58,359 nucleotides of DNA, from contig JAAFKA010000029.1 in NCBI GenBank assembly GCA_013299115.1, positions 1-58,359 on the forward strand, in the 5' to 3' direction. The notes under the pieces were generated by a model. The model was not told where the DNA came from. It saw nothing but the letters and a program-made list of their open reading frames with translations, and ran no database searches. This document shows, one piece after another, positions 1 through 58,359 of this stretch. Each line of letters starts with the position of its first letter. Positions within the stretch are counted from its first letter, which is position 1. This DNA comes from Cytophagales bacterium (GTDB lineage Bacteria > Bacteroidota > Bacteroidia > Cytophagales > Thermoflexibacteraceae). Both the position numbers and the translations under genes were made by a program.

Positions 1-103
1 TCGAAAGGACTTACACGAAAAATACTCCATTTTTGTTTCATGAGTTCATGAAGGTTTAAAAGATGAATAAAAGAGAACTACTTATCTGTTTGATAAGAAG
101 TAT

Positions 104-132
104 TTATCAGACACTTTGAAAGTGTCTGATAA
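104..132. repeat. Perfect 14-bp palindrome (TTATCAGACACTTT)
   Basis: TTATCAGACACTTT is followed after one base by its exact reverse complement. It has no T-run on the minus side, so it is not a clear terminator. It resembles other single palindromes in the window (28204-28238, 54989-55021), which are also nearly perfect and flank genes. Confidence 0.6.
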
Positions 133-175
133 GTTTTGTGCCAAAAGCAAAGAAAGGTCTTGCTGTTTGACGGCA

Positions 176-207
176 CAAAGGTAAGGAGTTTTGAAAGAGA
201 AATGCAA
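176..207 (-). promoter_or_regulatory. Leftward Bacteroidota-type promoter (TACCTTTG)
   Basis: Read on the minus strand there is TACCTTTG (176-183) with a TTG element about 21 bases upstream (205-207). This matches the known Bacteroidota pattern of a -33 TTTG-like and a -7 TAnnTTTG element. Transcription would begin near 169 and run out of the window through two hairpins. No ORF follows within the visible 170 bases. Confidence 0.5.
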
Positions 208-539
208 ACAAAAAGTTAAAAATGTTTATAAAAAAACAAATTTTAACATTTAGACTATCAAATAACAAGAGGTAAAAATTTTAATTTTTTTCGCAATTTT
301 AACACTTTTTTCGCTAACTCAATATATTTAAAAAAGTATCAAAAAAGTGCCTTTTTATAGCTAAAAACAAGGTTTTATGAAAAAATCATATATTTAATTA
401 AATATAAAAAATAAATTTTTCTAAAAAATCGTTGTTTTTGTAACTTTTCGAAGATTTCGGGGGCAAAAAACAACAAATTTATTTTTTAGCTGTATTTTTT
501 ATTGAAAAAAGATACTAACCCCAAAGAAATAAAATGGTG

Positions 540-634
540 CTTTCGGATTCTCAAATCCGAAAGGTTTTCGGGGTTTGAGAACCCCGAAAGCATGACCTAA
601 ATCCAAAAGGCTTTCGGTTGTAAGCAACCGAAAG
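540..634. repeat. Three CTTTCGG-type palindromes with different stems
   Basis: Three hairpins follow one another: CTTTCGGATT/AATCCGAAAG, TTTCGGGGTT/AACCCCGAAA and CTTTCGGTTG/CAACCGAAAG. The outer CTTTCGG is constant while the inner bases differ yet still pair. They lie just downstream of the stop codon of the GlcNAc kinase gene at 651. Related copies are at 8711-8815, 18185-18240 and 43917-43942. Confidence 0.7.
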
Positions 635-650
635 CACGTCTGCAAGCAAT

Positions 651-1505
651 CTATTCATTTGCTTGATGATACAACAACAAACCCGCAATAGGTTCTTCGC
701 TGATAATGCCTACTGTTAGTTGGCGTTGGGTGGCTGCTTGCCTTAAAATACCTGAAAACCAAAAAGCTATTGAGCCTGTAAAATGAATGGGCAAAGTATT
801 GTGATGAGGATATTTGCAAATAGTTTTGTCAAAAAAGAGCAAAAAACTATCATAAACTACTTGCATACAATAAGCCTCTTGGCGGTGGTCGAATAGAAAT
901 TTGGCAAATTGTGCCAAATAACGATTGGGGTAGGGCTTTGCATACACATTTTCAAAAACAATAGACTTGGCATTGGTGGTTGTCAATCCATATCTTTTTT
1001 CAAAAATAGGAATCAAAGGCGTAGGCATTTCCTCGTTGAGGTAATCCATAATCAGTTTTCTGCCCAAATATGCTCCGCTGCCTTCATCGCCAAGTTGCAA
1101 ACCTAAGCCGCCCTTGGTGGCTGTTAATTGCTTGCCGTCATAGTTACAAGAATTGGAACCTGTACCCAAAATGCCTACAATTCCTGCCTTGTGCAGACAA
1201 AGACTGCGGGCAGCAGCCAACATATCGTCAAAAATAGCTACTTGTGTATTTGGAAATGCAAGAGAAATAACTTTTTGCATTTTGTTAACTTGTGCCTCTG
1301 TGCCACAACCTGCCCCGTAGAAAAAAATTTGCTCTACGGGTTGCTGCAAATGCTGTACGAGTTGAGTTTGTAAGTTGCTTAGGATAGATTCTTCTGTTTC
1401 GTGCAGGGGGTTAAAGCCTACGGTTTGAAACTGTTGAATCACACCTGATGAGGCTACATAACGCCATGAGGTTTTGGTAGAGCCACTGTCTGCAATTAAA
1501 AGCAT
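651..1505 (-). CDS. N-acetylglucosamine kinase-like protein (BadF/BadG ATPase family)
   Basis: Likely ATP-dependent kinase of N-acetylglucosamine or a related amino sugar. The 284-residue protein has the ASKHA-fold signatures: phosphate-1 loop DSGSTKT at 6-12, an Asp-Asp pair at 93-94 suited to the catalytic base, phosphate-2 loop GTGSNS at 114-119 and LGDEGSG at 138-144. The length fits bacterial and eukaryotic GlcNAc kinases of the BadF/BadG/BcrA/BcrD family. The start is ATG at 1505. The gene follows a GNAT gene by 27 bp on the same strand and is probably co-transcribed with it. anmK lies 3 kb away, which suggests a cell-wall amino-sugar recycling role (inference). Substrate specificity cannot be read from sequence. 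Confidence 0.85.
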   Translation of the reverse strand: MLLIADSGSTKTSWRYVASSGVIQQFQTVGFNPLHETEESILSNLQTQLVQHLQQPVEQIFFYGAGCGTEAQVNKMQKVISLAFPNTQVAIFDDMLAAARSLCLHKAGIVGILGTGSNSCNYDGKQLTATKGGLGLQLGDEGSGAYLGRKLIMDYLNEEMPTPLIPIFEKRYGLTTTNAKSIVFENVYAKPYPNRYLAQFAKFLFDHRQEAYCMQVVYDSFLLFFDKTICKYPHHNTLPIHFTGSIAFWFSGILRQAATQRQLTVGIISEEPIAGLLLYHQANE

Positions 1506-1532
1506 AGTTGTTTTTTGGATAGTATTGCAAAA

Positions 1533-2012
1533 CTACCAATTTTTTTGAAAATATGTTATCATTTGTTCTTTGCTCAATTTACAGGTTAGCCACTCTCCCA
1601 TAAGTTCTGTATCGAATTTTTTATAGAAATTGATAGCTTGTTCATTCCAATTTAGCACTTGCCACGTAGCAAAAGCAGCATCTTGGGCTATGGTTTCTCG
1701 CATAACTACTTCGAATAATGCTTTGCCTATTTTTTTGCCCCTGTGAGCTTCGGTTACAATGATATTTTCGAGATAGATATATTTGCCTATCCATACAGAA
1801 TATTGGATATGATACAACGCCATGCCCACTATAACTCCTTCATATTCAGCTACATAAAACTCAAAAATTGGTCTATAACCAAAACCATCAGCTAACATTT
1901 TGGCAGGGGTATTAGTAACTTTATAGGGTGCATTTTCATAAATAGCTAATTCCATGATGAGTTGAAAGACTGCATAGACATCATGAGCAGTTCCCTTGCG
2001 AATGGCAAACAT
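1533..2012 (-). CDS. GNAT family N-acetyltransferase
   Basis: A 159-residue single-domain Gcn5-related acetyltransferase. The acetyl-CoA pyrophosphate loop is visible as RGKKIGKAL at about 91-99, followed by the N-x-x-A-x-x-F-Y-K-K-F pattern at about 123-133 typical of the last part of the fold. The N-terminal IMELAIYE and the overall length resemble the diamine/spermidine N1-acetyltransferase branch, but this does not prove a polyamine substrate. It is the first gene of a probable two-gene unit with the kinase at 651-1505. Confidence 0.8.
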   Translation of the reverse strand: MFAIRKGTAHDVYAVFQLIMELAIYENAPYKVTNTPAKMLADGFGYRPIFEFYVAEYEGVIVGMALYHIQYSVWIGKYIYLENIIVTEAHRGKKIGKALFEVVMRETIAQDAAFATWQVLNWNEQAINFYKKFDTELMGEWLTCKLSKEQMITYFQKNW

Positions 2013-2205
2013 AAATTATATATTTTGTTAAATAGTTAAATAACGTATATTCAGATTTTAAATGCAACAATTTTTGCAGAAAAAAATTTTGCTCTCTTGT
2101 AGGCTTTTTGCAATCCTTTTACTCTATTATAAATAATTTTTATAACTTTTTCATAAGCTCTACTAAATTTGCTTGCTAATTTTAATAACTACTCAAAAAA
2201 ATTTA

Positions 2206-2213
2206 TACTTTTG
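2206..2213 (+). promoter_or_regulatory. TAnnTTTG -7 element upstream of carA
   Basis: TACTTTTG lies 24 bases before the carA start codon, the usual distance for a Bacteroidota promoter. No good -33 element at the ideal spacing was seen. Confidence 0.45.
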
Positions 2214-2237
2214 TGGCGTTAAATCTTAGCTGAAAAT

Positions 2238-3341
2238 ATGTTGAAATACACCCAACGCACCGAAGCCGTTTTGTTGCTCGAAGATGGCACTTTGTTTAAA
2301 GGCTTTGCCATCGGCAAAAAAGGCACCACAGGTGGCGAACTCTGCTTCAATACAGGCATGACAGGCTATCAAGAAATTTACACAGACCCCTCATATTTTG
2401 GACAAGTGGTCTTAAACACCACCGCACACATTGGCAACTACGGCACAGTAGCCCAAGAAGTAGAGTCGGAAAGTATCAAAATCAAAGGGTTGGTAGTCAA
2501 AGGATTTTCAGATAGTTACTCTCGACAAACAGCTACGGAGTCTTTGCAAACCTACTTAGAAAAAGCTAATATCGTGGGTATCAGCGACATAGACACACGC
2601 CAATTAGTCCGCCATATCAGGGACAAAGGGGCAATGAATGTAGTTATCTCCTCTGAGTTTACAGATTTGCCCACTTTGCAGGCTCACCTCAAAACCATTC
2701 CCGATATGAATGGCTTAGAATTAGCCTCGTTGGTCAGCACCACAGCACCTTATTTTGTGGGAGATGAAAAAGCACTTTTCAAAGTTGCTGTAATGGATTA
2801 TGGTGTGAAAAGTAGTATTTTGCAAAACATGGCAACAAGAGGAATTTATTGTAAAATTTTTCCTGCCAAAACTACTTTCGACGAGGTAGCTGCTTGGAAT
2901 CCCGATGGCTATTTCCTCTCCAACGGACCTGGCGACCCCTCCACCATGCAATACGCCATTGCAAGCACCAAAAAAATGTTAGAGTCGGGCAAACCTTTGT
3001 TTGGTATCTGTTTGGGGCATCAAGTTTTGGCTTTGGCAGCAGGTTTGACCACTTACAAGATGCACACAGGACACAGAGGATTGAACCACGCTGTAAAAAA
3101 CTTGCGAACAGGGCATTGCGAAATTACCTCTCAAAATCACGGATTTGCTGTAAAAGGCGAGGATATTGCTAACAATTCCAATGTAGAACTAACCCATCTT
3201 AACCTTAACGACCAGACAGTGGAGGGCATCAGACTAAAAAATTACAAGGCTTTTTCGGTGCAATACCACCCCGAAGCTGCTCCAGGTCCTCATGACGCCC
3301 AGTATTTGTTTGATGAGTTTTTGGAGTTGATGCAACAATAA
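2238..3341 (+). CDS. carA: Carbamoyl-phosphate synthase small (glutaminase) subunit
   Basis: Hydrolyses glutamine and passes ammonia to CarB for carbamoyl phosphate, feeding pyrimidine and arginine synthesis. The 367-residue protein has the CarA-specific N-terminal domain (EDGTLFKGFAIG, GELCFNTGMTGYQE, DPSY) and a class I glutamine amidotransferase domain with the nucleophile in LFGICLGHQ (Cys near 257) and the catalytic His-Glu in QYHPEAAPG near the C-terminus. The length is normal. carB is not adjacent: the next gene is convergent and separated by a repeat-rich spacer, so the two subunits are encoded apart, as is common in Bacteroidota. Confidence 0.95.
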   Translation: MLKYTQRTEAVLLLEDGTLFKGFAIGKKGTTGGELCFNTGMTGYQEIYTDPSYFGQVVLNTTAHIGNYGTVAQEVESESIKIKGLVVKGFSDSYSRQTATESLQTYLEKANIVGISDIDTRQLVRHIRDKGAMNVVISSEFTDLPTLQAHLKTIPDMNGLELASLVSTTAPYFVGDEKALFKVAVMDYGVKSSILQNMATRGIYCKIFPAKTTFDEVAAWNPDGYFLSNGPGDPSTMQYAIASTKKMLESGKPLFGICLGHQVLALAAGLTTYKMHTGHRGLNHAVKNLRTGHCEITSQNHGFAVKGEDIANNSNVELTHLNLNDQTVEGIRLKNYKAFSVQYHPEAAPGPHDAQYLFDEFLELMQQ

Positions 3342-3375
3342 TAAACACTTGGTACGTTTTTGTTCTATTACTTGC

Positions 3376-3421
3376 AACCTCGAAGAGGTTGAACAACAAT
3401 AGCCCTACGTGCAACGTAGGG
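3376..3421. repeat. Palindromes AACCTCGAAGAGGTT and CCCTACGTGCAACGTAGGG
   Basis: Two short hairpins lie between the convergent carA and phosphoesterase genes. The same two words recur, degenerated, at 6522-6630. The stems are perfect here, with 3-base loops (GAA, GCA). Confidence 0.7.
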
Positions 3422-3431
3422 CAGCTATTTC

Positions 3432-4280
3432 CTAAACCAACCTCCAATTATACTTCGTTAATTGGTTGGTTAGTTTTTGTTCGACAACTTCCAACTGCAT
3501 AGTTCCGTTTTCCTTTGTGAGCAGCAGCATACAACCCTGCCCAACTACGCCACTTGGATTAAATTCCAACTCCTTTATTTTCACACTTTGCGTAATGCCG
3601 TTGTCAGCTATTGTCCGACTAAAAGGTTCTCCTGTATGCCCGTAAAAATGATAATGAAAAATCAATGTATCTAAAATGTGCCTAATTTCAGCCATTCCAT
3701 ATCCTCGTTGGCTCATATCGTCTTTGTCATGTGTGATTAAAACATCAAAACTTTCTCTTGTGTGGCAAAGTTTTTTTATTTCTGCCCTCTCATACTCTTG
3801 GATAAACATTTTGTCATTTCGCCCTTTTCGGTCGCCAATTCTGCCTATGCCCACAAAAGTTAGAGTTTCATTGCCAATTTGCAAGATTTGTTTTTTGCCT
3901 GTTTTACAGACAAAAACCCTTTTGTAAACGTCTATTGAAAACAAAGGATTTTGTGGATTTTCTTTTTCTAATTTGTCTAAAAAATCGTGGTCTTCGTGGT
4001 TGCCCCGCACACAAATCATGTTGATATTCAGCCTATTCAACAAATTTTGAATAACAGGATTTACCTTTGTGAAGTCATCATAAAACCCCAATTCGTCCCT
4101 GTCGTGTTCGGCGTGGCGTTGGGTGGCTTTGTCCAAATTTTTAATATCAGGATATGCCCCCATGTCGCCACACTGCAAAATACAGTCTATTTTGTTGCCT
4201 GTTTGTTGTTGGTACAAGTCCACCAACTTAAAAGGCAACAAAAATTTTCCGTGAATATCAGCAAAAATAGCTATTCTCAT
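3432..4280 (-). CDS. Calcineurin-like metallophosphoesterase
   Basis: A 282-residue cytoplasmic protein with the five metal-binding blocks of the family: DIHG (8-11), GD (38-39), GNHE (93-96), ITHD near 183 and GHT near 225. This indicates a two-metal phosphodiesterase or phosphatase. The substrate is not recognisable. No signal peptide or membrane segment is present. It is convergent with carA and is transcribed alone. The ATG at 4280 is followed directly by the expected beta strand and DIHG motif, so the start is secure. Confidence 0.85.
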   Translation of the reverse strand: MRIAIFADIHGKFLLPFKLVDLYQQQTGNKIDCILQCGDMGAYPDIKNLDKATQRHAEHDRDELGFYDDFTKVNPVIQNLLNRLNINMICVRGNHEDHDFLDKLEKENPQNPLFSIDVYKRVFVCKTGKKQILQIGNETLTFVGIGRIGDRKGRNDKMFIQEYERAEIKKLCHTRESFDVLITHDKDDMSQRGYGMAEIRHILDTLIFHYHFYGHTGEPFSRTIADNGITQSVKIKELEFNPSGVVGQGCMLLLTKENGTMQLEVVEQKLTNQLTKYNWRLV

Positions 4281-4341
4281 TTTTATACCAAAATTAAAAT
4301 TATTAACTAAATTTGTAATTGTTTAGATGCTAATATTTTTA

Positions 4342-4376
4342 TACGTTGGCAATGGTCGCAGACCTTGACAATCGTA
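4342..4376 (+). repeat. TACGTTGGCAATGG...CCTTGACAATCGTA element, core GTCGCAGAC
   Basis: A 35-bp imperfect hairpin with constant arms and a central stem GGTC-gca-GACC. It lies 32 bases before anmK. Copies with the same arms but other cores are at 15371-15408, 15466-15503, 46158-46188 and 46192-46226. Confidence 0.75.
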
Positions 4377-4407
4377 TAAACACTAAAATTCAACATTATT
4401 TACTTTC

Positions 4408-5538
4408 ATGTCCATTTACAAAGTCATTGGTTTAATGTCTGGTACTTCTTTAGACGGTTTGGATATTGCCTATTGCGAATTTAGGCAGCAAAACCAAACG
4501 TGGCAATTTGCTGTTTTGCAAGCTGTTACTGTTGCTTATCCTGAAAATTGGGTGGAGCAACTCAAAAAATTGCACCTTGCCTCAGCCTACGATTATGCTT
4601 GTATGCACCAGCAAATGGGGTCGTATTTTGGGCAAATTACCAAAAAATTTATTGCCGAACACCATTTGCAACCTGATTTTATTGCTTCGCATGGACATAC
4701 TATTTTTCACCAACCTCAACGCCGCCTAACCACGCAAATTGCAAATGGGGCAGAAATAGCTGCTCAAACAGGTTTGCCTGTCGTTTGTGATTTTCGCACT
4801 ACTGATGTGGCTTTGGGTGGACAAGGGGCACCTCTTGTACCTATTGGCGATGAATTACTGTTTGCCGATTTTGATTTTTGCCTTAATTTGGGTGGTATTG
4901 CCAATATTTCTACCAAAAAAAATGGCAAAAGAATAGCTTTTGATATTTGCCCTGTCAATTTATTGCTCAATAGATTAGCAAATTTATTGGGCAAAGAATA
5001 TGATAAAAACGGAGAAAGTGCAGCCAAAGGCAGTGTAGCAAATGCAGCAGAGGTATTGCAACAACTAAATGACTTGCCTTTTTATGCCGAGCCAGCCCCA
5101 AAATCTTTGGGTAGGGAGTGGTTTGAGCAAAGTATTTGTCCTGTGGTAGATTCGTATTTGCAAAAATTTGGTAGTATTTCCTCGCCTTCGCCTGCGGTGG
5201 TTTGTGATGTTTTAGCTGCTTGTTGCCAACATATTGCTTTGCAAATCAGCCAAGTGATATTGAATTTGGTAAATGAACTACCAAAAGAAAAACAGCAACA
5301 TCCTATTCAATTATTGGCAACAGGTGGCGGGGCTTTCAATGTTTTTTTGATAAAATTGTTGCAAAATTACCTGCCCAAAGTAGAGGTAATAGTGCCAGAA
5401 GCTACCATAGTCAATTACAAAGAGGCGTTGATTTTTGCGTTTTTAGGCATTTTGCGTTGGCAGCAACAACCAAATTGTCTGCAAGCTGTAACAGGAGCTA
5501 ACAGAGATAATTGTGGGGGCTGTATTTATTGGGCGTAA
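4408..5538 (+). CDS. anmK: Anhydro-N-acetylmuramic acid kinase
   Basis: Phosphorylates and opens 1,6-anhydro-MurNAc released by lytic transglycosylases, returning it to MurNAc-6-phosphate in peptidoglycan recycling. The 376-residue protein shows the family blocks: GLMSGTSLDGLD at 8-19, SHGHTIFHQP, DFRTTDVALGGQGAPLVP with the catalytic Asp, NLGGIANIS and LLATGGGAFN near the C-terminus. The length is typical. It is a stand-alone gene on the plus strand, convergent with the GT2 gene at 5581. The GlcNAc kinase at 651 could act on the partner sugar of the same recycling pool (inference). Confidence 0.95.
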   Translation: MSIYKVIGLMSGTSLDGLDIAYCEFRQQNQTWQFAVLQAVTVAYPENWVEQLKKLHLASAYDYACMHQQMGSYFGQITKKFIAEHHLQPDFIASHGHTIFHQPQRRLTTQIANGAEIAAQTGLPVVCDFRTTDVALGGQGAPLVPIGDELLFADFDFCLNLGGIANISTKKNGKRIAFDICPVNLLLNRLANLLGKEYDKNGESAAKGSVANAAEVLQQLNDLPFYAEPAPKSLGREWFEQSICPVVDSYLQKFGSISSPSPAVVCDVLAACCQHIALQISQVILNLVNELPKEKQQHPIQLLATGGGAFNVFLIKLLQNYLPKVEVIVPEATIVNYKEALIFAFLGILRWQQQPNCLQAVTGANRDNCGGCIYWA

Positions 5539-5580
5539 GATTTGGCTTTATTTTTAAGGCTTTTAGGGTATCCTTATAAT

Positions 5581-6321
5581 TTAGCGGTGAAAACGTCGAA
5601 ACCAACTATTGATTTTGATTTGCATCACACCAAAAAAAGCCTCTTTAAAAATTTTTGACGACATTTTAGACTCTCCTTTGGTTCTGTCTGTAAAAATAAT
5701 GGGAACTTCGGCTATGGCAAAGCCGTATTTCCACGCCAAAAATTTCATTTCTATTTGAAAAGCATAGCCCACAAATTTAATTTGGTCTAAGGGTATGGTT
5801 TGCAATACTTCTCTGCGGTAGCATTTAAAGCCTGCGGTGGTGTCCATAATTTGCAAGCCTGTGATAAATCGTACATACATACTCGCAAAATAAGACATCA
5901 GCACCCGACTCATAGGCCAGTTCACTACGTTTACGCCTTTGATGTATCGAGAGCCTATGGCTACATCAGCTTGCTCTGCTGCACAGGCTTTATACAGTTT
6001 TTCTAAATCTTGGGGATTATGCGAAAAATCTGCGTCCATCTCAAAAATATAGGCATAACCCAACTGCAAAGCTACCCGAAAACCGTGAATGTAAGCAGTG
6101 CCTAAACCCAATTTGCCTTTTCGTTCTTCTAAATAAATTCGGCTTGGAAATTCTTGTTGCAAGGTTTTTACCACCTGAGCAGTGCCGTCTGGTGACCCAT
6201 CGTCTATGATAAGCAGGTCGAAACTCTTAGGCAACGCCAACACAGTGCGTATAATAGCCTCTATATTTTCTATTTCGTTATAGGTGGGAATGATGACAAT
6301 AGAGTCCTTGCTCGGCGGCAT
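5581..6321 (-). CDS. Polyprenol-monophosphomannose synthase-like GT2 glycosyltransferase
   Basis: A soluble GT-A glycosyltransferase of the dolichyl-phosphate mannose synthase group, which would transfer a hexose from a nucleotide sugar to polyprenyl phosphate at the inner membrane. Motifs: VIIPTYNEIENI at the N-terminus, IIDDGSPDGTA, FEMDADFSHNP (the metal-binding D-x-D), GSRYIKG, MDTTAGFKCYRR, and a C-terminal RTKGESKMS segment typical of the family. There is no C-terminal membrane domain, so it is the single-domain type. I chose the ATG at 6321; an upstream in-frame TTG adds two residues. Confidence 0.88.
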   Translation of the reverse strand: MPPSKDSIVIIPTYNEIENIEAIIRTVLALPKSFDLLIIDDGSPDGTAQVVKTLQQEFPSRIYLEERKGKLGLGTAYIHGFRVALQLGYAYIFEMDADFSHNPQDLEKLYKACAAEQADVAIGSRYIKGVNVVNWPMSRVLMSYFASMYVRFITGLQIMDTTAGFKCYRREVLQTIPLDQIKFVGYAFQIEMKFLAWKYGFAIAEVPIIFTDRTKGESKMSSKIFKEAFFGVMQIKINSWFRRFHR

Positions 6322-6667
6322 AATCAAAAGTAATGGCGTTTAGTTTTTTACAGCCACAAAATTAATTGGAAACTTGGATTTAAACAAATGAAAAGGAGGC
6401 AAGTATAAAAAAGTTTGTTAGTAGCACACAAATAATGTTGAAAACTCTATGGAAGAGGGTGTCCGAAAAGCAAGAATGTATAACAGACTTTAGTCCAATG
6501 CTATTAAACTAAGAAAACTTGCAACCTCGAAGAGCAATTCCATTGTGGGTAGAACAATAAAGCCCTACGTGAAACGTAGGGGAATATTTGTAAACTTGCA
6601 TCCAACCTCGAAGAGCAATTCCATTGTGAGTTATTCTTAGCTTAACAGTATTGAACTAAAGTCCGTT
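6322..6667. repeat. Spacer with direct repeat and TTTA-loop hairpins
   Basis: This 346-base gap has no ORF worth calling. A roughly 27-bp direct repeat (accTCGAAGAGcaattccattgtg) occurs at 6522-6548 and 6603-6630. Between them is CCCTACGTgaaACGTAGGG. At 6485-6496 there is agACTTTAGTcc, and the mirrored word actaaagtccgt ends at 6666, immediately before the AraC gene's stop codon. A 'gagggtgtccgaaaag' string near 6455-6470 resembles one end of the element at 45357-45441. Confidence 0.65.
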
Positions 6668-7849
6668 CTACAGTTTTTTCTTAAACTCTGAAGGAGTTTG
6701 TCCTACAATTTTCTTAAAACTTGTATTGAAGGCAGACTTTGAATTATAGCCGACCATTTCGGCTATTTCCTCAATTTTTAGGTGAGCATATTGCGGGTGG
6801 AGTAGCAAATCTTTGGCTGCTGTGATTCGGTAATGGGCTGTAAATTCAAAAAAGTTTTGTTGCAATTTGTCGTTAATCACTTGTGAAAGTTGATGAGGGC
6901 TAACTTTGAGCAACTTCGCTAAAACGGGCAGCGAAAAGTCGGGTTGCAAAAAAGGCTGTTGGTTTTGCATCACTTCGGTTAATTTTTGCAAAACTTCTTC
7001 TTCTATTGCAGGCGTAACGGTGGATTTTTCGTATTTTTTTAATTCTTTCACCTCTTTTTGCTCGTTTTCAACGGGTTTTGCGGGGTGAAAAAATACCGAT
7101 TGGCGTATGACCTGAAAACTTAGCCAATAAATGATTAGGGTGAGGTGTGCAGCCAAAATATGGTCGCCTAAATCTCGGTGAAAACTACTTTTGACTACCA
7201 GGAACAGCACCAAAATAGACAGCATTTGAAAAAAAATATTTCTCGACCAAGCTAAAATAGGGTTTTGAGTAGAGAAAAATGGCAAGTTAGCAGTCTGAAA
7301 AGATTGGCGAATGAAATTGAAAATAAACACCAAATAAACAGCCAAACTGAAGGCGGTGATTTCATTTACCCAATCTTTCCACAAAAACACCCATCGGTTG
7401 TCCCAATAAATCTCGTTTGCCAATTTGGGTAGCTGCGGGTGATAAGAACTGATGTAGGCGTTGTACTTAAAAATAGGATTTTGAGGGTAGAAAATCAGGC
7501 AACAATAGCAAAAATAGAAGGCAAAAGGTGCAAAATGCCAATAATCTTTGCGATTAAATTGATTATTATTTTTGGTGCGAATATAAAAATAGAGCAAAGG
7601 GGCTAACAAATAATTGGCAGGTTCGGCAAAATCTATTAGGTGTATGACTTGAAACATCAAGTTGGTATAGCAGAGAAAAATCTCCAAACTTGCCAAGCTA
7701 AAACACAACAGCAAAGCCCCCAAAAAGCAATTTGACCACCAAAAAGGCTTTTTGCTAAGGAAAAAGAAAGCCAAAAACAGACCTTGCACAATGCCCAAAA
7801 AGATGAACAAGGCGAAAATATCTATTTGAACAGGTAAAGTGGTAGGCAT
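6668..7849 (-). CDS. Membrane-anchored AraC-type regulator
   Basis: The 393-residue protein has an N-terminal half with about seven to eight hydrophobic segments (roughly 10-245) and a cytoplasmic C-terminal AraC/XylS DNA-binding domain (about 300-393) with both helix-turn-helix units. The second unit is IEEIAEMVGYNSKSAFNTSF. This is a known Bacteroidota arrangement for sensing envelope or small-molecule signals, though the ligand is unknown. It is transcribed alone. Its stop codon directly abuts the TTTA-loop repeat in the preceding spacer. Targets cannot be told from the sequence. Confidence 0.87.
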   Translation of the reverse strand: MPTTLPVQIDIFALFIFLGIVQGLFLAFFFLSKKPFWWSNCFLGALLLCFSLASLEIFLCYTNLMFQVIHLIDFAEPANYLLAPLLYFYIRTKNNNQFNRKDYWHFAPFAFYFCYCCLIFYPQNPIFKYNAYISSYHPQLPKLANEIYWDNRWVFLWKDWVNEITAFSLAVYLVFIFNFIRQSFQTANLPFFSTQNPILAWSRNIFFQMLSILVLFLVVKSSFHRDLGDHILAAHLTLIIYWLSFQVIRQSVFFHPAKPVENEQKEVKELKKYEKSTVTPAIEEEVLQKLTEVMQNQQPFLQPDFSLPVLAKLLKVSPHQLSQVINDKLQQNFFEFTAHYRITAAKDLLLHPQYAHLKIEEIAEMVGYNSKSAFNTSFKKIVGQTPSEFKKKL

Positions 7850-7887
7850 TGGAGGTTTTTGGTTTTAGTGCCTTATTGTAACTCCTA

Positions 7888-8511
7888 TCAAAACATATCA
7901 AATTTTTCGGCAGTTTTCACGCAGTCTGCAAAAATAAAATCCAACAGCCCAAATAGTTTATTGGCATTGTCTAAGCCCAAAGGCGTGGGGTGGCGGTAGA
8001 TAATATTTCCGTCTAACTTGCCTATTTGCCAGCCTGTGCCTATGCTCACAATGGCATAAATAGGAATTTCGTTGTTTTGATTTAAAAAACGTGCAACTAC
8101 TAATTGCTTATAAGCATCTTTCCAACCTAAATCGTAGTCGTCATGTTTTGCCTCTACGGTGATGAGCAACGGCTTGCCAAATACATCTTCGCCTGTTTTA
8201 TTTTTCGGGGCTACCACATAATCTGGCACTAAAATCAGGTCTTCGTATTTAATTTGGGGGTGGCTGTATAGTTTGGCTTTGGGGTTTCGTTTCCACGCCT
8301 CTTTGAGCAAGGGCAGAATAAAAAACTCACAAGCATAGAACTCCATATCTGTATCTCCACGATTGGCAAGGGCAAAATCCAAATCTACTTGTAAATGTGC
8401 AGGAACTGGCAATTCCACTATAGCTTTCAAATCTATAAAGTCAGTTTTTTGCACCTTTAAACCAAAATAGGTTAGCAATTCGGCATTATTTTTAAAATCA
8501 CTAAATTTCAT
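7888..8511 (-). CDS. PD-(D/E)XK-like protein, copy 1 of tandem pair
   Basis: Not assigned to a named family. About 207 residues from the ATG at 8511. The upstream in-frame TTG overlaps the promoter word TATCTTTG (8530-8537), so the ATG is preferred. It has a restriction-endonuclease-like core: an acidic helix (MEFYACEFF), PDYVV about midway, then LLITVEAKHDD and a downstream QLVVARFL, which fits the E...D...ExK...Q pattern of PD-(D/E)XK enzymes. The end is YAIVSIGTGW...KL and DFIFADCV. It is a tandem duplicate of the gene at 8835-9458, with identical termini and a diverged middle. It has the same blocks in the same order as the pair at 51984-53285. Possible roles are a nuclease or a conflict-system component (inference). 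Confidence 0.6.
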   Translation of the reverse strand: MKFSDFKNNAELLTYFGLKVQKTDFIDLKAIVELPVPAHLQVDLDFALANRGDTDMEFYACEFFILPLLKEAWKRNPKAKLYSHPQIKYEDLILVPDYVVAPKNKTGEDVFGKPLLITVEAKHDDYDLGWKDAYKQLVVARFLNQNNEIPIYAIVSIGTGWQIGKLDGNIIYRHPTPLGLDNANKLFGLLDFIFADCVKTAEKFDMF

Positions 8512-8529
8512 AGCAGTTTTTTGTTTGGG

Positions 8530-8537
8530 CAAAGATA
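8530..8537 (-). promoter_or_regulatory. TATCTTTG promoter of PD-(D/E)XK-like copy 1
   Basis: The -7 element TATCTTTG reads leftward and ends 18 bases before the ATG, which predicts a very short leader. The second copy (9477-9484) and both genes of the 208-residue pair (52608-52615, 53307-53314) have the same word at nearly the same distance. Confidence 0.5.
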
Positions 8538-8605
8538 AAGAAAATTATGAAGGAATACAAAAAATTAAAGAACAGCCTTACTATATCTGTAAATCACCTC
8601 TTTTA

Positions 8606-8815
8606 GTGCCTTAGGCACGAAATATTTATAGAAAGCCCTAAGTAGATTGGTATAAAAGTCCCGTAGGGACGAAATAGATTGCATTATTTCGTCCCTACCA
8701 CGTTGTTGTGCTTTCGGTTGCTACAACCGAAAGTACGTTGGGGTTGTAGCAACCCCTAACACGTTATTGTGCTTTTGGTTGCTACAACCGAAAGTACGTT
8801 GGGGTTGTAGCAACA
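8606..8815. repeat. Cluster of hairpin repeats between the tandem copies
   Basis: The cluster contains GTGCC-tta-GGCAC (8606-8618), GTCCC-gta-GGGAC (8658-8670) and a 61-bp direct repeat (starting near 8701 and 8762). Each 61-bp unit carries CTTTCGGTTG-cta-CAACCGAAAG followed by GGGGTTG-tag-CAACCCC. The second copy has degenerated to CTTTTGG and lost its last part. The cluster separates two copies of a duplicated gene, so it may have taken part in the duplication. Confidence 0.7.
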
Positions 8816-8834
8816 ATTTTTATTGCATCTCCTA

Positions 8835-9458
8835 TCAAAACATATCAAATTTTTCGGCAGTTTTCACGCAGTCTGCAAAAATGAAATCCAAAATACCTAA
8901 CAATTTATTTGGGTTATCCAAACCAACTGTGCTGGGGTGGCGGTAAATGATTTTTCTGTCTAACTTTCCAAATTCCCACGCCTTGCCAATGCTGACGATG
9001 GCATAAATTGGAATTTCATTATTTTGGTTTAGATAACTTGCCACAATGAGTTGCTTGTAAGCATCAGACCAGCCTAATTCAAAATCATCATTCTTTGCCT
9101 CTACGGTTATCAACAAAGGTTTTTGAAAGGTATTTGTGCCTGTTCTATCTCTTGGTGTTACCACATAATCAGGCACTAAAACTAAATCTTCATACTTGAT
9201 TTGTGGGTGGCTAAATACTTTGGTTTTGGGATTTCGTTTCCATACTTCTTTCAAAATAGGAAAAATTAGGGCTTCACAAGCATAAAACTCCATGTCTGTA
9301 TTGCCTCGATTTGCTAAAGAAAAATCAATGTCTTGCTTGACAAATTTGGGCAAAGTAAGATATTTAATTTTATCTAAGTCGATAAAATCTCCATTTTGAA
9401 CACTTAGCCCAAAGTGTGCCAGCAATTCAGCATTGTTTTTAAAATCACTAAATTTCAT
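8835..9458 (-). CDS. PD-(D/E)XK-like protein, copy 2 of tandem pair
   Basis: Paralogue of 7888-8511, again about 207 residues from the ATG at 9458, with TATCTTTG at 9477-9484. The blocks MEFYACEAL, VPDYVV, LLITVEAKNDD and QLIVASYLNQNN are conserved, so the presumed catalytic D and E-x-K are kept in both copies. The first 19 residues after the ATG and the last 19 are nearly identical to copy 1, while the region around 20-45 differs strongly (KTDFIDLKAIVELP against NGDFIDLDKIKYLT). The duplicated unit spans about 7872-8554 and 8822-9503. Its far edge is followed by the transposon-end-like word ggacttacgca. Confidence 0.6.
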   Translation of the reverse strand: MKFSDFKNNAELLAHFGLSVQNGDFIDLDKIKYLTLPKFVKQDIDFSLANRGNTDMEFYACEALIFPILKEVWKRNPKTKVFSHPQIKYEDLVLVPDYVVTPRDRTGTNTFQKPLLITVEAKNDDFELGWSDAYKQLIVASYLNQNNEIPIYAIVSIGKAWEFGKLDRKIIYRHPSTVGLDNPNKLLGILDFIFADCVKTAEKFDMF

Positions 9459-9550
9459 AGCAGTTTTTTGTTTAGGCAAAGATAGGGAAAATTATGAAGG
9501 AATACAGGACTTACGCAAAAAAATAGCTTTAAAAAAGTGTTATCTTAGCC

Positions 9551-9840
9551 TTACAAATGGCTATGGAAGTAGTCTATTTCATAAGTATTCTGAATTTCAA
9601 TGACAATTAACTCGTTTTTAGTATTTTGTGTCAAAATATCTACTCGGTTATACTTATCTTTCTCTGTTTCTTGGTGCTCTAATTATCCAGAATTTCTTTG
9701 ATTTTGAAATCTTCAAAAAGAAGTTCAGACAAAAAGCCTTCTAAGACTATAAAATTTGCTCGGTCGGCCTTCCGATTATCACGAAGTAGCCACTTAATAG
9801 CCCAATCAAAACGGGTTAATTTTTTGCTCCTATCTGTTGC
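9551..9840 (-). pseudogene. Broken Rpn-type (PD-(D/E)XK) nuclease/transposase-related gene
   Basis: Reading leftward, one frame gives ATDRSKKLTRFDWAIKWLL, then FIVLEGFLSELLFEDFKIK, and stops after EILDN. Another frame continues with EKDKYNRVDILTQ, LIVIEIQNTYEIDYFHS and then a stop. Together these match the N-terminal half of Rpn/PDDEXK_2 proteins (start, helix, R-V-D-I and the I-E-I-Q active-site strand). There is at least one frameshift, a premature stop in the conserved DYFH region, no visible ATG and no C-terminal half. This is a relic, not an active gene. Confidence 0.75.
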
Positions 9841-9906
9841 TTGTAAGAATATTTTGCAAAGATAAGCAATTTTACTGATTACTCAACTTTTTCAAGCATA
9901 TTACAC

Positions 9907-11028
9907 CTACCAAATCCACCCCACCCGCAGGTCGAAAATATCTGCCACTTGGCGGTGTGCTTTCAGCGAAGCAGCCACTAACAAATGCTTAGAAAATTGG
10001 TAGCCCAAGCCATAGCGTTGATAAATAGCATCAGTTCGGTGAAAAGGATTGTAGAGATACAGCCCTATTTGTTGGGAGAAAATAAACTTACCTAATAGCA
10101 ATTCATGTCCTATGAAAGTAGTTAATTGGTGATAATCTTTGTTTTGGCGAGTACGAGCAACCATTGTTTTGGCAAAACCATCGACTGTAAACTCCAAACC
10201 TGCGTGCAGGGCGTGGTAACGACCAATTTGTTTGCCTATATTGGCAGCCAACCCATACACTGTGGCGTGTTCGTTGGGCAAAGAGTCGGGTTCACTCACT
10301 GTTTTCAAAGAGCCAAAAGCCCAGACTTGTCGCCGCCACTTTTTGTTGATAGGAGGTTTGGTAAATAGCCTTCTATCGGGTATGACTAAGGATTGCCAAC
10401 TGTAAAATACACCAACGCCAATGGTGGGGAAATTCATACCTTTGTTGGGCATTTTGAAACCGCCATTGGAAATGTGGTTGTAATGGGCAGCTACATTGAG
10501 CAAAGTATTTTGGTTGAGTCTATAATAAGCATTGAAATTTACACCCAATAAAAAACTTATAGGCATACTAAAAAACTGATTATCAGGGTTTTGTGTGGCA
10601 TCAAAAACACGCGTAAGGTAACTAAGCCCCAAACTTCCTCTCACAGAATAAAACAATCTTTTGCGTGCAGCAATCAAAGGCTCGAAGTAAATGGCTGTGC
10701 TTACGCCGCTACCCAAAATAGTCGGGTTATCGAAGTTAAAATAGCTGACCAACAACCCCGCCTTTGATTCGCAATAGCATTTTCGCCAAGACGACTCTTT
10801 GATAAGCAATTTTTCTATATTCAGTTCCAAACCGTAAGGATTGGAATTGGCAAGGCTGGCAATGGCTTTGCTATGCGGGAGGATAAAACCATAATGGCTA
10901 CGCAAACCCAAAACCAAAGGATTTTTTTCGATATTCTTTTTCAAGCTGTCTTGTGCTACGCTGGGCAAAGAGCAAACAAGAAAGAAAAGAATAAAAAGAC
11001 TAATTGAGAGGTTGCAAATTGCTTTCAT
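9907..11028 (-). CDS. Acyloxyacyl hydrolase / PagL-like lipid A deacylase
   Basis: Probable outer-membrane beta-barrel that removes an ester-linked acyl chain from lipid A. It has a signal peptide (hydrophobic 5-22, cleavage after VAQ). The catalytic H-x-S-N-G motif of the PagL family is present as NHISNGG near residue 184. The strand-like segments alternate aromatic and polar residues, and the last residue is aromatic (GWIW), as expected for BAM substrates. At 373 residues it is about twice the size of classical PagL and carries a second barrel-like half, which is usual for the Bacteroidota branch annotated as acyloxyacyl hydrolase. It stands alone on the minus strand and is divergent from the retropepsin-PDZ gene. 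Confidence 0.75.
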   Translation of the reverse strand: MKAICNLSISLFILFFLVCSLPSVAQDSLKKNIEKNPLVLGLRSHYGFILPHSKAIASLANSNPYGLELNIEKLLIKESSWRKCYCESKAGLLVSYFNFDNPTILGSGVSTAIYFEPLIAARKRLFYSVRGSLGLSYLTRVFDATQNPDNQFFSMPISFLLGVNFNAYYRLNQNTLLNVAAHYNHISNGGFKMPNKGMNFPTIGVGVFYSWQSLVIPDRRLFTKPPINKKWRRQVWAFGSLKTVSEPDSLPNEHATVYGLAANIGKQIGRYHALHAGLEFTVDGFAKTMVARTRQNKDYHQLTTFIGHELLLGKFIFSQQIGLYLYNPFHRTDAIYQRYGLGYQFSKHLLVAASLKAHRQVADIFDLRVGWIW

Positions 11029-11164
11029 GATGTGAAATGTAAGATATGCTAAAGCGTAGGTTACATTTCAAAGGTACAGAAAAAAATTATCATTTTTTAA
11101 CAGTCATTTTTAGTTTTTTTGCGTTTATTTTTCTAAATTAGTGTAGGCTAAATTTTTCGGTGCT

Positions 11165-12427
11165 ATGAAAGTTTTTCGTTTTTTTAGCTATACTTCATTT
11201 GCTTGCTTGCTGTTTGTTAGCTTATTGTCAAGCAATTTTTTGGTTGCTCAATCACTGAGTAGCCCTTTTGGTTTTGTGCGTAGTCGGCAAAAATCTATGA
11301 CTATTCCCTTTAAGTTGGTCAATAATTTGGTCATCATTCCTGTTTTTATCAATGGTTCAGATACTTTGCACTTCATTTTAGATACAGGTGTGCAGTCCAC
11401 GCTGCTCACACACCTGTCGGGCAAAGACTCTATTGCCCTTAGCCATCTCCGCAAAATTCAGATTAAAGGCTTGGGGGCAGGTATGGAAACCGAAGCCTAT
11501 CATTCGCATAGCAACAAAATTCAGATAGGCGATGCTCTCTGCCCCAAGGCAGATGTATTGATATTGACAAAAGATATTTTTATGCTTTCTACCAAATTAG
11601 GAACTACGGTGCATGGCTTGATTGGCTATGATGTGTTCAAAAGTTTTGTGGTAGAAATTGATTATGACAGCAAACAATTGACCCTGCACAACCCCGCAAA
11701 ATATAAACGCCATAAACAAAAAGGCGTTGCTTTGCCGTTAAGCATAGAAAATAGCAAACCTTATTTGAAAACCCAAATTGTGCAAGATGATAGTTCGGTG
11801 GTGGAGGTAAAATTGGTGGTGGATACAGGAGCAAGTCATTCTTTGTCCTTAGAAAAAACTCCCAATAGCCTAATTAAATTGCCCAAACAAACCATAGAAA
11901 GTTATTTAGGAAGGGGCGTAAGTGGCGACATTCGGGGCAAAATAGGTCGGATTGCCAACTTGCAAATTGCTGATTTTCAGTTTCTCGACTTGCCTGTTTC
12001 TTATCCCGACGAGGAATATATCAAAAACGTAGTAGGCGTAGCCCAACGGCATGGCAATTTGGGGGCAGAAGTTTTGCGGAGGTTTCACATTTTATTTGAC
12101 TATGCAAATCAAGAAATGATAGTAAAACCTTCCAAAAAATTTAAAGAACCTTTCAATTACAACATGAGTGGCATAGATGTAGGCACACCCATTCCTGGGC
12201 TACCTTATTATGTCATTGCTGATATTTCTGCTCATTCGCCTGCGGAGGTGGCGGGGCTGCAAAAAGACGACCAAATTCTCTACATCAACGGCAGAAATGT
12301 GGCTGATTATACGCTAAACGACATCATCGAGTTGTTTCAAAGCAAGGTGGGCAAAAAAATTACGCTGACTGTGATGCGTGAAACCAAGACGGTAAAAGCT
12401 ACACTGGTGCTGAAAAGACCTATTTAA
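11165..12427 (+). CDS. Secreted retropepsin-like aspartyl protease with PDZ domain
   Basis: The 420-residue exported protein has an N-terminal hydrophobic signal (5-28, AQS cleavage). Two retropepsin-type halves follow, each with a catalytic D-T-G: FILDTGVQ near 72 and VVDTGASH near 218. Unlike dimeric retropepsins it therefore carries both aspartates in one chain. A C-terminal PDZ domain (about 335-418) contains ISAHSPAEVAGLQKDDQIL and INGRNVADY. The family is widespread in Bacteroidota, with the physiological substrate unknown. The site of action is probably the periplasm or cell surface. The shared spacer with the PagL-like gene may hold divergent promoters. Confidence 0.85.
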   Translation: MKVFRFFSYTSFACLLFVSLLSSNFLVAQSLSSPFGFVRSRQKSMTIPFKLVNNLVIIPVFINGSDTLHFILDTGVQSTLLTHLSGKDSIALSHLRKIQIKGLGAGMETEAYHSHSNKIQIGDALCPKADVLILTKDIFMLSTKLGTTVHGLIGYDVFKSFVVEIDYDSKQLTLHNPAKYKRHKQKGVALPLSIENSKPYLKTQIVQDDSSVVEVKLVVDTGASHSLSLEKTPNSLIKLPKQTIESYLGRGVSGDIRGKIGRIANLQIADFQFLDLPVSYPDEEYIKNVVGVAQRHGNLGAEVLRRFHILFDYANQEMIVKPSKKFKEPFNYNMSGIDVGTPIPGLPYYVIADISAHSPAEVAGLQKDDQILYINGRNVADYTLNDIIELFQSKVGKKITLTVMRETKTVKATLVLKRPI

Positions 12428-12519
12428 TTTTGAGTTTTTGTAACCAAAATTTCATTCAATCCTCACTTTGCATAAAGCTAACATAACCTTTCATTCATAT
12501 TCACTTAACACAAGCTACC

Positions 12520-12527
12520 TACCTTTG
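12520..12527 (+). promoter_or_regulatory. TACCTTTG promoter of the TonB receptor gene
   Basis: The -7 element TACCTTTG is 47 bases before the start codon. It lies in the spacer after the retropepsin gene, so the receptor gene probably has its own transcript. Confidence 0.45.
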
Positions 12528-12574
12528 CAGCAAAATTAGAAGGGCAAACACACCACGCCCAAAATCTTAAAATT

Positions 12575-15352
12575 ATGCAAAGGTTTATCACTACTTTATT
12601 TTTCTTGTTTTTCTCTTGTGCTGTTTTTGCTCAAACAGGCATTTTGAAAGGCACTATCAAAGACAAAAACACAAAAGAAGGACTTATCGGGGCTACGGTC
12701 ATGCTCGAAGGCACAACCATAGGGGCAAGCACTGACATAGAAGGCAATTTTAGTTTCAAAGCACCCGTAGGCACATACAATTTGGTCATTTCTTTCATCA
12801 GCTACAAAACTGAAAAAATAACAGGCGTAAAGGTTGAAAACAATAAAGTCTTGACTTTCAATGAAATAGCCTTAGCCGAAGACAATTCTAACCTCCAAGA
12901 AGTAGTCGTTATGGGCGTAAGAGAAACCAATACTTCGGTAGCTGTTATCAACGAAATGAAAAGAATGGAAACCGTAGCCGTTGGCGTTTCTTCCGAGCAA
13001 ATGAACAGAACTTTGGACAGAGATGCAGGACAAGCAATCAAAAGAGTGCCAGGAATTTCTATCATAGACGACAAATTTGTGGTCGTGAGAGGTTTGTCTG
13101 AAAGATACAACACAGTATTGTTAAATGATGTCATCACACCAAGTTCGGAGGTTGATTCTCGTGCCTTTTCGTTTGACATGATACCAACAGGGGCATTGGA
13201 CAAAATGCTGGTTTTGAAATCTGCAACAGCCGAAAACCCCGCAGACGTGGCAGGTGGCGTAATAAAACTCTACACCAAAGGCTACTCCGACCAAAACTCG
13301 ATGAATGTAAGTTTTTCGACCAATTATAGAGTTGGTACTACTTTTCAAAATGCTTTGCAACAACAAACAAAGCCCACAGATTTTTTGGGTTTTGACAACA
13401 GCCGAAGAATACCCGAAGGTTTCCCAAGTTATTTAGACGGTGCTTCGGCACAAAGGGCAGATGCTGCAAGACTGCTGCCACAATATTTTGATGCAACTGA
13501 AAAAACTATGTTGCCCGATTTTCGGTTAGGCTTTACGCTAAATCGCAGTTTTTTTGTCAAAAATATCAAAATTGGCAACATGACAGCCCTCAATTATAGC
13601 AATAGCAACCAATTTGCCAACATCACCCGCAATTTATACAACAACAAAGCCGATGATGCAGCAGAGGCAAAACCAATTTATAACTACACCGATGCCAATG
13701 CCCAAAACAATGTGAGGGCAGGCATCATGCACAACTGGTTTGTGATGTTGAACCCAAACAACAGAATAGAATTTAGAAACTTGTTTAACCAAATTGGAAT
13801 CACAGAAAATGTTGTTCGCACAGGCACACATTTTGACAACGGTTACAATGTAAGAAATTATGCTTTTCGGTACGAAAGTCGCAGTATTTATGCTGCACAA
13901 ATTGCAGGTTATCACGACCTAAACAAAGACAAAACAAAATTTACGTGGGTGACGGGCATGGGCTATACGCACCGCAGAGAACCAGATTTTCGCCGAGTGC
14001 GGACACAAAGTGGCATAGGCAATGCCGAACAGTTTGAGGTAGCCATTCCGCCAGGGGCAACCACCTTTGATGCAGCCCGTTTTTATTCGGCTTTGGCAGA
14101 AACAAGTTTTATGGGCAGAGCAGACGTAGAACACAAATTGAAAATAAACGGCAGAGAGGCAAAAATCAAGGCAGGTATCTATGCCGAACGAAAAGACCGC
14201 AGATTCAATGCTCGTTGGATGTCTTACACCAAATCTCCAATAGGTTTTAACAGCCAGCTAAGTGATTTGCCTATCAACACCATTTTTGACAACGCCAACC
14301 TCACAGGTATAAACAGTTTTACGATGGCAGAAGGCACTACTTCGCAAGATGCCTACCGAGCAAACAATACCCTGTTGGCGGGTTATGTTTCGGCTTCTTT
14401 GCCAATTACCACCAAACTAAATGCAACCATTGGCTTGCGAGCAGAGTATAATAACCAACAAATTTTGTCTGCCTTGCGTGGCGGAGCAGCCATAAACGTA
14501 ACACAGGCACAGCTTACGCCCCTGCCATCGGCAAATATTACGTATAACTTGACCGAAAAGCACCTCTTGCGTGCTGCCTACGCCTATACCATAAACAGAC
14601 CAGAGTTTAGAGAATTGGCTCCGTTTATGTATTACGATTTTAACCTTGACGTAAACTTACAGGGCAACCCAGACCTCAAAGTTGCCAATATTCACAATGC
14701 AGACCTGCGTTATGAGTGGTATCCGAGTGAAGGCGAAATGATTTCGGTAGGTGCTTTTTACAAGTATTTTATCAACCCGATAGAAACCCAAACTACCATA
14801 GTGGGTGATGGTCGCCAGTTTATGCCTTTCAATGCACCTTCGGCTACAAGCTATGGCTTGGAGTTAGATGTTCGCAAATCATTGAGAACTTGGACAGAAC
14901 TGCCTATTTTAAAAGATGTAAGTTTGGTTGCCAATTTGTCCTTAATTCACAATCAGGTAAACTTGGGCAATGTTTTGTCGGCAATAGACAAAAACAGACC
15001 TATGATGTTTCAGTCGCCTTATGTGGTCAATTTGGGTGCTTTTTACAATCATGAGGCTTCGAGAACACAAATTAATTTGCAATACAACGTCTTGGGCAGA
15101 CGTATTTTTACAGTAGGCGATGTGCAGTACCCTACCCAATACGAAATGCCTCGCCACTTAATAGACTTGGCAGCAAGTAAGAAATTTGGCAAATTTGAAG
15201 TAAAATTAGGTATTTCCGATTTGCTCAATTCGCCTTACCGCATTGTGCAAGACAGCGGCTCTCGCAACGGAACTATTACAGACTCAGACGAAACTATTAT
15301 CTCTATGCGTAGAGGCACTTCATTTTCGCTGGGCTTGGCTTATAGTTTCTAA
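12575..15352 (+). CDS. TonB-dependent outer-membrane receptor
   Basis: A 925-residue TonB-gated importer. Order: signal peptide (1-20, VFAQ), carboxypeptidase-regulatory-like beta sandwich (about 22-105: GTIKDKNTKEGLIGATVMLEG, DIEGNFSF), plug domain (about 115-225) with QAIKRVPGISI, RGLSERYN and ENPADVAGGVI, then the beta-barrel ending in SFSLGLAYSF with a terminal Phe. The RGLSERYN plug type is seen in receptors that are not paired with SusD. The next gene is a beta-helix lipoprotein, not a SusD homologue, so this is a SusC-like receptor with an unconventional partner. The ligand is unknown. Confidence 0.92.
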   Translation: MQRFITTLFFLFFSCAVFAQTGILKGTIKDKNTKEGLIGATVMLEGTTIGASTDIEGNFSFKAPVGTYNLVISFISYKTEKITGVKVENNKVLTFNEIALAEDNSNLQEVVVMGVRETNTSVAVINEMKRMETVAVGVSSEQMNRTLDRDAGQAIKRVPGISIIDDKFVVVRGLSERYNTVLLNDVITPSSEVDSRAFSFDMIPTGALDKMLVLKSATAENPADVAGGVIKLYTKGYSDQNSMNVSFSTNYRVGTTFQNALQQQTKPTDFLGFDNSRRIPEGFPSYLDGASAQRADAARLLPQYFDATEKTMLPDFRLGFTLNRSFFVKNIKIGNMTALNYSNSNQFANITRNLYNNKADDAAEAKPIYNYTDANAQNNVRAGIMHNWFVMLNPNNRIEFRNLFNQIGITENVVRTGTHFDNGYNVRNYAFRYESRSIYAAQIAGYHDLNKDKTKFTWVTGMGYTHRREPDFRRVRTQSGIGNAEQFEVAIPPGATTFDAARFYSALAETSFMGRADVEHKLKINGREAKIKAGIYAERKDRRFNARWMSYTKSPIGFNSQLSDLPINTIFDNANLTGINSFTMAEGTTSQDAYRANNTLLAGYVSASLPITTKLNATIGLRAEYNNQQILSALRGGAAINVTQAQLTPLPSANITYNLTEKHLLRAAYAYTINRPEFRELAPFMYYDFNLDVNLQGNPDLKVANIHNADLRYEWYPSEGEMISVGAFYKYFINPIETQTTIVGDGRQFMPFNAPSATSYGLELDVRKSLRTWTELPILKDVSLVANLSLIHNQVNLGNVLSAIDKNRPMMFQSPYVVNLGAFYNHEASRTQINLQYNVLGRRIFTVGDVQYPTQYEMPRHLIDLAASKKFGKFEVKLGISDLLNSPYRIVQDSGSRNGTITDSDETIISMRRGTSFSLGLAYSF

Positions 15353-15370
15353 TTTTGCAACTGTGTTTCA

Positions 15371-15503
15371 TACGTTGGCAATGGTGCTTTTGCACCTTGA
15401 CAATCGTATTGCAAAACACCATAAAAATATTACGATTGTCAAGGTGCAAAACACCATAAAAATATTACGATTGTCAAGGTGCAAAAGCACCATTGCCAAC
15501 GTA
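15371..15503. repeat. Composite of TACGTTGG elements with 2 x 35-bp tandem repeat
   Basis: A full element lies at 15371-15408 (core GGTGC-tttt-GCACC) and a full inverted copy at 15466-15503. Between them are two exact 35-bp direct repeats (15411-15445, 15446-15480), each carrying the arm tacgattgtcaaggt and the word gcaaaacacc. The cluster sits between the receptor and lipoprotein genes and could form a strong hairpin in a joint mRNA. Confidence 0.8.
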
Positions 15504-15531
15504 AAAAAAACATTTTAAAAATCTAAAAACA

Positions 15532-16926
15532 ATGAAATTTTTAGCCAATTTACTCTTATTTGCTCTACTATTCGCAGCATTTTCTTGTCAAGATGCAGAG
15601 TTTGACAACCTAAAAGCAGAAAATACTAAGCCGACCAGCATCGTTGTCATAGACGGTAGCTTGGCAAGCATAGACAGCAGTGTGCGGTGGACAGCCGACA
15701 AAAAATACCTACTCAAAGGCTTTGTGCGGGTAAAGTCGGGTGCAATTTTGACTATTGACGCAGGCACAATTATTTTGGGCGACAAGGCAAGCACAGGCAC
15801 ACTGGTCGTAGAACGTGGGGCAAAACTCAACGCCGAAGGTACTGCCACTAAGCCCATTGTGTTTACCTCTGCCCAGCCAAAAGGCTCACGCAGCTATGGC
15901 GACTGGGGCGGAATAGTGCTGCTTGGCAATGCTCCAACCAACAAGCCAACCACCACCAACGTGGAAGGAATAGACAAATCTCCCTACGGAGGCACAGATG
16001 CCAACGACAATTCGGGTATCCTAAAATATGTGCGAATTGAGTTTTGTGGTGTTGCCATTTCGCCCAATAATGAAATTAATGGGCTTACTTTGGGTGGCGT
16101 GGGTGCAGGCACAATTATTCAATATGTGCAGGTTTCTTATTCTGGCGATGACAGTTTTGAGTGGTTTGGTGGCAATGTAAACTGCAAATATTTGATAGCA
16201 CACAGAGGCTGGGACGATGATTTTGATACAGATTTTGGCTTTTCGGGCAATGTGCAGTTCGGCTTAGGCTTGCGAGACCCCGAAATTGCCGACCAATCCA
16301 ATTCTAATGGTTTTGAGTCGGACAATGACAACCCAGCTTCGCTTGCCACGCCTCGCACTGCTGCCAATTTCTCGAACATGACCATCATCGGGGCTTTGGA
16401 CAGAGGAACAGCCAAAATTAACAACCAATTTGGCAGGGCTGCACACTTGCGAAGAAACACACGCCAAGCTATTTTTAACTCTGTTTTGACAGGTTATCCC
16501 GTAGGTATTCACATAGATGGCACTCTTACGCAGGCTGATGCCGTTGCAGGTTTATTGGCTCTTGAAAACATAAGTTTGGTAGCCAATGGCAGAAATTTGG
16601 CTAACTTTTCTTTGCCAGCAGGTTCAACAGGCACACCTACTATTGCAGATGCACCACAAGCCATACAAGATTGGTTTAGTTTGGCAAGCAAAAGCAATAC
16701 AATCACGCAAACTTTGTCTTCGGTAGGTATCACGTCTGTAACAATGGAAAACCCGATGGCAACTTTACTACCTCCAACAGGTTCTCCTTTGCTTACTTCG
16801 GGTGCTTTTACCAACGCAAGATTGCAAGCTGCTTTCTTTGATAAAGTTACATTCAGAGGTGCTTTTGGTACAACCAACTGGACAACAGGCTGGACTAACT
16901 TCGACCCACAAAATACAGATTATTAA
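15532..16926 (+). CDS. Parallel beta-helix surface lipoprotein, TonB-receptor partner
   Basis: The 464-residue lipoprotein has a signal peptide with lipobox AAFSC (Cys19). The rest is rich in short G/N-containing strands (LTIDAGTIILG, GTLVVERGAKLNAEG, YGDWGGIVLLGNAP, LKYVRIEFCG), typical of right-handed parallel beta-helix proteins, with acidic clusters (GWDDDFDTDFG, FESDNDN) that could bind metal ions. Homologues in Bacteroidota often follow this class of TonB receptor (family knowledge from memory), so I infer a substrate-capturing surface component. The TAA stop overlaps a GC-rich repeat beginning at 16925. Confidence 0.7.
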   Translation: MKFLANLLLFALLFAAFSCQDAEFDNLKAENTKPTSIVVIDGSLASIDSSVRWTADKKYLLKGFVRVKSGAILTIDAGTIILGDKASTGTLVVERGAKLNAEGTATKPIVFTSAQPKGSRSYGDWGGIVLLGNAPTNKPTTTNVEGIDKSPYGGTDANDNSGILKYVRIEFCGVAISPNNEINGLTLGGVGAGTIIQYVQVSYSGDDSFEWFGGNVNCKYLIAHRGWDDDFDTDFGFSGNVQFGLGLRDPEIADQSNSNGFESDNDNPASLATPRTAANFSNMTIIGALDRGTAKINNQFGRAAHLRRNTRQAIFNSVLTGYPVGIHIDGTLTQADAVAGLLALENISLVANGRNLANFSLPAGSTGTPTIADAPQAIQDWFSLASKSNTITQTLSSVGITSVTMENPMATLLPPTGSPLLTSGAFTNARLQAAFFDKVTFRGAFGTTNWTTGWTNFDPQNTDY

Positions 16927-16945
16927 GCCCCCTGCCCCAAAGGGG
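16925..16945 (+). repeat. GC-rich AAGCCCCCT...CCCCAAAGGGG repeat, copy A
   Basis: A short, sharply GC-rich insert in AT-rich surroundings. Its first bases provide the last two letters of the lipoprotein stop codon. Copies B (31664-31691) and C (55171-55198) lie inside coding sequence. Confidence 0.75.
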
Positions 16946-16991
16946 AGTTTAGTATAGATTGTTAGTTTTAGTTGTGAATTGTTAGTTTCGA

Positions 16992-17018
16992 GGCTGCTTG
17001 AAAGAGCAGCCTTTTTTT
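16992..17018 (+). terminator. Rho-independent terminator after the lipoprotein gene
   Basis: GGCTGCT-tgaaag-AGCAGCC is followed by seven T, the clearest intrinsic terminator in the window. It ends the TonB receptor/lipoprotein unit and separates it from bioB. Confidence 0.85.
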
Positions 17019-17137
17019 AATTTATTTGTGTAGATTGCTTCTTCTTACTCAGCAGTTAAATTCCATTATCAAGAAGGTAGTTTAAAAAAATTGGTAAAAT
17101 CTATTTACTTTTTTCTCTACTATACGACAAAAACTAT

Positions 17138-17145
17138 TACTTTTG
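17138..17145 (+). promoter_or_regulatory. TACTTTTG promoter of bioB
   Basis: The -7 element TACTTTTG is 23 bases before the bioB ATG, directly after the upstream terminator. No biotin operator could be recognised. Confidence 0.45.
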
Positions 17146-17168
17146 TTGTTAAAAAATTTCGATAAACC

Positions 17169-18173
17169 ATGACAAGCACCATAGCAAACATACCTACGCA
17201 ACAAACGGCTACCCAAATCCGCAACGACTGGACAAGAGAGGAAATAGCCAACATTTATTATTCGCCTGTTTTTGACCTTCTATATAGGGCTGCCACTGTC
17301 CACCGCCAGTTTAACGATGCCCAAGAAGTGCAGGTTTGCACCTTGTTGTCGGTCAAAACAGGAGGTTGCCCCGAAGATTGTGCGTATTGTCCGCAAGCAG
17401 CTCGTTACCACACCAACGTAAAGGTACATAAATTGTTGGAGGTAAAAGAGGTGTTGGAAAAAGCAAGCGAAGCCCAAGCTGCGGGTAGCACCCGTTTTTG
17501 TATGGGGGCTGCATGGCGTGAAGTTCGGGACAACAAAGACTTCGACAAAGTGCTGGAAATGGTGCAAGGTGTAAACCAAATGGGCATGGAAGTATGCTGC
17601 ACTTTGGGTATGCTTTCGGCAGAACAAGCCCAGAAACTCAAAGAAGCTGGTTTGTATGCTTACAACCACAATTTGGATACCAGCGAAGAATATTACGACC
17701 AAGTAATTACTACTCGCAACTACGGCAACCGTTTGGATACGTTGGAAAATGTAAGAAAAGCTAAAATTTCGGTCTGTTCAGGCGGTATTATTGGTATGGG
17801 CGAAACCGAAGGAGATAGAATAGGAATGTTGCACACCTTAGCCACGTTGCCTGCCCACCCCGAATCTGTGCCTGTAAATGCCTTAGTGCCTGTGGAGGGA
17901 ACTCCGTTGGAAAGTCAAGAAAAAGTATCTGTTTGGGAAATGGTGCGTATGATTGCAACGGCAAGAATCATTATGCCAAAAACTATGGTGAGGTTGTCGG
18001 CGGGCAGAGTCCGCATGACTACTGAGGAACAGGCTTTGTGTTTTATGGCAGGTGCAAATTCTATTTTTGCGGGTGATAAATTATTGACTACGCCCAATCC
18101 AGAAGTAGATGCAGACAAACAACTTTTTGAGTTGTTGGGTTTGAAACCTCGCAAGGCTTTTAAAGGGGAGTAA
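17169..18173 (+). CDS. bioB: Biotin synthase
   Basis: Radical SAM enzyme inserting sulfur into dethiobiotin. The 334-residue protein has the radical SAM motif [12 protein letters not shown] (Cys at about 66, 70 and 73), the BioB-specific [34 protein letters not shown] and the C-terminal [31 protein letters not shown] (shown here as AGRVRM and [14 protein letters not shown]), which carries the Arg ligand of the [2Fe-2S] cluster. The length is normal. No other biotin gene is nearby. It is followed by a CTTTCGG/GGGGTTG repeat (18185-18240). Confidence 0.97.
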
Positions 18174-18184
18174 TAAAAAAATAG

Positions 18185-18240
18185 TGTGCTTTCGGTTGCT
18201 ACAACCGAAAGTCCGTTGGGGTTGTAGCAACCCTCAACAC
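18185..18240 (+). repeat. CTTTCGGTTG and GGGGTTG hairpin pair
   Basis: The same two-hairpin unit as in the 61-bp repeat at 8701-8815, here as a single copy between bioB and mazG. Confidence 0.7.
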
Positions 18241-18274
18241 TGAAGTCTATGCTACAATAGAAAACACCAAACAA

Positions 18275-19072
18275 ATGGAACACCCAACTTCTTTACGTTA
18301 TGCTGAGGCTTTTGCTCGGCTGCTGCAAATTATGAACGAATTGCGTGAGCAATGCCCGTGGGACAAGAAACAAACCTTAGAAAGTTTGCGACACTTGACC
18401 ATAGAGGAAACTTACGAATTGTCTGATGCTATTCTGAACAATAATTTGGAGGAAATCAAAAAGGAGTTGGGCGACATTTTGTTGCATTTGGTTTTTTATG
18501 CCAAAATTGCAGACGAAAAGGCAGCTTTTGACATTGCTGATGTTATTCATACCTTGTGCGAAAAACTAATTCGCCGTCACCCACATATATATGGTGATGT
18601 GAAGGTGGAAAATGAGGAACAAGTCAAGCAAAATTGGGAGCAAATCAAGCTAAAAGAAAAAGGCAACGACTCGGTGTTGGGTGGTGTGCCGCAGTCTTTG
18701 CCAGCTTTGGTAAAGGCTATGCGAATACAAGAAAAAGCACGCGGGGCGGGGTTTGATTGGGACGAAAAAACGCAAGTTTGGGCAAAAGTGGAGGAAGAGC
18801 TGCAAGAATTTAAAGCCGAATTTAATCATACAGCTGACTTCGACGCAGCCAAAGCCGAAGGAGAATTTGGCGATTTGCTGTTTTCCTTAGTCAATTATGC
18901 TCGTTTTATAGACATCAATCCCGAAACAGCCTTAGAAAGAACCAATCGCAAATTTATCAGTCGTTTTCAATACTTGGAAAAAGAGGCTCGCAAGGCAGGT
19001 AAAGAACTAAAAGACATGACCTTAGCAGAAATGGACGAATATTGGAACAAAGCCAAAGAATTAAAGGTTTAG
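18275..19072 (+). CDS. mazG: Nucleoside triphosphate pyrophosphohydrolase MazG
   Basis: Hydrolyses (d)NTPs to NMP and pyrophosphate as a house-cleaning enzyme. The 265-residue protein has the tandem MazG domains. The first (about 15-110) includes CPWDKKQTLESL, the metal-binding E-E-x-x-E (IEETYELSD) and E-L-G-D. The second (about 165-255) includes EEELQEFKAEF and GEFGDLLFSLVNYAR. The length matches E. coli MazG. The stop is five bases before the preferred start of yqgE, so the two are probably co-transcribed. Confidence 0.93.
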   Translation: MEHPTSLRYAEAFARLLQIMNELREQCPWDKKQTLESLRHLTIEETYELSDAILNNNLEEIKKELGDILLHLVFYAKIADEKAAFDIADVIHTLCEKLIRRHPHIYGDVKVENEEQVKQNWEQIKLKEKGNDSVLGGVPQSLPALVKAMRIQEKARGAGFDWDEKTQVWAKVEEELQEFKAEFNHTADFDAAKAEGEFGDLLFSLVNYARFIDINPETALERTNRKFISRFQYLEKEARKAGKELKDMTLAEMDEYWNKAKELKV

Positions 19073-19077
19073 ACCAT

Positions 19078-19653
19078 ATGAATCTACACACTGCACCGCC
19101 TACGACTGCTGCCCTCACCATAGGTAGTTTGCTCATAGCACAGCCTCTTTTAGCCGATAAGCATTTCGAAAGAAGTGTGGTTTTGCTTTGCGAACACGCC
19201 GCCCAAAATGGTTCGTTTGGTTTTGTACTCAATAAAGCCACCGACCTACAAGTGGCAGAGTTGATAGAGGTGTCGAGTTTCGACCAGCCTGTTTATATTG
19301 GTGGTCCCGTAGAGCAAAATACTTTGCATTTTATTCATACCTTAAAAGACATACCCAAAGCCTTGCACCTGAAAGACGGCGTGTATTGGGGCGGAGATTT
19401 CGAATATGTAAAAAGTTTGGCTATTGCCAACCAACTAAGACCAGAAAACAGTCGTTTTTTTGTCGGTTACAGTGGTTGGGGACAACACCAATTAGAAACC
19501 GAAGTGAAGGAACAGGCTTGGTTGGTGGTGGAGCATGACCTCCGCAGCATTTTTGATAACGACCCCGACAAGTTGTGGCAAGTTCTTTTGAAAAGTTTGG
19601 GTGGGCAATATAAGTTTTTTGCAAATTATCCCAAAGACCCAAAATTGAATTAG
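19078..19653 (+). CDS. yqgE: YqgE/AlgH family protein
   Basis: A 191-residue soluble protein of the UPF0301 family, recognisable by GSLLIAQPLLADKHFERSVVL (blocks GSLLIAQP and FERSVVLL), GSFGFVLNKAT, VYIGGPVEQNTLHF and FVGYSGWGQHQLETE. The molecular function is unresolved in the family. I chose the ATG at 19078 because a start at 19042 would overlap mazG and add a non-homologous leader. It is the downstream partner of mazG and is convergent with rnz. Confidence 0.9.
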   Translation: MNLHTAPPTTAALTIGSLLIAQPLLADKHFERSVVLLCEHAAQNGSFGFVLNKATDLQVAELIEVSSFDQPVYIGGPVEQNTLHFIHTLKDIPKALHLKDGVYWGGDFEYVKSLAIANQLRPENSRFFVGYSGWGQHQLETEVKEQAWLVVEHDLRSIFDNDPDKLWQVLLKSLGGQYKFFANYPKDPKLN

Positions 19654-19678
19654 GTTTGCTATGCTGATAAGCTCTAAT

Positions 19679-20605
19679 TTACACCTCAAAACTTTCGCCC
19701 TCTGTTGCCAGTTGCGTAGCAGGAAAAACAGCCTGTGCTTCTTGCAATAAGCCGTCTAACTCTCGATAACGAGCCGAAAAATGCCCTATCAATAGTTTTT
19801 TGCATTGACTTTGGTGGGCTATGGAGGCAGCTTGGGCTGCTGTACTGTGCATTCTATCTTGGGCTGCAATGGTTTTGTCTTCCATGTAGGTAGCCTCGTG
19901 GTAGAGCAAATCTGCACCAGCCAACGCATGTATCATAGCCTCATTGTAAACCGTATCTGAACAAAAAACATATTTTTTGGGCTTTGCACCTTCGGTAGTC
20001 AAACTTTCATTGGCTATGGTTTCGTTGTTCCACTCTATATTTTTGCCGTTTTTGAGGTCGTGTAGCAAAGGATAAGGCAAGTTGGGTGGCAGTTTTTCTT
20101 TGATAATTTTTCGCTGTTGAGGTTTCTCCTCAAAAGAAAACCCCCAACAAGGCAGGCTATGTTTCATTGGTATAGCCTTGATTTGCAGGTCGTTGTCTTC
20201 CCACAAAATAGGATTTTCAGGTGTTGGCTCTCCCTTAAAAAAATCCTCTATGGGCTGAAACAACACAGGGTATTGCAAAACTGTATGCGAATATTTGAAT
20301 TGCAAAGTCAAAATTTCTAAGGTGGCAGCAGGGGCAAACAAATGCAAAGGTTCTGTTCTATCACTCATACCAAAGGAGCAAAGCAAACCTGCCAGCCCAA
20401 ACCAATGGTCGCCATGCAGGTGGCTGATGAAAATATGCCCTATTTTGCTACTTCGAATTTTGTATTTTTGAAACTGTAATTGCGTGCCTTCGCCACAGTC
20501 TAACAAAAAAAGCCTGTCGTGGTGATTGACTACTTGGGAAGTTTGGTTTCTACCAAACGCAGGCATAGCAGCACTGCTGCCCAAAATGGTGGTGTGGAAA
20601 TTCAT
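19679..20605 (-). CDS. rnz: Ribonuclease Z
   Basis: Metallo-beta-lactamase-fold endonuclease that matures tRNA 3' ends. From the ATG at 20605 it is 308 residues and starts with the family N-terminus (FHTTILGSSAAMPAFGRNQTS). It has the metal motif SHLHGDHWFGLAGLL, the phosphate-binding loop, YVFCSDTVYNEAM, LLYHEATYM and the C-terminal GHFSARY. A longer in-frame start at 20764 adds about 53 hydrophobic, non-homologous residues and is rejected. Confidence 0.93.
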   Translation of the reverse strand: MNFHTTILGSSAAMPAFGRNQTSQVVNHHDRLFLLDCGEGTQLQFQKYKIRSSKIGHIFISHLHGDHWFGLAGLLCSFGMSDRTEPLHLFAPAATLEILTLQFKYSHTVLQYPVLFQPIEDFFKGEPTPENPILWEDNDLQIKAIPMKHSLPCWGFSFEEKPQQRKIIKEKLPPNLPYPLLHDLKNGKNIEWNNETIANESLTTEGAKPKKYVFCSDTVYNEAMIHALAGADLLYHEATYMEDKTIAAQDRMHSTAAQAASIAHQSQCKKLLIGHFSARYRELDGLLQEAQAVFPATQLATEGESFEV

Positions 20606-20676
20606 AGGTGCTAAATTACATCTTTTTTGGGTTAAAATCAAAGTAAGTAATAAGACAATATTATTGTTTTCGGTAG

Positions 20677-21084
20677 TTGATAGAGAGGTTTCATTATGTG
20701 TTAAAACGGGCAAGAAAAATTGAGGATTTGCAAATAGTGAATAGTAGTGCCTTAAAAAATGCAATTATTTTACAGTCTTGGTTGGCCTGTCGCATCTGTA
20801 GTTTGTGCTATGAGGCAAGGGTAAATGGTGAGCAGCCGCTACAAAATACACAATTTGAGGAGCAAGATTACAATATTGCCTACCAATATTTGACTACGAT
20901 TAAGAAAAATAAAATTACCAAACCAGCAAAGCCCACACTATTGGACTTTGCTCGTTTGATAGCCATATTGGGTGGTAGTAATTTACAAAAAAATAGACCT
21001 CTTGGAGTGGTAGCTTTATATAGAGGACAGCAAGTATTTGAAAATTTAAAACAAGGATACCTTTTAGCGAAAACTTGTGGGTAA
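20677..21084 (+). pseudogene. IS4-type transposase C-terminal remnant
   Basis: A 135-residue reading frame that begins inside a transposase. IERFHYVLKRARKIEDLQI matches the E-(6)-K block of IS4-family DDE transposases, and LLDFARLIAILGG plus GVVALYRGQQVFENLKQG matches their C-terminal end. The first two catalytic aspartates and more than half of the protein are missing. No intact inverted repeats were found. The frame opens at a TTG and has no ATG upstream. The following 180 bases contain no gene; a short minus-strand frame near 21132-21200 (YANTLEEFVKKMNFCLLFS) may be the end of another relic. Confidence 0.7.
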
Positions 21085-21269
21085 TCGATAGGCTTTTAAA
21101 GTGTCCGATAAATTTGTCCATTTAATTAACTTTGCTGAAAAGCAGGCAAAAATTCATTTTTTTTACAAACTCCTCTAAGGTGTTGGCGTAGTCTATTGTT
21201 AAAATAGCTGATTAGTTTTGCCTTTGTGCTTACTATCTTGTAAATTGTACTAAATTTAATATTCAAACA

Positions 21270-21965
21270 ATGGAAAAATATCTTATTACCGTCCTACTAT
21301 TTTGGTTTTATTTAGTGGCTGCTGCCCAAGATGCCAATACAATGCAACAAACAATGGGTACGCCAATGTCGCGTAACAATACGTGGTTGTACGAAACAAA
21401 CAATAATTTTGCTACCGAAGGCACTCCTCTTTGGAATACCTCGTGGAAAGAAGGCTGGCTGACAGACAACAAAGGGAAAAAATATGACAAAATTTTGCTC
21501 AAATACAATATTTTGCAAGGCGAAGTGATGTTTAAAACCTCTAAAGGTGATTCTCTTTTAGCATATAGTGCCCTTACTTCGGGTTTTGGCTTTTATGGCA
21601 CAATATTAGTCAGTTTCCAAAAAATTGCAGAAAACCCTAAGCAGCCTAACACTACTTTTTTTGCAGAGGTCATACACGAAGGCAAAAAAGTAAGTTTGTG
21701 GAAAAGACATCTCAAAAAGTTTATCAAAGCACCTAAATTAGAGGGCTATGGCACGCAGCAACCCAATCAATACCAAACAGATTATGTCTATTTTTTGCAA
21801 AAAGCTGATGGCGAAAAAATTAGTATTCAGCCAAAGAAAAAAAACTTTTTGAAACAATTAACAGACAAAACTCCTGAATTAGAGAAGTTTTTAGCGGAGA
21901 ATAAAATTGATTTTTCCAAAGATGAAGACCTACAAAAATTCTTAACTTTTTACGAAAGTTTGTAA
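21270..21965 (+). CDS. Secreted protein of unknown function
   Basis: 231 residues with a clear signal peptide (about 1-19, cleavage near AAAQD). The mature part starts with a Q/N/T-rich stretch and then a compact beta-rich region (GTPLWNTSWKEGWL, KKYDKILLKYNILQGEVMFKT), resembling small exported proteins common in Bacteroidota that I cannot name. It ends in a lysine-rich helix (LEKFLAENKIDFSKDEDLQKF). The last 16 bases overlap the end of the convergent GT2 gene. Confidence 0.65.
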   Translation: MEKYLITVLLFWFYLVAAAQDANTMQQTMGTPMSRNNTWLYETNNNFATEGTPLWNTSWKEGWLTDNKGKKYDKILLKYNILQGEVMFKTSKGDSLLAYSALTSGFGFYGTILVSFQKIAENPKQPNTTFFAEVIHEGKKVSLWKRHLKKFIKAPKLEGYGTQQPNQYQTDYVYFLQKADGEKISIQPKKKNFLKQLTDKTPELEKFLAENKIDFSKDEDLQKFLTFYESL

Positions 21966-22960
21966 AATTTCCTTGCAAAACTTACTGCTAATCTTGCCTT
22001 TATCATAAAAGGTAGCAAAGCCGTTGGTGTTGCATGGGCATAAATTTGGTAAGCCTCCTTGCCACAAGACAGGTGCATAGCTGTTAGTTTGTGCCAAATT
22101 TCGGCTATGACAGTTTCAAAGGCTTTTTGAGCATAAATTTTAGTTTGTGCTTGCGTTTGTAGCAAAAGCCCCAACCATTGGCTACTTTTTTCGTACAACA
22201 ATAAATCAGGTTGGTATTGGTAATGCACCAAATTTTTGTGCAGTTCTAATTCGGTTGCCGTTGGGTCTATACCCAAACGAATAAGTTGTTGGTGCAAAAT
22301 GGTAGTGGTGTGGTTTTGTTGCAAAATACTTTGTTGTTGGCTGATGTTTTGGTTGTGTTGGTGGTAAATAGCCAAAACTTCAGGGAGATTTGCCACAGGA
22401 AACTGCTTGGCAAGCTGCACCCACAGGGCATAATCCTCCGCAGGAGCAAAAGCAGCTTGATAGTGCAGCCCCTCCAAACAGGTTTTGCGAACCATTGTGG
22501 TAGATTGAATAAAGCAATTTTGAAAAAGCAACCAAACAGGCAAAGCAGCAGTTTGGGTTTTGGGCGTAAAGGTGTGCAACATTTTGTTTTCTTGTTGGCA
22601 ACTTGCAAAACTACCCAACAAAGCAATTTTTGGGTGCTTTTCCATATACGCCACTTGCTTTGCCAACCGCAAAGGCAGGGCTTCATCATCTGCATCGAGC
22701 CACGCCAAATACTTACCTTGGGCTTCGGCTATCCCTCTGTTGCGCGTAGCAGCCAATCCTCGATTGGTTTGGTCTATGAGCCTAATTTTTTGGTGTGCCT
22801 CAGCTAATTTTTGGGCTATCGCAAGGCTTTGGTCTGTCGAGCCGTCATTGATAAGCAACAATTCATAATTTTGGTAAGTCTGTTGCAAAATACTCTGCAC
22901 AGCCCTTGCCAAAAATTTTTCGGCATTATAAAAAGGTATGATGACCGAAATTGTGGGCAT
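21950..22960 (-). CDS. GT2 family glycosyltransferase
   Basis: A 336-residue glycosyltransferase with an N-terminal GT-A domain: ISVIIPFYNAEKFL, LLINDGSTDQSL, TNRGLAATRNRGI and YLAWLDADDEALP (the D-x-D). The C-terminal 130 residues are less conserved and leucine/glutamine-rich. The acceptor is unknown; surface polysaccharide or glycoprotein glycosylation is plausible. It is the last gene on the minus strand of the accessory region and follows the TIR gene by about 100 bases. Confidence 0.82.
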   Translation of the reverse strand: MPTISVIIPFYNAEKFLARAVQSILQQTYQNYELLLINDGSTDQSLAIAQKLAEAHQKIRLIDQTNRGLAATRNRGIAEAQGKYLAWLDADDEALPLRLAKQVAYMEKHPKIALLGSFASCQQENKMLHTFTPKTQTAALPVWLLFQNCFIQSTTMVRKTCLEGLHYQAAFAPAEDYALWVQLAKQFPVANLPEVLAIYHQHNQNISQQQSILQQNHTTTILHQQLIRLGIDPTATELELHKNLVHYQYQPDLLLYEKSSQWLGLLLQTQAQTKIYAQKAFETVIAEIWHKLTAMHLSCGKEAYQIYAHATPTALLPFMIKARLAVSFARKFYKLS

Positions 22961-23062
22961 TTTTTTAGTGAATTATTGTAAACCTTAGTTCAATGCCATC
23001 ATTATTCCTATTCCACAAAAATTGTCGGACAATCAAAATTTTAAAAGAACTCACTGCTTATT

Positions 23063-26000
23063 TCATTCCTTCGGCAGAAAAGCTGTTTGCAACTTGTGCC
23101 AAATCCACCACAATTCGGATTTGGTGATGAAGTAAAAAGCCACCAAACCAAGAACTAAAAAGAAAATAAAGCCAAAGAAACTCATAAAATACACGACAAG
23201 CAAAAAGAAAATATAGTTTACTAAAAAACCATAGCCAAACATTTTTTTCCAACGTCTTTTAAACAGAGAATAGACCGCAAAACCCGCAAGGGCAAGGGTA
23301 AACAATGTCGCAATGCCGAAAGTAAACTCCTCAACGCCTAAGCCTGTATAAAACATTAACACATCGTTGAAAGTGGTTTTGCTGATGCCATAAGCCTGTA
23401 TGTCTAAGGTGGGCAAATAGACCGAATTGTTGGGCAATGAGGTACTAAATAACTCGTTGGCATCGTTAGTTGCTTTGAAACCTGCTCGGTGTTGGCTGCT
23501 GTTGAGTTGCCAAAAACGGAGGTTATAGTTGTTGTCAAAGGTCAAGACTTCGGGAGAATTGTGCATTTTTTTCACCCATTTTAGCGGTACGTCATGGTAA
23601 AAATAGTTGTTTGCATAGCCTTGTTTGGTGTTAAAAACAATCACATCATTCAAAGTGCGAACAATCAACAAAGTATCTTCTGCAAATTCTATCTGTTCGG
23701 CATAATTATTCAAAAGTCCATAGCGGAGGCTGTCTGCAAAGTTTTTAAGGGGCAACAAATACAGCGTACTGTCTGCCAACACCGCTGCAAGTTCTTTGTC
23801 GTTGTTGTTCAACTTTATTTGCTGAATAAAGCTACCTGTTTTGACCGACCACTGTTGTTCGCCTTTGCGGTTAAGACTCGTAATCGTATCGCCAATATAG
23901 CCAATGAGTTGCTCGCCATCTTTGGAAATTACTGCCGAACTAAACAACATAGGCTTTTTCCATTCGGCTTGCCACGTGTCCATGTTCCAAAAATTCATAG
24001 TATAGGTTTCGTCTTTCTCCCTCACTTGTACCAAGGCATGGGTCAAATTGTTGGTGAGTACGTCTGAAATATTGATAAAAAATTCAGCATTGTCGGTTAG
24101 TTTTTTAGATTTTTTGGTTGCAATATCATAAACAGTATTCAAATTTCCAGAGAAAATTATCTTTTTGCCGTCTGCCGAAAAATGCACATTTTCGCCATAG
24201 CTGGATTCAAAATCTCGTACAAATTCGCCTTTGTTGGTGTATAGTTGCAAAGCCTCCTTGCTAAAAAAACCTGTTTCAGATTTTACCAACAAATATTTAT
24301 TATCGGGTGAAGCCAACACGTACTCTATGTTTTGTTTGACCGAAAATTTTAGTTTTTCCACAAAATTGGTGTCCAAAACCCTGATAGTTCCTGCCCCCAC
24401 TTTCTCTTTTTCTGTGCTATATTCATAAATTTCTTGTTGGTTGGCAGACAAAACCAATTCTTTTTTGTTGCTATTATACAACATACCATAAATATCTGCA
24501 CTTTCTTTGAGGGTTGCCAAAGCCAAATTGCCTACATCAACCGCAGATTGAGTAAAATGATTATTGGGGTTTTCCTGTCCACGTTGATACACAATTTCGG
24601 CTGCCCTGACCGACATCACCGCATCTTTATATACATTTCGCTGGGCTATGTTGAGCAAAAAGTTGGTTTCTGACAAGTCTTTTTGCATATTGGCTGTCAA
24701 ATAAGCCACCAACGAAACCACCAAAGCCACCATAGAAAAGCCAAACAAACCCCGCAGTTGCCTGATGGTGTTGATTTCCTTTTTTCGGGCTGCTGCCACC
24801 GCCTTGCGACTTTCGGCTATAAATTTTTGTTGCAAATCTGTTGGTTCGGGGTATTTTTTCTGCTGCACCGCCTCTGCCAACCACGCCTCCGCACTCGCCA
24901 CTTCTGCCCCACGCAAAAGCAATTCTGTTTTTTGGTTGTATTTACTCCAATCTGCTGCTTTGCGTCCCCAGTTGGTGTGGCTTTTCACGTACTCTGCATC
25001 AGATTTTAGGCTGCGGTACAGTTGCTCAAAGCCTTTTTCGTAGCTGTGCGAGGGGCGAAGGTCAATCCACTGCACTTGGCTCAACTTGGGCAAAGATTTA
25101 AAAACTTCCTTGCTTTCATTGTCCAAAGTTTCTACTAAAACGGTGCTAATTCTTTTGTTTAATTGGACTGCATACTCCACTTCACCCTTGCAATAAGGCG
25201 AATTAATAGATTTTGGCGAAATGAGGAACAAAAAATTGTCCGATTGGGCTATGCCATTGCGAATTTCCTCCTCAAAATTGGTAGCTCCAACAGGAATACT
25301 CTCTTGGTCAAACCACGTGGTTGTCCCCAAAGTTTGGAGGTCAGTATTGATTTTTCGGGCAAAATCTCCATCATTTCGGGAATAAGAAACAAAAACATCA
25401 GAATTGAGGTTGCCAATTTTTGCTATGCTTGCCTCAATAAATTGTTGGTGCAGGGGCAAAGGTTTGTGTGGCTTGGTGCTGCCTGCTTTTAGCCAATTTC
25501 GGGCATTTGCCAACAAATTGCCTTGCAATAAAATACTGTCGTTGTAGTTTTGGCGTTGCCATTTCAGGGCTTGGCACAAAAAAGTGCGGTGCTGCTCATA
25601 ATAACCATCTTCGGTGTGAATTTCTTTTAAAATATCTGCCAAATCCCTTTCATAATCCACAGGATTGGTGTTGTTTGTAAAATCTATGTATTGCAGTTTG
25701 CTGATAAACGGATTTTCTTGCAACAGGCGAGGGTTTTCCAAATTTTCTATCAACAAAGGAATAATTTTTTTGTTCAATGAATTAGCATAGTGCAATTCTT
25801 TCAAGCACCAATCGGATTGCAGCGAAGCATTGGTGATGAAAAAAAGCATATATTTTGACTGTTCAATGCCCTGAAAAATTGCCTCCTCAAAGTTTTTTCC
25901 TTTGGCTATGTCTTTGTGGTGCAGCCAAGTGGTTACTAAATGTTGCGATAAACTATGATAGACCTCATCACGCAAATCACGACTTTCAGTGTCGTAAGAA

Positions 26001-26854
26001 ATGAAAACATCGGTGAGTAAGTTTTCTGCATTTTTGCGACTTTCGCAAATAAATTCGCCATGCAAATTGGAAATATTGCAAGGAGGCAAGTCGGGTTTCA
26101 CAAAGTCGGTTAAAATCCACTCCTCCGCCTTTTTGCGGTCTGCCCCCACCAGCAAATAACCCACTTCTTTGTTGCCTTTTTGCCACCGCAGAGCCTGCTG
26201 CAAAATGATGGTTTGCTGCTGTACGTAGTCTTTGTGTTTGCCGACCAACCGCAAAACAGCTTCGACTACACTTTCTAAGTCGTCTATGCTTTTGCCAAAA
26301 GTTGGGAATTTGTAGGATTTGAGGTAGTCGGGTTGGTCGTGTTTAAACCAAGAGTTTTCGTAGCTTGCCTGCCAATCAAAAATAGCTTTTAGTTCTTCGG
26401 GTGTGTATTCCTCACGTGCATAGACCCAATCTGCTTTGCCGAGCAAGGCGTGGCTGCGTTTCAGCACGTCTAATTCGGTGTTGATTTCTACGCCTTTGAT
26501 GCCATAAGTTTGGTAAAAATTTATCATCACTTGCTTATCTCCTGCCGACAATTCCTTTGGTGGTGTATCAAAAAGCACAATTTGGGCTAAGGGAATAATC
26601 CTTTTGCCGAGCAACCGAGCATATTCCAACTCCACCAAACAGTAGGGTGAAGTCATGCAACGCGGCGCCATGACGTAGGCAAAGTTATGGGCAGACTCTA
26701 TGCCATGCCAAATCCGTTGCGAATAATCATCTCCATCGGGAATGTTTACCTTGTCGAACCATGCTTCGTAGCCCGCCAATTTGACAAGTTGGTGCAGTCT
26801 GCCTACAAAAACAAGGCTTTCCCGTCTGCCGTAGGAAATAAAAAGGTCTTTCAT
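23063..26854 (-). CDS. Giant membrane protein with three TIR domains and a beta-propeller-like sensor
   Basis: 1263 residues from the ATG at 26854 (a TTG start 11 codons earlier overlaps the upstream gene). There are three TIR domains, at about 1-95, 281-395 and 485-605, each starting with a D/V-F-I/V-S-Y strand. Each keeps the acidic residue expected for NADase activity (CLVELEYA E75, CLKELHYA E353, CKGEVEYA E558). Each TIR is followed by a similar alpha-helical module (QALRWQ..LLVGAD..AEEWI; QALKWQ..LLQGN..ARNWL; AADWSK..LLRGAE..AEAWL), so the TIR-plus-module unit is triplicated. A transmembrane helix follows (about 701-721), then a beta-strand-rich, propeller-like region (about 795-1120) and two or three C-terminal membrane segments. 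It is in an operon with the DUF1016 gene 13 bases upstream. The likely role is a stress- or phage-responsive effector (inference). Confidence 0.85.
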   Translation of the reverse strand: MKDLFISYGRRESLVFVGRLHQLVKLAGYEAWFDKVNIPDGDDYSQRIWHGIESAHNFAYVMAPRCMTSPYCLVELEYARLLGKRIIPLAQIVLFDTPPKELSAGDKQVMINFYQTYGIKGVEINTELDVLKRSHALLGKADWVYAREEYTPEELKAIFDWQASYENSWFKHDQPDYLKSYKFPTFGKSIDDLESVVEAVLRLVGKHKDYVQQQTIILQQALRWQKGNKEVGYLLVGADRKKAEEWILTDFVKPDLPPCNISNLHGEFICESRKNAENLLTDVFISYDTESRDLRDEVYHSLSQHLVTTWLHHKDIAKGKNFEEAIFQGIEQSKYMLFFITNASLQSDWCLKELHYANSLNKKIIPLLIENLENPRLLQENPFISKLQYIDFTNNTNPVDYERDLADILKEIHTEDGYYEQHRTFLCQALKWQRQNYNDSILLQGNLLANARNWLKAGSTKPHKPLPLHQQFIEASIAKIGNLNSDVFVSYSRNDGDFARKINTDLQTLGTTTWFDQESIPVGATNFEEEIRNGIAQSDNFLFLISPKSINSPYCKGEVEYAVQLNKRISTVLVETLDNESKEVFKSLPKLSQVQWIDLRPSHSYEKGFEQLYRSLKSDAEYVKSHTNWGRKAADWSKYNQKTELLLRGAEVASAEAWLAEAVQQKKYPEPTDLQQKFIAESRKAVAAARKKEINTIRQLRGLFGFSMVALVVSLVAYLTANMQKDLSETNFLLNIAQRNVYKDAVMSVRAAEIVYQRGQENPNNHFTQSAVDVGNLALATLKESADIYGMLYNSNKKELVLSANQQEIYEYSTEKEKVGAGTIRVLDTNFVEKLKFSVKQNIEYVLASPDNKYLLVKSETGFFSKEALQLYTNKGEFVRDFESSYGENVHFSADGKKIIFSGNLNTVYDIATKKSKKLTDNAEFFINISDVLTNNLTHALVQVREKDETYTMNFWNMDTWQAEWKKPMLFSSAVISKDGEQLIGYIGDTITSLNRKGEQQWSVKTGSFIQQIKLNNNDKELAAVLADSTLYLLPLKNFADSLRYGLLNNYAEQIEFAEDTLLIVRTLNDVIVFNTKQGYANNYFYHDVPLKWVKKMHNSPEVLTFDNNYNLRFWQLNSSQHRAGFKATNDANELFSTSLPNNSVYLPTLDIQAYGISKTTFNDVLMFYTGLGVEEFTFGIATLFTLALAGFAVYSLFKRRWKKMFGYGFLVNYIFFLLVVYFMSFFGFIFFLVLGLVAFYFITKSELWWIWHKLQTAFLPKE

Positions 26855-26867
26855 TGCAAGAAAAAAG

Positions 26868-27851
26868 TTACCAATTAATTTTGTCAATTAAAATTTTGAG
26901 TTCGGCAGCCGTAGGCAAGTAAAGTTGATATTGAGCAACCAATAACTGACTTTGCATACCATAAGTAGCATACTCTACTAATAATTCGTCTTTTTGACGA
27001 GTAAGTATAATTCCTATGGGTTCTTTGTCGCCTGTAGAGTTTCGTTCTTTGGCAAAATACCCCAAATACATATTCATTTGTCCTATGTCATAATGTTTTA
27101 CTTTGTCTATTTTAAGGTCTATCAAAACAAAACATTTCAAAATATAGTGATAAAAAACCAAATCCACATAAAAATGTTCGTTGTCAATCGTCATACGATA
27201 TTGTCTGCCCAAAAAAGCAAAACCTTTGCCTAATTCCAATAAAAAAGATTGCAAATTATCTATCAATCCTTTTTCTAATTCTTTTTCGGAGAGGTGATAA
27301 GGTTCGGGAATTTTTAGAAACTCAAAAATATAGGGTTCTTTCAACAAGTCTTCTGCTTGTTGAATTTCTTGTCCTTGTTGTGCTAATTGTAGGATTTGTT
27401 CGGTATCTTTTCCACTTGCCAACCGCAAAAATAAAGCACTATCTTTTTGGCGTTTGAGTTCCCGCACCGACCAGTTTTCCTTTATACATTGTTTTTCATA
27501 AAAACTTCTTTCCAATTCGTGTGAGATTTTCAACAATTCTACATGATGCGACCAACTCAATTTTTGCGACACCGTCGCAAAAATTGGAAATGAAACATAA
27601 AATTGTCTGCAACGTGCCAAATTGCTATGACTAAATCCTTTGCCCAAAGGCAGTAAATCTTGGGCTAAGTTGCGGAGTAGTTGGCTACCATAATGGGCTT
27701 TGTCTTGTCCTTTTTGTTCATATTCCACAATGTATGCCCCAATTTGCCAATAACTTTCCAGCAATTCACGATTAGCCGTCTGAAAAACCTGTATCCTACT
27801 TTGCTGGTAGGTTTGCGTGATTTGATTTAAAAGGTTTTGATAAAGTATCAT
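26868..27851 (-). CDS. DUF1016/YhcG-type PDDEXK nuclease
   Basis: A 327-residue protein of the YhcG family: N-terminal helical domain (NRELLESYWQIGAYIVEYEQ, GFSHSNLARCRQFY, ENWSVRELKRQKDS) and C-terminal PD-(D/E)XK domain (about 190-300: GFAFLGRQYRMTI, FYVDLVFYH, LIDLKIDKVKHYDIGQMNMY). The catalytic pair is D...D-x-K, with Asp where most relatives have Glu. It ends with the family tail YQLYLPTAAELK. I chose the ATG at 27851. It lies directly upstream of the triple-TIR gene, same strand, 13 bases apart. Relatives often occur in phage-defence and restriction loci. Confidence 0.88.
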   Translation of the reverse strand: MILYQNLLNQITQTYQQSRIQVFQTANRELLESYWQIGAYIVEYEQKGQDKAHYGSQLLRNLAQDLLPLGKGFSHSNLARCRQFYVSFPIFATVSQKLSWSHHVELLKISHELERSFYEKQCIKENWSVRELKRQKDSALFLRLASGKDTEQILQLAQQGQEIQQAEDLLKEPYIFEFLKIPEPYHLSEKELEKGLIDNLQSFLLELGKGFAFLGRQYRMTIDNEHFYVDLVFYHYILKCFVLIDLKIDKVKHYDIGQMNMYLGYFAKERNSTGDKEPIGIILTRQKDELLVEYATYGMQSQLLVAQYQLYLPTAAELKILIDKINW

Positions 27852-27866
27852 GGGCAATAAGATTTT

Positions 27867-27986
27867 TCATTGTGCTAACAATTTTTGTAACTCCTCTTTG
27901 CTCGGTAAAATAGTTTGGTAACGACTTGCAAAAATTTGGTCGTTGTTTTCGGGTAATGTAATTTCTACTAAGGTATCATTTTTGGG
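27867..27986 (-). pseudogene. C-terminal relic of a second DUF1016 gene
   Basis: A reading frame of about 40 codons (KNDTLVEITLPENNDQIF, then ASRYQTILPSKEELQKLLAQ, stop) matches the C-terminal tail of DUF1016 proteins. It sits immediately upstream of the intact DUF1016 gene. Its upstream side is cut at 27986, next to a CAACCGAAAG repeat half. This suggests an ancestral tandem pair, one member of which was deleted. Confidence 0.65.
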
Positions 27987-28263
27987 TTTTTATATGCGAC
28001 CACGACAACCGAAAGCTACTTTCAGAATTCCGAAACAGTGTTTCGGAATTTGAGTAGGCAATGTTGGGCTACTTGCAAAATACTACGCAAATCGTGAAGT
28101 AAGTTTTTATGAATAAACATAAAAAATAATTTACAAGGCAAGATAACAAAAAATGACAAAAAAACTTGCGAGGGTGAATATAAATTTTGGTGGTTGGGTA
28201 TGATAGTTTAGTCAAAGATAACATCTTTGACTAAACTACCTTTTTACAACTATCCAATTTAAT
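27987..28263. other. Repeat-filled spacer
   Basis: No gene. It has half of a CTTTCGG repeat (about 28003-28018), the palindrome AATTCCGAAA-cagtg-TTTCGGAATT (28026-28050) and, at 28204-28238, a nearly perfect 15-bp stem (TAGTTTAGTCAAAGA) that could terminate the glycosyltransferase mRNA coming from the right. Confidence 0.6.
28204..28238 (-). terminator. Strong hairpin downstream of the GT14 gene
   Basis: TAGTTTAGTCAAAGA-taaca-TCTTTGACTAAACTA is a 15-bp perfect stem 26 bases past the GT14 stop codon. It lacks a good T-run on the minus strand (the plus side has cctttttac), so it may be a bidirectional or weak terminator or just a repeat. Confidence 0.4.
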
Positions 28264-29205
28264 CTATGCCAGATAACTTTCGGTAGCATATTCCAAAACT
28301 GTTTCCATTTCGTTTAGTGGCGAGTGAAAATACAGCTTGATATTGTCTATTACCTGATTGTCTATGTTGTCGTCAAATTTTCGTGCAAATAAATTGTCGC
28401 CTTCCAAAAGGAAGTCAAGGTCTTCTTCGGTAAAAGTTTTTGGTCTTAGTTTAATGTCGCCGTCGGGTATCCAAATAATTGCCCTCTTGTCGTCATTGAT
28501 TAAGATGCCCTCAAAAGACGTATTCATCAGAACAGTCTGAAAAAAAGATTCGTCTGCAATGAGTGTATTCAGGTAATAATCCTCAAATTTTTGTGCTTCG
28601 CCACTGTTGCAGATAAACTCGCAGCAAGTTCTTGTGAGTATCATCCATTGTCCGCCAATATATGGCACAACGTCTTTTAGGTAGGCTCTTTTGTAAGTTA
28701 ATTTGCTAAAACCATTTTCTGTTTCCGTAAAATGGTTTTCAATTCTGTTCATCGTTTCAGGTCTTACCACAAATTGGTCTGCTATTTTTATGAAATTACT
28801 GCCCTTGTTTTGTGTTAAATACTGTCTAATTATTTTTTGCGATTTGAGTGGATAATCTTGTCCACTCAAATTGATAAAAAAATCCCAACGAATATTGAGA
28901 GTAAGTAAATATTTCATTCCGTTTAACTCGGCTTGCACCATACTATAACCACCCCAAACCACATTTTCACTTTCTAAAATATAGGTATTTGGGAAGTCGG
29001 CTAAAAAATTTTTTACCTCATTATAAATTTCAATGCTTGTTTTTTTGTCTAAATGAATTAGGTAGTGGTTTTCTGCGTGATAAATAGCTTTAAAAAGTCG
29101 TTTAAATTGTTCGGGAAATCGGTGGACTAAAATAAAATAAGCAATATTTACTTGGGTTGGCGTTGTACTTCTGTTACTTCTTGCACTTTGGTTCAAATAC
29201 GTCAT
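28264..29205 (-). CDS. Core-2/I-branching type glycosyltransferase (GT14)
   Basis: A 313-residue member of the beta-1,6-N-acetylglucosaminyltransferase superfamily. The family blocks are VNIAYFILVHRFPEQFKRL, HYLIHLDKK, VVWGGYSMVQAEL, FINLSGQDYPLKS and GGQWMILTRTCCEFI. In animals the family branches O-glycans. In bacteria the members probably modify surface polysaccharides or glycoproteins. There is no membrane segment. It is placed between the restriction-modification gene and the DUF1016/TIR operon, on the same strand but with its own spacers. Confidence 0.85.
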   Translation of the reverse strand: MTYLNQSARSNRSTTPTQVNIAYFILVHRFPEQFKRLFKAIYHAENHYLIHLDKKTSIEIYNEVKNFLADFPNTYILESENVVWGGYSMVQAELNGMKYLLTLNIRWDFFINLSGQDYPLKSQKIIRQYLTQNKGSNFIKIADQFVVRPETMNRIENHFTETENGFSKLTYKRAYLKDVVPYIGGQWMILTRTCCEFICNSGEAQKFEDYYLNTLIADESFFQTVLMNTSFEGILINDDKRAIIWIPDGDIKLRPKTFTEEDLDFLLEGDNLFARKFDDNIDNQVIDNIKLYFHSPLNEMETVLEYATESYLA

Positions 29206-29349
29206 AATTAAAATTGTTTAAATTGTGTAATTTTTGCCTACTTTGTTGTCAGCAAAGCTACTTTTTTGTATTCTTAGGAGTTTTTCTTGTAAAGGTAATC
29301 ATTTTTTTGCTTATTTCATAGTTTTGTTAGGGCTGCACCACCAAAAATG

Positions 29350-29376
29350 AAAAAAAGCACCATTTACAGTGCTTTT
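29350..29376 (-). terminator. Intrinsic terminator of the methyltransferase gene
   Basis: On the minus strand, AGCAC-tgtaaatg-GTGCT is followed by a run of T immediately after the methyltransferase stop codon at 29378. Confidence 0.65.
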
Positions 29377-29377
29377 C

Positions 29378-31702
29378 TTATCTTTTCAAAAACCCATGTT
29401 CATAAATTTTCGGCTCTATTTTTTTTGCCAAAACTTCCAAACTTTCTCTCAAATCAGCCAACAATTCATTATATTTTTCGTCTGCACTTTTGTTGTTCAT
29501 TTTGCCTGCTGCGTTTCTGCCCTGAAAATAGGCTTTGATGTCGTACAGCGAGGCATTAATTACTTCTTTGTTGGCTGCAATGGGTAGTTTTTTTACTGTT
29601 TGGTGGTAATAAATCCACAACTTTTTGCCAGCCTCAAAAACAGCTTGGGTTTCGGCAGAAAATACTATTTTTTCTCTTTTCAAGTTGCCAACAGGTTGAA
29701 ACATAGTAGCTGTTTCTTCTATTTTGAGTTTGCCCAACATAAAATTAGTCAATACGCTACTCTCAAATTTGCCTTGTGGTTGCACTTCTTGTTCGGTAAA
29801 AGGCAACCAATGATTAGTACCCAAATTAGCACTAATAAGGTTTTTCCCATGAAATAGCGTATAAGTCAAAGAATCATTGTGAAACTCATCATCCGCCAGC
29901 CAAGTATCAGAAGGGTATAAAAATTGGTCTTGATTATTTTGCCAAGTATGCTTAATACAATGCCGAACTACAAAATAAACACAAGCAGGCAATAAGTTGT
30001 GTCTATTTAAGGCAAGTGTTGAAATATGGCTTGTAGGCTTGATAGAACACATACGAATTTCTCCATTATGTTGAAAATCATTGCCTAAATAAGCCAAAAA
30101 GCCAATAAAATTATTTTCATTGTTAGCAAATTGCTTAATCCAATGATTGACATATTCCTTTTCGTTGAGAGCCACTATATTTTTTTTCCCCACTAATTTC
30201 TTTTTTTCTACGTAAATATCAGCAGCAATTTGCTCAAATTTAACTTGTTGTTGTGTGTGCCAAATCATAAAACCTATTGGAAACTGTCCCACTACATTAT
30301 CAAAAGTGTTGGCTGGCACAACAAACATTCTTTCTAATTTAGCTAAGAAAAATTGCCTGAAATAAACAAAATTAGAGGACTGTAAAAGTTTTAAAGTAGA
30401 GAAATTGGCAATGGTTGCACCTTGAATTTCTTTGTAAATTCTTGCTAAAAACTGGGCAAATAATTCATTTTTAGCTTTTTTTAGCACCTCTCCATATTTT
30501 ACATACATTTTAGTTTCTTTGGAAACATCTGTTTTCTTTCCGCCTTGTCCAATGCCATCGGTAGCCTCCGCATAAGGCGGATTGATATAGACCACCAATT
30601 TCTTGCGTTTTTCAGCATTGTTGATAATTTCTTGCAAACCTTTGGGCAACTTTGCGAAATCGTCATTGAGGAAGTCAAATTGGAAGACCTGACTTTCCAA
30701 TAAATTTGCCCCATTCTGTATTCTATCTTTCATCACGTCCACGTCTTGCCTGTCCAGCGTAGAAGCCCAAATATTGTACTTGTTCGTAAGCCCTGTTAGC
30801 AAATTGCCTGTGCCTGCTGCACAATCCCAGATGTAGTATTCGTCTTGCCAATCTTCGCCCAGCACTTTTGCCAAATATTCTTGCGACAACTCCACCCAAA
30901 TTTGTGGCGTAAAAAAACTGCCTTTTCTTTCCCTTACATCTTGCGGAACTAACAAATCCCTCCGTTCTACAATATAATCCCAATATTGTTCCTTTGGAGG
31001 TCTTTCATATTTATTCCAAAATTGAGTGTGTGCTTTTTGTTTGTCGTTGAAAGAAGTCCGTTTGAGGTCAAAAATTCCCATTTCATTGAGAGTTTTTTCA
31101 AATTCATAGTAATCTTTTTTCAATAACACATATAAGGTATCTTTCAGGCTTTGATTTTCTGAGGAGAGCAAATCAGCCAAATAAAAATCTGCGTCAATAA
31201 TTCCATTCTTTTTGGCAACTTCCCAATTAAAAATAATTGTAGGTTTGACCGCAGCTAACCATTTGGTATAAATGGTAATAAAATTGTTTTTATCAATTCG
31301 GATTTTTGAAGTGGCAGCATTGCCAACCACAAAATTTGTCTTGATAAATTCACGCAGTTCTTGGTCGTCTTTTTCATAAAAAAACAGCAAAGTTTCGTTC
31401 TCAATCGTAGTTTTTACCTTGTCATAAACTTGCTTAAATTCTTTGGTTTCGTGGTTGGAGGGAGCAACATTCCAATTAAAATCATTTTGGTAGAAAATCT
31501 CCTGAATGGCATTGTAAGGCAGAAAAGTAATTTTTTCGGCATCAAAAGCACCCAAAAAAGGCGGAGGTAGCACCTTGTCAAAAGTACGAGCCTTGCCAAT
31601 AGTCAAAATCAACTGCACCACAGATTTGTAAACGTCTGATACGCCTTTTTTGGCTTCAGCCCAAAGCCCCCCAGCCCCCAAAGGGGGGCTTGGCTCACAC
31701 AA
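29378..31702 (-). CDS. Eco57I-like N6-adenine methyltransferase, nuclease part frameshifted
   Basis: The 774-residue open frame carries the methyltransferase of a type IIG-like restriction-modification protein: FFTPQIWVELS, SAM motif I DCAAGTGN near 293-300, motif IV INPPYAEA near 373-380, and a C-terminal region for target recognition. Residues 13-20 (LWAEAKKG) are the E-x-K half of an N-terminal PD-(D/E)XK nuclease. Its D half is in another frame at 31609-31821. The frames are separated by the GC-rich repeat at 31664-31691. The nominal start MCEPSPP lies in the repeat and is unlikely to be native. The gene is probably broken for restriction but could give a methyltransferase by internal or coupled initiation. 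Confidence 0.8.
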   Translation of the reverse strand: MCEPSPPLGAGGLWAEAKKGVSDVYKSVVQLILTIGKARTFDKVLPPPFLGAFDAEKITFLPYNAIQEIFYQNDFNWNVAPSNHETKEFKQVYDKVKTTIENETLLFFYEKDDQELREFIKTNFVVGNAATSKIRIDKNNFITIYTKWLAAVKPTIIFNWEVAKKNGIIDADFYLADLLSSENQSLKDTLYVLLKKDYYEFEKTLNEMGIFDLKRTSFNDKQKAHTQFWNKYERPPKEQYWDYIVERRDLLVPQDVRERKGSFFTPQIWVELSQEYLAKVLGEDWQDEYYIWDCAAGTGNLLTGLTNKYNIWASTLDRQDVDVMKDRIQNGANLLESQVFQFDFLNDDFAKLPKGLQEIINNAEKRKKLVVYINPPYAEATDGIGQGGKKTDVSKETKMYVKYGEVLKKAKNELFAQFLARIYKEIQGATIANFSTLKLLQSSNFVYFRQFFLAKLERMFVVPANTFDNVVGQFPIGFMIWHTQQQVKFEQIAADIYVEKKKLVGKKNIVALNEKEYVNHWIKQFANNENNFIGFLAYLGNDFQHNGEIRMCSIKPTSHISTLALNRHNLLPACVYFVVRHCIKHTWQNNQDQFLYPSDTWLADDEFHNDSLTYTLFHGKNLISANLGTNHWLPFTEQEVQPQGKFESSVLTNFMLGKLKIEETATMFQPVGNLKREKIVFSAETQAVFEAGKKLWIYYHQTVKKLPIAANKEVINASLYDIKAYFQGRNAAGKMNNKSADEKYNELLADLRESLEVLAKKIEPKIYEHGFLKR

Positions 31703-31821
31703 AAATCCACATTGCCCACAATGGTTTTATAATCAAAATCAGCAAAATAAGTTTCGCCTATTCTGTTTTTTAGCTCTTCTTCTCTCAGGTTTTGTAGATT
31801 TTGTTTCATTGGTTGTAACAT
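31609..31821 (-). pseudogene. N-terminal fragment of the restriction-modification gene
   Basis: About 70 codons. The first 40 or so (NLREEELKNRIGETYFADFD, KTIVGNVDFCV) are the natural N-terminus of the nuclease domain, with the Asp of VDF as probable metal ligand. After the GC-rich repeat the frame is wrong and stops at 31609, about 90 bases inside the 774-residue frame, so translational coupling is possible. Correcting the shift would join VDFCV to LWAEAKKG and restore one protein of about 810-820 residues. Confidence 0.75.
31664..31691 (+). repeat. GC-rich repeat copy B inside the restriction gene
   Basis: AAGCCCCCC-agcccccaaa-GGGGGGCTT: nine-base perfectly complementary ends and a C-rich centre. 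It lies between the two halves of the nuclease active site of the gene above and coincides with the change of reading frame. Confidence 0.8.
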
Positions 31822-31852
31822 TGTAAACACTCCAAATAAGTCGCAAACTTGT

Positions 31853-32521
31853 CTACCATTCTATTGGTTGTAAGCCTCGTGCTGTCAAATAGTCGTTAGT
31901 TTGACTGAAATGTTTACATCCAAACCAGCCACCATAATTGGCAGCCATAGGCGAAGGGTGAGCAGCTTTTAGCACCAGATTGTGTGAGGTATCTACTATA
32001 GCACCCTTTTTTTGGGCATAAGCCCCCCACAACAAATAAACAAGTTGTTGCTTTTCCTGATTTAACACTCTAATAACAGCATCTGTAAATTGTTCCCAAC
32101 CTTTCTTTTGATGAGAGCCTGCCTGTCCTGCTCGCACAGTTAGCGTAGCATTGAGCAACAATACGCCTTGCGATGCCCACCTTTCCAAATTACCACTTTT
32201 AGGGATGGGGTTGCCTAAATCGTGTTGAATTTCTTTGAAAATATTAACCAAAGAAGGTGGAATTTTTACGCCTTCATTTACCGAAAATGACAATCCATTT
32301 GCCTGTCCATCACCATGATAAGGGTCCTGCCCAATAATCACAACTTTGGTAGCCTCAAAAGAGCATTTATCGAAAGCATGAAAAATATATTTACCTGTGG
32401 GGTAGATGGTTTGGGTGGATTTTTCTTCTTTGATAAAGTCTATTAGTTTCACAAAATACTCTTTATCAAACTCTGCCTGTAATTTTTCTTTCCAAGAAGA
32501 GGCTATGGCTACGTCTGGCAT
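31853..32521 (-). CDS. ung: Uracil-DNA glycosylase
   Basis: Family 1 UDG removing uracil from DNA. The 222 residues from the ATG at 32521 (a start at 32569 adds 16 less typical residues) contain the active-site motif GQDPYHGDGQANGLSFS with catalytic Asp, LLLNATLTVRAGQAGSH and the Leu-intercalation loop HPSPMAANYGGWFG with catalytic His. The size is normal. It is a single gene next to the restriction-modification locus. Confidence 0.96.
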   Translation of the reverse strand: MPDVAIASSWKEKLQAEFDKEYFVKLIDFIKEEKSTQTIYPTGKYIFHAFDKCSFEATKVVIIGQDPYHGDGQANGLSFSVNEGVKIPPSLVNIFKEIQHDLGNPIPKSGNLERWASQGVLLLNATLTVRAGQAGSHQKKGWEQFTDAVIRVLNQEKQQLVYLLWGAYAQKKGAIVDTSHNLVLKAAHPSPMAANYGGWFGCKHFSQTNDYLTARGLQPIEW

Positions 32522-32820
32522 GGGTAAATAATTTTGAGTTTTAAACAGTGTAATTGCTTTAACTTTCATAAGCCAAATATATTTTACATATTACTTCACA
32601 AACTTGATTTACTTACAAGACATTATCAAGATTGTATAGCAAAAATAAGATATGGAGCTTTTAAAGGTTTTATTCGATTGTATCCTAATTTGAAACCTAA
32701 CCGCCACAATCTCACGCAATCGTTTGGCTGTTTGCCCAAATTCTTTGCAAACATAAAGATTTGGGAGGTGCAAACAAAATAATCAGTTAAAAAGTAATAA
32801 GACAATTTTTTTGTTTATTA

Positions 32821-34317
32821 TCAACTGTCCACTATTTTTTTTGCCTCCTGCCTCATACTACTTTCGTATTCATACTTGCTATAAGTCAATACTTTTTGGG
32901 CAAAAAGTTTAGCTTTTTGTGGTTGTCCGTAAACTTCAGAGTAAAGAATAGCCAGTTGCAAAGCAGCCATAGGAGCAAAATAAGTTTCAGGCAAATAGGG
33001 CAAATCCAGTAAGGTTTGATAAGCAGCTAAGGCTTTGTCGTGTTGCTGGCTGCGGTGGAGTAGCCTTGCTTTGCGGTATTGAAACTCATATTGTTCTTTG
33101 CTTGTAAAATTTTTAAGTTCTTGTTTTTCAACAAGTTGTAAAGCCTTTTCAAATTCTCCTCCGTCTGTCCATAGCTGAATTTTGAGTAGAGTAGGGTGGG
33201 GGAGGGGCTGGGCAGTGGTAGCAAATTTTTGGGCTGTTTTGTCGGGATTGCTGCGTGTATCTCCTTTTTGGTGTATCAAGGGCATGGTTTGCAAGGCTTT
33301 AGCAGCGTTGCCTTGCAAGAGAGCAACCAAACAAATTTTGTAGTAACTGTCTTTTACGTACAAATTGTTTGGGCAGTGTGCCAAATAATCTTCGTAGAGA
33401 GTTTGGGCTTGGGCATAATTGCCTACCAACAAATGAGCTTCGGCTTTGAGGTGAGGCAAGGTAGGCAAAGCCAAACAAATGCTGTTGAGGTTGGTATTTG
33501 CCAACAAAGTCAAGGCTTGGGCAGCTTTGCCCGACTTCACACAAAGCAAAGCTACAAAATAAGTAACGAAGGCAGGAGTTTCGGGTCGTTGGGCTTGGGC
33601 GAGGAGTTGGTAGTTGGTCAATAATTCTATGCTTTGCGTGTGCCTTTTGCGGACAAATGTAGTGAGCAAAACGTGCAAAACTTGGGCTTCTAAGGCATAA
33701 AAATTTTGGCTTTTTGCCACCAAAGCTATTTTAGCCAACCCTTCTTTTTCGTTGCCCTGCAAACCAAACAAAGACAAAGCCCATTGGTAGTTGGTGGGTA
33801 CAGCAGCCAACAAAACTTGCAACAGCCCATCAGTTTTTTGTTGAGGCAAAAAATGAGGATATTGTAATTGATTGGTTTTCAATAACTTATAGGCTTGGCG
33901 AAAACTTTGCAAGGCTTTCCATTCGTGTCCGTATTGGAGATGCAAAAAAGCCCATTGCACCAAAATTTCAGCCTGAAAAAACAATTTGGTTTCTGTATTG
34001 GGCAGGTTTTGTAGTTGGTCTATAGCTTGCGTTTCATTGAAAACATAGTTGTCGTATAACTTTGGGTTATACAACGTAATCAACCTAAAAAAGTAGCCAT
34101 AATTTTGCAAGACTATTTTCTCTCCTGTCGTTGGGGTTAAGTTCAGAAATTGCTGGGCTTTGTCGGGGCAACCACTGAGTTGGGCAGCGTAGGCTTGTTG
34201 CAAAAGAGGAGAAAAAGATTGGGCAAAGGCTGGGTTACTAAAAATACAAAAAAACAAACTTATCAAGGTTGCTATAAACCTCGACAAGCCATAAAATATA
34301 TTTAAAATCCAAACCAT
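32821..34317 (-). CDS. Secreted TPR-like repeat protein
   Basis: About 498 residues from the ATG at 34317, where a signal peptide of roughly 32 residues (hydrophobic core FIATLISLFFCIF, AFAQ cleavage) is well placed; an ATG at 34368 adds 17 residues. The mature part is all helical with repeating A/L/Y-rich helix pairs, for instance AEILVQWAFLHLQYG, AEAHLLVGNYAQAQTLYEDYLAHCP (shown as LLVGNYAQAQTLYEDYL) and ALAAYQTLLDLPYLPETYF, typical of tetratricopeptide repeats. It is probably a periplasmic scaffold. The specific function is unknown. Confidence 0.7.
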   Translation of the reverse strand: MVWILNIFYGLSRFIATLISLFFCIFSNPAFAQSFSPLLQQAYAAQLSGCPDKAQQFLNLTPTTGEKIVLQNYGYFFRLITLYNPKLYDNYVFNETQAIDQLQNLPNTETKLFFQAEILVQWAFLHLQYGHEWKALQSFRQAYKLLKTNQLQYPHFLPQQKTDGLLQVLLAAVPTNYQWALSLFGLQGNEKEGLAKIALVAKSQNFYALEAQVLHVLLTTFVRKRHTQSIELLTNYQLLAQAQRPETPAFVTYFVALLCVKSGKAAQALTLLANTNLNSICLALPTLPHLKAEAHLLVGNYAQAQTLYEDYLAHCPNNLYVKDSYYKICLVALLQGNAAKALQTMPLIHQKGDTRSNPDKTAQKFATTAQPLPHPTLLKIQLWTDGGEFEKALQLVEKQELKNFTSKEQYEFQYRKARLLHRSQQHDKALAAYQTLLDLPYLPETYFAPMAALQLAILYSEVYGQPQKAKLFAQKVLTYSKYEYESSMRQEAKKIVDS

Positions 34318-34536
34318 AATCAGCAGAGAGTTGTGGCTTGTTAATCTTTTTAGTTGTAATGTAGGCATTCGATAAGTTAGATTCCTATGCTATAGCTATA
34401 TTATGGGCTAAATGTGTATATTTTCACAAAATATCTTAAAAAATAATATCTTTTATGAAAATACTTGCTATTTTAGTTTTTTCTTACAATCTTGTCAATA
34501 ACAGAGCCAATAATACATTCAATAGCAGATTTTTTT

Positions 34537-35124
34537 ATGCAATCAACTACCTATAATAACATTTACACGCCGTTGCCTTCCAAACCTGTAAGCTACTCCA
34601 AAACTTTTCTTACAGAGCTGATGGTGCCTGCCTTCGCCAATTTTGATGGGCGTATTCACGGGGGCATTCTGCTTTCACTCATGGACAAAGTAGCCATAGC
34701 TTGTGCTGCCAAACACACAGGGAGCTACTGCGTAACAGTGTCGGTAGATGAAGTTACTTTTTACCAACCCATAGAAGTCGGAGATTTGGTAACACTCATG
34801 GCATCAGTCAATTACGTGGGCAATACTTCCTTAGTCGTAGGCGTAAAAGTGGAAGCCGAAAATGTAAAAACAGGTGTAAAAAAACATACTAATACCACTT
34901 ACTTTAACTTGGTGGCAAAAGACGAAAATGGCAGACTAAAACAAGTACCAGGTTTGGTTTTAGAAACAATGGAAGACATTCGCCGTTTTGTGGAGTCTAT
35001 TATTCGCAAAGACCTCAAACTCCAACACGAAGTAGCTTTTTCTACCCAAACAAAATCGATAGATTTGCTCAACGAAGTGCAAAAACTCAAAAAAGAAAGG
35101 TGCGAAATAGGGTTTGAACTGTAA
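34537..35124 (+). CDS. Acyl-CoA thioesterase (hotdog fold, YciA-like)
   Basis: 195 residues from the ATG at 34537; a TTG at 34492 is an alternative. The core (about 20-130) has the hotdog signature NFDGRIHGGILLSLMDKVAI, where N/D near 35-45 and the MD pair belong to the thioesterase active site, then VTVSVDEVTFYQPIEVGDLV. The C-terminal 60 residues are a helical, lysine-rich extension. It hydrolyses acyl-CoAs in the cytosol. marC starts 13 bases after the stop, suggesting co-transcription. Confidence 0.85.
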   Translation: MQSTTYNNIYTPLPSKPVSYSKTFLTELMVPAFANFDGRIHGGILLSLMDKVAIACAAKHTGSYCVTVSVDEVTFYQPIEVGDLVTLMASVNYVGNTSLVVGVKVEAENVKTGVKKHTNTTYFNLVAKDENGRLKQVPGLVLETMEDIRRFVESIIRKDLKLQHEVAFSTQTKSIDLLNEVQKLKKERCEIGFEL

Positions 35125-35137
35125 ACAAAGTCTATCT

Positions 35138-35716
35138 ATGGACAATCTATTTTCGATTAAAGCAATTTTGTCTATTTCTTTAATTTTGTTTTCTGTCATA
35201 GATATTTTAGGGTCTATTCCCTTGATTATCAACATAAAACAAAAAGCAGGATTCATAGAATCAGAGAAAGCAACTTTGGTAGCTGCGGTTATTATGTTTA
35301 TTTTTCTGTTTTTGGGCGACAATATTTTGCGACTTTTTGGCATAGATTATAGCTCCTTTGCCATTGCAGGGTCTATCATTTTGTTCCTGTTGGGCATGGA
35401 AATGTTGCTCGGCGTGCATATTTTCAAGACAGATGCCACCTCTGGCTCTTTGTCCATTGTCCCCTTAGCTTTTCCAATTATTGCAGGGGCAGGCACCATG
35501 ACTACGCTCAGTTCTCTGCGGGCTATTTATTCCTTGCCCAATATTATGGTCGGCATTGTGGTCAACCTAATTTTTGTCTATATGGTTTTGCGAAATACCC
35601 AATGGATAGAAAAAAAATTGGGTAGCGGCGGCATAGAGGTATTACGCAAAGTCTTTGGCATGATTTTGCTCGCCATTGCCATTAAATTGTTCAAAGATAA
35701 TTGGGGAAACAATTAA
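35138..35716 (+). CDS. MarC family integral membrane protein
   Basis: 192 residues from the ATG at 35138, with six predicted membrane helices and the family blocks FSVIDILGSIPLII, FGIDYSSFAIAGSIILF, PLAFPIIAGAGTMTT and the C-terminal FGMILLAIAIKLF. This is the UPF0056/MarC family, whose transport substrate is not known. The earlier in-frame start at 35114 overlaps the thioesterase gene. It is convergent with the PabC-like gene, only four bases apart at the stops. Confidence 0.88.
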   Translation: MDNLFSIKAILSISLILFSVIDILGSIPLIINIKQKAGFIESEKATLVAAVIMFIFLFLGDNILRLFGIDYSSFAIAGSIILFLLGMEMLLGVHIFKTDATSGSLSIVPLAFPIIAGAGTMTTLSSLRAIYSLPNIMVGIVVNLIFVYMVLRNTQWIEKKLGSGGIEVLRKVFGMILLAIAIKLFKDNWGNN

Positions 35717-35720
35717 GTGC

Positions 35721-36626
35721 TTATTGAATTGATAAATTAAGGGCAACCACCAATTCTTGGGCTACTAAATTTTGTGAATAGTTATAAACCTGCCCATTAA
35801 ATTGGCAACTGCCTACACTTTGTATGCCTTGTATGCTATTAGTCAAGAATACTTCTTGAGCATTTTGCAAAGCAGCCAACGGCAAAACTTGTTCTTTGAA
35901 GTTAAGTTTCTGTTTTTCAGCTATTTGCAATATTTTTTTTCGCATTACCCCATTGATACAACCTTCTTGCAAGGGAGGCGTGAGCAACATACCTGCCGAA
36001 TTTACTACAAAAACATTGGCAGCTATACTTTCACAAATATTGCCTTCTTGGTTGAGCAATAGGCAATCGTCTGTTTGTTGTTCTTGCTTGTGTAGAGCAG
36101 CCAAAATATAGGGCAAAGCATTGGACGTTTTAAAACCCGACAAAATAGTAGGCATAAGTAACAATTTATCAAAAATAACCACGTGTAGCCGTTTTTCATT
36201 CAACACAAATTGATGGCTGGGTAGTGGACTTGCCTCTATACAAAAATTTACTGTATTATCTTGTGGCGTATAAAGCCCCCCATCAGCCCGAAAAACTGCC
36301 AACCGCAATCGAAAATTACCTTCTTGCGTAGCTTTTTGCATAATTGAGTCTGCAAATGAATCAGCAAAATTGCTATTTTTTAGAGCTAACAATAATTTGT
36401 TTACTTCTACTTCCCAATCTTTTTGCTCCCTTTTTTCTTGCGTATGCAGTTGCAAAATCTTCATACCCTCTTGCAATCTTTGGTAGTGCAAAGCAAAAAA
36501 AGGTAGTCGATAATTAAAAACCCTGATGGTTTCAAAGAGCCCATCACCGTAACGAAAACATCGATTGGAAATAGTCAAAATAGGCTGGTCGGCAGGCAAT
36601 AATTGTCCGTTGTAGCTGATAATCAT
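35721..36626 (-). CDS. Class IV PLP-dependent aminotransferase / aminodeoxychorismate lyase-like
   Basis: A 301-residue fold-type IV PLP enzyme: RCFRYGDGLFETIRV at 22-36, the Schiff-base lysine in GFKTSN (Lys166), LLNQEGNICES (the E-x-x-x-S-N-like PLP site) and EVFLTNSIQGIQSV. The size and the FRYGDGLFETIR block fit PabC (4-amino-4-deoxychorismate lyase of folate synthesis) better than branched-chain aminotransferase, but the two cannot be fully separated by eye. It is monocistronic. Confidence 0.8.
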   Translation of the reverse strand: MIISYNGQLLPADQPILTISNRCFRYGDGLFETIRVFNYRLPFFALHYQRLQEGMKILQLHTQEKREQKDWEVEVNKLLLALKNSNFADSFADSIMQKATQEGNFRLRLAVFRADGGLYTPQDNTVNFCIEASPLPSHQFVLNEKRLHVVIFDKLLLMPTILSGFKTSNALPYILAALHKQEQQTDDCLLLNQEGNICESIAANVFVVNSAGMLLTPPLQEGCINGVMRKKILQIAEKQKLNFKEQVLPLAALQNAQEVFLTNSIQGIQSVGSCQFNGQVYNYSQNLVAQELVVALNLSIQ

Positions 36627-36644
36627 GGTTTTATATGGGCTCGT

Positions 36645-36712
36645 ATGTAGGTATTTGATTTATCAAATGCTTTATTCAAAATGTATTTGATAAATCAAAT
36701 ACCTACAAATGA
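36645..36712. repeat. TATTTGATAAATCAAATACCTAC palindromes
   Basis: The words gtaggtATTTGATTTATCAAAT and ATTTGATAAATCAAATacctac face each other in the spacer between the PabC-like gene and moxR. A related pair (AATTTGATACGTCAAAT, GAATTTGATTTATCAAATTC) is at about 45968-46008. Confidence 0.6.
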
Positions 36713-36787
36713 ATTATGTCGTTATCAAAATTAAGAAAGCAAATTGTTAAAAAAAGTAAAAATATCCTTGTTGTTGCAATTAATTTT

Positions 36788-36795
36788 TAACTTTG
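36788..36795 (+). promoter_or_regulatory. TAACTTTG promoter of moxR
   Basis: TAACTTTG is 18 bases before the ATG, with TTG about 17 bases upstream of it, a good Bacteroidota -33/-7 pair. Confidence 0.55.
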
Positions 36796-36813
36796 TGGTA
36801 ATCAAATCAAAAT

Positions 36814-37782
36814 ATGGAAACCATTTTTCTACAAAACAAGATAAAAGAAGTATATGCCGAAGTAAACAAGGTAGTTGTTGGGCAACAATATATGATAAAC
36901 CGTTTGCTTATCGGGTTATTTACCAACGGACACATCTTACTCGAAGGTGTGCCAGGGCTTGCCAAAACCTTAACAGTCAATACCTTAGCTAAGGTTTTGC
37001 ACCTCGATTTTCAACGGATTCAATTTACACCTGATTTGTTGCCCGCCGACCTCATTGGCACAATGATTTACAACCAACGAACAGCCGACTTCGAAGTGAA
37101 AAAGGGACCCATTTTTGCCAACTTGATTTTGGCAGACGAAGTGAACAGGTCACCCGCCAAAGTACAATCTGCTTTGTTGGAGGCTATGCAAGAAAAACAA
37201 GTTACTATTGGCAGCACTACTTTCCCCTTAGACAGACCTTTTTTGGTCTTGGCAACGCAAAATCCAGTGGAGCAAGAAGGTACTTATCCTTTGCCCGAAG
37301 CCCAATTAGACCGTTTTATGCTCAAAGTGTATGTAAACTACTTGGAGAAAGAAGAAGAATTGGAAGTCATGCGGCGAATGGCAAATGTCAATTTCGAGGG
37401 ACAAGTACATCAAATTCTGACTAAGGAGGAGATTGTGATGCTTAGAGATGCCATTAATCGGGTGCAGATGTCAGAGTCTTTGGAAAAATATATCATAGAA
37501 TTAGTTTTTGCTACTCGCCGACCTGCCGACTACGGCTTGACTCAAGAGTCGCATTACATTCAATACGGCGTGTCGCCACGTGCCAGCATCAACCTCAACA
37601 GGGCGGCTAAAGCCTTAGCCTTCTTCGATGGCAGAGATTATGTATTGCCCGAAGACATTAAAGAAATTGCCCATGATGTACTAAACCACCGCATTTTGCT
37701 CAACTATGAGGCTGAAGCGGAGGGAATCACAACCAAAGATATTATCAACAATATTTTGAAAAAAGTGGCAATAAATAATTAA
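36814..37782 (+). CDS. moxR: MoxR-family AAA ATPase
   Basis: A 322-residue chaperone-like AAA+ ATPase. Walker A is GVPGLAKT near 46-53, Walker B is LILADEVNRSPAK, sensor 1 is LATQNPVEQEGTYPLPEAQLDRF (shown as ATQNPVEQEGTYPLPEAQ), and the C-terminal lid has SPRASINLNRAAKALAF. MoxR proteins usually precede DUF58 and von Willebrand genes. Here these are absent: the next genes are Uma2 and TIGR01777. This may be a secondary interruption of the locus (inference). Confidence 0.93.
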   Translation: METIFLQNKIKEVYAEVNKVVVGQQYMINRLLIGLFTNGHILLEGVPGLAKTLTVNTLAKVLHLDFQRIQFTPDLLPADLIGTMIYNQRTADFEVKKGPIFANLILADEVNRSPAKVQSALLEAMQEKQVTIGSTTFPLDRPFLVLATQNPVEQEGTYPLPEAQLDRFMLKVYVNYLEKEEELEVMRRMANVNFEGQVHQILTKEEIVMLRDAINRVQMSESLEKYIIELVFATRRPADYGLTQESHYIQYGVSPRASINLNRAAKALAFFDGRDYVLPEDIKEIAHDVLNHRILLNYEAEAEGITTKDIINNILKKVAINN

Positions 37783-37838
37783 TTTTTAATGTTGAATTTT
37801 AAACCTTGAATTTTAAATTTAAAATTCAACATTAAAAA
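37783..37838. repeat. Perfect 21-bp inverted repeat in front of the Uma2 gene
   Basis: Arm 37783-37803 (tttttaatgttgaatttta..) and its exact reverse complement at 37818-37838, 14 bases apart. The right-arm word TTCAACATTAAAAA returns twice as direct repeats at about 38559-38596, on the other side of the Uma2 gene. Confidence 0.75.
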
Positions 37839-37861
37839 CTAAACATTTAAAACTAAAAACT

Positions 37862-38461
37862 ATGGAAATTACATCTTTTTCTCAACTTGATTTGCAGCAG
37901 CAATATACCTATGCTGATTATTTGTTGTGGAAATTCAATGAAAGAATAGAACTGTTGCGGGGTTATGTTTTGCAAATGGCAGCCCCTAATCGCAAACACC
38001 AAACTATTTCTTTTGAATTGGGGCTATTATTTGGTAATTTTTTCCGCAAACACCCCTGCAAGGTATATGTAGCCCCATTTGACGTGAGACTCCCAAAAAA
38101 CAACGCTACTACTATTGCAAGTACCAAAGATATTTATACTGTGGTGCAACCTGACTTGTGTGTAGTTTGCGACCTTGCAAAATTAGACGATGTCGGCTGT
38201 TTAGGTTCCCCTGATTTGATTGTAGAAATACTATCTCCCTCAAATACCAAAAAAGATACTGCTGATAAATTCAAAATCTATGAAGAACATGGTGTAAAAG
38301 AGTATTGGATTGCCAACCCGATGGGAAATTATATTCAACAATTTGTATTAAATCAAAATCAAAAATACGAACAGCTATGTGCAGCAGGAGAAGGAGAAAC
38401 TTTGACTGTGTTTTTATTTCCCGATTTAACAATAGCTATTGACGAGGTTTTTGCAGATTGA
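37862..38461 (+). CDS. Uma2-family (DUF820) putative endonuclease
   Basis: A 199-residue protein with a PD-(D/E)XK-type core: VVQPDLCVVCD, DLIVEILSPSNTKKDTADKF (Asp...Glu and downstream Lys) and YEEHGVKEYWIANP. The first third (LLRGYVLQMAAPNRKHQ, FFRKHPCKVYVAPFDVRLP) is also typical. The cellular role of the family is unknown; members are abundant in cyanobacteria and some Bacteroidota and often move as single genes. The gene is bracketed by the repeat arm TTCAACATTAAAAA on both sides. Confidence 0.85.
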   Translation: MEITSFSQLDLQQQYTYADYLLWKFNERIELLRGYVLQMAAPNRKHQTISFELGLLFGNFFRKHPCKVYVAPFDVRLPKNNATTIASTKDIYTVVQPDLCVVCDLAKLDDVGCLGSPDLIVEILSPSNTKKDTADKFKIYEEHGVKEYWIANPMGNYIQQFVLNQNQKYEQLCAAGEGETLTVFLFPDLTIAIDEVFAD

Positions 38462-38608
38462 CCAGATGCTTTGGTATTTGGTTGGGCAGCTAATCAAACT
38501 CTTTTTTTGCGAACTTATTTTCAAAAAACAACTATTCAGGAAATTAAAGAAAAGCAATTCAACATTAAAAATTCAAAATTCAACATTAAAAATTACTTTT
38601 ACATTCTC

Positions 38609-39514
38609 ATGTCAAAAAATATTCTTATCACAGGTGGCACAGGCTTAGTAGGCAAACAAATGACCACGTTATTACTCGAAAAAGGCTACAAAGTAAGCTA
38701 TTTGAGTCGCAAAAAACAAGTGATACCTGGGGTAAAAGTTTATACTTGGAATGTAAAAGAAGGCAAAATAGAAGACGAAGCCATAGCCCAAGCCGACTAT
38801 ATTTTACATTTGGCAGGTGCTGGCGTTGCCGACAAATTGTGGACAAAAGAATACAAGCAAGAAATTTACGATAGTCGTGTAGTGGCAACGAAACTGTTGG
38901 TAGAAAAATTGGCAACCGTACCCAATGCTTGTCAGGCTTTTGTGCAGGCAAGTGCTATAGGCTATTACGGCTTAGACACCCAAGACCAATGGGTTGACGA
39001 AAACAGCCCCGCAGGTACAGATTTTTTGGCAACAGTAACCAGAGATTGGGAGGCAGCTGCAACCCAGATTCAAAAAACAGCCATTCGCCATGTAGCCTTA
39101 CGCATAGGTGTTGTGTTGAGTGATGAAGGCGGTGCGTTGGAAAAATTGAGTTTACCTGTTCGTTTTTTTGCAGGAGCAGCTTTGGGCAGTGGCAAACAAT
39201 ATATTTCGTGGATTCATATAGCCGACCTTTGTGCCATGTTGATTAAAGCCATAGAAGACCCCAAATGGCGAGGTGTTTACAACAGCGTAGCCCCCAATCC
39301 TGTAACCAATGCAGAAATGACCCAAGTGATAGGCAAGGTACTCAACCGTCCTGTTTTTTTGCCCAATGTGCCAGCTTTTGTACTCAAAATGGGCATGGGC
39401 GAAATGGCGGGCATTGCCTTAAGTGGCAACCGAGTGAGTTGCCAACGGGCAGAGCAAGCAGGTTTTAAGTTTGTCTATCCGCAAATAGAAACAGCTTTGA
39501 GAGGGTTATTGTAA
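38609..39514 (+). CDS. TIGR01777 family NAD(P)-binding epimerase-like protein
   Basis: 301 residues from the ATG at 38609. Rossmann-fold SDR: KNILITGGTGLVGKQMTTLL with the nucleotide-binding G-x-x-G-x-x-G, LHLAGAGVADKLW, SAIGYYG carrying the active-site Tyr, ALRIGVVLSDEGGALEKL and SWIHIADLCAMLI, followed by the DUF1731-like C-terminus with PVFLPNVPAFVLKMGMGEMA. The substrate is unknown; plant and bacterial relatives are linked to division or plastid stability. The longer frame from 38471 passes through the TTCAACATT repeats and is unlikely. Confidence 0.9.
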   Translation: MSKNILITGGTGLVGKQMTTLLLEKGYKVSYLSRKKQVIPGVKVYTWNVKEGKIEDEAIAQADYILHLAGAGVADKLWTKEYKQEIYDSRVVATKLLVEKLATVPNACQAFVQASAIGYYGLDTQDQWVDENSPAGTDFLATVTRDWEAAATQIQKTAIRHVALRIGVVLSDEGGALEKLSLPVRFFAGAALGSGKQYISWIHIADLCAMLIKAIEDPKWRGVYNSVAPNPVTNAEMTQVIGKVLNRPVFLPNVPAFVLKMGMGEMAGIALSGNRVSCQRAEQAGFKFVYPQIETALRGLL

Positions 39515-39599
39515 GGTGGCGAATAATTCTGATAATCAGATACATAGACATTAAAAAAACTGTCGATTATTTAAGTCTAACTACTTAGCTGCCAATCCT

Positions 39600-42500
39600 C
39601 TATTCTACCTTTCTCCACCCTCTATGTGCTACCCAATAAATAATAGGAAAAACAAGCAAAGTCAAAATAGTAGCCGTAATTAGCCCACCAATGATGACAA
39701 TAGCCAAAGGTTTTTGACTTTCCGAGCCTATGCCTGTGGAAAGGGCAGCAGGCAACAGCCCAATAGAAGCCATGAGGGCAGTCATTACAACAGGTCTTGT
39801 GCGGTGTTTGATACCGAGTTTTATTGCATCGTCGAGGCTTAGTCGCCGCCCTAAATTGTCGTTGAACTCCGAAATCAGAATTACACCATTTTGCACGCAA
39901 ATTCCGAACAAGGCAATGAAACCAACGCCACCCGAAATGCCGAAATTCATACCTGTTGCGTGCAAAATCAAGATGCCACCAATGAGGGCAAAAGGCACGT
40001 TGAGCAAAACCAACCCTGCATCTTCCATTGAACCTAAACTAATGAACAATAAAATAAAAATGCCCAAAATACTAATAGGGACAACTTTTATGAGGGTGTC
40101 AATAGCCCGAACTTGATTTTCAAATTCGCCTGTCCACGTCATGGTGTAGCCTTTGGGTAGTTTTAGTTTTGCCTTTACGTTTGCTTGGGCTTCGGCTATG
40201 GTGCTGCCTAAATCTCTTTCACGCACCGAAAATTTTACGCCAATAAACCTTTTGTTGTTGTCCCGATAGACCAAAGCAGGCCCCGTCAAGGTTTGGATTT
40301 TGGCAATTTCACTCAACAAAATTCTTGTATTTTGCAGCGTAGGCACTTTTAATTTGGCTATGTTTGCCTCCGATTGGCGGTATTCTTGCGGATATCGTAT
40401 CCGAATATCAAACTTTTTTTCCTCCTCATACATCACATTGGCGGTTTTGCCCCCGATTGCCATTTCTATTACTGCCTGTGCGTCTGCCATTGATACGCCA
40501 TACAAAGCCATTTTTTCCTCGTCAAATAAAATCTGGATTTCGGGTTGCCCCACGTTTCGCAACACACCCACGTCTTTAATTCCCTCCACGTCTTGAATTG
40601 CCCCTACAACTTGCGTTGCCAACTCGTCTAATTTGTTGAAATCATTACCAAAAATTTTGACTGCATTGTTGGCATTCATACCTGCAACAGCTTCGGCTAC
40701 ATTGTCTATGATAGGTTGCGAATAATTGTAGTTAATTCCTTGATACTGTTTGAGTTGTGTGTCCATTTCGTCTATCAAATCATCTAAACTTAGCTTGCGT
40801 GTCCACTCGTCTTTGTGTTTCAAATTGACTTGCATCTGCACATAATAAAAACCGCTGGGGTCTGTGCCATCGTTTGACCTGCCTGTTTGCGACAAAACCC
40901 CATTCACTTCGGGAAATTTTTGCAAGGTAGCTCGCAACTGATGCACCATTTTTACAGTTTCGTTTAGCGACATAGACATAGGCATTTTTGCCTCCACCCA
41001 CAAAGCACCCTCGTTTAAAGTTGGCAAAAACTCTGTGCCTAACCAACGGGTAGAAAACAGCGTAGCCACCAACAACAGCATAGACAAAGCAAGGCTTGAT
41101 TTTTTGTGTTTATAAGTGAAATTGAAACCAGCCCCTACGATTTTATCAAAGAAATTGACAATCGGATTATTTTTTTCCTTCACGTTTTTGTTTAGCAAAA
41201 CGGCACACAACGTAGGCACTAAGGTCAGCGTAAACAACAAAGCACCCAACAAAGCAAAACCCAACGTAAACGCCAAAGGTGAAAACATTTTGCCCTCTAC
41301 TTTTTCAAAGGAGAAAATGGGCAATAAGGCGGTAATAATGATGAGTTTGGAGAAGAAAACAGCCATAGCAGTAGTGCCTGCGGTCTTTTTAATTAAGCCA
41401 AATTTGAGGAGTTTGTTAAATTTTTCCATTCCTACTTGGTGTGCCTTCTGGTCGAGGGCTACAAAAAGTCCCTCCACCATGACGACTGCCCCGTCTATGA
41501 TTATCCCAAAATCAACAGCCCCCAAAGACAATAAATTGGCACTCATGCCCTTGATACGCATACACACAAAGGCAAAAAGCAAAGCCAAAGGAATAATAAT
41601 ACTCACAATCACCGTAGTTCGCCAATCTGCCATGAACAGCAAAACAATGACCGTAACAAAGATAATTCCCTCTATTAAATTGTGGCTTACCGTATTCAAA
41701 CAGTATTTCATAAGGTTATCCCTGTCATAAAAAATCTCCATTTTTACGTCATTGGGCAGCACACTTTCGTCTAATTCAGCTATTTTTTCTTTCACCCTTT
41801 TCAGCACTTCGCTGGGATTTTCGCCTTTTCGCATCACAATAATTCCCTCTACTACATCATCTATTTCGTTGTAGCCGACCTGCCCCACTCTGGGCAAATC
41901 TGTTTCCACTACTTTTGCCACGTGCTTGACGAGCAAAGGCACACCATCGAGGTTTTCTATGATAATATTTTCAATATCAGCAATAGAATTGAGCAAACCC
42001 ATGCCCCGCACCACATAAGCCTGTCCGTTTTTTTCTATCACATCACCACCTACATTGATATTGCTGCGAGAAACAGCCTGATGAATTTCTAAGGGCGTAA
42101 GGTCATATTTTACCAACAAAGCTGGCGTAGCCTGAATTTCATAGATTTTTTCTCTGCCCCCAAAAGCTACTACATCTGCCACTCCTGCCACACTCCGCAG
42201 TTGTCGGTCTATCACCCAATCTTGCCACGTAAGCAGTTCTCTGGTGTTTCGGGTGGGGCTTTGCAAAACATAACGCAAAATTTCGCCTGTGGGTCCGTAG
42301 GGAGGTTGCACTTCGGGTTCTACGCCATCGGGCAGACTTACGTTTTGGAGTTGGTTCATGACCTGTTGGCGAGCAAAAAAATCTTCGGCTGTGTCGTCAA
42401 AAATGATTTTGACAATAGACAAGCCAAACATAGAAGTAGAACGGACATTGGTTTTCCGTTGTACGGAGTTCATGCTAACCTCAACGGGAATGGTAACAAA

Positions 42501-42698
42501 CCTTTCTATTTCCTCTGCACTTCGCCCTGCCCACTGCGTTACGATAATAATTTGCGTGTTGGTTACGTCAGGAAAAGCCTCAATAGGGGTGCGGAGTACA
42601 CTCACCACGCCCATGGCTGCCACAATACCCACCCAAAAAAAGGTGAACATTCGGTGGCGAATAGAAAAAGCTACAATATTTCTGAAAAATCTTTCCAT
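39600..42698 (-). CDS. czcA: Heavy-metal efflux RND transporter (CzcA/CusA family)
   Basis: Inner-membrane proton/metal antiporter of the HME-RND family, 1032 residues from the ATG at 42698 (an upstream in-frame start overlaps the spacer). It has twelve membrane segments and two large periplasmic loops, the N-terminal TPIEAFPDVTNTQI and VTQWAGRSAEEIE. The TM4 motif VDFGIIIDGAVVMVE, with acidic residues for proton relay, is diagnostic of the HME branch. The metal (Co/Zn/Cd or Cu/Ag) is not certain. It is the third gene of the operon czcC-czcB-czcA. Confidence 0.93.
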   Translation of the reverse strand: MERFFRNIVAFSIRHRMFTFFWVGIVAAMGVVSVLRTPIEAFPDVTNTQIIIVTQWAGRSAEEIERFVTIPVEVSMNSVQRKTNVRSTSMFGLSIVKIIFDDTAEDFFARQQVMNQLQNVSLPDGVEPEVQPPYGPTGEILRYVLQSPTRNTRELLTWQDWVIDRQLRSVAGVADVVAFGGREKIYEIQATPALLVKYDLTPLEIHQAVSRSNINVGGDVIEKNGQAYVVRGMGLLNSIADIENIIIENLDGVPLLVKHVAKVVETDLPRVGQVGYNEIDDVVEGIIVMRKGENPSEVLKRVKEKIAELDESVLPNDVKMEIFYDRDNLMKYCLNTVSHNLIEGIIFVTVIVLLFMADWRTTVIVSIIIPLALLFAFVCMRIKGMSANLLSLGAVDFGIIIDGAVVMVEGLFVALDQKAHQVGMEKFNKLLKFGLIKKTAGTTAMAVFFSKLIIITALLPIFSFEKVEGKMFSPLAFTLGFALLGALLFTLTLVPTLCAVLLNKNVKEKNNPIVNFFDKIVGAGFNFTYKHKKSSLALSMLLLVATLFSTRWLGTEFLPTLNEGALWVEAKMPMSMSLNETVKMVHQLRATLQKFPEVNGVLSQTGRSNDGTDPSGFYYVQMQVNLKHKDEWTRKLSLDDLIDEMDTQLKQYQGINYNYSQPIIDNVAEAVAGMNANNAVKIFGNDFNKLDELATQVVGAIQDVEGIKDVGVLRNVGQPEIQILFDEEKMALYGVSMADAQAVIEMAIGGKTANVMYEEEKKFDIRIRYPQEYRQSEANIAKLKVPTLQNTRILLSEIAKIQTLTGPALVYRDNNKRFIGVKFSVRERDLGSTIAEAQANVKAKLKLPKGYTMTWTGEFENQVRAIDTLIKVVPISILGIFILLFISLGSMEDAGLVLLNVPFALIGGILILHATGMNFGISGGVGFIALFGICVQNGVILISEFNDNLGRRLSLDDAIKLGIKHRTRPVVMTALMASIGLLPAALSTGIGSESQKPLAIVIIGGLITATILTLLVFPIIYWVAHRGWRKVE

Positions 42699-42785
42699 GA
42701 AGTTGTTAGTTAGTTGGTTGCAAGCTGGCAAAATGTGTCGTTAAAGCTAACATCTTTTGAAAAGATATTACCTGCCATGTTGTTT

Positions 42786-43871
42786 TTACTTTTCATTCAA
42801 CGCCTCATAGACAAACAAAGCATTTTTGCTAATTACTACTTCGCCAGTTTGCAAACCATTTTGCAGATAAGTAAAACCATCGGCATTAGTGCCTGTTTCT
42901 ACCTCTCTGGTCATAATATTCTTGTCGTTTTGATAAACCATTACAAATTGTCGGCTTTTGTCAAACACCACCGCAGACGAAGGAATGGCAATACCTTGCT
43001 CCTTGCGAGTTGCCATAATTTTGACTGTTGCCACCATTTCGGGTTTGAGCAAATAATCGGGGTTTTGCAATTTAATCCGTATCCGCATAGTTTTGGAAAT
43101 AGGGTCGAGGACATTGAAAATTTTATCTACCGTACCCACAAACTTTTTATCGGGATAACTCAACACCTGAATAGTAGTAGGCATACCAAGACTAATTTTA
43201 GAAATCTCACTTTCATAAACATTTGCCGTAACCCACACTTCGTTTATTTGGGCAATGGCAAAAATATTGTCTGCCTTGTCTGACCGCAAAGTCATGTCTT
43301 TGTTAATGTGCTTTTCTATGATAAAACCCGACAAAGGTGCTTTGATAATGTATTCGGTTTGGGTGTTGATACCATAAATATTCATCAGTTCGTTGATACG
43401 TGCCAAGTCTGCTTTTGCCTTATGCACTTCGCCTTGTGCAGTGGTAACTTCTTTTTCGGAGGTTAGACGACTTTCAAATAAATCTTGCTGCACACGCAAG
43501 TTTTTTTGTGCTACCAACAAATCACTTTTTGTCTGCACCAACTGTTTTTCAAAATCGGCAGCCTCGCCACTTCGCACCACCGCCAGCACTTGCCCCTTCT
43601 GCACATAGTCGCCTAATTCGGCATTTACACGCAATACGTTGCCCCCAACAAAAGGAAAAACCTCTATCAAATTGCTTTCATCGGCAATGATTTTTCCGTT
43701 CAGATTTACCACGTATCTGATATTTTCTAACCGAGCTGTATCTAATTGGATACGTTGTTTCATCGTGTCATTGAGTACAAAACCTCTTGTAGCTTCGGTT
43801 TTTAAGGGTTGTGTTTCTTTTGAACAAGCCAACAGGCTGGCAAAAAAAAGGAAATAAAATAGAGTTTTCAT
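42786..43871 (-). CDS. czcB: RND efflux periplasmic adaptor (CzcB/CusB-like)
   Basis: The 361-residue membrane-fusion lipoprotein has lipobox SLLACSKE (Cys16). It has a biotinyl-lipoyl-like domain (GGNVLRVNAELGDYVQKGQVL), a coiled-coil hairpin (about 105-160, AQKNLRVQQDLFESRLTSEKE) and a beta-barrel domain (EVWVTANVYESEISKISLG). It connects CzcA with the TolC-type channel. No His-rich or Met-rich metal-binding extension is present. It lies between czcC and czcA on the same strand; the 87-base gap to czcA is free of repeats. Confidence 0.9.
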   Translation of the reverse strand: MKTLFYFLFFASLLACSKETQPLKTEATRGFVLNDTMKQRIQLDTARLENIRYVVNLNGKIIADESNLIEVFPFVGGNVLRVNAELGDYVQKGQVLAVVRSGEAADFEKQLVQTKSDLLVAQKNLRVQQDLFESRLTSEKEVTTAQGEVHKAKADLARINELMNIYGINTQTEYIIKAPLSGFIIEKHINKDMTLRSDKADNIFAIAQINEVWVTANVYESEISKISLGMPTTIQVLSYPDKKFVGTVDKIFNVLDPISKTMRIRIKLQNPDYLLKPEMVATVKIMATRKEQGIAIPSSAVVFDKSRQFVMVYQNDKNIMTREVETGTNADGFTYLQNGLQTGEVVISKNALFVYEALNEK

Positions 43872-43881
43872 ATCGTTGTAT

Positions 43882-43942
43882 GTAGCATAGGCTTTAGCCT
43901 GTGATTTTTTTAGTTTTACTTTCGGTTGTAAGCAACCGAAAG
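43882..43942. repeat. CATAGGC-TTTA-GCCTGTG and CTTTCGGTTG hairpins inside the efflux operon
   Basis: GTAGCATAGGCTTTAGCCTGTGA (43882-43904) belongs to the TTTA-loop family and ACTTTCGGTTG-taag-CAACCGAAAGC follows. They sit in the 96-base gap between czcC and czcB, so they would be transcribed within the operon. Confidence 0.75.
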
Positions 43943-43967
43943 CACTTGTAAAGCACTTGTTGAGTTA

Positions 43968-45221
43968 CTACCTAAACCATTCGGCAGCAGTCAAATAATT
44001 AATTTCCTCGAAATTTACAATTCTTTTCATTCGCAGATTATTCAACTCCATAATGGTATGGTTGTAAGTTTCGAACAAGTCTGTAAATTCCAACAAAGAC
44101 AAGTTGCGTTTTTTGTAATTTTCAATCAAACCTTTGCTCATATTTTCTAATTGGTCTTCAAAATTTCCTGTTACTTTTTGGTATTCATTTTCAATCTGCA
44201 AAAGTTGGTTATAAGCTGCCGTAATTTCGTTTTTAATTTGCAGTTGTGTGAGTTTCATATTATTCTCCGATTGTTTGGTCTGAATTTCAGCCATTTTTAT
44301 TAGCCCTTGATTGCGGTTAAAAAAAGGCAAAGTCGTATTCAGAAACACCCCTGTATAGTCGGGTACATAGCTACCATTTTGGTCGTATGTAACACCCAAA
44401 CGCAGGTCAGGCACAGCCATTTTTTTCTGCAACGATACATTCATTTTGTCTAAGTTAATTTGCTCGGTTGCTACCTGCAAATCTGGTCTATTCGCAAAAG
44501 CTGTATCTTGTAAAGTTTTGATTGTCAATAAATTCGCATTGTATTTGTTCAACTCTTTTTCTGTTGGCACACTCACCACAGATTGCTCAATACCCAATAA
44601 AGTTTTCAACGTATTTGCGTGGACAAATGAAGTCCTCATGAGTTCTGTCCTGTTGTTGAGTAGCTGAAAATAAGTAGCTTGCAATCTGGTGTAGTCTTTC
44701 AACGATACATTTCCTCTTGCATATTCTTTGCTGTATGCCGTTAAGGTTTCTGCCAACAAACTCAATTCGTCTTGCATGGCATTGGCTGTTTTGCGGAGAA
44801 AGTACAAAGAAAAAAAACTTTCACGCAGTTGAAATTTCAAAGTCCGCACCAACTCAAAATATTCTAATTCGGAGATTTTGATTTGTTGGGTAGTAATTTT
44901 GATTAGTTGGTTGCGTTGCCCTGCAATTTTGAAAGTTTTAGCAAGGGTAAAAATCTTTTCACCCTCGTTGCCTACATCAAAAAATCGTTGTTTGTTCTTA
45001 TTAAAAAGGTCAAACTCTGCATAAAAATCAGGATTTGTAAACAGCTTTGCTTGTATTTGTTGTGCTTTATTTATGTCCACATTGTATTGAGCCGTTATCA
45101 GACTCAAATTGTTGATAAGCAGCAAACTATCTGCCTGTCGCAAAGAAATTTTTAGGCTGTCTTGGGCAAAAAGATTGGTACTAAATACCAAAAGAAGAAG
45201 TAAAAATAGAGATTGTTGCAT
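43968..45221 (-). CDS. czcC: TolC-family outer-membrane channel (CzcC/CusC-like)
   Basis: A 417-residue outer-membrane efflux protein. It has a signal peptide (1-19, LFAQ) and two OEP repeats of long helices (for example LLINNLSLITAQYNVDINKAQQ, shown as LLINNLSLITAQYNVD; ENEYQKVTGNFEDQLENMSKG) with the AVPDLRLGVTYDQNG strand region. It is the first gene of the operon. I see no metal regulator (CusR/CusS or MerR type) beside it, so control is encoded elsewhere or missing. Confidence 0.9.
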   Translation of the reverse strand: MQQSLFLLLLLVFSTNLFAQDSLKISLRQADSLLLINNLSLITAQYNVDINKAQQIQAKLFTNPDFYAEFDLFNKNKQRFFDVGNEGEKIFTLAKTFKIAGQRNQLIKITTQQIKISELEYFELVRTLKFQLRESFFSLYFLRKTANAMQDELSLLAETLTAYSKEYARGNVSLKDYTRLQATYFQLLNNRTELMRTSFVHANTLKTLLGIEQSVVSVPTEKELNKYNANLLTIKTLQDTAFANRPDLQVATEQINLDKMNVSLQKKMAVPDLRLGVTYDQNGSYVPDYTGVFLNTTLPFFNRNQGLIKMAEIQTKQSENNMKLTQLQIKNEITAAYNQLLQIENEYQKVTGNFEDQLENMSKGLIENYKKRNLSLLEFTDLFETYNHTIMELNNLRMKRIVNFEEINYLTAAEWFR

Positions 45222-45356
45222 AGTTTAGTAAATAATGTAAGTTGTGTACGATTGTAGTGTGGACTTTAGTCTGGGACACATAGTCCACACATTTTAACTG
45301 TGTAAATAAATATCTTGCCAGCAACAAAATTTGCACTACAAGCCTTGTTAGGTCAG

Positions 45357-45441
45357 GAGGCTGTCCGAAAAGATAGCCTCTTTTGTCATTAAATTTTTCA
45401 GATTTATCCTTCTAAGGCAGAAAGACTTTTCGGACAGCCTC
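45357..45441. mobile_element. 85-bp MITE-like element with 16-bp inverted ends
   Basis: GAGGCTGTCCGAAAAG at the left end is exactly mirrored by CTTTTCGGACAGCCTC at the right end, with a 53-base non-coding interior. The sequence of the ends is like that of several Bacteroidota insertion sequences, but no transposase with these ends is in the window. A single similar end (gagggtgtccgaaaag) occurs near 6455. Clear target duplications were not seen. Confidence 0.7.
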
Positions 45442-45536
45442 TGAGCATTGTAAACTGTTGCAACTTCGTAGCTAATTTTCTGAAAAGCAAGAGTGAAGGA
45501 GGATTTTAACATGGTTTTAAGTAGGCAACTAAGTTT

Positions 45537-45653
45537 TTAGTACTCTACCCTTTTAGTACCGTACTCTTCAGGGTGCAGGGGCGTAAATGCGTGACCCTGA
45601 CCTAATTGAACCAAGACAGGAGTAAAATACGATAATAAAGATTTCATAGACAT
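45537..45653 (-). CDS. Possible 38-residue small protein
   Basis: ATG at 45653 (a second ATG at 45647), with the promoter word TATCTTTG at 45664-45671 only 10 to 16 bases upstream. The sequence reads MSMKSLLSYFTPVLVQLGQG and then HAFTPLHPEEYGTKRVEY before TAA. It is not a recognised family and nothing nearby supports it. The coding bases also form a CAGGGT/ACCCTG hairpin, so it may be a repeat with a chance ORF. Confidence 0.3.
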   Translation of the reverse strand: MSMKSLLSYFTPVLVQLGQGHAFTPLHPEEYGTKRVEY

Positions 45654-46123
45654 AGATTTGAAACAAAGATAGTGTTTTTCCTAAATTTGAAAAATCTGTA
45701 AAGTTTTCAGAAATTCTCCCAATTTTATTGCACAAATTACTTGGTTTTAAAAAATAGCTTTGTAATTTTGGCAGGCTAATTGTTCGAAAATGAACAATCA
45801 AATGTAGTGTTTTCGCACACTTTGTTGAACATAATAAATTGTGAAAAATTGCAATTAGTTATAAATCAATACGTTGTGTTTTTTGGCACGACTTTGGAAA
45901 CTATATAAGCAGAACAGTAGTAAAAAAGAAAAGAAAAATCTTTGCAAGTTGGGTAGCAATTTGATACGTCAAATCCAAAAAATGTAGGAATTTGATTTAT
46001 CAAATTCAGAAAAGAGAGCAAAGACGCAAAAGTCAAGACTGTTTTAACTTGTGTGCTTGCAAGCAACAAGTTCTCGATAAAGAAAATTTATAGGTTGATA
46101 TGTTTTAATTGTTGTAACGAAAA

Positions 46124-46149
46124 GGCTAATACTTTGTATTAGCCCTTTT
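46124..46149 (+). terminator. Terminator-like hairpin without an upstream gene
   Basis: GGCTAATAC-ttt-GTATTAGCC followed by CTTTTG. No plus-strand gene precedes it within 6 kb, so it may be a leftover of a lost gene or the end of a small RNA. Confidence 0.4.
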
Positions 46150-46157
46150 GCTGTTTG

Positions 46158-46226
46158 TACGATTAGGTCTTCGACCATTGCCAACGTACTTTACGTTGGC
46201 AATGGTCGAAGACCTTGACAATCGTA
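46158..46226. repeat. Facing pair of TACGTTGG elements, core GTCGAAGAC
   Basis: A truncated inverted copy (46158-46188) and a full copy (46192-46226) lie back to back. Both have the core GTCGAAGAC, different from the cores at 4342 and 15371. Confidence 0.75.
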
Positions 46227-46239
46227 ATCTTTTTCGAAT

Positions 46240-46315
46240 GTAGCATACGCTTTAGTGTGTGATTTTTCTATCAACTATTCTATCACTTTACACGCTAAAT
46301 ATATGTTACATTCAT
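46240..46315. repeat. TTTA-loop repeat pair before the T9SS gene
   Basis: GTAGCATACGC-TTTA-GTGTGTGA (46240-46262) and the inverted, degenerated cactttacacgctaaatatatgttac (about 46284-46311). They sit upstream of the start at 46368. Confidence 0.65.
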
Positions 46316-46367
46316 ACCACTCAACTTGATTTCATATTTTATACACCATATTTCCTATTTATTCGCC

Positions 46368-48647
46368 ATGCTATCAAAATTCCTTTTCTTCTTAGGCTGT
46401 TGCACAATAGGTTTGTTTTCTGCCTTTGCCCAGACCCAACTCCGCTACCAATTTTCGCAACAAATTCCTGTTTATCAACTTGATAATCAACGGCTTAATC
46501 TGGCGTGGGCTGGTGGTTTCAATTCTCCGCAATTTTCTACCATAGACCTCAACGGAGACCAAGTGCAAGACCTTTTTGTGTTTGACCGTACAGCCAATAG
46601 GGTTTTTACGTATGTGAGGCAAGGCAATAGCTACCAATATGCCCCTGCTTACGAACTGCTTTTTCCTACCATGAGAAATTGGTGCTTGTTGGTGGATTAT
46701 GACCAAGATGGCAAAAAAGATATTTTTACCTTTGGTAGCAATTTGGGTGTGGAAGTTTACAGAAATAATAGTGTAATGAAAGGCAATGTAAGTTTTGTAG
46801 CAAATCCAAAAGTTTTGCAAATCAAAAGTATTGCAGGTAACTTTTTTCTCAATTTTACCATAGATGCCACCGATATACCTGCCATAGACGACATAGACAA
46901 CGATGGCGACATAGATTTGCTGTTTTTTACGCCCCAAATTGGCTCTTACATAGAATTTGCAAAGAATGTGAGCAAAGAAAAATACAACCGTTTGGATAGT
47001 TTGGAGTTTGAGAAGGCAAGCACCCGTTGGGGAGATGTGGAGGAGTGCAGTCGTTGCAATGAATTTAAGTTTGGCTCGCAAACCTGTGCAGAAGCCCAAA
47101 AAAAAGGTGATGATGGCGATAAAAATGATGTAAATTTTGCTAATTCAGCACAAAACTTACGCACTGCACGCACCGAACATTCTGGCTCTACGCAACTGTT
47201 GATAGACCTCGATGGCAATGGGCAAAAAGATATGTTAGTTGGCGATGTGAGTTGCAATAATTTGGCTGCTTTTTTTAACAAAGGCACCAATAGCCAAGCC
47301 AAATTTGATAGTTTTGTTGGCAATTTTCCAACATCAAATCCTGTCAATCTTTATGTTTTTCCTGCTGCTTATTGGGAAGACCTCGATTTTGATGGCAACA
47401 AAGACCTTTTAGTTGCTCTAAACAGGCAAAGTTCGGTGTTTTCAGAGCCTGAACAGAGTAATTTTAGGCAAAGTGTGTGGTTTTACAAAAACAAGGGCAG
47501 CAACAGCAGACCTGTTTTTGAGGAAGTGCAGAAAGGTTTTTTGCAAAACCAAATGCTCGACATAGGAGAAAAAACAAAACCCACGACCATAGACCTCGAC
47601 AATGACGGAGATTTGGATTTGCTACTGACCAATCAGGCAAGTTTGCAGGTTGATAAAAGTTTTAAGGCACAAGTTTTTTATTATGAGAATACAGGCAATA
47701 ACCAAAATCCTGTATTCAGGTTGCGAAACGAAAATTTGTTTAACTTTTTGGCTATCAATGTTTTAAATCTCCGTTTAACCTTTGCAGACCTCAACGGCGA
47801 CCAAGCCCTCGATATGCTTTTTGGGAGTTCAAACCTCCAAAACATTGCCTCGTTTCAGTATGTACTCAACGAAAATAATCCACAACAACCTCTGCAATTT
47901 GACCTTGCTAAACGCCAAGTTCTCAATTTAGCCACCAACCTACGCCCTTTTGACGAACCTTATTTGGCTGACCTCAATGGCGATAAATTGCCCGATTTAT
48001 TAATTGGTCGTTTGGTTGGCAATTTAGAATATTGGGAAAATACAGGTAATCTTACATTTGTCTTGCGTCAGGCACAGGCAGGCGGCTTAGGCACAGGCAA
48101 GACCAACTTACTGAGCATAGCCACCGCAGACCTTACCAACGACCAAGCCTTAGAACTTATCACAGGAGATGCTTCGGGCAAGGTAAGAATTTATGAAAAT
48201 TTTGTTCAAAACATCAATACAACTTTCAAAGAAATTACGCCTTTTATTCAGCACGACTTGAATGGCTTGCGGAGTGTTTATAATTTTGGGCAAGATGTTT
48301 ACCCTGCTGTTTTGGGTAAATCGTTATTGCTGGGGACCAATACAGGTGGCGTGCATTACCTCCAATTTGTGGAAACTCTTACCAGCACAGACGAAACTCT
48401 TGTTTTGCAAAGTCCTGATTTACAGCTATTTCCAAATCCAACTGAACAGTTTGTAACCTTGCAAAGCACTGTACCTATCCATTGCCAACTTTACAACAGT
48501 TTAGGGCAGCCTACGCAATGGACTACGCAACTATTGCCCCAGCAACCCCAAGTTTGGAATTTGGCAACTTTGCCCAAAGGCATTTATCTATTGACAGCAC
48601 AAGACCAAAAAGGCAACAAAGTTTGGCGTAGAGTGGTGGTGCAGTAA
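46368..48647 (+). CDS. FG-GAP/VCBS repeat protein secreted by the type IX system
   Basis: About 759 residues from the ATG at 46368. Signal peptide 1-21 (FSAFAQ). At least seven FG-GAP/VCBS-like repeats with Ca-binding D-x-(D/N)-G-D-x-x-D/L loops, such as DLNGDQVQDLFVF, DYDQDGKKDIFTF, DIDNDGDIDLLFF, DLDGNGQKDMLV, DLDNDGDLDLLLT and DLNGDKLPDLLIG, which suggest a seven-bladed integrin-type propeller. The last about 75 residues (LQLFPNPTEQFVTLQ, LYNSLGQP, LPKGIYLL) are a type A T9SS C-terminal sorting domain. It is surface-attached or released. The ligand is unknown. Confidence 0.88.
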   Translation: MLSKFLFFLGCCTIGLFSAFAQTQLRYQFSQQIPVYQLDNQRLNLAWAGGFNSPQFSTIDLNGDQVQDLFVFDRTANRVFTYVRQGNSYQYAPAYELLFPTMRNWCLLVDYDQDGKKDIFTFGSNLGVEVYRNNSVMKGNVSFVANPKVLQIKSIAGNFFLNFTIDATDIPAIDDIDNDGDIDLLFFTPQIGSYIEFAKNVSKEKYNRLDSLEFEKASTRWGDVEECSRCNEFKFGSQTCAEAQKKGDDGDKNDVNFANSAQNLRTARTEHSGSTQLLIDLDGNGQKDMLVGDVSCNNLAAFFNKGTNSQAKFDSFVGNFPTSNPVNLYVFPAAYWEDLDFDGNKDLLVALNRQSSVFSEPEQSNFRQSVWFYKNKGSNSRPVFEEVQKGFLQNQMLDIGEKTKPTTIDLDNDGDLDLLLTNQASLQVDKSFKAQVFYYENTGNNQNPVFRLRNENLFNFLAINVLNLRLTFADLNGDQALDMLFGSSNLQNIASFQYVLNENNPQQPLQFDLAKRQVLNLATNLRPFDEPYLADLNGDKLPDLLIGRLVGNLEYWENTGNLTFVLRQAQAGGLGTGKTNLLSIATADLTNDQALELITGDASGKVRIYENFVQNINTTFKEITPFIQHDLNGLRSVYNFGQDVYPAVLGKSLLLGTNTGGVHYLQFVETLTSTDETLVLQSPDLQLFPNPTEQFVTLQSTVPIHCQLYNSLGQPTQWTTQLLPQQPQVWNLATLPKGIYLLTAQDQKGNKVWRRVVVQ

Positions 48648-48774
48648 GTTACAATAATTTTGTTTTGATAATAGAGTCTATATTTGCTAAAATTGTAGCA
48701 ATTTCATACCTTTGTTTGAGAGTTAAGTGGGAAAGAGATAATTTATAAAGATGTGGCTTACCTCAATAAAACTA

Positions 48775-49932
48775 ATGAAAAAAATATTTTTGGCGGTTTA
48801 TAGCTCCTTAGAATACTATCCGCCTTCGTTAAATGCCCTTACTTGTTTATTACCGCATTTTGACAAAGTTGATATACTTTCTCGCCATGTGAACAAGTTG
48901 GCTTGGGATTATGACCCAAAAGTTACCTATACGTTAAGTGGAGATTTTGTACCTATCAGACAAGCAGAACAGAAAAGTATGCTTTGGAAAGTTTGGTCTT
49001 TTTTGCAATTTACTTGGGCAATGTTGCAAATTATTCGCAAAGAAAAACCGCAAGTAGTTGTTTTGTACGACCCTTTTCCTACGTTGGCATACAGTTTAAT
49101 TCGTCCTTTGCTCACACACAAGCATTTGCTGCACTACCATAACCATGATGTTTTGGAGCAAAAATACCTTCCTCGTTATAATTTGGCGGCGTGGGCAGCA
49201 AGAGCAGAACAAAATCTGTTTGACAAAATTGATATTTTTTCATTGCCCTCCGAAGAAAGGAAGCAATATTTCCCGATGGACAAGTTCAAGGGCAAGTATT
49301 TTTATGTTCCCAATGTGCCTGCACGTAGTTTTTATGGCAAGTTTTATCAGTCCAATAAGGCAACAAAACCAATCAAGCTAATTTTTCAAGGTACAATAGC
49401 AAAAGGACATGGCTTAGAGCAAATTATTAGTCAATTATTGCCAAAGAAAATTAATGGAAAACCTGTTGAATTGCATTTGCGGGGGCTACTAAATGAGGAA
49501 TACAAAAACAGCTTACTTAATTTGGCTACACAACAAGGTTTAAATGCTCAGTTAATTTTTCATGGTTTTGGTGCTTACCAAGACGTGCCTAAAATAGCTT
49601 CGCAGTGCCATATTGGTATTGCCGTTCACACAGGAACAGATGTGATGAACAAAACTTTGGGTACTTCGTCCAATAAAATTTATGAATATGCAGCCGTTGG
49701 TTTGCCTATTTTGCTCTACGACAATTCACATTTTAGGCAGCATTTGGGCAAGTACGAATGGGCTTTTTTTACAGACCTTTCCGAACAGTCTTTGGTGGCT
49801 TGTATAGAAAAAATTATGGCAAACTACGAAACTTTGTCTGCCCAAGCCCACAAAGATTTTGTAGAACACTTGAATTTTGAAAAATATTTTGAACCTTTGT
49901 TAGCTGTATATTCGCAAGAACTTCGAATGTAG
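48775..49932 (+). CDS. GT4 family glycosyltransferase
   Basis: A 385-residue GT-B enzyme from the ATG at 48775 (an ATG at 48751 adds eight residues). The N-terminal acceptor domain has SSLEYYPPSLNAL and VVLYDPFPTLAYSLIRPLL. The C-terminal donor domain starts with IKLIFQGTIAKGHGLEQII and has LIFHGFGAYQDVPKIASQCHIG and the E-x(7)-E type sugar-nucleotide site in SSNKIYEYAAVGLPIL. It is probably involved in surface polysaccharide synthesis. Its TAG stop lies inside a TTTA-loop repeat (see 49929). Confidence 0.85.
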   Translation: MKKIFLAVYSSLEYYPPSLNALTCLLPHFDKVDILSRHVNKLAWDYDPKVTYTLSGDFVPIRQAEQKSMLWKVWSFLQFTWAMLQIIRKEKPQVVVLYDPFPTLAYSLIRPLLTHKHLLHYHNHDVLEQKYLPRYNLAAWAARAEQNLFDKIDIFSLPSEERKQYFPMDKFKGKYFYVPNVPARSFYGKFYQSNKATKPIKLIFQGTIAKGHGLEQIISQLLPKKINGKPVELHLRGLLNEEYKNSLLNLATQQGLNAQLIFHGFGAYQDVPKIASQCHIGIAVHTGTDVMNKTLGTSSNKIYEYAAVGLPILLYDNSHFRQHLGKYEWAFFTDLSEQSLVACIEKIMANYETLSAQAHKDFVEHLNFEKYFEPLLAVYSQELRM

Positions 49933-50046
49933 CATACGCTTTAGCGTGTGATTTATCAACTACTGTAAAAATTTCACACGCTAAAGCGTATGCTACACTC
50001 ACACGCTAAAGCGTATGCTACACTCACACGCTAAAGTGTATGCTAC
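49929..50046. repeat. TTTA-loop repeat array: one copy plus three inverted 25-bp tandem copies
   Basis: GTAGCATACGCTTTAGCGTGTGA at 49929-49951 is followed by three copies of its reverse complement at 49974-49996, 49999-50021 and 50024-50046, spaced exactly 25 bases. The left copy supplies the TAG stop of the GT4 gene and the right copy ends two bases before the stop codon of psd. The third tandem copy has AAGTG for AAGCG. Confidence 0.85.
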
Positions 50047-50048
50047 AT

Positions 50049-50708
50049 TTACCCATTTTTCAAAGCAGCTAACACCGTTACACCACCTTGTGTAACCTGA
50101 TTCATATTTACCTTTACTTCGGCATCGAGAGGTAGAAAAATATCTACACGAGAGCCAAATTTGATAAAACCAAATTCTTCGCCTTGCTTAACTATTTGTC
50201 TTTCAGACACATACCAACAAATGCGTCTTGCCAATGCTCCAGCTATTTGTCGCATCAAGACCTCTGTGCCGTTGGGGTGCTGTATGACTAGGGTAGTTCT
50301 TTCATTGTCGGTGCTGGCTTTGGGGTGCCAAGCCACCAAATACAAACCCGGGTGATATTTTACAAACTTGACTATGCCCGAAATAGGGTTTCTATTCACG
50401 TGAACATTGATTGGCGACATGAAAATAGAGATTTGGCGGCGTTTGCCTTTAAAATATTCGGGTTCTTCTACTTCCTCTATCACCACTACCTTGCCATCGG
50501 CAGGGGCTATGACGTGCTGCGAATTGACAGGCACTTGCACCGTTGGGTTGCGGAAAAATTGCAAGACCATCACAAACAAAAAGACGCTGATAACCAGCAC
50601 GATATTTTGTAAAAGTTCTTGTTGGGGTAGCCCAAACATGAGGGCTGCATTGAGAGTGCCTAAAACGGCAATCGTAATGAGAATGGTTGTTGTGCCTTCG
50701 CGGTGCAT
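50049..50708 (-). CDS. psd: Phosphatidylserine decarboxylase proenzyme
   Basis: Produces phosphatidylethanolamine at the inner membrane. 219 residues of the short PSD-B type: two N-terminal hydrophobic segments (about 7-25, 33-50), VIAPADGKVVVIEE, IFMSPINVHVNRNPISG with the catalytic His, AWHPKAST, and the self-cleavage site KFGSRVDIFLP, where the Ser becomes the pyruvoyl group. It lies 29 bases after rlpA, on the same strand. Confidence 0.93.
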   Translation of the reverse strand: MHREGTTTILITIAVLGTLNAALMFGLPQQELLQNIVLVISVFLFVMVLQFFRNPTVQVPVNSQHVIAPADGKVVVIEEVEEPEYFKGKRRQISIFMSPINVHVNRNPISGIVKFVKYHPGLYLVAWHPKASTDNERTTLVIQHPNGTEVLMRQIAGALARRICWYVSERQIVKQGEEFGFIKFGSRVDIFLPLDAEVKVNMNQVTQGGVTVLAALKNG

Positions 50709-50737
50709 ATTGCGTGAGTGATGATTTGATTGTGTTG

Positions 50738-51877
50738 TTAATATTTTTTTGTAAATGGACTGTATTTTTTCTCTGTTAAAAGTTTTAGGATTTCTTTGGC
50801 ATCGTCTTTGGTTTTGAAGTTGCCCACCAGCACTTTGTAAGTCGTTTTCCCTTTGTCTGTTGTGGTTTGAATATAGACATTGCCAATTTTCATAGCCTCT
50901 ATGGTTTTGGCTTCGTCTATGGCACGTGCCAATTCGGTAAAATTGCCTGTCTGCACACCCAAACCTGTGGGACTTTGTTTTTTGCCCTCTATCGAATAGT
51001 TGCCCTCAGCCTGAAACAAACTTTCTGTTTTTGAGGAAGTAGGCAATGTTGCTTTTTCTGTTGTTTTTTCTGTTGCTTTTTCTGTTGCTTTTGGCTCTGC
51101 TTTGGTGGCTTTGTCTGCTGCTTTGGGTTGTTCTTTTTGCTGTTTAGCTGCCAATTTTTGCTTTTCTTTCTCTGCTTTTTCAGCCTGTTTTTTCTCTTTT
51201 GCAACTTTTTCTGCTGCCAACTTTTCGGCTTTTTTAGCTTGATTTTCGGCTATTTTTTTCTCCTTTTCTACTTTGGCTTTTTCTTTGGCGGTTGCTTGTG
51301 CAGTTTCTTTTGCAGCCAACTTATTGGCTTTTTCAGTTTTTTCTGTTGCCTTTTCAGTAGCTTTTTCTACTTTTTCAGTGGTTTTTTCTGCTACCTTTTC
51401 GGTTGTTTGTTCAGGCTTGGTTTCGTCTTTGCTTTTGGGTGCAGTAGCCAAATATTTGCGTGTGTCCTCTGTTCGAGGCACACCCAACGCAATAATTTCT
51501 ACTTTGACAGGAATCAGGGCTTTGTCCTCTTTTATCATACCCAACCCTTCGGCTGCTGCTAAGGTCATGTCCATTATTCTTTCGGTGGTGTTGGGTCTGT
51601 CGTTAATTCGCAGCACCACTTCTTTTTGGTTTTCTAAGTTGGTAACTTTAACCAAAGCCCCAAAAGGCATACTTTTGTGGGCAGCCTCCATTGCATTCAT
51701 CTCATAGACCTCGCCACTGAGAGTCTTGCGTTTGTCCTCGTTGCCTGGATAGTAAGAAGCCATGCCCACCTCGTAGTAGCCTATTTTATTGACAAGGGCA
51801 GGATTATTGGGCTGTGCCAAGAGGTTAATGGCACAAAAAAGTAGAAAACTAAGCCCTATACTTATTTTTGTTCGCAT
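50738..51877 (-). CDS. rlpA: RlpA-like septal ring protein with SPOR domain
   Basis: 379 residues: signal peptide (1-21, LLAQ), RlpA double-psi beta-barrel (about 35-135: VGMASYYPGNEDKRKTLSGE, NAMEAAHKSMPFGALVKVTN, LRINDRP), then a very long K/A/E/T-rich charged linker (about 150-290, with TEKATEK- and KAEKAEKE-like repeats) and a C-terminal SPOR domain (about 305-379: VQTGNFTELARAIDEAK, YKVLVGNFKTKDDAKEIL). It binds denuded glycan strands at the septum and may cleave them. The linker length is unusual and probably spans the periplasm. Confidence 0.88.
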   Translation of the reverse strand: MRTKISIGLSFLLFCAINLLAQPNNPALVNKIGYYEVGMASYYPGNEDKRKTLSGEVYEMNAMEAAHKSMPFGALVKVTNLENQKEVVLRINDRPNTTERIMDMTLAAAEGLGMIKEDKALIPVKVEIIALGVPRTEDTRKYLATAPKSKDETKPEQTTEKVAEKTTEKVEKATEKATEKTEKANKLAAKETAQATAKEKAKVEKEKKIAENQAKKAEKLAAEKVAKEKKQAEKAEKEKQKLAAKQQKEQPKAADKATKAEPKATEKATEKTTEKATLPTSSKTESLFQAEGNYSIEGKKQSPTGLGVQTGNFTELARAIDEAKTIEAMKIGNVYIQTTTDKGKTTYKVLVGNFKTKDDAKEILKLLTEKKYSPFTKKY

Positions 51878-51983
51878 TTTTTGCTTGCTGATTTGATTTT
51901 TGATAGTTACGCCTTTGTATTTTGTAGTTGCGCTATATGTTCAGGAGTTAAACCTGTATAGTTCAATATTTTTTCAGTTTCCA

Positions 51984-52586
51984 CTATTTCTTATAAAAAT
52001 CAATTACCCACTGCAAAGTACCCAAGAGCAGAGGCAAATTATCTAAATACAAAACTTCTAAATCGGTATAAAATATATTGTTTTCTAATTTTAGAAAACG
52101 CCACGTTTTACCGTCTGTTACAGCACCATAAACTGTTTTTAGTGGCTTTCCTTCTTTTTCATTAAAAAGACGAACTCCATACATTTGTGCAGCAGCCTGG
52201 GGAATACCTTTGTCTATCAAACCAATTTTAGCCTCTGTGATACACAAAATAGGGGATTTGATACTTAAATGGTTGGTGTTTTTGGTAAAAAGAAAATCAA
52301 TCTCACCATTCAAATTGCGGTTTCTGTCCACATTTAGTTGTTCGCCAGAAAATAGAACAATACCTTCATTTCGTAGTTGAATTTCTATGAGAATGGGTGA
52401 AACTAAGTATTCGCAAACAGCTTTTTCGGTCGTTATTGCCAATCTATTCGAAATTGTTAGGGTTTCTTTTAGCCTTTTGCTTGCTTCCAAACCGAGAATT
52501 TGTTTGTCTAAAAACAGTTCGGCTTGCCTAATTTCTAAGCCTAACTTTGTTTCTATTTCAGCAGACGTATATTTTCGGTATGCCAT
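51984..52586 (-). CDS. PD-(D/E)XK-like protein, copy 1 of second tandem pair
   Basis: Not a named family. 200 residues from the ATG at 52586; the in-frame TTG at 52610 lies in the promoter TATCTTTG (52608-52615). Blocks: EKAVCEYLVSPILIEIQ (acidic helix), FSGEQLNVD, LNGEIDFLF, ILCITEAKIGLIDKGIPQAA (E-x-K and Gln) and YGAVTDGKTWRFLKL. This is the same order as in the 7888/8835 pair (E..D..EAK..Q..A-V-S/T-x-G-x-x-W-x-x-x-K-L), so a restriction-like fold is likely. It is a duplicate of 52683-53285, with nearly identical 3' ends. Confidence 0.6.
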   Translation of the reverse strand: MAYRKYTSAEIETKLGLEIRQAELFLDKQILGLEASKRLKETLTISNRLAITTEKAVCEYLVSPILIEIQLRNEGIVLFSGEQLNVDRNRNLNGEIDFLFTKNTNHLSIKSPILCITEAKIGLIDKGIPQAAAQMYGVRLFNEKEGKPLKTVYGAVTDGKTWRFLKLENNIFYTDLEVLYLDNLPLLLGTLQWVIDFYKK

Positions 52587-52647
52587 AACTGTATTGGTTT
52601 TGTAACACAAAGATACACATTAACTTTGAAAAACTACAACAAAATTC

Positions 52648-52676
52648 CTACTTAAACATTCCCTTCAATTTTTCAG
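52648..52676 (-). repeat. Tex 3'-end repeat, short copy
   Basis: The bases ctacttaaacattcccttcaatttttca equal the last codons of tex (KLKGMFK stop) with small changes. It stands immediately downstream of the second PD-(D/E)XK-like gene's stop. Confidence 0.65.
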
Positions 52677-52682
52677 TTTCCA

Positions 52683-53285
52683 CTATTTCTTATAAAAATC
52701 AATTACCCACTGCAAAGTACCTAAGAGCAGAGGCAAATTATCTAAGTGAATAATTTTTAAATCAGTGTATAGCATACTACTCTCTAATTTCAAAAAACGC
52801 CAAGTTCTCCCATCAGTAACTGCACCATACACAATAGGAGTAGGTTCTTTTGCTTTTTCATTAAAAAGTTGGACAGCATACATTTGTGCAGCAGCCTGCG
52901 GAATACCTTTATCTATCAAACCAATTTTTGCTTCTGTGATACATAAAATAGGGCTTTCTACGGTTAAGTAATTACTTGTTTTGGCAAAAAGAAAATCAAC
53001 TTCGCCATTCAAATTCTTGTGTTTATCAACATTCAACTGTTCGCCAGAAAAAAGCACAATACCCTCATTTTGCAATTTAATTTCTGTTAAAATAGGGGCA
53101 ACTAATTGCTCACACACAGCTTTTTCGGTAGTAATTGCCATTTTTTGTGATACATCTAAAGTTTCCAGCAAACGTCTGCTGGCTTCCACAAGAGGTAGAA
53201 CTTGATTTTGAAACAAATCACTTTGCTTAAAATCCAATCCTAATTCAGATTTTATCTTCGATGCAGTATATTTTCGGTATGCCAT
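52683..53285 (-). CDS. PD-(D/E)XK-like protein, copy 2 of second tandem pair
   Basis: Paralogue of 51984-52586 with 200 residues from the ATG at 53285 and TATCTTTG at 53307-53314. It keeps EKAVCEQLVAPILTEIK, LNGEVDFLF, ILCITEAKIGLIDKG and YGAVTDGRTWRFLKL, and the C-terminus LPLLLGTLQWVIDFYKK is identical to copy 1. It differs mainly in the first 50 residues and the loop after QLFNEK. It is flanked on both sides by copies of the tex 3' end (52648-52676 and 53327-53433). Confidence 0.6.
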   Translation of the reverse strand: MAYRKYTASKIKSELGLDFKQSDLFQNQVLPLVEASRRLLETLDVSQKMAITTEKAVCEQLVAPILTEIKLQNEGIVLFSGEQLNVDKHKNLNGEVDFLFAKTSNYLTVESPILCITEAKIGLIDKGIPQAAAQMYAVQLFNEKAKEPTPIVYGAVTDGRTWRFLKLESSMLYTDLKIIHLDNLPLLLGTLQWVIDFYKK

Positions 53286-53326
53286 AACTGGATTGGTTTT
53301 ATAACACAAAGATACACAATAAAATC

Positions 53327-53433
53327 CTACTTAAACATTCCCTTCAACTTTTTCAATTTCTCCTCCCTTGTTTCCTCTTTCTTAAACTCTGTTTTTGCGT
53401 TGCTATTTGAAGTCGCATAAGATTTTGTAGGAG
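53327..53433 (-). pseudogene. Diverged duplicate of the tex 3' end
   Basis: Read leftward this encodes NSPTKSYATSNSNAKTEFKK then EETREEKLKKLKGMFK and a stop, which aligns along 36 codons with the last residues of Tex (55033-57330), with several substitutions. There is no upstream tex sequence: at 53436 the next gene's stop codon begins. It is a leftover or transferred 3' fragment. Confidence 0.8.
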
Positions 53434-53435
53434 AA

Positions 53436-53918
53436 TTATATTTTTAACCTAACCCACAAATTATCATCATCAAAACCTTCTATTTTCAACGCTATTTCTT
53501 CTCTTGGATACATTTTATCACCGCCAAAATGATTTCTACATTCATCATAGTTTGCAATGGCACAAAATAGTTGCCAAATTTCCAAAATAATTCCTTGTGG
53601 ATAAAAACATATAATTTTTGCATTTATTTTATCTCCAATGACTAATTTAGCTTTTAATTTATTCCAACTATCTGCATACAACAATGTAGCCTTACTCCAA
53701 AGTTCTAAAAATTCTCTTTGAGTTATTGCTGTTAAGTCTTCTAAGCAATGGCTAAAACTGCCCTCTGGCAAACCATATTCCGAATTCTCTATTTGTATAT
53801 TGGTGCTTATTAAATTTTTATCATTTTGATAAATAGCTCTAAAACAATAGAGTTCTTCATCTAATTCCATAAAACAAGTTACATTTTCCTCGTAAATATA
53901 TTTGCAATATTTATTCAT
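53436..53918 (-). CDS. Hypothetical protein
   Basis: 160 residues from the ATG at 53918 (the TTG at 53930 adds four). It is not recognised. The sequence is acidic with aromatic residues and cysteines, mostly alpha/beta: ELDEELYCFRAIYQNDKNLI, LPEGSFSHCLEDLTAITQRE, and a segment KLVIGDKINAKIICFYPQGI with a weak likeness to S1/OB-fold strands. The length and composition are like those of immunity or small accessory proteins, but nothing proves this. It lies between two tex 3' ends together with the next gene. Codon use is more AT-rich than in neighbouring core genes. Confidence 0.55.
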   Translation of the reverse strand: MNKYCKYIYEENVTCFMELDEELYCFRAIYQNDKNLISTNIQIENSEYGLPEGSFSHCLEDLTAITQREFLELWSKATLLYADSWNKLKAKLVIGDKINAKIICFYPQGIILEIWQLFCAIANYDECRNHFGGDKMYPREEIALKIEGFDDDNLWVRLKI

Positions 53919-54002
53919 TTTTAGTATCAAATAAAGATTATTAGAAAATACTACTAAATATCCTAAGAAATAATGTTTTATAAGTATTATAAAGATACAA
54001 GC

Positions 54003-54938
54003 CTAAATTTTAATATGAGCATTATAAATAATTTGTACATTTTGTCCTTGGTGCTTGGCTGGCTTCCATAAAGGTAATTCTTTTGCATAATCAAGTATAA
54101 TTTGACCTAATTTAGTGTTATTTGTGTGTAATATTTTAGCCTCTAAAACTTTTCCTTGATTATCTACGGTAAATTGTACATAAATACTACCTTTTTCTTG
54201 TTTATTTAATTTGACAAGGATATTTTCGAAAAATATTTTCAGTTTTTTATCTATTTCTTTCCTATCATTACTTCCCTCAAAAGTAGCAAGTTCATCAGTA
54301 AAATCAAATAAATGATTATTAGATGGTTTTATAGACTGTGGTGGAGCAATAGATATAAATTTATTTTGTGCGTCAAAATAGCCAATTACTAAGGGTAAAG
54401 ATTTATCAGTAGTTACCTGCAAGTTCGTTGGATTACTGTAAAGAGCTACTATTTTTTTCAAAAGTTCAACAATAATCTCTATTTCAGTAGTATGTTTTTT
54501 TTGCCAACCTCCAATATAAATTCTGTCTTGAAAGGTAGAATTTATAATTTGCTCACCTTCTATAAACTGACTATTTAATTTAGGATAGTTATTGATAGCG
54601 AAAAAAGAGATACCACATAAATCAGTTTCTTTTATAGCTAATTGTTGATAAATATAGTTGTTATCTACTATTGCAGGAGAAAAAAGAATACGCTGAAAAA
54701 CTTTTTGTTGTTCTCTGGTTGCTTTACGAATGGAAGTTTCTACAATGGAAATCAATTCTGTATTGGTTTCATAAGAAAATCTATATTTTAACTTTGCTAG
54801 TGGGTTTTCAGCCAAAGCAATTTTTTCAAGAATTACATTTATAGTGTCTATGTAACTTATTATTTTATTTTGTTTGTTTTGGGCTATAATTGTTGAAGTA
54901 GCTAAGTATAATACAACAAAAAACAATATCTTTTTCAT
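54003..54938 (-). CDS. Exported protein with TonB-like C-terminal domain
   Basis: 311 residues from the ATG at 54938. Signal peptide (1-20: KKILFFVVLYLATSTIIAQ). The middle part (about 40-230) is not recognised. The last 75 residues (GSIYVQFTVDNQGKVLEAKI, LGQIILDYAKELPLWKPAKHQGQNVQIIY, shown here as LPLWKPAKHQGQNVQ) match the TonB C-terminal fold as found in many Bacteroidota proteins that are not energy transducers. A TonB-type membrane anchor and proline linker are absent. Function unknown. Confidence 0.7.
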   Translation of the reverse strand: MKKILFFVVLYLATSTIIAQNKQNKIISYIDTINVILEKIALAENPLAKLKYRFSYETNTELISIVETSIRKATREQQKVFQRILFSPAIVDNNYIYQQLAIKETDLCGISFFAINNYPKLNSQFIEGEQIINSTFQDRIYIGGWQKKHTTEIEIIVELLKKIVALYSNPTNLQVTTDKSLPLVIGYFDAQNKFISIAPPQSIKPSNNHLFDFTDELATFEGSNDRKEIDKKLKIFFENILVKLNKQEKGSIYVQFTVDNQGKVLEAKILHTNNTKLGQIILDYAKELPLWKPAKHQGQNVQIIYNAHIKI

Positions 54939-54988
54939 AATTAATATGGTGTGCAAATGGTTGAATTTTAATAACAAATGTGTTTTGT

Positions 54989-55021
54989 AGAACTAACATT
55001 TCTCAAAGAAATGTTAGTTCT
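54989..55021. terminator. Perfect 15-bp hairpin downstream of tex
   Basis: AGAACTAACATTTCT-caa-AGAAATGTTAGTTCT stands 11 bases beyond the tex stop codon. It has no long T-run, so it is a terminator candidate or another single palindrome of the type at 28204. Confidence 0.5.
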
Positions 55022-55032
55022 CATAAAAACTC

Positions 55033-57330
55033 CTACTTAAACATTCCCTTCAATTTCTTCAATTTCTCCTCCATTGTTTCCTCTTTTTCAACCTCTACTT
55101 TTGCGTTGCTATTTGAAGTCGAATAAGATTTTGTTGGGGAATTTCTACCACCATTTTCTTGGGATTTTTGAATTCCCCCTTTGGGGGTTAGGGGGCTTGT
55201 TGGATTTTCCTTCATACTCAACGCAATACGTTTGCGAGGAATATCCACTTCCGTAACCGTAACCTGTATTTTTTGGGCAACTTTCACCACTTCCGAAGGG
55301 TGTTTGATATAACGGTCAGCCATTTGCGAAAGATGCACAAGCCCATCTTGATGCACGCCAATATCGACAAAAGCCCCAAAATCTGTAACATTGGTAACAA
55401 TTCCCGCCAATTTCATTCCGAGTTTCAGGTCTTCCATCGAATTTATGCCTTCTGCAAAGCTAAAAGCCTCAAATTTTTCACGAGGGTCTCTCCCTGGTTT
55501 TGCTAATTCCTTTACAATATCTTGCAAAGTTGGCAAACCTACTTTTTCGGAAACATATTTTTTCAAATCAATTTGTTTTCGCAACTCATCATTTGTCATC
55601 AAATCTTTAACGGTACATTTCAAATCCTTAGCCATTTTCTCCACAATAGCGTAAGTTTCAGGGTGAACTGCACTCGAATCCAAAGGATTTTCAGCATAAC
55701 GAATACGCAAGAAACCTGCTGCTTGCTCAAAGGCTTTTTCGCCTAAACGTGCCACTTTTTTCAATTCGTTGCGAGTTTTGAAAGCACCGTTTTTATTGCG
55801 ATATTCGACAATATTTTTTGCCAAACTTTCGCCCAAACCCGACACATACATCAACAATTCTTTGCTTGCCGTATTCAATTCCACACCAACCGCATTTACG
55901 CAACTCATAACCGTATCGTCAAGGCTTGTTTTTAGCAAACTTTGGTCGACATCGTGCTGATATTGCCCCACACCAATAGCTTTTGGGTCAATTTTTACCA
56001 ATTCTGCCAAGGGGTCAGTCAAACGTCTGCCGATAGAAACCGAGCCACGAACTGTTAAATCATAGTCTGCAAATTCATTTCTTGCCACTTCCGAAGCCGA
56101 ATACACCGAAGCCCCACTTTCATTGACCATGACAACCATAATAGTTTTTGGCAAGCCCAATGAATTGATAAAAGTTTCAGTTTCACGTCCCGCCGTACCA
56201 TTTCCTATGGCTATTGCCTCAATTTCAAACTTTTCGCACAGTTTTTTGATAATTGATGCCGATTTTGCCACTTCTCTTTGTGGTTCGTGAGGATACATAT
56301 TTTCGTTGTGCAACAATTTTCCTTGCTTATCCAAACAAGTAATTTTGCAACCCGACCTAAAACCAGGGTCAATAGCCAAAACATTTTTTTCGCCCAACGG
56401 TGCAGCCATTAATAGTTGCCGCAAATTATCAGCAAAAACTCGTACAGCCTCCTCATCAGCTTTGCGTTTTGAAGTCATACGAATTTCGGTTTCCATCGAA
56501 GGGGCAAGCAACCTTTTATAACCATCTTTCACTGCCATTTTCACCTGTTCGCCAGCCTTGTTGTTTGCCTTCACAAACAAATTTTCTAACATTGCGATAG
56601 CATCTTCTTCTTCGGGCAAACTTTCCAGTGAAATAATCATTTCTTTTTCGGCTCTCCGCATTGCTAACACTCGGTGCGAAGGTGCTTTTGCTATTTCCTC
56701 ATTCCACTCAAAATAATCTTTGTATTTTGCCCCTTCCGTTTCTTTGCCTGCAATCACTTTTGCCTTGAATTTGCCTTGTTTTTCAAACAAATTTCGCATA
56801 GCCCCGCGTGCGGTTTGGTCTTCGTTTATTTTTTCGGCAATAATATCCCTTGCCCCAGCCAAAGCCTCCTCCAGATTTTTTACGCCTTTTTCGTCATTGA
56901 TAAACGTAGCTGCAAAAGCATCGAGGTCAAATTTTTCTTGCAAAAACAGCTTATCCGCCAAAGGTTCAAGCCCTTTTTCTCTTGCAATAGTTGCCCTTGT
57001 GCGGCGTTTTGGTTTGAAAGGCAAATAAATATCTTCCAAAACTGCCATGGTTTCGGCTGCTTGAATTTTGGTTTCGAGTTCAGGAGTCAATTTGCCCATT
57101 TCGGTCATCGATGCCAAAATAGCTTCTCTGCGTTTGTCCAATTCACGAAGTTGCTCAATTCTATCACGAACCGCAGCTACTTGCACCTCGTCCAGACTTC
57201 CTGTAACTTCTTTGCGATAACGACTAATGAAAGGCACAGTTCCGCCTTCGTCCAATAATTGTGTAGTTGCCTCAACTTGTTGGTACGTAATGTTGAGTTC
57301 GGAGGCAATGATTACAAAGTTTTTTTCCAT
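55033..57330 (-). CDS. tex: Tex-type RNA-binding transcription accessory protein
   Basis: 765 residues. Order: helical Tex N-terminal domain (LDEGGTVPFISRYRKE, LEDIYLPFKPKRRTRATIA), YqgF/RNase H-like domain (VLAIDPGFRSGCKITCLD near 325), helix-hairpin-helix pair (YVSGLGESLAKNIVEYRN) and S1 RNA-binding domain (about 635-705: GMKLAGIVTNVTDFGAFVDI, DGLVHLSQMADRYI). After the S1 domain (KENPTSPLTPKGGIQK) the GC-rich repeat (55171-55198) is translated in frame, extending the tail. The 3' end is duplicated at 53327 and 52648. Confidence 0.95.
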   Translation of the reverse strand: MEKNFVIIASELNITYQQVEATTQLLDEGGTVPFISRYRKEVTGSLDEVQVAAVRDRIEQLRELDKRREAILASMTEMGKLTPELETKIQAAETMAVLEDIYLPFKPKRRTRATIAREKGLEPLADKLFLQEKFDLDAFAATFINDEKGVKNLEEALAGARDIIAEKINEDQTARGAMRNLFEKQGKFKAKVIAGKETEGAKYKDYFEWNEEIAKAPSHRVLAMRRAEKEMIISLESLPEEEDAIAMLENLFVKANNKAGEQVKMAVKDGYKRLLAPSMETEIRMTSKRKADEEAVRVFADNLRQLLMAAPLGEKNVLAIDPGFRSGCKITCLDKQGKLLHNENMYPHEPQREVAKSASIIKKLCEKFEIEAIAIGNGTAGRETETFINSLGLPKTIMVVMVNESGASVYSASEVARNEFADYDLTVRGSVSIGRRLTDPLAELVKIDPKAIGVGQYQHDVDQSLLKTSLDDTVMSCVNAVGVELNTASKELLMYVSGLGESLAKNIVEYRNKNGAFKTRNELKKVARLGEKAFEQAAGFLRIRYAENPLDSSAVHPETYAIVEKMAKDLKCTVKDLMTNDELRKQIDLKKYVSEKVGLPTLQDIVKELAKPGRDPREKFEAFSFAEGINSMEDLKLGMKLAGIVTNVTDFGAFVDIGVHQDGLVHLSQMADRYIKHPSEVVKVAQKIQVTVTEVDIPRKRIALSMKENPTSPLTPKGGIQKSQENGGRNSPTKSYSTSNSNAKVEVEKEETMEEKLKKLKGMFK
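55171..55198 (-). repeat. GC-rich repeat copy C, in frame inside tex
   Basis: On the minus strand AAGCCCCCT-aacccccaaa-GGGGGAATT. It encodes roughly SPLTPKGGI in the disordered tail of Tex, so it is tolerated as coding sequence. Confidence 0.8.
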
Positions 57331-58239
57331 TACTTCTGTTTTTGTTTATGCAAAATTAGTAAAATATGTTGATAAACCGTTGTGGTTTAGTTGAGTTTTG
57401 CTTACTGGAATTATTTTTATCTTAATTTTTAGTTTGATGAATCTCGTGAAAAGGGTCATAAGCAAAAATATAGCTAATGGCTAAATGCCCTACAAAAAAA
57501 TGAATTCTTGGGGCTTTTGACTTTTTTTCCTTCTTTTTCGGCTTGTTCTCTTTCTGTATAATGTGGTGTGTAAAGTGCTCTGTGTTATCAAGATACTCAA
57601 GGTGGTGTCGTTCTGCTTATCTTGGATAATTTCATAGCCATATTTAAACAATGATAGTACCAGCTATTCTTTTACTGTTTTGTCTATTTTATCAGTATAT
57701 CTTTTCAAGGGAAGCAGTAGACGGGAATAATAAATCTATCAGCAATAAGCTAATGCCGCTTATTACTTTAGCTAAATCAGGAAGTTTAAACAGGCGTATG
57801 AGTTGGGAATACTTAGCCTCTTTTTTGCTTGTACCAATTATTTTATCTCGACCTTTGTATAAACAAATCGTACGACTTGATAAGATACAATGTAAAAACA
57901 CAAAGATTTTTAAAATACTACTTGAATGAATAGAAACAAAATTGTATAACGGACTTTAGTCCGTTTCGCACTTTCAGTGCAAATTTGGCACATTTTAGAG
58001 TTTACCTCGTTATCTGTAACAAGCCAAAAAGAGCCAAAAACTAAGCAAAAGTAGTGTAAAATACCGACTTTTGATAAACTTTTACTATTTTTTTCCTTAA
58101 TTTTGTAAAAAAACTTTTGCCGTTTTTAGGTTTTCAAAGAACGTATAAAATTTCAAATCTGTGAAAAGCACAATATGGAGGGAACAAGGAACACACAGAC
58201 AACACGGATTTACACAGCTTATTGATTTAACTCGCAGAT
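57331..58239. other. Degenerate right margin without a clear gene
   Basis: Minus-strand fragments near 57410-57650 read FKYGYEIIQDKQNDTTLSIL in one frame and EHFTHHIIQKENKPKKKEK, then PRIHFFVGHLAISYIFAYDP in another, as from a frameshifted gene I do not recognise. Between 57651 and 57929 a 92-codon plus-strand and a 69-codon minus-strand ORF overlap; neither has a recognisable family or a good promoter. The hairpins ACGGAC-TTTA-GTCCGT (57949-57964) and GCACT-ttc-AGTGC (57968-57980) follow. Confidence 0.5.
57949..57980. repeat. ACGGAC-TTTA-GTCCGT and GCACT-TTC-AGTGC hairpins
   Basis: The first is a TTTA-loop hairpin with a stem different from those at 43882 and 49929. The context tgtataac(g/a)gactttagtcc is shared with 6478-6496. 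Confidence 0.65.
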
Positions 58240-58359
58240 TCAACTTTGAAATGCAATTTTATTTTTGGTTAAATTTTGTATTGGACTGTCAAATTCTAAT
58301 GTTTTTCTTGGTCTATTATTGAGTTTTCTCTGAATTTCTGCAATATTTTCAACAGAATA
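58240..58359 (-). mobile_element. IS30-type transposase, C-terminal end (cut by the window edge)
   Basis: The minus strand encodes SVENIAEIQRKLNNRPRKTL then EFDSPIQNLTKNKIAFQS and a stop. L-N-N-R-P-R-K-T-L followed by a D/Y-x-x-P block is the hallmark of the C-terminus of IS30-family DDE transposases. Only 39 codons are visible. The rest lies beyond 58359, so intactness cannot be judged. Confidence 0.8.

What the first reader, a model, noticed from the sequence alone, without database searches (positions are those of the whole stretch)
29378..31821. Restriction nuclease split exactly in its active site by a GC-rich repeat
The D half of the PD-(D/E)XK motif (VDFCV) and the E-x-K half (LWAEAKKG) lie in different frames on the two sides of the repeat at 31664-31691. 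The methyltransferase part stays open for 774 codons. The insertion would disarm restriction but may leave methylation, a safe way for a type IIG-like system to decay or to be switched.
Basis: partly seen in the sequence, partly recalled or inferred. Interest (0 to 1): 0.7.

Follow-up and report, generated by a model that had tools for sequence, protein, structure and literature searches.

The report
Coding palindromes in restriction-enzyme active-site loop
A restriction-modification gene is broken in its DNA-cutting part at a GC-rich hairpin repeat, but most sister genes in the same bacterium carry such repeats in the same loop without losing the reading frame, so the repeat is a widespread protein-coding sequence and this copy looks like one that recently lost its frame.

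Summary
The split is real: the D half (GNVDFCV) and the E-x-K half (LWAEAKKG) of a PD-(D/E)XK site lie in different frames on either side of a GC-rich palindrome (31664-31691). The gene is one of seven Type IIG-like paralogs in this genome. All seven carry GC-rich palindromes in this loop; five are in frame, two (this copy and one on contig C74) are not. Repeat-free homologues mostly have a loop of about 18 residues, in frame. In the model of an intact paralog the insert is a low-confidence loop between the two catalytic strands, so the repeat need not disarm the enzyme; here the tract has a frame-breaking length. The core occurs 215 times in the genome (control 1), often in frame inside housekeeping genes (LeuRS, MetH, UvrA). 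At two LeuRS sites relatives show three states: empty, palindrome only, or palindrome-like ends around a DUF559 nuclease. This suggests, without proving, that coding palindromes are remnants of or partners to a nuclease-bearing in-frame mobile element. In-frame REP/RPE insertions are known; my ten paper searches listed nothing on a DUF559 link. Assembly error and phase variation are not excluded.

The parts
31609..31821 (-). N-terminal reading frame, 70 codons from ATG 31821, with the D half of the nuclease motif; ends at TGA after the palindrome
31705..31707 (-). GAT codon of the catalytic Asp of GNVDF (D33 of the intact paralog)
   Evidence: position; Asp in 87 of 87 aligned segments from 80 of 80 loci not chosen for the motif
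31664..31691 (-). GC-rich palindrome, a single half-element; core CCCCCTTTGGGGG, 215 core copies in the genome
31655..31657 (-). GAA codon of the catalytic Glu in LWAEAKKG, in the methyltransferase frame
   Evidence: position; Glu and the Lys two residues on in 86 of 86 aligned segments
29378..31666 (-). rest of the Type IIG-like enzyme in the second frame: nuclease remainder, helical part, N6-adenine-type methyltransferase and target-recognition region; 762 codons
   Evidence: domain reading from the paralog model
30572..30583 (-). NPPY motif of the amino-methyltransferase
   Evidence: sequence; invariant in the 84 rows
31645..31651 (-). A_AAA_AAG heptamer in the N-terminal frame inside the overlap of the two frames; possible but untested frameshift site
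55175..55197 (-). second copy of the palindrome, in frame in the C-terminal tail of an S1-domain protein (ORF 55033-57330; Tex by my reading)

Best explanation
The window holds a recently frame-broken member of a seven-gene family of Type IIG-like restriction-modification enzymes. Its nuclease active-site loop, between the strand next to the catalytic Asp and the strand with E-x-K, is a recurrent site for GC-rich palindromes that usually stay in frame and would be translated as a flexible loop. In this copy the palindrome tract is reduced to one half-element of frame-breaking length, most simply by deletion between C-runs of two half-elements, so Asp and E-x-K can no longer be made in one chain; the methylase part stays open. 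The palindromes belong to a genome-wide class of coding palindromes found in frame in many enzymes. Shown: frames, positions, copy numbers, the in-frame state of sister genes, three-state sites in LeuRS. Inferred: that the loop insert is tolerated catalytically, the deletion mechanism, and that the palindromes derive from or are moved by palindrome-DUF559-palindrome elements.
For: Seven own paralogs (one search scored all 12 own candidates and finds the same seven). All seven have GC-rich palindromes at this loop, 6 of this core family and 1 (C11b) another GC-rich inverted repeat; 5 in frame, window and C74 not. 104 of 107 loop rows are in frame (some genes twice, one row a regex artefact). 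D, E and K of the site conserved in all segments from 80 loci. The model has strands 34-37 and 68-74 with 42-65 below pLDDT 50 between them. Window loop 38 nt against 78-143 nt in the six paralogs, with the left and right ends of the C8/C11a loops. Core CCCCCNAAGGGGG: 215 against 1 control. 40 of 60 clusters lie in frames open at least 150 nt on both sides. Nuclease part of the window copy: pairwise dN/dS 0.03-0.08 at dS 0.18-0.29 against six paralogs, so the break is recent or the frame still selected.
Against: The break may be an assembly error: seven near-identical nuclease regions with strong hairpins are hard to assemble, and no reads or second isolate were available. The low dN/dS rests on 2-4 nonsynonymous differences per pair and could also mean that the frame is intact in the real cell. 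40 of 60 is not above what random insertion gives in a gene-dense genome. No family member with DUF559 in this loop was found (largest family frame 853 aa, 291 genomes), so a DUF559 origin of this loop insert is by analogy. Strand pairing in the model was not measured.
Confidence: 0.65

Rival explanations
1. Assembly or sequencing error: the real gene is in frame like five of its paralogs, and the short tract in the contig is a collapsed or mis-joined hairpin.
For: Paralogs share an almost identical nuclease region and repeats, with a -44 kcal/mol hairpin in C8; the draft has 74 contigs; the nuclease part looks conserved.
Against: The difference is about 70 nt against C8/C11a, not one base in a run; a second paralog (C74) is out of frame by another length. 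Neither excludes a mis-join.
Confidence: 0.22
2. Phase-variable switch: gain and loss of palindrome units turns restriction on and off while methylation persists.
For: Cores in the paralog loops are spaced 26, 27, 32 or 35 nt; loop lengths vary 38-143 nt among seven paralogs and two are out of frame; phase-variable Type IIG enzymes are known, e.g. PMC4889913 (start of abstract in a search listing).
Against: No within-population data; the differences are between paralogs, not isolates. No ATG in the methylase frame before 31081, though a TTG lies at 31702.
Confidence: 0.15
3. Ordinary REP-type sequences spread by Y1 (RAYT/TnpA-REP) transposases, with no role for DUF559.
For: REPs inside ORFs, including tRNA synthetases and uvr genes, are described (PMC3733652, section 15); Bacteroidetes have Y1 subclasses flanked by atypical secondary structures with copies elsewhere (PMC6006769, passages); G000 has three Y1_Tnp matches. 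Palindrome load does not follow DUF559: G069 has 355 cores and no DUF559 match, G041 35 and none.
Against: No GTAG tag in the consensus of 95 copies. The core lies in 1 of 27 fetched Y1_Tnp loci (about 1.1 kb away) and 10 of 38 DUF559 loci. In nine palindrome-bearing genomes searched for both: anywhere in the locus 1 of 18 against 7 of 11 (Fisher p 0.0014); on both borders 0 of 18 against 4 of 11 (p 0.014), with two of the four the same MetH site in congeners. Only about half of the Y1 matches were fetched, and a transposase may act in trans. The Y1 locus L110 carries another palindrome.
Confidence: 0.27
4. Programmed -1 frameshifting at A_AAA_AAG yields a full-length chain that lacks the catalytic Glu: a methylase with a dead nuclease.
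For: The heptamer lies in the N-terminal frame inside the overlap, and -1 leads into the methylase frame just after the E-x-K region (sequence); C74 has the same phase.
Against: The A-run is simply the conserved Lys-Lys-Gly codons; no stimulator was tested; two of two in the same phase is expected half the time.
Confidence: 0.05

Closest known systems
Type IIG restriction-modification enzymes (BpuSI, DrdV; MmeI as IIL)
   Same: Single chain with N-terminal PD-(D/E)XK-type motif, then N6-adenine-type methyltransferase and target-recognition region; BpuSI and DrdV top the Foldseek list; DrdV Z 18.8 (rmsd 14.1, 353 aligned) and BpuSI Z 16.4 (rmsd 3.5, 232 aligned).
   Different: No match for the window ORF in Pfam (E up to 10), NCBIfam and PHROGs (E up to 1) or PADLOC (E up to 0.001); seven paralogs in one genome; palindromic coding inserts in the active-site loop; this copy is not in one frame.
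REPs inside ORFs (GTAG and CGTC families, PMC3733652)
   Same: GC-rich hairpins, single or paired, in frame inside repair and tRNA synthetase genes; [quoted passage not shown]
   Different: No GTAG tag; not bordering the Y1 transposases fetched here.
Rickettsia palindromic elements (RPE)
   Same: In-frame coding palindromes in unrelated protein genes (as told in PMC6649704, passages).
   Different: Other phylum; no sequence comparison was made; here nuclease-bearing forms are seen at the same sites.
Vsr-like DUF559 nucleases
   Same: The nuclease embedded in MetH, LeuRS and others is PF04480; DUF559 is called Vsr-like PD-(D/E)XK in PMC12907096 (passages).
   Different: Here inside housekeeping ORFs and often bracketed by inverted GC-rich repeats.
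Phase-variable Type IIG of Campylobacter jejuni (PMC4889913, search listing only)
   Same: A Type IIG gene subject to frame switching (idea only).
   Different: No variation shown here; the unit is a palindrome, and the break is inside the nuclease.

Membership tests
Type IIG restriction-modification enzyme (the gene family) | D...ExK nuclease motif conserved in the N-terminal part | tested here: met
   D 87 of 87, E and K 86 of 86 aligned segments in 80 of 80 loci fetched without using this motif. The invariance is not independent: its 84 rows were picked with the motif.
Type IIG restriction-modification enzyme (the gene family) | PD-(D/E)XK fold of the N-terminal domain | tested here: inconclusive
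   Strands and helix in plausible order, but most structural rows cover residues 312-829 only; the domain was not folded alone.
Type IIG restriction-modification enzyme (the gene family) | N6-adenine-type methyltransferase with AdoMet motif and NPPY in the same chain | tested here: met
   DCAAGTGN and NPPY conserved; methyltransferase structures match.
Type IIG restriction-modification enzyme (the gene family) | Whole-chain architecture like solved Type IIG enzymes | tested here: inconclusive
   BpuSI and DrdV lead, E 2.5e-10 and 1.7e-8 over 630-662 columns, but TM only 0.24-0.26 and rmsd 14-16 over the whole chain.
Type IIG restriction-modification enzyme (the window copy) | Nuclease and methyltransferase in one open frame | tested here: not met
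   Two frames.
Type IIG restriction-modification enzyme (the gene family) | Cleavage and methylation activity | not testable with these tools
   No enzymology.
GTAG-tagged REP | GTAG at one end of the hairpin | tested here: not met
   Consensus of 95 copies reads AAG before the first C-run; T at the second tag position in 8 of 95; the other end reads AGTT.
GTAG-tagged REP | Association with a RAYT (Y1) transposase | tested here: inconclusive
   Core in 0 of 3 own and 1 of 27 fetched Y1_Tnp loci; not all Y1 matches were fetched and action in trans is possible.
GTAG-tagged REP | High-copy dispersed GC-rich hairpin | tested here: met
   215 cores; hairpin folds.
Rickettsia palindromic element-like coding palindrome | In-frame insertion in unrelated protein genes | tested here: met
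   the LeuRS sites lack an insert in 24 of 31 and 19 of 32 rows.
Rickettsia palindromic element-like coding palindrome | Sequence relationship to RPE families | not tested
   No RPE sequences were fetched.
Phase-variable restriction-modification locus | Reversible length change seen within a strain | not testable with these tools
   One assembly only.

The most novel reading that the evidence does not exclude
GC-rich palindromes bracketing a DUF559 (Vsr-like) nuclease form an in-frame, unspliced, homing-like mobile element of Bacteroidota that settles in flexible loops of conserved enzymes. Internal deletion leaves coding palindromes in frame, and such remnants now fill the active-site loop of a whole Type IIG family, where changes in palindrome number decide whether the nuclease is made while the methylase part is spared.
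Probability: 0.3. Interest if true: 0.82.

Novelty: new variant of a known kind. Interest (0 to 1): 0.6.

Why it matters
In-frame palindromes in bacterial proteins are known (Rickettsia RPE, REPs in ORFs), but how they arrive is, as far as I know, open. Here the same protein site is seen empty, with palindrome only, and with palindrome-like ends around a nuclease in related species, which gives a testable candidate for the mobile form. The loop of this restriction enzyme shows that such inserts can sit between the two catalytic halves of a nuclease and keep the frame, and that tract length then decides whether a potentially self-toxic nuclease is made.

Tried and rejected
Insert as a one-off event in this gene: rejected, GC-rich palindromes lie at the same place in all seven paralogs. 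A one-base homopolymer slip as the whole story: not favoured, the loop is about 70 nt shorter than in C8/C11a. DUF559 inside this loop: looked for, not found. RAYT as local mobiliser: core in 1 of 27 Y1 loci. Profile libraries found no family for the ORF; PDB sequence hits were chance by their names: VEGFR2, ferritin and antibody chains with the single sequence, Rab proteins with the profile. In one search the rows called long and many of the loci without a short pair are regex noise (that pattern was stricter than). In one search, 8 of the 80 loci L021-L100 gave no row; one search checked them by alignment instead. Fragments of the family with internal stops also exist (e.g. G003 C314, G010 C13), so decay is not confined to the palindrome copies. 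In one search, 8 of 38 DUF559 loci were dropped for lack of the motif; of 30 left, 22 had a bracketing inverted repeat above all ten swapped controls (16 of 21 embedded, 6 of 9 stand-alone), 8 did not; controls are few, share repeat families, and several hosts are from one genus. Of the 10 DUF559 loci with this very core, only four have it on both borders; the others have it elsewhere in the locus or on one side. Three AT-rich inserts at LeuRS site B (L205, L207, L208) are not GC palindromes. One search was a failed script. Literature: ten searches, three with no paper; no listed title concerns DUF559 with palindromes; lists were cut (20 of 29, 10 of 86), and most subscription papers are not held.

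Full report
OBSERVATION. On the minus strand the frame from ATG 31821 gives the N-terminus and GNVDFCV, reads through the palindrome and stops at 31609-31611 after 70 codons. LWAEAKKG begins at 31666 in another frame and continues for 762 codons to 29378. The palindrome core is at 31665-31687, a second copy at 55175-55197.

THE GENE FAMILY. The own genome (G000, 5.5 Mb, 74 contigs; window on contig C22) holds seven full-length members at 66-100 percent identity to the window ORF; 22 of 98 genomes searched, own included, have a match. In a larger sample 35 of 291 genomes have the N-terminal part, and all 12 own candidates scored there belong to the same seven genes. No profile library named the ORF. 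An AlphaFold model of the in-frame paralog C11a (833 aa, mean pLDDT 83.5), built on 84 homologues chosen with the motif, finds BpuSI and DrdV, both Type IIG, first in Foldseek, and DrdV, LlaGI, LlaBIII and BpuSI highest by Z. Whole-chain TM is low (0.24-0.26) and most structural rows cover only the methyltransferase and what follows, so the nuclease fold itself rests on the motif and the order of strands. Without choosing for the motif, D is found in 87 of 87 and E and K in 86 of 86 aligned segments from 80 of 80 loci.

THE LOOP. Between GN[VI]DF and WAEAK, repeat-free homologues most often have 54 nt (range 30-93), in frame (107 rows, some genes twice, one row of 384 nt a regex artefact). GC-rich palindromes in the loop are seen in the seven G000 paralogs, in two of three G001 genes (L106, L108; L107 has none) and in one further Cytophagales contig (L034). 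In frame: five of seven own paralogs and L106, L108, L034; not in frame: the window copy (38 nt) and C74 (143 nt). In the model, residues 42-65 of the insert are below pLDDT 50 and lie between strands 34-37 and 68-74. So the repeat sits in the loop between the two catalytic halves and, if the frame is kept, need not disrupt the site; activity is not shown. The window loop begins and ends like the loops of C8 and C11a (108 nt each) and lacks the middle, which fits a deletion between C-runs of two half-elements (inference).

STATE OF THE BROKEN COPY. Against the six other paralogs the first 95 codons from LWAEAK show pairwise dN/dS 0.03-0.08 at dS 0.18-0.29 (2-4 nonsynonymous differences); the methyltransferase part has dS 0.88 to saturated and dN/dS 0.14-0.24 where defined. 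The nuclease part is thus alike among paralogs and conserved: the break is young, or not real, or the frame is still used. The first ATG in the methylase frame is at 31081, codon 196. A methylase-only ORF of this family (534 aa) lies directly after a full-length copy in G001 (L107), which shows that such a half exists as a gene.

THE REPEAT. CCCCCNAAGGGGG occurs 97 + 118 times in G000 against 1 for the reversed control. Of 98 genomes 75 have none; G069 has 355, G014 75, G031 50, G041 35, G086 19, G001 17, G046 15, G091 10. The half-element consensus from 95 copies is AAGCCCCC[C/T]AACCCCC[A/G]AAGGGGGAGT, without a GTAG tag. Of 60 clusters (from the 100 of 215 places listed, without the C8 and C11 paralog loops; regions and the window) 40 lie in frames open for at least 150 nt on both sides. 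This is no preference for genes, but it shows many in-frame insertions, with peptides such as SPLTPEGGTDEITSKTPPSGVGGL. Of 32 host ORFs, 29 were scanned: LeuRS, two AcrB-type pumps, MetH, UvrA, an Mfd-like helicase, acetyl-CoA synthetase, methylmalonyl-CoA mutase and others; 7 of 29 are restriction-modification proteins, 3 of 29 have no Pfam match.

A NUCLEASE-BEARING FORM. The MetH ORF (L130) contains a DUF559 nuclease between palindromic ends (SPLTPEGG ... ITSKAPFGGLGA), the only DUF559 match of G000. LeuRS site A, 31 rows: 24 without insert (8-17 aa), 3 with palindrome only (33-39 aa, G000 among them), 4 with DUF559 and palindrome-like ends (174-200 aa). Site B, 32 rows: 19 without insert (17-22 aa), 5 palindrome-like (32-47 aa, G000 among them), 3 AT-rich inserts, 5 with DUF559 (178-194 aa). 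Rows were partly chosen for DUF559, so these are not frequencies. Many alignments of G000 LeuRS to 59 genomes break at about 294-323 and 558-594, the same two places. Bracketing inverted repeats beat all ten swapped controls in 22 of 30 DUF559 loci examined (38 fetched, 8 dropped); these are of more than one repeat family. This very core lies in 10 of 38 DUF559 loci and 1 of 27 Y1-transposase loci. In nine palindrome-bearing genomes searched for both (G000, G001, G014, G031, G041, G046, G069, G086, G091) it is anywhere in the locus for 7 of 11 DUF559 and 1 of 18 Y1 loci, and on both borders for 4 of 11 (L149, L155, L156, L183) and 0 of 18. Against a simple dependence: G069 and G041 have many cores and no DUF559 match, and no DUF559 was found in the IIG loop.

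READING. These work like Rickettsia palindromic elements and like REPs within ORFs (PMC6649704 passages; PMC3733652 section 15), and differ from GTAG REPs in the tag. Bacteroidetes Y1 subclasses with atypical flanking structures (PMC6006769 passages) remain a rival for their spread. The DUF559 form is the most novel part and needs experiment. Restriction off with methylation on, by decay or by switching, remains a fair hypothesis for this copy, as does assembly error.

Noticed in passing
window 23063-26887 (-) and 26868-27857 (-): A 1274-aa protein with several TIR-type stretches (PADLOC ThsB and Aga_TIR models; NCBIfam ThcB4 below its cut-off) overlaps a YhcG/DUF1016 nuclease gene (PDC-S02): a likely defence cluster near the restriction gene.
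   Followed up: no
L130 144-4511 (-) (G000 contig C11): Methionine synthase with a DUF559 nuclease domain embedded in frame between palindromic ends.
   Followed up: partly
L151, L152, L153, L183 and L169, L173, L174, L182, L186: LeuRS genes of relatives with a DUF559 nuclease inserted in frame at two recurrent sites.
   Followed up: yes
G000 contigs C41 and C47 (coordinates): Palindrome copies mostly of one variant in one orientation every 0.5-5 kb, as if in an array of related genes.
   Followed up: no
seven IIG paralogs of G000: Nuclease part nearly alike (dS about 0.2) while methyltransferase and recognition parts are far more diverged: gene conversion or domain shuffling.
   Followed up: partly
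L205, L207, L208, LeuRS site B: AT-rich in-frame inserts of another repeat-like class at the same LeuRS site.
   Followed up: no
L110 (G000 contig C35): Y1-type transposase locus with seven copies of another palindrome around CAACCCCTTCGGGGTTG.
   Followed up: no
L107 3733 onward: Methylase-only ORF (534 aa) directly downstream of a full-length Type IIG-like gene in G001.
   Followed up: partly
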